A stretch of 33,653 nt of DNA, from the NCBI GenBank assembly GCA_903914415.1, contig CAIWOY010000417.1:1-33653 (forward strand), in the 5' to 3' direction. A program made the translations under genes and the position numbers. Positions 1-33,653 of the stretch are shown piece after piece; position 1 is the first letter of the stretch; each line of letters begins with the position of its first letter. The stretch comes from an uncultured Phycisphaerales bacterium (lineage in GTDB: Bacteria > Planctomycetota > Phycisphaerae > UBA1845 > Fen-1342). Under the pieces are notes generated by a model. It was not told the origin of the DNA, made no database searches, and saw nothing but the letters and a program-made list of their open reading frames with translations.

Positions 1-120
1 CAGCTCGCGCTCGGCGAGCGGCTCGCCGCTCATCGCCCGCGGCGACCAGCGCCGGACGATCAGCGGCTCGACGGCGTGATCGGGGTGGCGGTACGCGCGT
101 GGGTCGGGCAGCTTGGACAT
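1..120 (-). CDS. Nitroreductase family protein, N-terminal 40 residues (cut by window edge)
   Basis: An ATG at 120 on the minus strand opens a frame that runs without a stop to the window edge. The visible 40 residues include PLIVRRWSPRAMSGEPL followed by AEREL, the N-terminal signature of a nitroreductase subfamily in which the RRWSPRAMS segment precedes the first FMN-binding residues. Family members are homodimeric FMN flavoproteins that reduce nitro compounds or quinones with NAD(P)H; the substrate here cannot be inferred. The catalytic core lies outside the window. The gene follows araB on the same strand with a 162-bp gap. The family call rests on recalled motif similarity, and the fragment is short. 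Confidence 0.72.
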   Translation of the reverse strand, partial: MSKLPDPRAYRHPDHAVEPLIVRRWSPRAMSGEPLAEREL

Positions 121-261
121 TGTGGCACCTCATGCCGTTCAATGATGGTCAGCGGAACGGGCGACGAACGGCGGTTTGTTCTTCTCGCTCGTGCCTCCGG
201 CCGGTGTCATCATGAGATCGTAGCACCCTCAGCGCGCCGCGCAGATTCCCCGGCAGTCCAC

Positions 262-281
262 GGCCGACACGGGGGTCGGCC
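262..281. repeat. Hairpin just downstream of the ribulokinase stop codon
   Basis: A perfect 7-bp inverted repeat (GGCCGAC at 262-268, GTCGGCC at 275-281) with a 6-nt loop lies directly beyond the TAG stop of the ribulokinase gene (283-285 on the minus strand). No T-run follows on the minus strand, so it is not a canonical intrinsic terminator. It may protect the 3' end of the mRNA or be part of the palindromic spacer DNA seen elsewhere in the window. Confidence 0.4.
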
Positions 282-282
282 G

Positions 283-1965
283 CTACGTTCGGCCGCGAAT
301 CTCCAGCAGCCGCTTCATCACGTGGTGCAGGTTGCCCTGCCAGCCTGGCGTGCCGAACGCGTCGTGCAGAGTGCGGTACAGGGCGTAGAGCTCCTCGTAC
401 ACGGCGTGGGCGGCGGCGCTGGGGCGATACACCTTCTTCTCGACGCCGCACATTGATTTCTGCGCCGTCGCGAACGAGTCGTAGCCGCCCGCGGCTCGCC
501 CGGCGACGACGGCGCCGGCGATCGCGGCCCCGAGCGCACACGTCTGCCCGGATCGGGCGACCTTCATCGCCCGCCCGGTCACGTCGGCGTAAACCTGCAT
601 CGTCAGCGGGCTCTTTTCCGCGATCCCGCCGCAATTCACGATCTGCTCCACCCGGACGCCATATTCCTCGAAGCGGTTGATGATCGCGAGGGCGCCGAAG
701 GCGGTGGCCTCGACGAGGGCGCGGTAGATGTCGGCGGGCGTGGTGTACAGGGTCTGCCCAAGCAGCAGCCCCGTCAGGCGTTGATCGACGAGGACCGTGC
801 GATTGCCGTTGTTCCAATCGAGCGCGAGCAGCCCGGACGCGCCGGGTTTGAGGCGGGCGGCGGCCGCGCTGAGGGCTTCGTGGGAGCCGGCACGCGGGCC
901 GCCGGGCTGAATGTAGGTGACGAACCAATTGAAGATGTCGCCGACCGCGGACTGGCCGGCCTCGAGCCCGAAGTAGCCTGGCAGGATGCTCCCGTCGACG
1001 ATGCCGCACAGGCCGGGGATGTCGGCGAGCGGCTGGGACGTGGGTGCGACCATCATGTCGCATGTGCTCGTGCCGATGATCTTCACCAGCGTCCCCGGCG
1101 CAATCCCGGCTCCGACGGCGCCCAGATGCGCGTCAATCGCCCCCACCGCGACGGGGATTCCGGCCGGAAGCCCCGTCCGCTGCGCCCATTCGTCAGTCAA
1201 GCCGCCCGCCGGCCGGTCGATGGCGCTCGCGTGCGCTGCCAGGCGCTGTCGCAGCTCCCCGAGCCGCGGGTCGAGGCCCGCGAGGAATTCCGCTTCGGGG
1301 TAGCCGCCCCACGCTGCGTTGTACATGGCCTTGTGGCCCGCCGCGCAGACGCCGACCGTCAGCCGCTCCGGCGACTCGGTGCCGGTCAGCATGGCCGGGA
1401 TCCAGTCCGCGATCTCGACCCACGCGTGCGCGGCGTCGAAGACGCGTGGGCTGGAACGCAGGCAGTGGAGGATCTTGCTGAAGAACCACTCGCTGCTGTA
1501 CCGGCCGCCGCACTTGGCGAGGTACGCGGGTCGCTGCTGGGCGGCGCGGGCGGTGATTTCCTCGGCCTCGGCGACCGAGGTATGGTCCTTCCAGAGCCAG
1601 GCGAGCGCGGCGGGGTCGCGGGCGAACCGCCGGTTGAAGGCCAGCGGGCGGCCGTTGCAATCGACGGGTAGCGGCGTGCTGCCGGTCGTGTCCACGCCGA
1701 TGCCGATGACCTGTGTGGCGCGGAAGCCGCGAATCGTGCGGCGGGCCGCGGCGAGGGCGCTGCGGATCGTCCGCGTCGCGCTCGTGACATAGTCCGCTGG
1801 ATGCTGCCGCGCGAGGTGCGGGTCGCGCGTGAGGATGACGCCGCGGCGGCCGTGCGCGTAGTTGGCCGTGGCGGTGGCGACCTCGCGGCCGTTGGCGAGA
1901 TCGACGAGCAGCGCGCGGGCGGACTCCGTACCGAAGTCGATGCCGAGGGCGTACTTCCGTGCCAT
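283..1965 (-). CDS. araB: L-ribulokinase (FGGY carbohydrate kinase)
   Basis: A 560-residue FGGY-family kinase, close to the usual AraB length. It phosphorylates L-ribulose to L-ribulose 5-phosphate with ATP in the cytosolic L-arabinose pathway. Visible motifs: the N-terminal phosphate-binding strand GIDFGTESAR (8-17); GIGVDTTGSTP (88-98); LWKDHT (124-129); the catalytic-base region GAIDAHLG (275-282, with Asp278); the ATP-site segment IGTSTCD (297-303); and GLEAGQSAVGDIFNW (333-347). These segments match AraB in particular rather than xylulo- or glycerol kinase. The ATG at 1965 is preceded by a GGAG. No araA or araD is adjacent; the upstream neighbour is a divergent HEAT-repeat gene. The substrate could differ, since some AraB homologues accept other ketopentoses. 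Confidence 0.93.
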   Translation of the reverse strand: MARKYALGIDFGTESARALLVDLANGREVATATANYAHGRRGVILTRDPHLARQHPADYVTSATRTIRSALAAARRTIRGFRATQVIGIGVDTTGSTPLPVDCNGRPLAFNRRFARDPAALAWLWKDHTSVAEAEEITARAAQQRPAYLAKCGGRYSSEWFFSKILHCLRSSPRVFDAAHAWVEIADWIPAMLTGTESPERLTVGVCAAGHKAMYNAAWGGYPEAEFLAGLDPRLGELRQRLAAHASAIDRPAGGLTDEWAQRTGLPAGIPVAVGAIDAHLGAVGAGIAPGTLVKIIGTSTCDMMVAPTSQPLADIPGLCGIVDGSILPGYFGLEAGQSAVGDIFNWFVTYIQPGGPRAGSHEALSAAAARLKPGASGLLALDWNNGNRTVLVDQRLTGLLLGQTLYTTPADIYRALVEATAFGALAIINRFEEYGVRVEQIVNCGGIAEKSPLTMQVYADVTGRAMKVARSGQTCALGAAIAGAVVAGRAAGGYDSFATAQKSMCGVEKKVYRPSAAAHAVYEELYALYRTLHDAFGTPGWQGNLHHVMKRLLEIRGRT

Positions 1966-2202
1966 GCGTCGGCGCTCCTCTGCGGTACGTGGAGAGCGGG
2001 GCTATGTCGTGGCCTGCGCGGCGACGGCGTCCGCGCGGCGGTGCGCGTATCTTGTCTGTTGCACCCACGGCGCACCAGGAGTCGTATGAGGAAAGTCCCG
2101 CTGAGTCATGGTGAGGCGCCGGCGCCGGCTCGGCTGCCGCGTTGAATTGTCTGGCGCAAGTTCGGCCCCCGGGACTGCCGCGGACCAAGCGGCCTCGGCG
2201 TG

Positions 2203-2208
2203 TATAAT
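2203..2208 (+). promoter_or_regulatory. Consensus -10 box (TATAAT) ahead of the HEAT-repeat gene
   Basis: A perfect TATAAT at 2203-2208 lies 35 bp before the ATG at 2244, in otherwise very GC-rich DNA where this hexamer is unlikely by chance. No good TTGACA-like -35 is seen at 16-18 bp spacing. Transcription would start near 2215, leaving room for the AGGAG at 2231-2235. Confidence 0.55.
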
Positions 2209-2243
2209 CCGAACGGAGGGCAGATACGCGAGGAGTTCTCACG

Positions 2244-3488
2244 ATGCTCCTGGCTCGCACACGTTCCGGGCATTGTTTGGGTGGCGGCTGGACGCGGGCG
2301 GGCATCGCGCTCTGCGTGTCGGCGCTGCCGGCGTGCGTGCCCGCCGTCGACGCGGACGTTTTCCATCTTCGTAACGGCGGTACGGTGGAGGGGCAGCTCG
2401 TCGCGACCGAGGGGGACGTGTATCGCGTGCGTACCGCGGCCGGCCTCATCGGGCTGCCGGTCAGCGCCGTGGAACGGACCGAGGCCGGCTCGACGGCGCT
2501 CGACGAGTACGACCGCCGGGTGCGGGAGACGCCGGACACGCCGGCGGACCAGACAACGCTGGGGCTGTGGTGTGCCGAGCACGGGCTGCGGACCGAGAGC
2601 AAGCGGCATCTGCAGCGGGCCGTCGCGCTGGACCCGGACTACGAGGCGGCCCAGCGGGCGCTCGGATTTGTGCGGGTCGGGACGTTGTGGGTGGACGGGC
2701 GAGCGGCCGGGGGGCGGAAGGTCGCCGCGCCCGAGCCGAAAGAGACCGACGCGGAGCGGCTGGCGCGAGCGATCCGCAACCAGTGGTATCCGCGCATCGC
2801 CGGCATCAAGTCGGCGCGCCTGGAGGGTGTCCGTCCGGAATGGCACGACGAGGGGCGGGCGATGATCCTGGCGATCAAGGACCCGCTGGCCATTCAGCCG
2901 CTGGCGGACGTGCTGGGGCGCGGCGACATCCGCACGCGGCGGGTGCTCGTCGAGGCGCTGGCGGCGTTTCCGCAGGACGAAGCCACGATGAACCTGGCCG
3001 CGCTGTCGTTCGTCGACGCGGACGCAGACGTGCGGCGGGCCGCGATCGCACAACTCGGGCGACGCGATGACCGGCGGATCGTGGAGCAGTACCGCGAGGC
3101 GCTGCACGTGCCGAGCGACGTGATCGCGCGGCGGGCGGCGTTTGCGCTGGGGGAATTGAAGGCGACCGACGCGGTTCCGGAGCTGATCGACGGGCTGACG
3201 GTCGAACGGAACAAGTGGGTCGAGGTGCCGGTGCGGCAGTGGTGGTGGCGTTTCGAGACCGTGTTCAACGGCAGCACCGTCGTGCAGCTCGGCGGCGGGG
3301 TCCAGGCCATACAGGAGCCGGAGTTCGGCATCTACATGCCGGCGGACGTGGTCGGCAATGAGTGGCAATACCGGCGAGTTACGGTCTACCGCACGGAGCT
3401 GCTGGAGGCCCTGCGGCGGATTACGGGGCAGGACTTCGGTTTCGACCGCGACGCTTGGCTGCGCTGGTACGAGCAGCGGAAGCGCTGA
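2244..3488 (+). CDS. Secreted HEAT-repeat protein
   Basis: A 414-residue protein of unknown specific function. Residues 1 to about 36 look like a Sec signal peptide (basic start, then a hydrophobic stretch rich in Leu, Cys, Ala and Val). Next comes a short beta module (about 39-75: FHLRNGGTVEGQLV, then YRVRTAAGLIGLPVSAV) of a kind I associate with planctomycete secreted proteins. A TPR-like helix pair follows (about 105-135, AEHGLRTESKRHLQRAVALD). HEAT-like helical pairs then run from about 210 to 320, with LVEALAAFPQD, DVRRAAIAQLG and IARRAAFALGELK. The C-terminus (330-414) is aromatic-rich and unrecognised. HEAT repeats usually mediate protein contacts, so a periplasmic scaffold role is likely. 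The ATG is supported by AGGAG at 2231-2235, 8 nt upstream. It is divergent from the ribulokinase gene. Confidence 0.82.
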   Translation: MLLARTRSGHCLGGGWTRAGIALCVSALPACVPAVDADVFHLRNGGTVEGQLVATEGDVYRVRTAAGLIGLPVSAVERTEAGSTALDEYDRRVRETPDTPADQTTLGLWCAEHGLRTESKRHLQRAVALDPDYEAAQRALGFVRVGTLWVDGRAAGGRKVAAPEPKETDAERLARAIRNQWYPRIAGIKSARLEGVRPEWHDEGRAMILAIKDPLAIQPLADVLGRGDIRTRRVLVEALAAFPQDEATMNLAALSFVDADADVRRAAIAQLGRRDDRRIVEQYREALHVPSDVIARRAAFALGELKATDAVPELIDGLTVERNKWVEVPVRQWWWRFETVFNGSTVVQLGGGVQAIQEPEFGIYMPADVVGNEWQYRRVTVYRTELLEALRRITGQDFGFDRDAWLRWYEQRKR

Positions 3489-3514
3489 CGCCGCCTCTTT
3501 CACGCGGGAGCGGC

Positions 3515-3520
3515 TACAAT
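3515..3520 (+). promoter_or_regulatory. Possible -10 box TACAAT overlapping the BtpA gene start
   Basis: TACAAT at 3515-3520 is a near-consensus -10 hexamer that overlaps the first ATG (3519) of the BtpA-family gene. Transcription from it would begin near 3527, almost exactly at the second in-frame ATG (3528), giving a leaderless mRNA. No clear -35 is visible. The alternative is that the first ATG is used with GGGAG (3506-3510) on a transcript from further upstream. Confidence 0.3.
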
Positions 3521-4355
3521 GGCGGGGATGACGCTATTCACACGACCGAAAGCCGTGGTGGGGATGATCCACGTCGGCGCGCTGCCGGGCACGCCGCGAT
3601 ATGGCGGGTCGCTCGACAAGATCGTCGCGCAGGCGGTCGAGGAGGCCCGGCTGTACACGCAGGCTGGCCTCGACGGGCTGCTGATCGAGAACATGCACGA
3701 CGTGCCGTACTTGTGCGGGCACGTCGGGCCGGAGATCGTCGCCCCGATGACCGCCGTCGGGCTCGCGGTTCGGCAGGCCAGCAGCTTGCCGCTGGGCGTG
3801 CAGATTCTTGCGGCGGCGAACCGGGAAGCGCTGGCCGTTGCGCAGGCGTGCGGGGCGGCGTTCGTGCGGGTCGAGAACTTCGCGTACGCGCACGTCGCGG
3901 ACGAGGGGCTGATGCCGACCGCGGAGGCGGGGCCGCTGCTGCGCTATCGACGGCAGATTGCCGCGGAGCACGTCCGGATCATCGCGGACGTGAAGAAGAA
4001 GCACTCGAGCCACGCGATCACGGCCGACGTGCCGCTGGCCGAGGCGGCGAAGACGGCCGAGTTCTTCGGGGCCGACGGCATCGTCGTCACCGGTGTTGCC
4101 ACGGGCGAGCCGGCCGCGGTAGAAGATGTGAAAACGGTGAAGCAGACGGTGCGCGTGCCCGTTTTCATCGGCTCCGGCCTGACGGCGGACAATCTGGCGC
4201 AGTATTGGCCGCACGCCGACGTGTTCATTGTCGGGTCGTCCTTCAAGGTGGACGGCCTGTGGTCAAATGCGGTAGATCCGGCGCGCGTGCAGCGCCTCGT
4301 GGACGTCGTGCGACGTTTGCGCACTCCGGCGCCCGAAGCGCGGGCGACGAGGTAA
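3519..4355 (+). CDS. BtpA/SgcQ family protein (TIM-barrel fold)
   Basis: A 278-residue protein matching the BtpA family from end to end. Its N-terminus has AVVGMIHVGALPGTPRY. Further motifs are GLDGLLIENMHDVPY (about 50-64), VQILAAANREALAVA, FVRVENFAYAHVADEG, IIADVKKKHSSHAI, GADGIVVTG and the phosphate-site-like VFIGSGLTADN. The family was named for a cyanobacterial photosystem I biogenesis factor and also includes SgcQ of an Escherichia coli sugar cluster; its reaction is not firmly established, and nothing else here suggests photosynthesis. The start is uncertain: ATG 3519 has GGGAG 8 nt upstream, while ATG 3528 gives the commoner MTLF-type N-terminus and could be leaderless. The thymidine kinase gene follows 13 bp downstream, so the two are probably co-transcribed. 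Confidence 0.85.
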   Translation: MAGMTLFTRPKAVVGMIHVGALPGTPRYGGSLDKIVAQAVEEARLYTQAGLDGLLIENMHDVPYLCGHVGPEIVAPMTAVGLAVRQASSLPLGVQILAAANREALAVAQACGAAFVRVENFAYAHVADEGLMPTAEAGPLLRYRRQIAAEHVRIIADVKKKHSSHAITADVPLAEAAKTAEFFGADGIVVTGVATGEPAAVEDVKTVKQTVRVPVFIGSGLTADNLAQYWPHADVFIVGSSFKVDGLWSNAVDPARVQRLVDVVRRLRTPAPEARATR

Positions 4356-4368
4356 ACAGGAGTTGCTT

Positions 4369-4965
4369 GTGGGTGGTTCGCTCGCTTCCGCGCGCGGCTC
4401 GGATGCCCGTGGGGGGCTCACCGTCATCGCCGGCTGCATGTTCGCCGGCAAGACGATACGGCTGATCGAGCATTTGGAGGCCGCGCGGGCCGCGGGCCGC
4501 CGCGTGGTCGCGTGCAAGCATCGGCTGGACGCCCGGTATCATCCCGATCGCCTCGTCACGCATGACGGGCGCGAATTCCCGGCGATCGCCGTCGCGGATT
4601 GTGCGGAACTGGCCGCGCGCGCCGACGCGGCGGAGGTCGTCGGCGTCGATGAGGCGCAATTCTTCGGACGGGAGCTGCCGGCGGTCTGCCAGACGCTAAT
4701 GGCGATGGGCAAGACGGTGATCGTGGCCGGCATCGACCACGACATGTGGGGTCAGCCGTTCCCGCCGCTACCGCAGCTCAAGGCGTTGGCGGACAAGGTG
4801 GAGCAGAAGTACGCGCCGTGCGGCGTTTGCGGGCAGCCGGCAGAGTTGCATCAACGGATGGTGCCGGTGGTGGATGGGAACCTAGTCGGCGGGCCGCGCG
4901 AGTTTCAGCCGCGGTGCCGGGCGCACTTTTCGCCGCCGCCGCTGCCGCCGCCGGTGTATGAATAG
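4369..4965 (+). CDS. tdk: Thymidine kinase (type II)
   Basis: A 198-residue type II thymidine kinase, of normal length, which phosphorylates thymidine to dTMP with ATP in the cytosolic salvage pathway. The P-loop GCMFAGKT lies near residues 22-29, a Cys variant of the usual GPMFSGKT. The Walker B and catalytic segment VVGVDEAQFF contains the expected general-base Glu. VIVAGIDHDMWGQPF matches the conserved region after it. A zinc site is indicated by CGVCG and, near the C-terminus, PRCRAH, giving a C-C-C-H set. GTG at 4369 was chosen because AGGAG (4358-4362) sits 6 nt upstream; a TTG at 4363 would abut that site. The ribosome-binding site lies just past the stop of the BtpA gene. Confidence 0.92.
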   Translation: MGGSLASARGSDARGGLTVIAGCMFAGKTIRLIEHLEAARAAGRRVVACKHRLDARYHPDRLVTHDGREFPAIAVADCAELAARADAAEVVGVDEAQFFGRELPAVCQTLMAMGKTVIVAGIDHDMWGQPFPPLPQLKALADKVEQKYAPCGVCGQPAELHQRMVPVVDGNLVGGPREFQPRCRAHFSPPPLPPPVYE

Positions 4966-4994
4966 GGCTCAGGGTTCGGGCTGCAGGGTTCAGG
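4965..4994 (+). repeat. Degenerate 7-base tandem array after thymidine kinase
   Basis: Beginning at the last base of the thymidine kinase stop codon are four consecutive 7-base units (GGGCTCA, GGGTTCG, GGCTGCA, GGGTTCA) plus a partial GGA. The units differ at two or three positions but keep a strict 7-nt period. This resembles the short tandemly repeated heptamers known from some bacterial intergenic regions. The spacer then runs to the next gene at 5109 with nothing else recognised. Confidence 0.6.
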
Positions 4995-5108
4995 ACAGCG
5001 GCCGGCGATTGACACGTGACGCGGGACAGGCTATCCAACCGCGGTGGTCCGGCGAGCGGCGCGCGGGAGCGCCGGCGCCGGCGGGTTCCCCGGATCGGAG
5101 AGACAAGC

Positions 5109-5897
5109 GTGGCGAAACCGAAGGTCGGCGTGGTGGGCGGCGGGGTCGTGGGCGGGGCGATGGTCAAGCTGTGCGGCCCCGACACGGTCGTGTTTGACCC
5201 CTACAAGCCCGAGCACGCCGGCAACAAGGGCAAGATCGACACGTGCGACGTGGTCTTCATCTGCGTGCCGACGCCGATGGGGCCGGACGGCCATTGCGAC
5301 ACGACCATCGTGGAGGAGGCGGTGGCGTGGGTGAAAGCACCCCTGCTCATCATCCGCTCGACGGTCGCGCCGGGCACGACCGACCGTCTGCGCCAGAAAT
5401 ACAACAAGCGCATCGTCTTTCAGCCCGAATACCTGGGCGAGACGGTGGGGCACGTCTTCGGCAACATGGCGGAGCGTGAGTTCATCGTGCTGGGCGGAAC
5501 GCCCGAGGATGTGTCGCGGGCCGCCGACTTCTACAAGCACTATTACAACTCCTGTGCGCGCTTCTACTTCGGCGATGCCCTGACCGCCGAGGTCTGCAAG
5601 TACATGGAGAACGCGTTTTACGCCGTCAAGGTGACATTCGTGAACGAATTCTACGACGTCGCCAAGGCGCACGGCGTGGACTTCAACCAGCTGCGCGAGC
5701 TGTGGCTGGCGGACCCGCGCATCAGCCGCGATCACACGTTCGTGTATCCCGACCGCCGTGGCTTTTCCGGAAAATGCCTGCCGAAGGACTGCAATGCGCT
5801 GGTCCATGCGTGCCGGCAGAAGGGCTACGAGCCGGAGTTCATGGCGGCGTGTCTGAAGATCAACGAGAAGTTCCAGGCGCTGAACAAGAACCGCTAA
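5109..5897 (+). CDS. Short UDP-glucose/GDP-mannose dehydrogenase-type protein lacking the C-terminal domain
   Basis: A 262-residue member of the UDP-glucose/GDP-mannose dehydrogenase family. It has the NAD-binding Rossmann start (VGVVGGGVVGGAM, 6-18), ICVPTPMGPDG (51-61), RSTVAPGTTD (83-92) and FQPEYLGE (104-111). The active-site helix is CKYMENAFYAVKVTFVNE (163-180; Lys164, Asn168). The catalytic Cys is in GFSGKCLPKD (Cys223, Asp227). Typical enzymes have 400-450 residues and a third, C-terminal nucleotide-sugar-binding domain; this one ends about 35 residues after the Cys motif. It could still oxidise a C6 alcohol to a uronate, or act on a different substrate. GTG at 5109 follows GGAG (5097-5100) by 8 nt. 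The stop codon abuts a dispersed palindromic repeat. Confidence 0.85.
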   Translation: MAKPKVGVVGGGVVGGAMVKLCGPDTVVFDPYKPEHAGNKGKIDTCDVVFICVPTPMGPDGHCDTTIVEEAVAWVKAPLLIIRSTVAPGTTDRLRQKYNKRIVFQPEYLGETVGHVFGNMAEREFIVLGGTPEDVSRAADFYKHYYNSCARFYFGDALTAEVCKYMENAFYAVKVTFVNEFYDVAKAHGVDFNQLRELWLADPRISRDHTFVYPDRRGFSGKCLPKDCNALVHACRQKGYEPEFMAACLKINEKFQALNKNR

Positions 5898-5980
5898 GTG
5901 TGCCTAACAGAACCCCCCTCCCTCCCAGGGAGGGGCTGGGGGAGGGTCGGAACCCTCCGATTCTGATAGGCGCTCTGAGC
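5895..5980 (+). repeat. Dispersed 86-bp palindromic repeat, copy 1
   Basis: This segment aligns without gaps to 22226-22311; by hand count 69 of 86 positions agree. Its core is a G/C-rich hairpin built from CCCCTCCCT and AGGGAGGGG, followed by a second G-run. The right part contains GATAGG and ends CTCTGAGC. It fills most of the 106-bp space before the hydrolase gene, and its first bases are the TAA stop of the dehydrogenase gene. It is flanked by CTAAG on the left and CTGAG on the right. Confidence 0.8.
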
Positions 5981-6003
5981 AGCATGGGCAAAGGACCGCC
6001 GCG

Positions 6004-6693
6004 ATGAGCTCCGCCAGCGCGACACGTTTGGTGCTGCTGCCCGGCCTGGGTGCCGACGTACGGCAGTTCGACCCGCAGCGGGCGGCGCTGCCCGGGCTGG
6101 AAGTGCCGGCGTGGTTGCCGCACTGGCCCGACGAATCGCTGTCGGACTATGGCCGGCGCATGGCGGCGACGATCACGCCCTCCGCGGGGTTTTGCCTGGG
6201 CGGCTCGTCCTTCGGGGGCATGGTGGCGCAGGAAATGGTCCGGCATCTGCAGCCGGCACCCCGCGCGGTGTTCCTGATTGCGAGCTGCCGCAGCGGCGCG
6301 GCGCTCGCTCCGCACCTCCGGTACTTCGTCGATTTCGCGGGGCTCTTTCCGGAGCGTACGTTTGAAGCGGGGCAGGGCGCGACGCCGCTGTTCGTCAGCA
6401 AGTTCGGGCACCTGCTGCCGTCGCAGCGGATGTTCTTCGAGGAGATGCTGGTCGCGGCGCAGCCGGCGTTCGTACGCTGGGGGATCCGCGCGATCACGGA
6501 GTGGCTGGGGGCGGGGGAGCTGCCGATGCCGGTGTACCACATTCACGGGAGCGACGACGAGCTGATTCCGTGCGAGAACGTGCACGCCGACTGCGTGATC
6601 CCGGGCGGCGGGCATCTCATCAACGTGACGCACGCCGGGGATGTGAATGCGTTCGTCGCCGAGCGGCTTGAGGCGCAGCGGTCGGGGGCGTGA
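6004..6693 (+). CDS. Alpha/beta hydrolase
   Basis: A 229-residue single-domain alpha/beta hydrolase without signal peptide. The first strand and oxyanion region is VLLPGLGADVRQF (about 10-22). The nucleophile elbow is CLGGSSFGGMV, with the Ser in GSSFG. The acid is in HIHGSDDELIP and the catalytic His in IPGGGHLINVTH. The complete triad indicates an active esterase, thioesterase or related hydrolase; the substrate cannot be told. ATG 6004 is preceded by AAGGA with 8-9 nt spacing. It converges on the UbiA-family gene with only 27 bp between stops, and sits downstream of the repeat at 5895-5980. Confidence 0.85.
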   Translation: MSSASATRLVLLPGLGADVRQFDPQRAALPGLEVPAWLPHWPDESLSDYGRRMAATITPSAGFCLGGSSFGGMVAQEMVRHLQPAPRAVFLIASCRSGAALAPHLRYFVDFAGLFPERTFEAGQGATPLFVSKFGHLLPSQRMFFEEMLVAAQPAFVRWGIRAITEWLGAGELPMPVYHIHGSDDELIPCENVHADCVIPGGGHLINVTHAGDVNAFVAERLEAQRSGA

Positions 6694-6720
6694 AGTGTGG
6701 GGAGCGGGGGCCGCGGGGTG

Positions 6721-7656
6721 CTACGCCGGGTGCTGCAAGATGCCGCTCAGCCAGGCGCTGAGCTCGCGGCCGCCGTAAACCACGATGAGCGCGGCGAGCG
6801 CCCACAGGACGATGGCGGCCTGGAAGGGGCGGTCGCGCAGCAGCACGGCGGTCGGCCCATCGACGCGGCCGTGCTCGACGAGCAAGGCGAAGCGGAAAAT
6901 CGCGTACACGACGAGCGGCAGCGTGTAGAGCAGGTAGTTGGTGCCGAATTCGTCCAGCGTCCGCTTGTCGTTGGCGTACAGCATGAAGCTCACGACCGCG
7001 ATCCCGGCCGTCAGCGTCGTCATGTGGTTGAGCAGGTCGGGCGTGTACGCGATCAGCGTTCTGCGGTGGCGCGCCACGTCGGTGCGGGTCTGCTCGGCCA
7101 GCGCAGTCAGCTCGCAGCGCCGCTTGCTGAAACCCAGAAACAGGCAGAGCGTAAAGGTACACAGCACCAGCCAGTGCGAGATCACGACGTGCACGAGCAC
7201 CGCCCCCGCGACCGCGCGCAGGACGAAGCCGATCCCGATCAGGATCACGTCGAGCAGCGCGACGTGCTTGAACACGAAGGTGTAGGCGGCCTGGAGGACG
7301 AAGTAAGACGCCGCGACGATGAAGAACCCGCGGTCGAGCCAGAGTCCGCCGCCCAGGCCGCCTGCGAGCAGCAGCGCGGCAAACGCGCCCGCCGCCGCCG
7401 CCGAGACCGTCCCCGATGCCACCGGCCGCAGTTTCTTGGTCGGGTGTAGGCGGTCCTCCTTGCGATCGTGGATGTCGTTCAGCACGTAGACGCCGCTGCT
7501 GACCAGGCAGAAGCACACGAAGCCGAGCAGGACGGTGCCTACCGCGGGCCATTGAACGTGTCCGCCTTCGAACAGCTTGTGTCCGAAGACGACGCCGGCG
7601 AAGAGGAAGAGGTTCTTCGTCCACTGGCCCGGCCGCATCAGTCGCAGGTACGGCAT
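6721..7656 (-). CDS. UbiA-family prenyltransferase, decaprenyl-phosphate phosphoribosyltransferase type
   Basis: A 311-residue integral membrane protein with about eight or nine hydrophobic helices. The first Asp-rich motif is NDIHDRKEDRLHPTKKLRP (60-78), the form seen in decaprenyl-phosphate phosphoribosyltransferase-type members, and the second region has GFSKRRCELTAL. Related enzymes move 5-phosphoribose from PRPP onto a polyprenyl phosphate, giving a lipid-linked pentose donor for cell-envelope glycans. The PRPP specificity is inferred from subfamily resemblance only. The ATG is supported by a GGAGA about 6 nt upstream. It is the last gene of the minus-strand polysaccharide run, 100 bp after the exported heparinase-like gene. 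The usual epimerase partners (DprE1/DprE2) are not in the window. Confidence 0.82.
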   Translation of the reverse strand: MPYLRLMRPGQWTKNLFLFAGVVFGHKLFEGGHVQWPAVGTVLLGFVCFCLVSSGVYVLNDIHDRKEDRLHPTKKLRPVASGTVSAAAAGAFAALLLAGGLGGGLWLDRGFFIVAASYFVLQAAYTFVFKHVALLDVILIGIGFVLRAVAGAVLVHVVISHWLVLCTFTLCLFLGFSKRRCELTALAEQTRTDVARHRRTLIAYTPDLLNHMTTLTAGIAVVSFMLYANDKRTLDEFGTNYLLYTLPLVVYAIFRFALLVEHGRVDGPTAVLLRDRPFQAAIVLWALAALIVVYGGRELSAWLSGILQHPA

Positions 7657-7756
7657 CGGCTCTCCGTGTGGAAGTGCCGCGAGGCATCAGGACCGTCGAC
7701 GGTGTCGCATTGTGCGTGGCCGACGGGCGGCGGTCAACGCACGCTCAAGGCCGGGG

Positions 7757-10078
7757 CTACTTGAGCGGCTCGTCGGGCTGCACGTCGGTCGGAAACACCC
7801 AGGAGAGCGGCGACGGTCCGGCGACCTCCGCCGACCCACCGCGGTCCATCCCCGCCGACAGGCGCAGCGTGGCCTGTTCGTCGCCCACCTGGATCGTCAG
7901 GGCGAGGACGCCTTCACGCGCCTCGGCGTCAACGCGGGGCGGCTGCGCGGCGCTGGCGCGGTCCGTGACCAGCACCGCTACGAAAACGCACGGGTTGCCG
8001 CCCTGGGCCGGCTCGATCTCGATGCGGCCCCAGTGCGGCGTCTGGCCAAACTCCGGCCCCAGCAGCTCGGGCGCGCCCAGGCGGTACCACGCGTTCGACG
8101 CGCCGCGGTGCTCCGCCGGGATGACCAGGCGCTCGAAGCCGTTCTCCTCGCCGCCGATGTATGTGCGGCCCGCGTACGGCCCGTCCTTGATGAGCAGGGG
8201 TTGTGCCGGGCCGCCCACGACCCGCAGGCGCTTCGGGGTGGGGGCCGCAGCGGTCAGCCAGAGGCCGCCGTCACGCTCGGTCCAGTGCAGCCAGCTCGCG
8301 GCGTCGCACCGCCAGACCCCGCCCTCGTTTGTCGTTCCCGCGACGCGGGCGCTATCCGGCAAGGGAGCCCCATCGACCTGCGGGCGAGCCGGCAGGTTCA
8401 GGATCCAGGTGGGCACGGCAAGGTTGCGGGCCAGGCTGACGCGGTCCACGACGACGAGCACGCGGCTCAAGAGGAACGCGAACTCGCGGGTGTAGGCGCT
8501 CACGACGCGCGTGTCGTACGCGGGCGTCAGATCGAGGGCCACGTACGCCGCCGCGTCGTGCTGCCCATACGCCAGCGTCCGTCCGGTCTGGCGGTGCTGC
8601 GCGGCGAGCGGCGTCGCGAAATCGCTGCACGTCTCCTCGATGCAGCGTTGTCCGCCCACGGGCACATAGGGCACGCCGTACCAGCGCGCGGCGGACGATG
8701 GCGCCCAGCAGACCAGGCAATTGTGGGCGATCGTGGCCGTGCAGAATTGCTCGAGGTCGAAGGACTGCGGCTTGTTGCCCAGGCGCTGGCGCCCGCCCTT
8801 GCTGGCAACGGCCTCGAAGCTGATGTCGTCGGCGCCGTCTACCGCGAGGTGCCCGCCACGGTAAACGAGGAAGTGCCCGGCCGCGAAGTGCTGGCGGCGG
8901 CGCAGAAACGGCTGCGCCGCGTCGATCCAGACCGCGGTCGCTTCGGGGCCGGCGGGGCCGCGGAAGATCACCGCGCCGCCCAGGTTGCGCGCCGCCGGCA
9001 GTTGCGCTGTAGCGCACGCGGGGAGGTCGGCGACGTCGAAGACGATGGGGACCCAGCGCCATTGCAGGGCCAGGGCGTCGGACGAGTCGCGCAGCGCGGC
9101 CTGCACGCGCTGGGCCACGAGCGCCGCCGCCGGATCGCGCGTCCGCGCGGCCAGCAGGTGGGCGGTCAGCGGGAGCAACTCGCGCCAAGCGGGCGCCGGC
9201 GTAAGCGGAGCCCGGTTGCCGTCGTCGCGGATGAAGTTGTGTGCCAATGCGGGGTGTTCGAGCGTCGCGAAAACGTAATGCTCCAGCCAGCGGCCGACGG
9301 TGGGGCGGTAGTCCGCCCAGGCGTCGCGCCCGAGGAGTGGCCCCGCCAGTTCGATCGCCAGGACCGCGTCGCTCTCCTCGCGTGCGGCCACGGCCGGACC
9401 GGTCGGGCTCAGCCCGCGCCAGTTCACAAAGGTGGGGAACGTGGTCTCAAAGTACTTGCGGCCTACTTCGAGCACCTTCGTCCGCGCTGCGGCCCAACTC
9501 GGAGTGGGGTCGTCGGTCTTGTCCACGGCCAGCGCCAGGGCCAAGGCTGCGAGCCGGTCGCGGAAACGTCGTGCGTCGAGTGGGCTGTCCGCCGGCGTGA
9601 GCGGCAGCGCAACCTCACGCAGCCGGACTACGAAGCTGCGGCGGGCGGCCGGCGTGAGGTCCGGCCAGCACCAGTCCAGCGTGAGGATCAACTCGAGCGT
9701 ATCCGTCGCGGCGCTGTCGTCGCTTTGCAGAGCGGCGTTGATCAGCTCGCGTCCGCCGGCGTCGCCTGGGCTACTGGGGTCCACGAGGTGCAGGAAGGCG
9801 GCGGCCAGCAGCTCGCCCGGCAGCGGGGCGCTCGGCACACGCCGGAGGGAGTGCATCCGCAGCGCCTGGAAATCCGCGGCAAACCGGCCGAACTTGCCCC
9901 ACCCGCGGGACGCATCGGCCGGCTCGCCGACGCCGCACGCGTGCCGGAGGCGCGGGACATCGTCGGGGCCGATGAGCAAACGCGGGTGATCGTCGGCCCG
10001 AAGCACGGCGTGGCCGGCGGACAGCAGGAACATGGCGGCCGATGCCAGTGCGATGCGGCCGCGTGGGGCGCTGCGCAT
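7757..10078 (-). CDS. Exported heparinase II/III-like protein
   Basis: A 773-residue protein from the ATG at 10078, which has GGAGAG 4 nt upstream; longer versions of the frame add 56 residues of unlikely sequence. Residues 1 to about 33 form a Sec signal peptide (MRSAPRGR, then a hydrophobic stretch and VLRADD). DDHPRLLIGPDDVPRLR opens the mature part, a typical start of secreted alginate-lyase or heparinase-like alpha/alpha-toroid proteins. The middle contains FAAGHFLVYRGGHLAVDGAD and TIAHNCLVC, resembling the beta-sandwich catalytic region of heparinase II/III enzymes. Such enzymes cleave uronate-containing polysaccharides by beta-elimination. Some expected active-site residues are hard to place, so activity is uncertain. 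It lies between the AsnB-type and UbiA-type genes on the same strand. Confidence 0.72.
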   Translation of the reverse strand: MRSAPRGRIALASAAMFLLSAGHAVLRADDHPRLLIGPDDVPRLRHACGVGEPADASRGWGKFGRFAADFQALRMHSLRRVPSAPLPGELLAAAFLHLVDPSSPGDAGGRELINAALQSDDSAATDTLELILTLDWCWPDLTPAARRSFVVRLREVALPLTPADSPLDARRFRDRLAALALALAVDKTDDPTPSWAAARTKVLEVGRKYFETTFPTFVNWRGLSPTGPAVAAREESDAVLAIELAGPLLGRDAWADYRPTVGRWLEHYVFATLEHPALAHNFIRDDGNRAPLTPAPAWRELLPLTAHLLAARTRDPAAALVAQRVQAALRDSSDALALQWRWVPIVFDVADLPACATAQLPAARNLGGAVIFRGPAGPEATAVWIDAAQPFLRRRQHFAAGHFLVYRGGHLAVDGADDISFEAVASKGGRQRLGNKPQSFDLEQFCTATIAHNCLVCWAPSSAARWYGVPYVPVGGQRCIEETCSDFATPLAAQHRQTGRTLAYGQHDAAAYVALDLTPAYDTRVVSAYTREFAFLLSRVLVVVDRVSLARNLAVPTWILNLPARPQVDGAPLPDSARVAGTTNEGGVWRCDAASWLHWTERDGGLWLTAAAPTPKRLRVVGGPAQPLLIKDGPYAGRTYIGGEENGFERLVIPAEHRGASNAWYRLGAPELLGPEFGQTPHWGRIEIEPAQGGNPCVFVAVLVTDRASAAQPPRVDAEAREGVLALTIQVGDEQATLRLSAGMDRGGSAEVAGPSPLSWVFPTDVQPDEPLK

Positions 10079-10128
10079 GGGGCTCTCCAAAGGTGCATCC
10101 GGGACGGCGCCTACTCGGTGCCCGGCTG

Positions 10129-10265
10129 GCACTAGTGTAGTGACTCGGAAAAAACCGGTCGTATCACGGACTGAGCCGCGGCCTTCAGGCCGCGCGGGAC
10201 GACCGCGCGACATAAATGTCGCGGCTCCCATACATCGCAGTTTCAATGAGGCAGTGCACTAGCGT
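10129..10265. repeat. Hairpin cluster bracketed by near-identical 10-mers
   Basis: Between the AsnB-type and exported heparinase-like genes, three hairpins lie side by side. They are CGCGGCC/GGCCGCG (10177-10194, loop TTCA), a GC-rich stem ending CCGCGC (10192-10208, loop GACGA), and GCGACA/TGTCGC (10207-10222, loop TAAA). An outer pair GAGCC/GGCTC (10173-10177, 10223-10227) can close them into a cloverleaf-like fold. Two 10-mers differing at one base (GCACTAGTGT at 10129, GCACTAGCGT at 10256) flank the whole. No other copy is seen in the window. Confidence 0.5.
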
Positions 10266-10293
10266 GCATGAAGGGGCGGGTGGCGCCAAGTGC

Positions 10294-12258
10294 CTACGCG
10301 GCAGGCGGGCGCGAGCCGTTGGCGACCGCCGACGAAGGGGGCGCCTCGGGGGCGGACTGGCTGCGCGCGCTGCCAAACGATCGGCGCCAGATTTCGAAGA
10401 CCATCAGCGCCCAGATCAGCGAGCCGTAGTTTTGCCGCTCGGCGCAGTGCTCCTCCAGAATCATGCGCACAATGTCGGGGTTGAACAGCCCCGATTGGCG
10501 GAAAGAGGTGCTGGTCAGGACGTCCGTGGCCAGCGCCCGCAGGTCTGTCCGGAACCACATGTCGACCGGCACGTTGAAGCCCCACTTGGGACGCGTGGCG
10601 ATGGCGCGCGGCAGGCGCGACTCCACGGCGCGCCGGAACACGAGCTTGCCGGTGTACCCATCGAACTTCATGTGGCTGGGGATGCGGCCGGCCAGCTCGG
10701 CGATGCGGTGGTCGCACAGCGGCACACGTCCCTCCAGCGAGTGCGCCATCGTCATGCAATCCAGCTTGGTGAACATCTCGTCGGGCAGAACCACCGTGAT
10801 ATCGGCGTACAGGAAGGGCAACAGCCAATCGGCGCCGCCCGGCTGCTGCCGGAACGCCGTCACGTACGGCAATGTGTCATCGGGGGCGAGGGCCAGTCCG
10901 AGCAAGGCCGCCGGCTCGGTCAGCGGCGTGTGGTTTACGGTCAGGTACGGCAGCCACTGCTCGGGGGCCAGCCGGACCAGCTCGCAGAACTTCCGTATGC
11001 GGCGGAGCCTGTTGCCGAGCTGCCCCGTCGTCTTGACGGTGCGGGTGAGTTGGGCCAGCCGATTGGCCAGGCTGAGTATGGGCCGGGGCAGCGAGTGCTG
11101 GGCCCGTCGCGCGGATTGGAGGTAGCGGTAGCGCAGCTCGTAGCCCGCGAAGATCTCGTCCGGGCCGTCGCCCGACAGCGCCACCGTGACGTGCTGCCGG
11201 GCGAGCTTGGACAGGTAGTACAGCGGAAACCCGGACGTGATCGCGCAGGGCTCGCCGAACATCTGCACGATGTGCTCGACGTCGTCCAGCAGGTGCGGCT
11301 CGAAGACCAGTTGGTGGTGCTCGATGCCGAGCTCCCGGGCCAGGAGCTTGTAGTAGCGGGATTCGTCGTAGCGATGCTCGCGAAACCCGATGCTGAAGGC
11401 CTTGACCGGGCCGCTGGAGAACTCGGTCATCGCCCGCACGATGGTGCTCGAATCCAGGCCGCCGCTGAGAAACGCGCCCAATGGCACGTCGGCGACCATC
11501 TGCCGGCGGATCGCGTCGTGGAGCAGCGCGTCCAACTCCTCGGTGAACGACTCCAGGGGGCGGGATTCGTCCGGCTCGAGCTTCAGTCGCCAATACTGGC
11601 GAATGCGGACGTCGTGGCCGCGCGCGGTGAGCACGTGCCCGGGCGGGAGCTTGCGCATGTGCCGGTAGACGGAGAGCGGGGCCTGGATGCAGCGGAAAGT
11701 CAAGTAGCTGAGCAGCGCGCGCGGGTCGATCTCACGCGGCGCGTCGCAGCCCTCGAGCAGGGCCGGCAGCGTGCTGGCAAACGCCAACTGTCCGTTGTGG
11801 TCCGCGTAGTACAGCGGCTTGACGCCCAGGCGATCGCGGGCCAGCAGCAGCTCCCCCGTGCGGTCGTCCCAGATCGCAAAGGCGAAATCGCCGATCAGGT
11901 CGTCGACCAGATCGGCACCCTTCTCCTCGTACAGGTGCACGAGGACCTCGGTGTCGGCGCGCGTCTTGAACTGGTGCCCCCGCTGCTGGAGCTGCGTCCG
12001 CAGGTCCTGAAAGTTGTAGATCTCGCCGTTGAAGATCGTCCAGATCGTGCCGTCCTCGTTGCCGATGGGCTGATCGCCGCCGCCGATGTCGATGATGCTC
12101 AGACGCACGCTGCCGAGGCCCAACCCGAAGGGCGGACGGAACAACTGGCCCGATGCATCGGGGCCGCGGTGGCGCATCGCAGCGCACATGCGGCTGACCG
12201 TCGCCGGCGCGACGGGCGTTCGCTGAGCGTAATTCAGGACTCCGGCAATTCCGCACAT
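10294..12258 (-). CDS. AsnB-type glutamine-hydrolysing amidotransferase
   Basis: A 654-residue class-II glutamine amidotransferase fused to an asparagine synthetase domain. Met-Cys at the N-terminus supplies the Cys2 nucleophile (MCGIAGV). RHRGPDASG (29-37), FNGEIYN (76-82) and DTEVL (102-106) form the glutaminase site. The synthetase domain has the pyrophosphate loop SGGLDSS (265-271) and LSGDGPDEIFAGYE near 365. It transfers glutamine amide nitrogen to an ATP-activated carboxylate. Housekeeping AsnB makes asparagine, but paralogues in polysaccharide clusters are thought to amidate sugar uronates or peptide parts. Its place between a glycosyltransferase and a heparinase-like gene favours the latter; that is an inference. 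The C-terminal 20 or so residues are low-complexity Ser/Pro/Ala. Confidence 0.92.
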   Translation of the reverse strand: MCGIAGVLNYAQRTPVAPATVSRMCAAMRHRGPDASGQLFRPPFGLGLGSVRLSIIDIGGGDQPIGNEDGTIWTIFNGEIYNFQDLRTQLQQRGHQFKTRADTEVLVHLYEEKGADLVDDLIGDFAFAIWDDRTGELLLARDRLGVKPLYYADHNGQLAFASTLPALLEGCDAPREIDPRALLSYLTFRCIQAPLSVYRHMRKLPPGHVLTARGHDVRIRQYWRLKLEPDESRPLESFTEELDALLHDAIRRQMVADVPLGAFLSGGLDSSTIVRAMTEFSSGPVKAFSIGFREHRYDESRYYKLLARELGIEHHQLVFEPHLLDDVEHIVQMFGEPCAITSGFPLYYLSKLARQHVTVALSGDGPDEIFAGYELRYRYLQSARRAQHSLPRPILSLANRLAQLTRTVKTTGQLGNRLRRIRKFCELVRLAPEQWLPYLTVNHTPLTEPAALLGLALAPDDTLPYVTAFRQQPGGADWLLPFLYADITVVLPDEMFTKLDCMTMAHSLEGRVPLCDHRIAELAGRIPSHMKFDGYTGKLVFRRAVESRLPRAIATRPKWGFNVPVDMWFRTDLRALATDVLTSTSFRQSGLFNPDIVRMILEEHCAERQNYGSLIWALMVFEIWRRSFGSARSQSAPEAPPSSAVANGSRPPAA

Positions 12259-12368
12259 AACGGCCTCGGGACGGTCTCTTCAAGCCGCGACGAAGCGCCG
12301 GCCCGCGCTGGGCCGGGCCCACTTGTGCCTCAGCCCGCCCCTGCCAGGATGGCGACTCGCCGTCGGCA

Positions 12369-13673
12369 TCACAGTTCCTGTCGGCACGCAGGGTCGCGGC
12401 CTGCCGTTGCGCACACTTCGGTCCCGGACGGTTGCTGCACCAAGGTCTCATACAAGCGTATCAACTCCCCGGCGTGCACATCCCATGAGAAACGCTCCGC
12501 GGCCAGGCGACTGCATGCCGCGCGGCAGTGGTCGCCCTCGGCCGCCAATCGCTCGCGCAGCGTCCGTGCGGCCTGGATCACCTGCTCGGCCTGCACCGGA
12601 AAATCAACGGTGAGCCCCACGCCTTCCTCGACGGCCACGGCACTCAGGTCGCCGATGTACGGCGTGAGAAGCACCGGCAGCCCGCAGCGGAGATACTCGG
12701 CGAACTTGACCGGCGAGGCCACCTGATTCGTCAGCGAGTTCTCGCGCAGCAGCAGCGCCACGTCGGCGGCCATCAGGTACGACGCCACCTGGTCGTGCGC
12801 CGCCGCGTGCACGGTCACGGCGTCCGCAGGCACGGCGAGGCGGGCCAGATGATCCAGGAGCTTCTCCGGCTCGCGCGACAGGATGAGCATGTGCGCGTCG
12901 GGCATGGCGCTGCGGATGGCGGCGAAGGCCGCGGCGATCGCGTCGGGCCGCTGCCAGTGCCACATCGCGCCGGAATAGCACACGACGAAGCGCTGGTCGA
13001 AGCCGAGTTCTTTCCGACGGGCGGCCCGCATGGCCGGGTCGAAGTAGAACCGGCGCGTGTCGGCACAACAGCCGACCACGGTGCTCGGAATCGGGCGCGT
13101 CCACGCGCCGGTTTCGCGGAGGTGCTGGGCAAGTTTGTGCGACACCGTGTTGACGGCGTCCGCGCCGCGCAGGGCGAAGCGCACGTCGCGGTCGGCGGTC
13201 CGCCGGAAATACCAGCCGAGCAGGCCGGGCAGGTTGACCTCATCGACTCCGGCCCCGCGCACGTCATACAGCACTTTCAGGCGTGGGTCGTGGCGCTTCA
13301 CGGCGACGGCCGTCGCTGCCGTTTCCCGCCCGCGACAGTGCACGACGATCGGCCCGGTCGCGGCGGTGTAGCCGCATTCCCGCAGGGCCGTGCGGAGTTG
13401 GGCGGCCCAGAGGCGCTGCTGAAAAGGCATGCCGGGCGGAGTGCGATACTTGAACAGCACCGTCGCGCCTGGCAGGGTGGCACGGATTGCTTTCTCGCGG
13501 GGTGGCACGCGCGGGTCCTTGCGGTATCGGACGCTCGTGAGGATCAGCAGCGCACGCCGCACGTGCGGTGCCTGTCGGCCGAGGAAGGCGAGTGGCACGA
13601 GCACCTGCGAATCCAGCACGGACGTGAACAGGCCTTCTCCGACGAACGAGATCAGGTTGATCTGGGATTTCAA
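12369..13673 (-). CDS. GT4-type glycosyltransferase
   Basis: A 434-residue GT-B glycosyltransferase. The N-terminal half (ISFVGEGLFTSVLDSQVLVPLAFLG and a long acceptor-side domain) is followed by a GT4-like donor domain. That domain has RFVVCYSGAMWHWQRPD, HMLILSREPE, VASYLMAADVALLLREN and, at the nucleotide-sugar site, SPVKFAEYLRCGLPVLL. It presumably adds one sugar to the lipid-linked repeat unit at the cytosolic face; donor and acceptor are unknown. The likely start is a TTG at 13673, 5 nt after the stop of the upstream heparinase-type gene, so translation is probably coupled. No strong ribosome-binding site is visible, and GTG codons further in are possible alternatives. Confidence 0.85.
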   Translation of the reverse strand: MKSQINLISFVGEGLFTSVLDSQVLVPLAFLGRQAPHVRRALLILTSVRYRKDPRVPPREKAIRATLPGATVLFKYRTPPGMPFQQRLWAAQLRTALRECGYTAATGPIVVHCRGRETAATAVAVKRHDPRLKVLYDVRGAGVDEVNLPGLLGWYFRRTADRDVRFALRGADAVNTVSHKLAQHLRETGAWTRPIPSTVVGCCADTRRFYFDPAMRAARRKELGFDQRFVVCYSGAMWHWQRPDAIAAAFAAIRSAMPDAHMLILSREPEKLLDHLARLAVPADAVTVHAAAHDQVASYLMAADVALLLRENSLTNQVASPVKFAEYLRCGLPVLLTPYIGDLSAVAVEEGVGLTVDFPVQAEQVIQAARTLRERLAAEGDHCRAACSRLAAERFSWDVHAGELIRLYETLVQQPSGTEVCATAGRDPACRQEL

Positions 13674-13678
13674 GGCGT

Positions 13679-15679
13679 TTATCGCCCGCTATTCTGTACC
13701 TGGAGCACAAAAGTCGCTGCGGCCGGCCCGGCGACGGCAGCCGCAAACTGAAGAACTTGCGTCGCGACCTTGCAACCGTACGCGGGCGCATACCACCCGG
13801 ACTCGACCGTGCCGCGAAACGCTGTCGGTTCCACCGAGCGCAGAGTCAGTATAACTTGGCCGCACCGCAAGTGCCACACGCCCGCGCGCGGCTCGACGGC
13901 GACGTCGGGATGCAGACAGAAGCGCCACTCGACGCGATGCCGACCGGCCAGCGGCAGCCGGTCGGTTACGGTCCAGCAGCGTGCGCCCGCCTCGTAGATG
14001 ATCGCGCGTTCGTGATCTGCCCCGCCGTGCAGGCGGCGGTATCCGCAGTGCCGGCCGACAAAACGGGCCCGCTGAGCGTCCGCTTCCCACACTTCACAGC
14101 GCGGGCGGGCCTCAGCGATGACGCTGAACGACATCCAGCCTAGCGTGAACATCCGACACTGTGGTTGATCGTCCACCGTCACCGTGTTGTGGGCGCGCGA
14201 GTCGATAAAATGATTCCGCCAAGTCGGTGACGGCGTGTAGCAGTACTGGCCGGGATCGACCAGCATCGGCCGCCCGTCCACGCTTACCGTGAATGACAAT
14301 TGGTCGATGTGATTGTGCGAGCCGACCGGGCGATAGGTCAGCGGCCCGCAACGGACAACCAGGTGATCCCCGCCGCTCCCGAGCACGAACAACCCGCTGT
14401 CCGGCAGCGCGCGACCGGCCGGCAGCCGCCGAGACAAGGGGGTACTGCGGTTCGGCTGCAAAGCCGCCGGCCCGCAGAGCAGCGCGACCTCAGGTGCGGC
14501 ATCGGCCACTGCCAGATCCTCGATCCCCAGGACGGCCGCTCCCAGCGCCAGAACGGGCCGCAGCTCGGTATCCGCCCGCTGCGCCAGGGGGAAGACCCGG
14601 CTGCTATCGTTGTCGCCGATGAGCGGGATGGTCCCGGAGGTATCGCAGAGAATGTCGATGGCGCGATAAGCAGCGACCAAACGAGCGCCCACGTCGGCTC
14701 CCAGCTCGCGCCCGCTCACGGCGCAGGCCCGAACGCCGAGCGTCGCGAGCTCCACCATCAGGCCGTGGTAGGTCGTCGAGCATTCCTTGTTGAATCCGTC
14801 GGGCGCGAACTGCTGTCGGATCTCGCGGCTGAGCTCCTGCGCCGCGAACGCGGCCCACGCGCGCGCCGGCGGGTACGGGCCCAGAACGGCGCCGAGCACC
14901 GCCAGCCCGACGATGTCGCTGAAATAGTGGTTTGTGCGCGCGATTGGTGCCCATTCGAGGTTGTCGCGGATGAAATGACCATGGCAGGCCAGACTGGCCC
15001 ACATCCGGCGGAGCGTAGACTCGTCGAAGCTGGGCGCCCACGCCGCCAACGCAGCGGTCCAACTGATCGCCCGCAAGGCCACGTCCATCGTGCAGGCCCA
15101 ATTCGGCCCGCGCGCGACTGGGTTGGCTTGCAGCCAGTCGTTCCACTGCCGCAGAAACACGTCGCAATAGCGGTCCGGTTCGGTCCACAGGAAGGCGAAG
15201 ACGTGTTGGAACCGCGACAACTCCCAGGGCACCTTGATGTCCGTCCCCTCGCGCTCCAGACAGATGGGCACATCCAGGTACAAAGAATCGGCCGGAAAAT
15301 CCACGCCCGACTTGAAGTCCTGGTGCCAGCGCAAGTGCCCCTCGTTGTCCCGTACATCCGTGTCCCCGCTGCCGAGTAGGTCAAAGCGCCCTTGGGCCGC
15401 CGCGGCGGCGCGGCGTGCCGCTTGCGCGTGCAGGTCGGGCCAGCGCTGGACCGCCCCAGCTAACCATGACCGGTCCGTCGCCCCGGGCCAGAGGCCGCTG
15501 GCGGCGTCTGGTGACCAGAGCGCGGGCATATCCCCGGGCGAGACAGGCAAACGCCCGCCACTCCACCTGGCGCGGCGCCGCAGGGTTGCTCGTCGCGCGC
15601 GGACCCGATGCAGCAGTTTCGCCGCCAAGGCCCTGGGGCTGTCAAACCGCAGCTTGAGTAGCACCCGTTTCCAGTTCAT
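13679..15679 (-). CDS. Heparinase II/III family protein, no signal peptide
   Basis: A 666-residue protein with the architecture of the heparinase II/III family. The helical toroid (about 60-380) includes WNDWLQANPVARGPNW and IARTNHYFSDIVGLAVLG. The C-terminal beta-sandwich contains SHNHIDQLSFTVSVDG, LVDPGQYCYTP and SRAHNTVTVDDQPQ, the usual His-bearing active-site segments (the first is typically GHGHAD). Family enzymes are polysaccharide lyases for uronate-containing glycans. Homologues without signal peptides are common in capsule clusters, where their role is unclear. ATG 15679 overlaps the stop of the upstream O-antigen ligase gene as ATGA, so this start is well supported and the two proteins are probably made together. 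Confidence 0.85.
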   Translation of the reverse strand: MNWKRVLLKLRFDSPRALAAKLLHRVRARRATLRRRARWSGGRLPVSPGDMPALWSPDAASGLWPGATDRSWLAGAVQRWPDLHAQAARRAAAAAQGRFDLLGSGDTDVRDNEGHLRWHQDFKSGVDFPADSLYLDVPICLEREGTDIKVPWELSRFQHVFAFLWTEPDRYCDVFLRQWNDWLQANPVARGPNWACTMDVALRAISWTAALAAWAPSFDESTLRRMWASLACHGHFIRDNLEWAPIARTNHYFSDIVGLAVLGAVLGPYPPARAWAAFAAQELSREIRQQFAPDGFNKECSTTYHGLMVELATLGVRACAVSGRELGADVGARLVAAYRAIDILCDTSGTIPLIGDNDSSRVFPLAQRADTELRPVLALGAAVLGIEDLAVADAAPEVALLCGPAALQPNRSTPLSRRLPAGRALPDSGLFVLGSGGDHLVVRCGPLTYRPVGSHNHIDQLSFTVSVDGRPMLVDPGQYCYTPSPTWRNHFIDSRAHNTVTVDDQPQCRMFTLGWMSFSVIAEARPRCEVWEADAQRARFVGRHCGYRRLHGGADHERAIIYEAGARCWTVTDRLPLAGRHRVEWRFCLHPDVAVEPRAGVWHLRCGQVILTLRSVEPTAFRGTVESGWYAPAYGCKVATQVLQFAAAVAGPAAATFVLQVQNSGR

Positions 15680-17271
15680 GGTCGCCCGGTGTCCCCGCGA
15701 GCCGCCGAATACGGCCAGTGGGGCGGTGCGGCGATGGCGGGTGCGCTGCGGGCGCGTGGGGGGTGAGGGACGGTCAACGTAGTCTCCGTCTGCGCTTGGG
15801 CGAATAGCACGCTGGCAGTGCACATCCCCGTCACAAGGCCAAACACAGCGCTGAGCTCGTAGCTGTTGGCCAGAATGGGTTCGAAGTTGAACGTTATCAG
15901 GAACGCGGCCATCAAGGCTTTCAGGACGGTGCCTGGGCGGTGCGGCATCCGGTGTCGAGCGGCGGATACCCAGCCCGCGACGATGAGGCCGATCAGCAAT
16001 ACCAGCGGGAAGATGCCCTCAAAACCGTTCCGCGTGATGAAACCGACATATTCGTTGTGGGCCTCCAACCCGGTTGCGGATTCGATGTCGTCGCTGAGTA
16101 CCCCGCCCACCGGACCTACTCCGAACGGATTGTGGGCCAGAGTGCCCAGCGCGTCGGCAAAGGACTGCAGACGCAGGTACAGGCCCTCGTCGATTGTTCT
16201 GAAGCGGTCCACGACGCTCTCCTGCGACGTTTCTTCACTCTGGCTGGCGGTCAGCAGTTGCCCCGCCGGGACGACACCCAGCGCCCCGATCACCAGGAAG
16301 AGCAACACCGGCGCCCGGGCGCGTCGATTGGCGAGCAGGCACGGCAACAACAGCCCCAGAACGACCAACGCTCCGCGCGTGCGCTCCACCGCAGCCGTCC
16401 CACCCAGGTACAGCGCGTTGGCCAGCATGACCAGCCGCAAGTAGAACGGTGCCCGGTGCAACCGGATCAGGATGATCAGTATCGACGCCACGCATAGGCA
16501 CGAAGTGCTATTCGGGTTCCGTAACAGTCCGCCGAACCGTCCGATTCTCTCATGATAGGTCCAAACGTCGCTGTAGTAGAGCACCCGTTCGCCTGTGAGG
16601 GTGTAGATCCACACCGTCGCTGCCGCGAACGCCGCCAGGAACGGTATCAGGTCCAGCAGAATGCCCGCTTCGCCCCGGCGCAGAATTGCCGCCCCAGCCG
16701 CCGCAAAGAGCAGGATCGGCACGTACATCCTGAGAGTGACGTTCAGACCCTGCACCAGTCCGGCGGGCGAAAACGACGCGGCGACGAGCCATGCAATGCT
16801 GAGCGCCGCCGTCATCATGAAAAGCGGCAGCCGCAGGTGCTCGGCCCCCTTCGTCAGCAACGTGCGCTGCCGCGAACGCAGGCTCTCGAGCACGATGGCC
16901 ACGATGACCAGGAACGTGGACGGCGTGAGGCTGAAGATCCAAACGGAAACCGGGCTGAAATAGTTGTTCTCATAGAAGAACAGATACGTCATGGAAAGGA
17001 AGACGCGTCCGGCGAGGGTCTTCGCCGCGAGCATCCCGACCAGCATCACGACGAAACCTTCGATGATGACGCTCTGCCGGGCCGCGTGTGACTCGCCCAG
17101 CAGGACGCTGGCCGGAGCCGTGAGCGCGAACGCAACCGCGATGGCCAGGAGGCCTTCGCGGAGTATCTGTGCCAGCGACGTCTGACGCGCATCGTTGGCC
17201 TCTGACGCCGTCGCGGGGATGATCGGTTCCGCGGCGAGCGGGTTGGGCGACATCATGCTGAAAGTGGACAT
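15676..17271 (-). CDS. O-antigen ligase / Wzy-type polymerase membrane protein
   Basis: A 531-residue membrane protein with about 10-12 hydrophobic segments. The large loop before the last helices carries ATGLEAHNEYVGFITRNGFEG, matching the Wzy_C/O-antigen ligase signature (conserved His-Asn followed by a Gly-rich turn). It would polymerise or transfer lipid-linked glycan on the periplasmic side. The ATG at 17271 (MSTFSMM) is preferred to a GTG at 17316 because the extra 15 residues look non-native; GGAG lies about 12 nt upstream of the ATG, which is long. It overlaps the next gene by 4 bp. A 221-bp spacer separates it from the methyltransferase gene upstream. Confidence 0.85.
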   Translation of the reverse strand: MSTFSMMSPNPLAAEPIIPATASEANDARQTSLAQILREGLLAIAVAFALTAPASVLLGESHAARQSVIIEGFVVMLVGMLAAKTLAGRVFLSMTYLFFYENNYFSPVSVWIFSLTPSTFLVIVAIVLESLRSRQRTLLTKGAEHLRLPLFMMTAALSIAWLVAASFSPAGLVQGLNVTLRMYVPILLFAAAGAAILRRGEAGILLDLIPFLAAFAAATVWIYTLTGERVLYYSDVWTYHERIGRFGGLLRNPNSTSCLCVASILIILIRLHRAPFYLRLVMLANALYLGGTAAVERTRGALVVLGLLLPCLLANRRARAPVLLFLVIGALGVVPAGQLLTASQSEETSQESVVDRFRTIDEGLYLRLQSFADALGTLAHNPFGVGPVGGVLSDDIESATGLEAHNEYVGFITRNGFEGIFPLVLLIGLIVAGWVSAARHRMPHRPGTVLKALMAAFLITFNFEPILANSYELSAVFGLVTGMCTASVLFAQAQTETTLTVPHPPRARSAPAIAAPPHWPYSAARGDTGRP

Positions 17272-17492
17272 TGGTCGCTTACGCTCCAGTATCGTGGCCA
17301 GCGGCGATGCCAGCACTGCGCTTTGCCCTGCGCGGCCAACCGGCGCGCGGCGCCCGGCCGCATGCCGCCGCGCGACGTAACCGATCGCGGCGCGGCGCCG
17401 AGCCGGTGCTGCCTCGGGCGGCGAGTGATCTCCTCATCGACAACTCCGTCTGAAGCGCGCCCAGAAACCGCGCAGCGCGACACCTGGACTGC

Positions 17493-18425
17493 TCAGGCCT
17501 TACGCAAGACGTACGTCCCGCGGGTCGTGAATAGCTCGCACACAACCGGGAGGTTGGCGAGGGCCCTGAATACCCAGCGCACTGGCATCCACAGCCCCGC
17601 GCGTCGGTCAAAGAGCGGAACGTGCTCCCGCAGCTCGACGGCCCATGGATTCCGGCGCAGCGCGCGACGAAAGCCGCCCAGGGTGATGCCGTTGAGCACG
17701 TGCGACTTCTCCCAGGCCGCAAGTTCCCGGCTCCGGCGGCTGTACCAACGCGCCGCTGGTCCGCGCTCGTCCAGAATACGATTGTAGGCTCGTGTCAGGG
17801 TCCGGCCGGAGAATAACCAAGTCAGGCAAGGCACAGCGCTCGCCTGGCTGAGGTGGTGGTCGCACGGGCTGTAGTACGGTGGGAAAACGGCAATGAAATG
17901 CCCGCCGGGCTTGAGCGTGCGCCAGCATTCCGCCAGCACGGCGCCGTAATCCCGGACATGCTCGAGCACGTCCAACGACACGATGGTGTCGAACTTCACG
18001 TCCTCGTAGGGCAGGCTTTCGCCGAACCCTTTGACATAGTGCGCATTCAGGTTCCGCGCGCGGGCGAAAGCCTGTGCCGCCGAAACGAATACGTCGTCCA
18101 CGTCCAATCCGTGGAGTTCGCGGATCCCGTGTACCTCGGCCCACCGCGCGCTGCGCCCGCCCGTGAAACAACCGAGGTCGAGCACAACCCGGTCACGCAG
18201 GTACCGTTCCGGGCCGCAGGGCAGACGCGCCGCCAGGGCGTCAGCCTGCACTTCACACTCGTAACGCCACTGCGACGACTTGCGCATCAGCTCCTGTCGG
18301 TACTCCAGCGAGCCGTTCCGGAACGCCTCGGTTTCGAAGATCTCCGCGCAACTCAGGCTATCCGGGCTGGGAAAGCGCGTTTTCAGCCGCATGATGCGAT
18401 ACGCGAGTCCTTCGGTGATCCGCAC
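17493..18425 (-). CDS. Class I SAM-dependent methyltransferase
   Basis: A 310-residue protein with a Rossmann methyltransferase core. Motif I is VVLDLGCFTGGRSARW, the acidic end of strand 2 is LHGLDVDD, motif II is FDTIVSLDVLEHV, and LKPGGHFIAVFPP follows. It probably methylates a sugar hydroxyl or other part of the polysaccharide unit in the cytosol; the target is not deducible. The GTG at 18425 is chosen because GGAG (18434-18437 on the complement) lies 8 nt upstream; an ATG at 18392 lacks such a site. It follows the other methyltransferase gene by 60 bp on the same strand. Confidence 0.83.
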   Translation of the reverse strand: MRITEGLAYRIMRLKTRFPSPDSLSCAEIFETEAFRNGSLEYRQELMRKSSQWRYECEVQADALAARLPCGPERYLRDRVVLDLGCFTGGRSARWAEVHGIRELHGLDVDDVFVSAAQAFARARNLNAHYVKGFGESLPYEDVKFDTIVSLDVLEHVRDYGAVLAECWRTLKPGGHFIAVFPPYYSPCDHHLSQASAVPCLTWLFSGRTLTRAYNRILDERGPAARWYSRRSRELAAWEKSHVLNGITLGGFRRALRRNPWAVELREHVPLFDRRAGLWMPVRWVFRALANLPVVCELFTTRGTYVLRKA

Positions 18426-18485
18426 GTCAACTTCTCCGTCTGGCGTTACCCGCGGCACGCAGCGGGCCGCCGCCGCTCGGACAAT

Positions 18486-19322
18486 CTATAGCCGCAATGC
18501 CGCCGACCTGCCAGGCCCGGCGCTGGGCGCGGCGTCCGAGACGCGGTACACGCCCATCAGGTACGCGCTGAACCACGGGGCGTTTCCGAGTCGGGGCAAG
18601 CCGAGGCGAGTGCGCCACCGCCGGATTACGCCGAGTACCTGGAGGCCGAAGTAGAGCGCGCCGTTCGTCGTGTTGACGACCTCGCACCGCTTGAGCAATT
18701 CCGGATCGAATCCGCCCAGGTAGCCCTTGAACAGCGGCTGCAGACCATGCTGTTGCTCGAACTCGCACCAGCGCCCCAGCGTCATGGTGTCGAGGTTGTG
18801 TTCGGCTAGCAGCTTGGGGGCCATGCGGCGCATGAACCATTCGTTCACGCCGCGGAAGTTCGGACAGCCCAGCGCGAGGAGACCGCCCGGCTTGACAAAC
18901 GCGAGATGCCGGGCGACCACCTGGGGCAGGTCGGCAAAGTGCTCGATCACGCCGAGCGAGTAGGCGACATCGAACGGACCCAGCCGGCTGGTGGGGTCCA
19001 TCAGGTCCATTTCATGCACGAAGCCGGGGATGCCGAGGGCGGCAAAATTGCGGCGGGTGACTTCGCAACCTACAGGCGAGTAGTCCAGGCAATGCACCTC
19101 GTGTCCGTGCGTCTTGTGAATGTAGGCCAGATACGGTCCTGGTGCTCCGCCGACCTTTAGCACAGTCGCCTTGCCCCTAGGCAGGTAGCGGTCGAGCACA
19201 TCCAGGATGTCGTTGAGTAGCAGGGCGTGCGGTTGCCGGTAATGCTCCAATGGCAGTCGCACCCCGGCCCATGCCTCGTCCCAACGACCGACCAAGGTGA
19301 GGTTTGTCGCACTCGGGTTCAT
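18486..19322 (-). CDS. SAM-dependent methyltransferase with atypical motif I
   Basis: A 278-residue class I methyltransferase-like protein. Motif I reads TVLKVGGAPGPYLAYI, with Lys where Asp or Glu is usual in VLDLG. The following elements are normal: VHCLDYSPVG, FDVAYSLGVIEHFADL and VKPGGLLALGCPNFRG. The altered motif could change cofactor binding, but GGAPG still offers a glycine loop. It lies between the flippase gene (175 bp upstream) and the second methyltransferase gene. The ATG at 19322 has only a weak GAG upstream. A role in decorating the polysaccharide is inferred from context. Confidence 0.78.
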   Translation of the reverse strand: MNPSATNLTLVGRWDEAWAGVRLPLEHYRQPHALLLNDILDVLDRYLPRGKATVLKVGGAPGPYLAYIHKTHGHEVHCLDYSPVGCEVTRRNFAALGIPGFVHEMDLMDPTSRLGPFDVAYSLGVIEHFADLPQVVARHLAFVKPGGLLALGCPNFRGVNEWFMRRMAPKLLAEHNLDTMTLGRWCEFEQQHGLQPLFKGYLGGFDPELLKRCEVVNTTNGALYFGLQVLGVIRRWRTRLGLPRLGNAPWFSAYLMGVYRVSDAAPSAGPGRSAALRL

Positions 19323-19497
19323 CTGGCTCGATCAGCCTCTGTGGCGTTGCCCAATAACTCCCGGTGAACCGCACGCCGCCGCGGCAGTCGGGCTCACCGC
19401 GTGAATTTTGCGCACTTCTCTCCGATCCGAGGCGGCTGCCGCCTGCTCTCGGCCCCCTGTTCCTTACGGGGCCGGGCTTTTCTCCCGGGCACTTCCG

Positions 19498-20829
19498 TCA
19501 CGACGCCTGCTGCTCAGCCGCGATCCGCCGATCCACGACGACACGCGTCGCGATGATCGCTAGGGTGCTCCCTACGACCTGAGTGCCCGTCACGGCCGCG
19601 GCGGCCCCGACAATGCCGGCGCGCGGGATCAACAGCAGACACAGTACCACATTCGTAGTCAACTGCACGAGCGCCACGCCGAGGTTCAGCTTGACGGCGT
19701 TGAGGATTATCATGCCATGCTGAAATGGCGCACTGATCGCATAGGGGATCAATCCGCACAACAGCACGACCGATGGCCAATACCCGCCGCCATACCGCTG
19801 GCCGAAGACCAGGCGAATGACCCAGAATCCCACGAGTAACCACACTGCGGCCGCGGCCGCAACGAAGGCACACTGCTTGAGGGCCAACTCGCGTTGTCGG
19901 GCCCGCATTTGCCGCGGAACGTGCAACAGCCCCGATAGGTAAGGAAAGGCGACCCGCATCAGGGAGTCCGGCAGCAGCCGTGTGCCGCTCGCGACCAGCA
20001 GGGCGACCGCGTATACACCGATCTGTGCGTCGGGGACGCCCAGGTGGCGCATGAGTACGATGGCCGCGGCGGCGTTGACGTGGCCAGTCGCGTTGGCCAG
20101 CATACTTATGAAGCCGAACGAGACGAGCTTTTTGACCAGGGCCAGCGACGGCCACAGCCAGCCCAGGTGCGCGCGGGTAACCGCGAGCAGGAGGACAAGA
20201 TTGACGAGGGGGGCCACGGAAACGGTCACGAAGTAGCCAGGGAGCTTCCAGCGGTACGTCGCGCCGATTACCAGCACCAGCCCAATGAGCTGCGTGATGA
20301 CCGTGTAGCGCGCCGAGCGTTTAATCTCCTTGCGCGCCTGCATAAAGAGCAGCGGCGAGCCGGCCAGCGCTGCCAAGGGGATGTACGGTATGACTAGCAG
20401 CATGTAGCCGCGTAGGGCGCGGTCCTGCGGCCCAACGCCGAGCATGAGCAGCGCCGCCAGGTAAAGCAGGGTCGTCAGGGCGGTCGAGACGGCGCTACAG
20501 AGCAGGCAAGCCACATACAGCCGGCGTTTCTGCTCAGCGCTGACAGGCTCGGACGCGAATTTCAGCAAGGCAGTGCAGATGCCCAAGTCCGCGACGACGA
20601 CCACCACGGCCAGGATGGTCATGACGTAGGTCATCTGGCCCAGTTCCGCCTCGCTGAGAATCCGGGCGAGCAGAATCCGCTGGATCATGCTCATGCCCTG
20701 GGTTCCGACGAGCGCAGCGAAGACGTGCGGCACACCGGTGTGCCCAAGCCGCGTCACGTCCTTACGCGTGATCTGCGTCAGGCGGCGTAGCCGGCTGGTT
20801 TGCGGCGGATCCGTGTGTACGCTCGTCAT
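19498..20829 (-). CDS. Polysaccharide flippase (Wzx-like, MOP superfamily)
   Basis: A 443-residue integral membrane protein with about 12 hydrophobic helices spread over its whole length, as in MOP-superfamily Wzx flippases. The N-terminal helix region has FAALVGTQGMSMIQRILLARILSEAELGQMTYV, matching polysaccharide biosynthesis proteins of the PST type. It would flip undecaprenyl-linked repeat units from the cytosolic to the periplasmic leaflet. The ATG at 20829 (MTSVHTD) follows GGAG by about 4 nt; a longer frame from 20892 would run into the preceding gene and is rejected. The 175-bp spacer downstream holds one GC-rich hairpin and nothing else recognised. Confidence 0.87.
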   Translation of the reverse strand: MTSVHTDPPQTSRLRRLTQITRKDVTRLGHTGVPHVFAALVGTQGMSMIQRILLARILSEAELGQMTYVMTILAVVVVVADLGICTALLKFASEPVSAEQKRRLYVACLLCSAVSTALTTLLYLAALLMLGVGPQDRALRGYMLLVIPYIPLAALAGSPLLFMQARKEIKRSARYTVITQLIGLVLVIGATYRWKLPGYFVTVSVAPLVNLVLLLAVTRAHLGWLWPSLALVKKLVSFGFISMLANATGHVNAAAAIVLMRHLGVPDAQIGVYAVALLVASGTRLLPDSLMRVAFPYLSGLLHVPRQMRARQRELALKQCAFVAAAAAVWLLVGFWVIRLVFGQRYGGGYWPSVVLLCGLIPYAISAPFQHGMIILNAVKLNLGVALVQLTTNVVLCLLLIPRAGIVGAAAAVTGTQVVGSTLAIIATRVVVDRRIAAEQQAS

Positions 20830-20863
20830 GGCGCTCCGTCCTGCGGTCCAACGTTGTTCGCGG

Positions 20864-21940
20864 TCAATTGGGTTCCCGTGCCATTCGCTCATAGAGAGCC
20901 AGCAGGTCTTCGTGGCAGTTCCAGCGGTAGGTCGTGGCTGGCGTTTCGCCCCGCAATGCGCGGGAGGTCGCGGCGGCCAGGTCGACGGCGTCCCCAGAGC
21001 GGAATAGCAGCGTGCCGCGCGGCCGCACGCACACGTCGGACGCGATTGCCGGCACGCCGAAGTACATGGCTTCTCCGATGCTCAATGGCCACCCGTCCGT
21101 GCGTGTTGGCCGCACCATCGCCTGGGAGACCTCGAGGATCGGATAATACTCGCAGCCTTCGGTTACCCAGCAGACGTGCTCGGCGACGCCGAGGCTCGCG
21201 GCCAGCTCCTGCGTCTGAAGCCACAGGTCCCGGTTGCAGCTCGGGATGCCGCACACGGCAGCGATCAACCCGAGTTCCGGGAAATCCGCGCGGAGCACGC
21301 GCAGCGCCTGCAACGCGAGGTCGAAGCCGTACAGGTCTTCGCGCGTCCCCGTCCTCGTCCACTCTATCCAGCCGTTCACGCTGACGATTGGGTGATGCCG
21401 CCGGGCGAAGTCCCAGACCCGCGCCGGCACCGCATCGCGGTCGGCCTGCGCCGGCACCGGGGGGACGAACGCCGGGATCATCGACAGGGGTACGTGCGCT
21501 CCGGCAATGCGGCGCACCGTGTCAGCCACATGATCGTTGACGGCCACGATATGATCGAACAGCCGCAGCGTTGTGCGGATGATGATGCGCGCACTTCGGC
21601 TGGCGCAATTCCAGCGCCGCTGCAACCCCTCGTTGTGCACGGTCAGAATGGTCGGACGCTGCCGAAGCGGCTTCGTGGAGATACCCAGCGCCCACGTGTG
21701 CCAGGTGGTGGTGTGGAGATGGACGAGGGCGTCGTACTCCCTCAGGGCGACCCAAGGGGATACAAGCTCGTTCCGGACGCGGTAAATGTGCTGCGCCGGG
21801 TTGCCCGCGCCGCACGAGGCGTAGACGACGGGGTGATGTCCGGCCAGGAGCAGGTGTCTGCGCATGCGCTTGATGTGCATGCTGATGCCGCCGATATTGC
21901 CGCCGAAGTCTGGATAGGGACCGAGCAGCGCGATTCGCAT
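20864..21940 (-). CDS. GT4-type glycosyltransferase
   Basis: A 358-residue GT-B glycosyltransferase. It starts MRIALLGPYPDFGGNIGGISMHI, the N-terminal loop typical of GT4 enzymes that bind an acceptor near Gly-rich segments. The C-terminal donor site contains VRPTRTDGWPLSIGEAMYFGVPAIASDV, matching the GT4 E-x7-E region. It likely adds one sugar to the repeat unit in the cytosol. The stop is 34 bp before the flippase start. The ATG at 21940 has AGGT upstream, a modest ribosome-binding site. Upstream lies the 533-bp gene-poor stretch. Confidence 0.88.
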   Translation of the reverse strand: MRIALLGPYPDFGGNIGGISMHIKRMRRHLLLAGHHPVVYASCGAGNPAQHIYRVRNELVSPWVALREYDALVHLHTTTWHTWALGISTKPLRQRPTILTVHNEGLQRRWNCASRSARIIIRTTLRLFDHIVAVNDHVADTVRRIAGAHVPLSMIPAFVPPVPAQADRDAVPARVWDFARRHHPIVSVNGWIEWTRTGTREDLYGFDLALQALRVLRADFPELGLIAAVCGIPSCNRDLWLQTQELAASLGVAEHVCWVTEGCEYYPILEVSQAMVRPTRTDGWPLSIGEAMYFGVPAIASDVCVRPRGTLLFRSGDAVDLAAATSRALRGETPATTYRWNCHEDLLALYERMAREPN

Positions 21941-22473
21941 GTTTGACCTACGGCCGCACGGGAGTCTGCCGGGCCGCTCCGCACTTTCGGGCAGCTACCG
22001 AACGGCGCATCTCTGAATCCTCAGGCAATGGTCGCCGAGCGACATAGGCGTACCGATAAGTCTGGCGCTCCGGCGCCGGACGTCGGCCAGCAAGGCGTCC
22101 CCTGCAGCGTTGTCCAGGATGTGGAGCGAGAAACAATGCTGACCCTCGCCGCACACGGGATCGAACGTCGCCGCCGCCCACTCCCACGGAGCGGACAACA
22201 CCACCCGGGCCACGAGACTTTCGCCTTAGTGCGCCCAACAGAACCCCCCTCCCTTTCAGGGAGGGGCCGGGGGAGGGTTGAAACGCCCAGGTCTTGATAG
22301 GGACTCTTAGCCCGTCCGCACGCACGAGAAGACCGGATCGCCGCCGCGCCTTGCCCCAGGCGCGCGCCGGCAGCGTGGGAGATTGGCGCTGGACCAGGGC
22401 CGCGATCTGGCCCCGGTGTGGCGAGAAGTTCATGTTCCCGCCGAGTGCCATGCTGACGAACATCGCCATCTCC
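21941..22473 (-). other. Gene-poor 533-bp stretch with a probable decayed gene and repeat copy 2
   Basis: Directly after the ATP-grasp stop (22474-22476) comes GGGAG and, 6 nt later, an ATG at 22463 on the minus strand. The frame begins plausibly (MFVSMALGGNMNFSPHRGQ) but becomes Arg/Gly-rich shadow-like sequence once it enters the 86-bp repeat at 22226-22311. It stays open to 21948. In a different frame, 21995 to about 22215 reads like real protein (WEWAAATFDPVCGEGQH, HILDNAAGDALLADVRRR) but is closed by an upstream TAA at the repeat edge. The likeliest reading is a small gene disrupted by the repeat and a frameshift. No family was recognised. Confidence 0.45.
22226..22311 (+). repeat. Dispersed 86-bp palindromic repeat, copy 2
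   Basis: This is the second copy of the element at 5895-5980, in the same orientation and aligning without gaps. The hairpin core is CCCCTCCCT, a TTC turn, then AGGGAGGGG. It is bracketed by identical CTTAG pentamers at 22225-22229 and 22306-22310, which may be a target duplication or the element's own ends. It lies inside the decayed stretch between the ATP-grasp and glycosyltransferase genes. Confidence 0.8.
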
Positions 22474-23634
22474 CTAGACCCGGACCCCACGGTGGTGCCA
22501 GTAGTGGGCCGGGTCTGTGATCTGAAGCACCTCGCGCAGGCCGCCCAGGGGAATCTGGTAGCAGTCCAGGCCAAACCCCAGGTTCGCCTCGATGGCCAGC
22601 GGTCCGTCTCGGGCCAGGGCGATGTCCAGCCCCAGATAGGTGAAATACGGTAGCTTCTGCGCCAATTCGACGGCAAACGCCTTGATCTCCTCCCACCTGG
22701 GAATCTGGTAGTCGTGAAAAACGAAGTTGCTATCGGGGTGTTTCTCGCAGCGCTCACACAGCTCCGAGATCAGGTATGACGCCGTTCGGCCGGTCGCAAC
22801 GTCGATCCCCAGCGCCAGCCCGCCTTGGCAGAAATTGTCGACCTGTTTGCCGCCGCGCCCGATGCGCTGGACGGCGCACAGTACGCGCACGCGACCGCTC
22901 TTGTTCTCCGTTGCGATCCGAAACGTGTTCACGGAAGTCGGGTAGACCAGCGCCAGCTCGGGGGCTTGCTCCACGCCCGCCTGAACAATGTAGTTGTTCT
23001 GCGCGCCGATACGGTTCAGGAACTCCTCGGAAAAAACGTCATTGCTGTCGCTGCGGTACTCGCGCCCGTCGCTTTGATGAAACACATAGATACCGTGGCC
23101 GCCGCGGCCGTCGGCGGGCTTCACGAAGATCGTTGGACACGCTGTTTCCGTCAGCTCTCCCAGCACGCGCTCGTATGAGATGCTTGTCAGGCCGCGATCG
23201 CAGATTCGATTGTGGACGACCGTGCACACGGTGCGCGGCTGCCGGATCCCGACACCGCGGAATAGCTGCTCCGTAACGATCTTGTCGTCCAGGAGCATCG
23301 CGTACTGGCGGGTGTCGTAGTAGGGCAGGTAAAGGCGATAGAAGTAGAACTCGGGAACGTAATTCAGAAGCTCGGCATCCGATAGGTCGCGGTCCGCCCG
23401 GAATAAGTCATACCGATAGTAATGGAGCGGTTGACAGCCCCAGAACTTGCGGCACAGCGACATTTCCCTGCGAATCCGCGCGGCGGGTTTCTTCGTGTCG
23501 CATCTCTGCCAGCGCTGCAGGGCGTGTTGCATAGGCCGGAACGCGCGGGGGAACTGGTACCGATGCAGCTGCTCTTGCAGCTTGAGCGCGAGGTAGGCCT
23601 CAATTACTCTCCGCAGGCGTCGCTTGATGTCCAT
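22474..23634 (-). CDS. Sugar-transfer-associated ATP-grasp protein
   Basis: A 386-residue ATP-grasp enzyme of the type found in polysaccharide clusters (ATPgrasp_ST). The N-terminal helical part has RKFWGCQPLHYYRYDLF and YVPEFYFYRLYLPYYD, then LLDDKIVTEQLFRGVGI, the usual lead-in to an ATP-grasp fold. FVKPADGRGGHGIYVF is the Gly-rich ATP loop. NTFRIATENKSGRVRV and YLGLDIALARDGPLAIEANLGFGLD carry the metal and ATP ligands (Asp, Glu, Asn). ATP-grasp enzymes join a carboxylate to an amine via an acyl phosphate, so it may attach an amino acid or similar group to a sugar; the substrate is unknown. ATG 23634 has AAGGAG 8 nt upstream and overlaps the preceding frame's stop as TGATG. Confidence 0.85.
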   Translation of the reverse strand: MDIKRRLRRVIEAYLALKLQEQLHRYQFPRAFRPMQHALQRWQRCDTKKPAARIRREMSLCRKFWGCQPLHYYRYDLFRADRDLSDAELLNYVPEFYFYRLYLPYYDTRQYAMLLDDKIVTEQLFRGVGIRQPRTVCTVVHNRICDRGLTSISYERVLGELTETACPTIFVKPADGRGGHGIYVFHQSDGREYRSDSNDVFSEEFLNRIGAQNNYIVQAGVEQAPELALVYPTSVNTFRIATENKSGRVRVLCAVQRIGRGGKQVDNFCQGGLALGIDVATGRTASYLISELCERCEKHPDSNFVFHDYQIPRWEEIKAFAVELAQKLPYFTYLGLDIALARDGPLAIEANLGFGLDCYQIPLGGLREVLQITDPAHYWHHRGVRV

Positions 23635-23957
23635 CAAGGGGCTCCTTGCCAGGTCGAGATTGCCTCGACACAGTCGAGCTGAAGCTCCATCGGCCCCAGG
23701 CGCTCCCGAACCATCTGGCGGATCTTGGCTTCGTCAGGTTCCCCGTACGCGGGCACGACGACGATCCGCATGGCACCCGGGGCACCTCCACGCTGGCTCG
23801 GCGGCGCGTCCGGCTCGTGACGGCGGCTGGCCAGCCTGGCCGCTCGCGCAAGTCGTGCGCCAGTCATCCCGACGGCAGCACGGAGCCGGTGCGCAAATAT
23901 GCGGACATGCAGGCTGTCGCGGCCGCCGCCGAGCACGCAACGCTGGTCACTACACAC
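23634..23957 (-). pseudogene. Probable remnant of a second CapK-type C-terminal domain (107-residue frame)
   Basis: A GTG at 23957, preceded by GGAGGA inside the end of the CapK gene, opens a 107-residue frame that ends as TGATG at the ATP-grasp start. Its last 45 residues (MRIVVVPAYGEPDEAKIRQ, then MVRERLGPMELQLDCVEAIS) align well by eye with the C-terminal subdomain of CapK/PaaK ligases. The intact CapK next door has LRFVPAVDLTPERLAEIR and LGLELEFQAVPEIP at the equivalent place. The first 60 residues are Arg-rich and match nothing. The frame stops before the Gly-Gly-Lys motif expected at the end. This looks like the relic of a duplicated or replaced ligase. It could instead be a real small coupled protein. 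Confidence 0.45.
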
Positions 23958-25320
23958 GGGCCAAGTCCTCCGACGTCACGACGATCCGCTGCTTGCCGCC
24001 GGTCGTTAGCGGGATCTCCGGCACCGCCTGGAACTCCAGCTCCAAACCCAGCGCGGGCAAGTAAGCAAACGCCGCGCGGATCTCCGCTAGCCGCTCCGGC
24101 GTCAGATCGACGGCCGGAACGAACCGCAGCACCGCGCGGCCCGGTTTTTGCTGCACGAACTGGAACCGGTAGATCAGCGAAAAGAACATCCCATGCAGGG
24201 CATTGATGTTCGTGGCCGGGAAACGCGTCCCATCGGCCAGCGTCAGGTACTCCTGAATCCGCCCGTCGATACGCGCCAGGCGCTGGTGATTACGTCCGCA
24301 CGCCGCACACGGCCCCGGCTGGTCCCAGGCGCCGAAATCCGCCGTGCGATAGCGGATCAGCGGCATCACGCGGTTCAGATACCCGGTACCGGTGATCTCG
24401 CCGCTCACGTCCGGTGCAACGATCGGCTGTTGCTGGTCGTCGAGCAGCTCCACGTAACCGTGGTTCGGGAGGAAGTGACAAGTCTGGGCGTTCTCGCACC
24501 AGCCCCCGAGCAAGGCCAGCTCGCCGTGCCCGTAGTGCGCGTACGTCCGTCCGCCGTAGACCTCGGCGAAAAGCTCCACTTGCCAGGGGTACACCGCCTC
24601 GCTGCCGCACAGGACGCCGCGCAGCGGGCCTGACAGCCGCCGCCCCGTCCGCCGCAGGATGTTCGCGAGCAGCGTGGCCGCCGACGGGTACACGTGCAGC
24701 CAGGCCGGCCGAAAGTCGTCGATCAGGCTGACGATTTCCGGCACGTTCTCGTCGTTCAGGTGGTACGTGCTGATGGTCAGGCGCCGCTCGGCTCGGTCGT
24801 AGTGCGACAGGGCTCGACCCTCCTGCAGCAACGCGCCCCGCAACGTCACGATGCGCTCCCCGCGGCGCACGCCCACGCGCTCCCACAAGGCGTCGATGCA
24901 GCCCTGCTCCCGGCCTGCGATGCCGCGCGGACCCACGAGTGTCGCGATCGTGCCCGTCGATCCCCCGGTCGTGTGACGGACGATCCACAACTCGCGGACG
25001 CCGGGGCGGATCATGCGTGCGCCATGCTCTAGGAGGTCGGCCTTGGCGATTGTCGGCAGACCGCGTAGATCCGCAGCGCCGCCGAAGCGTGTCACGTCGA
25101 CGCCGGCGCGCGCATACAGGTCGCGGTAGAACGGGATTCGTGCCGCGGCGAAGCGCACCAGCTCGACCAGGCGCCGATCGTGGTAAGCGCGGAGCTCCGC
25201 TGCGCTCCAGCGGTCGGTGGCCTTCGACTCGCGGTAGCCGCGCCGCCGCAGACGCCACCTCGTGAATGCCCCGAGGTGTCTCGTGACCCGCCGCGCGATG
25301 CTGGCCTGCTCATGGCTCAT
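23950..25320 (-). CDS. CapK/phenylacetate-CoA ligase family adenylate-forming enzyme
   Basis: A 456-residue member of the PaaK/CapK branch of adenylate-forming enzymes. Visible are the ATP-binding loop HTTGGSTGTIA (about 115-125), LCGSEAVYPWQVELFAEVYG, YAHYGHGELALL, the adenylation motif LIRYRTADFG, the CAACG pair and RIDGRIQEYL, and a C-terminal subdomain ending with TTGGKQRIVV (catalytic-Lys region). PaaK makes phenylacetyl-CoA; CapK homologues in capsule loci have no proven substrate. It probably activates a carboxylate as an adenylate for modifying the glycan, perhaps with the ATP-grasp protein downstream. ATG 25320 overlaps the oxidoreductase stop as ATGA, indicating coupling. Confidence 0.88.
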   Translation of the reverse strand: MSHEQASIARRVTRHLGAFTRWRLRRRGYRESKATDRWSAAELRAYHDRRLVELVRFAAARIPFYRDLYARAGVDVTRFGGAADLRGLPTIAKADLLEHGARMIRPGVRELWIVRHTTGGSTGTIATLVGPRGIAGREQGCIDALWERVGVRRGERIVTLRGALLQEGRALSHYDRAERRLTISTYHLNDENVPEIVSLIDDFRPAWLHVYPSAATLLANILRRTGRRLSGPLRGVLCGSEAVYPWQVELFAEVYGGRTYAHYGHGELALLGGWCENAQTCHFLPNHGYVELLDDQQQPIVAPDVSGEITGTGYLNRVMPLIRYRTADFGAWDQPGPCAACGRNHQRLARIDGRIQEYLTLADGTRFPATNINALHGMFFSLIYRFQFVQQKPGRAVLRFVPAVDLTPERLAEIRAAFAYLPALGLELEFQAVPEIPLTTGGKQRIVVTSEDLARV

Positions 25321-27488
25321 GCGGGGCTCACGTGGTCGGTGGCTTGCGCGCCGCGGCAGGCGGCGTCAACCACAAAGCTCTGCTCGGTAGCCCGCGCACA
25401 CGCCGCCCACGAAATGGGGCGCGGGCCTTTGCCATTCAAATAACCCGCCAACGCCACCAGTTCCTCGTAATGCCCCTTGCTCTTCTTGGCGGACGCCGCC
25501 CCCGCCGAACACCCGGCGCCGAAGCTGCGCACGTAGTCGTCAATGACGAACGACTTGCCGTCCCATAGGCCTTCCAGCCGCTCTTTGCCGTTCTCCTTGC
25601 TCTTGCGACCGAGCACCGAATAGATGAGCGTGGCCAGCGAGCCGTCGGCGTAACGCAGCGACGCCACAAAGTTGTCGCCCGGCGGTCCGCCGCAACCCAC
25701 CGGCGGGGCCACGACGTCCACTTCGACGGTCGCGACGTCGTCGCCGACGAGGTAGTTGAACAGGTCCAGCATGTGGCAGGCTTCGCCGATCACGCGTCCG
25801 CCGCCCGCCGCTGAGTAGATCCAGCTCTCCAGCGGCGCCGGGTCGGCCATGATGCGGTAGTTCAGGATCAGCGGGCCCGCCCGGCCGGCAACCACGGCGC
25901 GCAGCCGCACCGCGTGCGGGCTGAACCGCCGGTTGTACCCGACCATGAAGCACCGGTCGCTGCCGGCCGCGACGTCGGCCAACTCGCGCAACTGCGCCCC
26001 GTCGATTGCGACCGGCTTCTCGGTGAAAACGTGCTTGCCGGCGCGAAACGCGGCGATGGCCAGCGGGGCGTGCGTGTCGTGCTGGGTCGTGATGAGCACA
26101 AGCTGCACGTCCGGGTTGGCGATCAGGTCGGCGGCGTCCGAGCAAGCCTGGGCTGCCCTGCACTGCCGCGCCGCGTCCTGGGCACGCGCGCTGGCGCGGT
26201 CACACACCGCCACGATCTGGTAGCGGTCGGCCAGCGCCGCCAGGTTCGGCAGGTGCGTGCTCGTGCAGAAGCCGCCTACGCCGATGACGCCGACCGAGAT
26301 CTTGCCGGCGTGCGGCTTCGGTGCCGACAACGCGACAACCTTGGCCGTCTTGGCCGGCGGCGGCGTGTCCGCCAAGCCGTACTTCAACACGACGCCGAGC
26401 GGCCGCGCGGGGCCCTCAGCCGACAGCGCCGCAAAGGCTTGGTCCGCCTCCGCGAACGCGTACTCGGCCGAGATGAGGCGGTCCAGCCGCAGCGTGCCAT
26501 CGGCGATCATTTGCAGGATCGCCTGCATGTTGCGGTTTTCGGTCCAGCGCACGTAGGCGTACGGGTAATCCTGCCCGCCCTCCTCATACGCGGGGTCATA
26601 GCGCCCCGGCCCGTAGCTGGCGGAGATCAGGAAGTCGATCTCGTTCCGGTAGAACGGATCGCGCTCGAATTCCAGCGGCACGGCCCCGACCACCACGACC
26701 CGGCCTTTCCGCCGCGTCATTTCGATGGCGTTCTGGCAAATGCCGGGCACGCTGGTCGCGGCGGTGATGAGCGTCGCGTCCGCGCCCTTTTGGGCCGTAC
26801 GCACGAGCACTTCGCTTACGGCCTGCTCGCCGGTAAGCGCGTGGCAATTCGGGAAGCCGAGCGTGCGCGCCTCCTCGGCGCGTTGCGGATTCGCGTCGAA
26901 CCCCAACACCTGCACGCCGCTGGCCTTGAAGAGCTGCAGCGCGATCTGCCCGAGCAGCCCCAGCCCCACGACCGCCACGGTCTCGCCGAGCCGCAGGTCG
27001 GCCCGGCGGACGCCCTGCAGCGCGATCGAGGCGACGGTCGTCCCCGACGCCTGCCGCACGTCGCAGCCCTCCGGCAACTTCGCGACTAGGTTGATCGGGA
27101 CGGCGACGACCTCCGCGTGTGAGGCGTATCCCATCCCGGCACACGCGACCCAATCGCCGACAGCGAGTGTCTGGACCTGGGTCCCGGTGGCGATTACCCG
27201 CCCCGAGCAACTGTACCCCAGCGGTCCGCGCTTCTCGAGCCGCGCTCGCACGCGGGCCAGCGTCTTCTTCACGCCGTTGACCCGGATCATCTCCAGGACC
27301 TGGGCGACGCGCTGCGGATGCTCCTTGACCTTGGCCAGCAGGCCGCCGCTGGCAGACTTGACACCCGCGACCTCGGTGCCGGTCGAGATGAAGGAGTACG
27401 CCACCTCGACCAGCACTTGCTTGCTGCCGAGCCCGGGGGCGGGCACGTCGGCGACGTGCACACGGTTGCCCAATAGAAGTTGCTTCAT
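25317..27488 (-). CDS. Two-domain oxidoreductase (MDR dehydrogenase fused to Gfo/Idh/MocA)
   Basis: A 723-residue fusion. Residues 1 to about 375 form a medium-chain dehydrogenase/reductase domain. It resembles the BchC-like branch: YSFISTGTEVAG stands where zinc enzymes have a Cys ligand, so the catalytic zinc is probably absent, and VAVVGLGLLGQIALQLF is the NAD(P) loop. From about 395 a Gfo/Idh/MocA domain follows: VGVIGVGGFCTSTHLPNL (nucleotide loop), HVFTEKPVAIDG (catalytic-Lys region) and GGRVIGEACHMLDLFNYL. Such fusions occur in bacterial polysaccharide loci and are thought to oxidise and reduce sugar-nucleotide intermediates; the reaction is unknown. ATG 27488 has AGGG about 8 nt upstream. 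It is the first gene of the minus-strand run. Confidence 0.9.
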   Translation of the reverse strand: MKQLLLGNRVHVADVPAPGLGSKQVLVEVAYSFISTGTEVAGVKSASGGLLAKVKEHPQRVAQVLEMIRVNGVKKTLARVRARLEKRGPLGYSCSGRVIATGTQVQTLAVGDWVACAGMGYASHAEVVAVPINLVAKLPEGCDVRQASGTTVASIALQGVRRADLRLGETVAVVGLGLLGQIALQLFKASGVQVLGFDANPQRAEEARTLGFPNCHALTGEQAVSEVLVRTAQKGADATLITAATSVPGICQNAIEMTRRKGRVVVVGAVPLEFERDPFYRNEIDFLISASYGPGRYDPAYEEGGQDYPYAYVRWTENRNMQAILQMIADGTLRLDRLISAEYAFAEADQAFAALSAEGPARPLGVVLKYGLADTPPPAKTAKVVALSAPKPHAGKISVGVIGVGGFCTSTHLPNLAALADRYQIVAVCDRASARAQDAARQCRAAQACSDAADLIANPDVQLVLITTQHDTHAPLAIAAFRAGKHVFTEKPVAIDGAQLRELADVAAGSDRCFMVGYNRRFSPHAVRLRAVVAGRAGPLILNYRIMADPAPLESWIYSAAGGGRVIGEACHMLDLFNYLVGDDVATVEVDVVAPPVGCGGPPGDNFVASLRYADGSLATLIYSVLGRKSKENGKERLEGLWDGKSFVIDDYVRSFGAGCSAGAASAKKSKGHYEELVALAGYLNGKGPRPISWAACARATEQSFVVDAACRGAQATDHVSPA

Positions 27489-27615
27489 CACGCTGCCCTG
27501 CACCGCGGTCGTGGCGGTCGCCACCGCGGCGGCTGTGCGGCGCCCTCGGAAAACACAATCCCCTGCAACGGCAGAGGTTGCGCGCGGCTGTCCGCTTGGC
27601 CACCAGACCACGGAT

Positions 27616-27621
27616 ATTATC
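27616..27621 (-). promoter_or_regulatory. Possible -10 box (GATAAT) for the polysaccharide locus
   Basis: On the minus strand GATAAT lies about 128 bp upstream of the oxidoreductase ATG and is one of the few AT-rich spots in the spacer. No TTGACA-like -35 is seen at proper spacing, so it is only a candidate for the start of the 21-kb transcription unit. Confidence 0.25.
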
Positions 27622-27807
27622 GACCGTTCGGCGCCCTCGCCAGAGGGTTGTACCGCCGCTGAAAGATCGTGATCGGTCTACGGCGCCGCGGTGCCTGACC
27701 GGCGGGCCGTCCCTGGCTCCCCGCCCGCGTGTCGCCGGCCAGCACGTTCTACTACGATACGCGTTCCCCGAAGCCGGGTTCGGCCCAGGTCGTGGTGGCC
27801 GTGCCCC

Positions 27808-27813
27808 TATAAT
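27808..27813 (+). promoter_or_regulatory. Consensus -10 box (TATAAT) ahead of the cysteine desulfurase-like gene
   Basis: A perfect TATAAT ends 33 bp before the GTG start at 27847, in GC-rich DNA. No convincing -35 box is present. The arrangement is like that at 2203-2208. Confidence 0.55.
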
Positions 27814-27846
27814 GCTCGCGCCGGGTGCCGCAATGGAGATCGGTCT

Positions 27847-29085
27847 GTGAGCGTGGAACCGCGCGACAATCGGTTGTATCTGGATAACGCCGCGACGAGC
27901 TATCCGAAGCCGCCGGCAGTTGCGGTCGCTGTGCAGGACTATTTTGACACCGTTCACGCCAGTGCGGGTCGCGGCGCGTACCGCGAGGCGCTCGCCTCGG
28001 AGCGTGTCCTGGATAGTTGCCGGACCGCGATCCGCGAGCTCTTCCGCTGCGCACGCGGGGACCACGTCATCTTCGGGCTCAACGGCACCGACGCGTTGAA
28101 CCTGGCCATCAAGGCCATCGTGCGGCCGGGCGACCACGTCGTCACCACGGTGATGGACCATAATTCGGTGCTGCGGCCGCTGAGCGCGCTAGAGGAGCAA
28201 ATCGGCACCCGCTGGACGGCGGTGGCTGCCGACCCGGGGACGACGCGCATCAGCCCCGACGACGTGGCGCAGGCCCTGCGGCCCGAGACGCGCCTGGTGG
28301 TCGTCAATCACGCCAGCAACGTGACGGGTGTCTTGCAGCCGGTCGCGGCGCTCGCGGACATCTGCCGCGGGCGCGGCGTGCTGCTCCTGGTGGACGCGGC
28401 CCAGTCCGCGGGCCACGTGTCGATCGAGTTTCGGACCGCCGGCATCGACCTGCTGGCGTGCCCCGGGCACAAAGGTCTGCTGGGGCCGCTGGGTACCGGC
28501 GTCCTGCTGATCCACGCCGGGATCGAGGATCGGATGCGTACGGTGCGCGAGGGCGGGACCGGTTCCAACAGCGAAAGCCCCGTGCAGCCGACGACGCTGC
28601 CGGATCGGTTTGAGGCGGGTAGCCACAATGCCCCTGGGCTGGCAGGGCTGCGCGCGGCGGTGCGCTGGATCCTCGACCGCGGGCTTCGTTCCCTGCGTGA
28701 GCATGAGTTACGGCTTTGCGCGCGGCTGCGCGAGCGACTGGACGGCATCGCGGGCCTGCAATGGTACGGGCCACGCGAGCCCGCCGAACGTGTGGGCGTT
28801 TTCAGCTTCCGCATTGCCGGCGTCGAGCCGAGCGAGCTGTCCGCGCTGCTCGAGACGCGTTTCAACATCCTGTCGCGCAGCGGGTTGCACTGCGCGCCCC
28901 TCGCCCACCGCGCGCTCGGGACGCTCGACACCGGCGGCACGACGCGTCTCTCGACGGGGCCGTTTACGACCGCGGACGACGTCGATCGGGTGGCCGACGC
29001 CCTGGCGACCATCGCCCGCGAGGCACAAGGCGGTCGCGAATCGGCCCCGGCGCCTAACGCACAGGTCCGGCCGGTGTCCCCGTAG
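27847..29085 (+). CDS. Cysteine desulfurase family protein (class V aminotransferase fold)
   Basis: A 412-residue PLP enzyme of the class V aminotransferase/cysteine desulfurase family. It shows RLYLDNAATSYPKP at the start, FGLNGTDALNLAIKA, DHNSVLRPL (the His that stacks on PLP), VNHASNVTGVLQP, LLVDAAQSAGH and the Schiff-base Lys in CPGHKGLLGP. SGLHCAPLAHRALGT supplies the candidate active-site Cys. It would release sulfur from cysteine as a persulfide, or do a related lyase reaction. No Fe-S assembly partners are nearby. GTG 27847 is chosen because GGAG (27834-27837) precedes it by 9 nt; the ATG at 27833 starts only a 5-codon frame, and longer upstream frames look non-coding. The inositol phosphate synthase gene follows 111 bp downstream. 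Confidence 0.87.
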   Translation: MSVEPRDNRLYLDNAATSYPKPPAVAVAVQDYFDTVHASAGRGAYREALASERVLDSCRTAIRELFRCARGDHVIFGLNGTDALNLAIKAIVRPGDHVVTTVMDHNSVLRPLSALEEQIGTRWTAVAADPGTTRISPDDVAQALRPETRLVVVNHASNVTGVLQPVAALADICRGRGVLLLVDAAQSAGHVSIEFRTAGIDLLACPGHKGLLGPLGTGVLLIHAGIEDRMRTVREGGTGSNSESPVQPTTLPDRFEAGSHNAPGLAGLRAAVRWILDRGLRSLREHELRLCARLRERLDGIAGLQWYGPREPAERVGVFSFRIAGVEPSELSALLETRFNILSRSGLHCAPLAHRALGTLDTGGTTRLSTGPFTTADDVDRVADALATIAREAQGGRESAPAPNAQVRPVSP

Positions 29086-29185
29086 ACAGGGCGAGCCCGC
29101 ACGCGCATACTGGACGCGCTGGCCGGTGGCGGTTTGCGGTCGGCTTTGGTCATATTCGGGCACGTGAGACTGGCATAGTTTCTGA

Positions 29186-29190
29186 GGAGG
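29186..29190 (+). promoter_or_regulatory. Strong ribosome-binding site deciding a TTG start
   Basis: GGAGG lies 6 nt before TTG 29197, ideal spacing. No ATG or GTG in this frame fits both this site and the conserved N-terminus, so the rare TTG start is well supported. Confidence 0.75.
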
Positions 29191-29196
29191 CATCCG

Positions 29197-30282
<1,086 letters not shown>

Positions 30283-30299
30283 CGGCGGGGGCAACTACG

Positions 30300-33137
30300 C
30301 TACTCCAACTTGGCGAGGAGGGCGGAGGCTTCGTCGTAGGCGGCTTTGTAGGTGTAGTCGGGCGGGCCGTCGCAGGTGGCGAGGCGGTGGGCTTCCTGGG
30401 CGTGCTCTTTCGCGGCGGGCTTGTCGCCGCGGGCGAAAGCGAGCTTGGCGAGCTCCAGGTGGGCGTCGGCGCCTTGGAGGACGTAGCCGCTGCGCTCGGT
30501 GATGAGCAGGGCCTCCTCGGCCAGGCGCTGGGCTTCGTCCGGCACGCCGGTGGCGGCGCGAAGGCGCGCCAGGTCAGTGAGGATGTCCGCTTCAGCGTCT
30601 ACCGCGTTGCTGCGCCGGCAACGTTCCAGCGCCTCATGCAGGTGGCGTGCGGCGGCAGCGTGCTGTCCGGCGACGCGGTACGCAGCGCCTAGCAGCCAGT
30701 GGGCGCGGATGTAGTCACGCTCGTATGGGTACCGTGTGCGGGCCGTCTCATGTGCCAGTTCCAGCGCGTGGCGAGCCGGACCGATTGCCGATTGCGGTTT
30801 GCAGTTTGCGGCTTGGGACGGCGAGCGCAAGTGGAGCAGTTGGCGCAGGGCGCGGTAGGCCCTTACGACTGACACGTAATTCGTGGCTCCAGGGCCTTGC
30901 TTGTCGAAGACGATCTCTGAAGCGGCCAGTTCCGTTTCGGACTCGGCATACGCGCCGCGGTAGGCCAGCAGCCGACCCAACTCGAGATGTGCATCGGCAT
31001 TTTCCTCTTCTACTCCAAGTTCGCGGCTCAACGCAATGTAGCGGCGCAGGTTGGCCTCAGCGGCCCGCAGGGCGCCGGTAACGAGCTGCTGCGTAGCCAC
31101 GTTCCCCAACCCGATGGCGACGCTGGTCTCGTTGCCACGTTTCTTGTCGATGTCGTTTGATGCGTTAAACAGCGGCACGGCCCGACGGGGCTGGCCGCTG
31201 AGGCTGTAGGAGGTCGCCAGCGTGTTCAGCGTCCAAGCCTGGGCGTTTTCGTTTTCCAGGCGTGGCGGGCGGTCTTCGCCGTCGGGGAAGAGCGCTCGTA
31301 GCAGGTCAATCTCCAACTGGTATGCGCCGAGTTGGAAGTAGAGCGGCTTTGCTAGGCGGTCGCCGTAGAGCGTGAACGCCTCGTGAAACTGCTCGGCGCG
31401 GACGGTGTGGTGATAGAGTTCGATCACCGGGGCCAGGTCTTCCAGGCACGTCACCTTGTCCGGCGGGGGCACGGCGGCGAAGTAACCGCGCAGGCGGGTG
31501 TGGGCGGCGGCGCGGTCCGGCGCGGCTAGCCGGTCGTAGGCGTAGCGGCGGACGATGGGGTGCAGATCGAAGCGGCCCTCCTTGGTGTCGTGGTGCAGCA
31601 GGCCGCGGGCGACGAGGTCGCGCAGGTCGCCGTCCAGATTCACCACAGAGGCACCGAGGCGCCGAGGGGGAGGAGCTTTGTCAGTTCTTTTGTCTCTGCG
31701 GCTCTGTGTCTCTGTGGTTGGCTCAGTTTCCGCCAGCGCCCTCAGCGCGTCGTATTTCACCGGGGTGCGGAAGCAGGCGATGCGGCCGAGCAACGCCCGG
31801 CGGGCCGGCGTGAGGCTGTCGTAGGCGGTCTCGAGCACGTGATTCTGCGGCTGGATGAGATCCCCGCTCAGGCCCAAGCGCTTCGCGGCGGCGATGTCGC
31901 CGGGTTGCTGGAAATCGCCCACGATCAGGCCGGCCAGCAGGCGCAGGCTGAGCGGATGGTAGCCGTACGGTGCGCACGCCTGCTCGATCTCGGTGTGCGT
32001 GCCGCGGATGCCTTGGCCGTGGAAGAAGTTCACGGCATCGGCGGGCTGCATCTGCTGGAGTTCCTCCTCGCGGCAGCCTTGCAGGAATCCGCCGCCTTTG
32101 GCTTCCAGGACGCGCGGACATAGCCGGGTCGTGAGCAGGACCTTAGAGCGAAGGTACGGCTGCAAGGCGACGTTGTAGAGGAACAGCTCGGCCAGCGGTG
32201 AGATGCAGTCGCGGTCGTTGGTTTCCGATCTCGGGTCTCGGGTGTCGGGTGTCGGGACCTCGTCGCCTCGATACGGCGCGTCCAGGCCGCCGAAGGCGCG
32301 GAGCGCGCGCTCGAAACCGTCCAGCACGAGCAGGGTCCCGGGCGCATGGAGCAATTCCAGGAGCGTCGCGACGTTATCAGTCGATGGCCTCTCCGGCTCG
32401 ATCTTCCCGCTGCTGAGGTAATGAAGCGTCTCGGCCAGGAAATGGTCGAAGCTGGCGTCGCCTTCGTAGAAGCTCCACCAGACGACGCGCGGCCAGGCGG
32501 CGGGGGCGACGTCGTGCGTGAGCCAGTGCCAGGCGAGCGCGCTTTTGCCGAAGCCGCCGAGGGCGCGCAGGCTCAGCAGCGGATGGGCAGCGTCGCCGCC
32601 CAGCCAGCGGGTGAGCATTTCGCGCTCGGCGACGCGCCCGGTGAAGTTGGGCGGCATGGGATAGGGATGGGGCAGGAACCAGTCTTCGGGCTGGGGTTCC
32701 TTGGGCGGCTCCGGGGCCGGCGGCTTGCCCAGGGCGGTGAGGAGCTGGCGCCAGGCGAGGTCGAGGTCCGCGCCGGCGGTGAAGTCGATGTGCGTGAGCG
32801 CGCCAATGCGGAGGGGCTTCTCGCAATCCACTTTGAGCAGCGGGATGAGGCGCAAGTCGCGGTTTGCCGGGCTGAGTGTCTGGCCCATGATCGCTTCCAG
32901 CTCGCACCACTCGCTGGCGATGTAGTCGGGCGTGAGGATGAGAAGCGTCTTGGGGCAGTTGCGGACGCCGCGTTCCATTTCCTTGAGGCTTGGCGCGCCG
33001 CGCGTGAAGTCGCGGTAGTCGATGAAGGCGCGCAGGCCAGCCTTTTCGATGCGTTTCAGCAGTTCGCCGCGCACCCAGGCCTTGTCGTGGCTGCTGTAGG
33101 AGATGAAGACGTCGAATTCGTATTCGGTCTGGGGCAT
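30300..33137 (-). CDS. TIR-STAND NTPase-TPR protein
   Basis: A 945-residue multidomain protein. Residues 8 to about 138 form a TIR domain: FDVFISYSSHDKAWV, then LTPDYIASEWCELE, where Glu81 fits the NAD-cleaving Glu position. A Pro-rich linker (139-165) leads to a STAND-type NTPase with P-loop LGGFGKSAL (193-201), Walker B TLLVLDGFE (268-276), sensor LLTTR (334-338) and GYHPLSL (392-398). A winged-helix-like part follows to about 545, then TPR-like helical repeats from about 550 to 940. By analogy with bacterial TIR-STAND proteins, the repeats may sense a phage or stress signal and trigger NAD depletion; that is inferred. Three repeat-derived segments interrupt it in frame (about 293-306, 474-499 and 774-786). 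ATG 33137 is preferred to the TTG at 33143. Confidence 0.88.
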   Translation of the reverse strand: MPQTEYEFDVFISYSSHDKAWVRGELLKRIEKAGLRAFIDYRDFTRGAPSLKEMERGVRNCPKTLLILTPDYIASEWCELEAIMGQTLSPANRDLRLIPLLKVDCEKPLRIGALTHIDFTAGADLDLAWRQLLTALGKPPAPEPPKEPQPEDWFLPHPYPMPPNFTGRVAEREMLTRWLGGDAAHPLLSLRALGGFGKSALAWHWLTHDVAPAAWPRVVWWSFYEGDASFDHFLAETLHYLSSGKIEPERPSTDNVATLLELLHAPGTLLVLDGFERALRAFGGLDAPYRGDEVPTPDTRDPRSETNDRDCISPLAELFLYNVALQPYLRSKVLLTTRLCPRVLEAKGGGFLQGCREEELQQMQPADAVNFFHGQGIRGTHTEIEQACAPYGYHPLSLRLLAGLIVGDFQQPGDIAAAKRLGLSGDLIQPQNHVLETAYDSLTPARRALLGRIACFRTPVKYDALRALAETEPTTETQSRRDKRTDKAPPPRRLGASVVNLDGDLRDLVARGLLHHDTKEGRFDLHPIVRRYAYDRLAAPDRAAAHTRLRGYFAAVPPPDKVTCLEDLAPVIELYHHTVRAEQFHEAFTLYGDRLAKPLYFQLGAYQLEIDLLRALFPDGEDRPPRLENENAQAWTLNTLATSYSLSGQPRRAVPLFNASNDIDKKRGNETSVAIGLGNVATQQLVTGALRAAEANLRRYIALSRELGVEEENADAHLELGRLLAYRGAYAESETELAASEIVFDKQGPGATNYVSVVRAYRALRQLLHLRSPSQAANCKPQSAIGPARHALELAHETARTRYPYERDYIRAHWLLGAAYRVAGQHAAAARHLHEALERCRRSNAVDAEADILTDLARLRAATGVPDEAQRLAEEALLITERSGYVLQGADAHLELAKLAFARGDKPAAKEHAQEAHRLATCDGPPDYTYKAAYDEASALLAKLE
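30783..30817. repeat. Five-unit 7-base array inside the TIR-STAND-TPR gene (TPR region)
   Basis: On the plus strand the units are GATTGCC, GATTGCG, GTTTGCA, GTTTGCG and GCTTGGG: five in register with a strict 7-nt period. On the coding strand they translate as part of SQAANCKPQSAIG (about residues 774-786), between two TPR-like helices. The frame is not broken. Confidence 0.65.
31642..31718. repeat. 77-bp inverted-repeat element inside the TIR-STAND-TPR gene
   Basis: The ends match as an inverted repeat: ACCACAGAG at 31642-31650 pairs with CTCTGTGGT at 31710-31718. The pairing continues imperfectly inward for about 25 bp on each side, with CAGAG/CCGAG-like 8-base steps. Coding-strand residues about 474-499 (TTETQSRRDKRTDKAPPP and the next few) come from it. 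It resembles the 'cacagag..cacggag' palindromic repeats common between genes in some bacteria, here kept in frame between NTPase and winged-helix parts. Confidence 0.6.
32224..32258. repeat. Five-unit 7-base array inside the TIR-STAND-TPR gene (NTPase region)
   Basis: On the plus strand the units are TCCGATC, TCGGGTC, TCGGGTG, TCGGGTG and TCGGGAC. The coding strand translates them within PTPDTRDPRSETNDRD (about residues 295-310), between Walker B and the sensor strand, probably in a surface loop. The unit sequence is unrelated to the array at 30783 but has the same 7-nt period. Confidence 0.65.
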
Positions 33138-33336
33138 CGTCAACTCGTGCTCGGGCGACCGTGCTGGCGGGAGCGCAACGGCGGACGGAGCGGGTTGCGT
33201 AGTACGGGCCGGCGTGGCCGTGTCGGGGGCACGAGCACGCGATCAAGGGTGTCCCGGTTCCCGTGGATTCGCTGCATAGGTCACACCCCGGCCAACGAAG
33301 GGGGCCTCGGGCGGTGCCGTTGGCCGACGTAGGGGC

Positions 33337-33365
33337 AGTATAAGCCGATTCGGGCGCGGCGACAA
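33337..33365 (-). promoter_or_regulatory. Sigma70-like promoter upstream of the TIR-STAND-TPR gene
   Basis: On the minus strand TTGTCG (33365-33360) and TATACT (33342-33337) are separated by exactly 17 bp. This is the best -35/-10 pair seen in the window. Transcription would start near 33330, giving a leader of about 190 nt before the ATG at 33137, long for a single gene and possibly regulatory. Confidence 0.55.
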
Positions 33366-33506
33366 GGCGGACACCCCGCCCGGGGCTGTAGGTCGACGGC
33401 AAGGGCGACCAGCGCGTGCTGTTTGCGGATACTGATCCCTTCGTGGGGTTGATCGGCACGACGTGTCCGCAGGTCGCCTCACGCCGAGGCGCAAAGGCCC
33501 CGGGTA

Positions 33507-33650
33507 CCACACCGACGGCCGTCCGCGTCGGCAGGTGGCATGGCCGCGGCTTGGGGCGGCCACGTCTTCCGGCACGCCTTCGGCCGACGCCCCGATGGGG
33601 CGCACGTATGTAGCCACGCGTGAAGTCCGCGTTGCGGACGCCACCCGTGG
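33507..33650. repeat. Cluster of four palindromes at the window end
   Basis: Four hairpins follow one another: CCGACG/CGTCGG (33512-33531, with outer CCAC/GTGG), TGGCCGC/GCGGCCA (33541-33562), CGCCCC/GGGGCG (33588-33602, loop GAT) and GTCCGC/GCGGAC (33625-33639, loop GTT). The last lies inside CCACGCGTG/CACCCGTGG with one mismatch (33614-33622, 33642-33650). This looks like mosaic repetitive spacer DNA; whether it is repeated elsewhere in the genome cannot be seen here. Confidence 0.5.
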
Positions 33651-33653
33651 ATC

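What the first reader, a model, noticed from the sequence alone, without database searches (positions are those of the whole stretch)
30300..33137. TIR-STAND-TPR gene that has absorbed three repeat elements in frame
Seen: one intact 945-codon frame contains two 7-base arrays (30783, 32224) and a 77-bp inverted-repeat element (31642), each at a likely inter-motif loop, with all core motifs (TIR Glu81, P-loop, Walker B, sensor, GYHPLSL) preserved. Known: STAND and TIR proteins evolve fast, and in-frame palindromic elements are documented in Rickettsia genes. Inferred: repeat insertion diversifies this probable immune or cell-death protein, or it tolerates expansion at loops. Three independent repeat-derived peptides in one protein is unusual.
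Basis: partly seen in the sequence, partly recalled or inferred. Interest (0 to 1): 0.66.

Follow-up and report, generated by a model that had tools for sequence, protein, structure and literature searches.

The report
Immune-type gene whose loops collect repeats
A bacterial immune-type sensor gene carries pieces of short dispersed repeat DNA in three floppy loops, and its relatives in other bacterial phyla carry different repeats in the same loops, so these loops look like tolerated landing spots for repeat DNA as the gene spreads between bacteria.

Summary
The open frame is real (minus strand, 33137 to 30303, 945 codons, TIR + STAND NTPase + TPR), and repeat-like DNA lies at all three places. 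The three segments differ in kind.
(1) The 77-bp inverted-repeat element (aa 474-499) is absent from nearly all homologues. Its arms recur at about nine other host loci and in 55 of 392 sampled genomes of the phylum. One Pirellulaceae homologue has the same insert in the same place and frame; that host has no other copy by exact pattern search, so the insert probably moved with the gene.
(2) The heptamer array at aa 293-306 adds about nine residues and is shared with the 75%-identical paralogue.
(3) The array at aa 774-786 is not an insertion relative to close homologues.
Homologues in Chloroflexota, Cyanobacteriota and Verrucomicrobiota carry other repeats in these same loops. Period-7 arrays concentrate there (7 of 12 outside the window genome fall in 3% of the protein). 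In a confident AlphaFold model two of the loops are among the four stretches below pLDDT 50; the third is an inter-helix coil.
Best reading: permissive loops tolerate local repeats, and horizontal transfer carries them on. Adaptive diversification is not shown.

The parts
30300..33137 (-). TIR-STAND-TPR gene, 945 codons plus stop
   Evidence: Open frame and translation; Pfam TIR_2 and TPR_12; best solved-structure match by fold is 6mfv, a STAND protein with a TPR sensor; plant TIR-NLR RPP1, CED-4, Apaf-1 and Avs3 also match
32742..33110 (-). TIR domain (aa 10-132), with Glu81 retained
   Evidence: Pfam TIR_2 1.8e-22; E81 invariant in the four closest sequences
31758..32645 (-). STAND NTPase core and start of the helical/winged region (about aa 165-460)
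   Evidence: Invariant GxGKS 195-199, D273, E276, R338 across 47 homologues; fold
32220..32279 (-). Loop A (aa 287-306), holding the heptamer array at 32224-32257; the + strand reads GGGTCTCGGGTGTCGGGTGTCGGG, four G3 tracts (G-quadruplex motif)
   Evidence: TRF score 42, expectation 0.001 per gene; shared with paralogue L002, absent from L034, L008 and L009; pLDDT below 50 at 287-305; other heptamers at the same loop in L106 and L119
31642..31718 (.). 77-bp inverted-repeat element with octamer-iterated arms (ACCACAGAGGCACCGAGGCGCCGAG ... CTCTGCGGCTCTGTGTCTCTGTGGT), translated as aa 474-499 (loop B)
   Evidence: 25-nt arms, 84% complementary; absent from L002, L034, L008, L011 and others; dispersed copies in the genome and phylum; same-place insert in L101
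30781..30827 (-). Loop C (aa 771-785) and the TPR helix start, with a degenerate heptamer array at 30781-30815; not an insertion relative to the close homologues
   Evidence: Equal length in L002 and L034; lag-7 identity 0.82 here, and raised across the family at this loop
30303..31322 (-). C-terminal TPR superhelix (aa 606-945), probable sensor domain
   Evidence: Pfam TPR_12 and others; regular helix pairs, mostly pLDDT above 90

Best explanation
The gene encodes an NLR-like STAND switch: an N-terminal TIR effector (probably an NADase), a nucleotide-binding oligomerisation domain and a C-terminal TPR sensor. It belongs to a subfamily that moves horizontally between phyla. A few surface loops are unconstrained: the TIR-STAND linker, the loop after Walker B, a loop in the winged-helix region, and inter-helix turns of the TPR. 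Short repeat DNA common in the host, such as heptamer or octamer tandem arrays and small palindromic elements, can persist there when it arrives in frame and without a stop. Elsewhere in the gene such events are purged. Once in place the repeat decays by point mutation and travels with the gene, so a recipient genome can hold a repeat that is foreign to it. Shown: repeat content, loop location, recurrence in other lineages, and host-genome copies for several of them. Inferred: neutral tolerance as the cause, transfer of the element together with the gene, and the immune function.
For: Same loops, different repeats: loop A holds (AAATCGG)n/(CAATCCG)n in a Chloroflexota homologue (L106), CAATCCG in an Anaerolineales one (L119) and C-rich hairpin-like inserts in cyanobacteria (L107, L120). 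Loop B holds an unrelated inverted repeat with near-perfect arms in L116. Loop C holds (GAAAATC)n, (GAATATC)n and (AAATCGC)n in L110, L123/L125 and L133. Of 12 period-7 arrays outside the window genome, 7 fall in loops A and C, which make up 3% of the protein (binomial p about 2e-8; with wider limits 6e-6). Loop C has lag-7 identity of at least 0.6 in 14 of 45 homologues without the window, against 4 of 962 control segments; lags 4, 5, 8, 10 and 11 are not raised there. A 7-nt period is not a multiple of three, so amino-acid periodicity does not explain it. Insertion-prone loops in the alignment include 296-303, 469-497, 771-781 and 865, and they coincide with low-confidence or coil stretches of the model. 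Host supply: the L106 host has 466 AATCNGN array sites, the L133 host 73 and the L119 host 16; the L133 host has about 21 copies of its own palindrome; the window host has other heptamer and octamer arrays and about nine other loci with the inverted-repeat arm. Period-7 arrays are also the commonest irregular repeat in flanking intergenic DNA (0.33 per kb, against 0.116 in the gene and 0.042 in flanking ORFs).
Against: The gene has about 2.8 times more period-7 arrays per kb than flanking ORFs (p 0.008, with crude ORF calls and non-independent counts), which pure tolerance does not require. No second large loop-rich gene family was run as a control. Some homologues come from short MAG contigs whose phylum label may be wrong. 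The test counts are not fully independent, because the Anaerolineales rows are related.
Confidence: 0.7

Rival explanations
1. Repeat-driven diversification or phase variation: slippage of heptamers (7 nt, not a multiple of 3) switches the immune gene on and off or retunes the STAND switch, and the loops are kept repeat-rich by selection.
For: Heptamer units shift the frame by one base per copy. Arrays sit in the NTPase and in the TPR sensor. L106 carries a long near-perfect array. The gene is richer in period-7 arrays than neighbouring ORFs.
Against: No array-associated frameshift was found: the break in L136 at loop C is an assembly gap of N, and the breaks in L128, L143 and L007 are not at arrays. 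The window arrays are short and degenerate and have the same length in the paralogue. Arrays lie mid-gene rather than near the start, where SSR phase variation is usually found (PMC4692102, citing Lin and Kussell).
Confidence: 0.1
2. Site-directed insertion: a repeat-mobilising activity prefers these DNA sites rather than selection filtering random insertions.
For: The same loop B received inverted repeats in L116 and in win/L101, and loop A received several repeat classes.
Against: The repeats are of unrelated kinds and no shared target motif is visible in the loops. The insert common to win and L101 is best read as one event: equal 73-bp length, same frame, 73% identity, and no other copy in the L101 host. 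Selection against insertions elsewhere explains the same pattern.
Confidence: 0.07
3. Chance: heptamer-like stretches are low-complexity coding sequence, and only the 77-bp element is real.
For: The 30783 array alone is weak (TRF score 34) and is not an indel.
Against: Array A is significant alone (0.001 per gene), and the family-wide lag-7 signal is concentrated at the same loops.
Confidence: 0.08

Closest known systems
Rickettsia palindromic elements (RPE) and in-frame MITEs (QMITE of Coxiella)
   Same: Small palindromic DNA dispersed in a genome and found in frame inside genes, with the protein apparently kept (PMC10969869, PMC5896051; the original Ogata papers are not held here)
   Different: Here the element has octamer-iterated arms and a variable interior, is found across Planctomycetota, and lies in a horizontally moving STAND gene; several unrelated repeat classes recur in the same loops of one protein family
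Heptameric tandem repeats (heptanucleotide repeats of Calothrix; GGGNATC repeats of Xanthomonas and Nostoc)
   Same: Seven-base units; array A has four G3 tracts, matching the four-unit preference reported in PMC4692102
   Different: Those are mainly intergenic and under-represented in coding regions (PMC4692102); here they recur inside the coding region at fixed loops, with many different units
Antiviral and NLR-like STAND proteins (STAND-TPR 6mfv, Avs, TIR-NLR RPP1)
   Same: Effector - STAND NTPase - repeat sensor layout; among the best fold matches
   Different: No close sequence match to a characterised defence system; PADLOC and NCBIfam hits are partial and, where cut-offs are given, far below them
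DGR-diversified STAND conflict proteins (PMC10907252)
   Same: STAND-type sensors in multicellular bacteria with locally variable segments
   Different: There variation is by error-prone reverse transcription into a C-terminal lectin fold; here variable loops hold tandem and inverted repeats, and a DGR was not looked for

Membership tests
STAND NTPase, NLR-like with TIR and TPR | Walker A (GxGKS), Walker B (hhhhDxhE) and a sensor Arg, conserved across the family | tested here: met
   Invariant G195, G197, K198, S199, D273, E276, R338 in 47 sequences
STAND NTPase, NLR-like with TIR and TPR | STAND-like fold with N-terminal effector and C-terminal repeat sensor | tested here: met
   AF2 model pLDDT 87.9, pTM 0.78; Foldseek top hit 6mfv STAND-TPR E 2.3e-14, though query TM-score only 0.32, probably because domains are placed differently; TIR by Pfam
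TIR NADase | Catalytic Glu in the SxWCxxE-type motif | tested here: met
   SEWCELE with E81, invariant in the four closest sequences
TIR NADase | NAD+ cleavage | not testable with these tools
   Needs an enzyme assay
Characterised anti-phage system | Full-length match to a defence model, or experimental protection | tested here: not met
   Only partial hits, mostly to the TIR domain; flanking genes tested are metabolic; protection not testable here
RPE-like or MITE-like palindromic element | Terminal inverted repeats, several dispersed copies in the same genome | tested here: met
   25-nt arms; about nine other loci, one of them also a paired copy; inverted pairs with 35-341 bp gaps are common in other genomes
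RPE-like or MITE-like palindromic element | Target-site duplication or a cognate transposase | tested here: inconclusive
   Net gain over homologues is 66 nt for a 77-bp element and no duplication is visible; transposase not searched
Heptameric simple-sequence repeat | Tandem 7-nt units above chance | tested here: met
   Array A: 0.001 expected per gene. Array C: weak alone, supported by the family signal
SSR contingency (phase-variable) gene | Copy-number change between relatives producing on/off frames | tested here: inconclusive
   Same length in the paralogue; no array-linked frameshift in the homologues inspected; no population data available

The most novel reading that the evidence does not exclude
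The loops are functional tuning sites of a mobile NLR-like sensor: heptamer and palindrome insertions, drawn from whatever repeats the current host has, are positively selected to change the switch threshold or avoid recognition, giving a repeat-fed diversification route for a bacterial immune gene.
Probability: 0.12. Interest if true: 0.8.

Novelty: new variant of a known kind. Interest (0 to 1): 0.55.

Why it matters
In-frame repeat DNA has been described element by element, notably in Rickettsia. Here several unrelated repeat classes have entered the same few loops of one horizontally moving immune-type protein in several phyla. This gives a natural map of insertion-permissive sites in an NLR-like protein. 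It also gives tracers of transfer, since a repeat foreign to its present host marks where the gene has been. It makes testable whether heptamer arrays in coding DNA are merely tolerated or act as variation devices.

Tried and rejected
Phase variation by heptamer slippage: no array-linked frameshift found. A tree to decide whether the win and L101 inserts are one event: the close clade is star-like and the AU test does not reject win+L101 (p 0.35), so phylogeny did not decide it. Viral contigs and plasmids hold no relative at the limits used. The first nine-sequence alignment was too gappy for a collection scan. The viral structure library gave only generic repeat-protein matches.

Full report
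What is there. The frame lies on the minus strand, from ATG at 33137 to the stop at 30300-30302, 945 codons. Pfam finds a TIR domain (aa 10-132) and TPR repeats. The middle has the STAND NTPase signature by sequence, with GxGKS, LVLDGFE and TTR invariant or nearly so in 47 homologues. An AlphaFold2 model from a 47-sequence alignment has mean pLDDT 87.9 and pTM 0.78. Its best solved-structure match is 6mfv, a STAND protein with a TPR sensor; plant TIR-NLR RPP1, CED-4, Apaf-1 and the phage sensor Avs3 are further down the list. The flanking genes tested are metabolic: myo-inositol-1-phosphate synthase, a class V aminotransferase and oxidoreductases. The host is a planctomycete: its same-genus relative G001 gives the same hit as the record titled Phycisphaerales bacterium fen_1342 (L009 and L131 match identically).

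The three segments. Homologues were found in the same genome (L002, 75% identity), in relatives (L007, L034, L008, L009, L010, L011) and in named genomes of many phyla. Against them the segments behave differently. Aa 474-499, encoded by the 77-bp inverted repeat at 31642-31718, is extra: the homologues read ETE-DGSSAT-LEADL or similar where the window has 28 residues, a net gain of 22. Aa 293-306, the heptamer array, is absent from L034, L008 and L009 but present in L002 (PETRNPRPET). Aa 774-786 is not extra: L002, L007 and L034 have the same length, and the 3' part is a conserved TPR helix start.

Chance. In dinucleotide shuffles of the gene a period-7 array with TRF score 42 or more is expected 0.001 times and one with score 34 or more 0.017 times; any period at score 34 is expected 0.7 times. 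So array A stands alone and array C does not.

The same loops in other lineages. Across 47 non-redundant coding sequences, arrays with lag-7 identity of at least 0.75 over 28 nt number 15; for the other lags tested (4, 5, 8, 10, 11, 13) there are four in all. Ten of the 15 lie at aa 297-301 or 777-780. Leaving out the window and its paralogue, 7 of 12 fall in 3% of the protein (p about 2e-8, or 6e-6 with wider limits). At loop C, 14 of 45 homologues other than the window reach lag-7 identity 0.6, against 4 of 962 control segments. Because seven is not a multiple of three, protein periodicity does not explain this signal. The units differ: AAATCGG and CAATCCG in a Chloroflexota MAG, GAAAATC and GAATATC in Anaerolineales and relatives, AAATCGC in a Verrucomicrobia MAG, and ACCCGAG/AATCGGC in the window. 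Inverted repeats of unrelated sequence sit in loop B of L116, in the TIR-STAND linker of L133 and at aa 865 of L137 and L139. C-rich hairpin-like inserts sit in loop A of two cyanobacteria and in loop A or C of L100 and L106 (by eye). Insertion-prone loops in the alignment include 296-303, 469-497, 771-781 and 865.

Structure. The only stretches under pLDDT 50 in the model are 1-3, 145-149, 287-305 and 476-481; loop C is a coil between helices 749-770 and 785-801.

Where the repeats come from. The iterated arm ACCACAGAG... occurs at about nine other loci of the host, once more as an inverted pair. With one mismatch allowed it occurs in 55 of 392 genomes of the phylum, while the reversed control is nearly zero. 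Elsewhere it is often an inverted pair with a 35-341 bp gap, and 22 of 36 sampled copies have no open frame through them. The heptamer units of the window genes are rare in the host, but other heptamer and octamer arrays are present, about six period-7 arrays at score 42 or more in 300 kb, where shuffles scaled predict about 0.05. The AATCNGN heptamer is abundant in the hosts of L106 (466 sites), L133 (73) and L119 (16). The L133 host has about 21 copies of the palindrome in its gene.

One insert, two hosts. L101, a Pirellulaceae homologue on an 84-kb contig, has the same kind of element at the same place, 73 bp between the same arm bases, same frame, 73% identical, 12 of 26 interior positions alike. 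By an exact pattern search its genome has no other copy. The simplest account is one insertion in an ancestor living in an element-rich genome, then transfer of the gene. The tree is too star-like to prove it (AU p 0.35 for win+L101), and divergent copies in the L101 host could be missed.

Reading. Period-7 arrays are the main irregular repeat of intergenic DNA around these genes (0.33 per kb), rarer in flanking ORFs (0.042) and intermediate in this gene (0.116). This fits a supply of repeats that is purged from most coding sequence but survives in a few disordered loops. The 2.8-fold excess over flanking ORFs (p 0.008) may hint at more, but ORF calls were crude and rows are related. No on/off allele linked to an array was found. 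The immune role is inferred from architecture; no full-length match to a characterised defence system was found.

Literature. In-frame palindromes are known from Rickettsia and Coxiella (PMC10969869, PMC5896051). Heptameric repeats are known, mostly intergenic, with a four-unit preference tied to G-quadruplexes (PMC4692102). Array A, on the + strand, has exactly four G3 tracts, and so has the paralogue (read from the sequences). STAND sensors diversified by retroelements are known (PMC10907252). I found no report of repeats recurring in fixed loops of one STAND family, within the open-access library searched.

Noticed in passing
L002:1501-5190 (-): The same-genome paralogue is fused to about 300 extra N-terminal residues with a serine-hydrolase-like motif (CHSLGG); Pfam gives no hit there, PADLOC gives DUF626_VIII at 1e-9.
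   Followed up: partly
L133:4380-4500: In a Verrucomicrobia homologue the NTPase (aa 146-475) is missing: the TIR is joined in frame, through a 71-bp inverted repeat that is dispersed in that genome, to the winged-helix/TPR part. Looks like repeat-associated deletion between two of the permissive loops.
   Followed up: partly
L136:6288-6297: The contig of a cyanobacterial homologue has a 10-N assembly gap at loop C, which may hide a repeat.
   Followed up: no
L007 (G004), codon equivalent to about aa 373: A single in-frame TAG interrupts an otherwise intact 75%-identical homologue; it is not at a repeat loop.
   Followed up: no
L191:2825-2883: The second paired copy of the element in the host (C187) encloses an octamer array (CCTTATCA)n, so different short-period repeats nest inside one another.
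   Followed up: no
flanks of L102, L106, L113, L135, L137, L139: Heptamer arrays with many unrelated units occur next to these genes, while periods 4, 5, 10 and 11 are absent there: the period 7, not the unit, is what is shared.
   Followed up: partly
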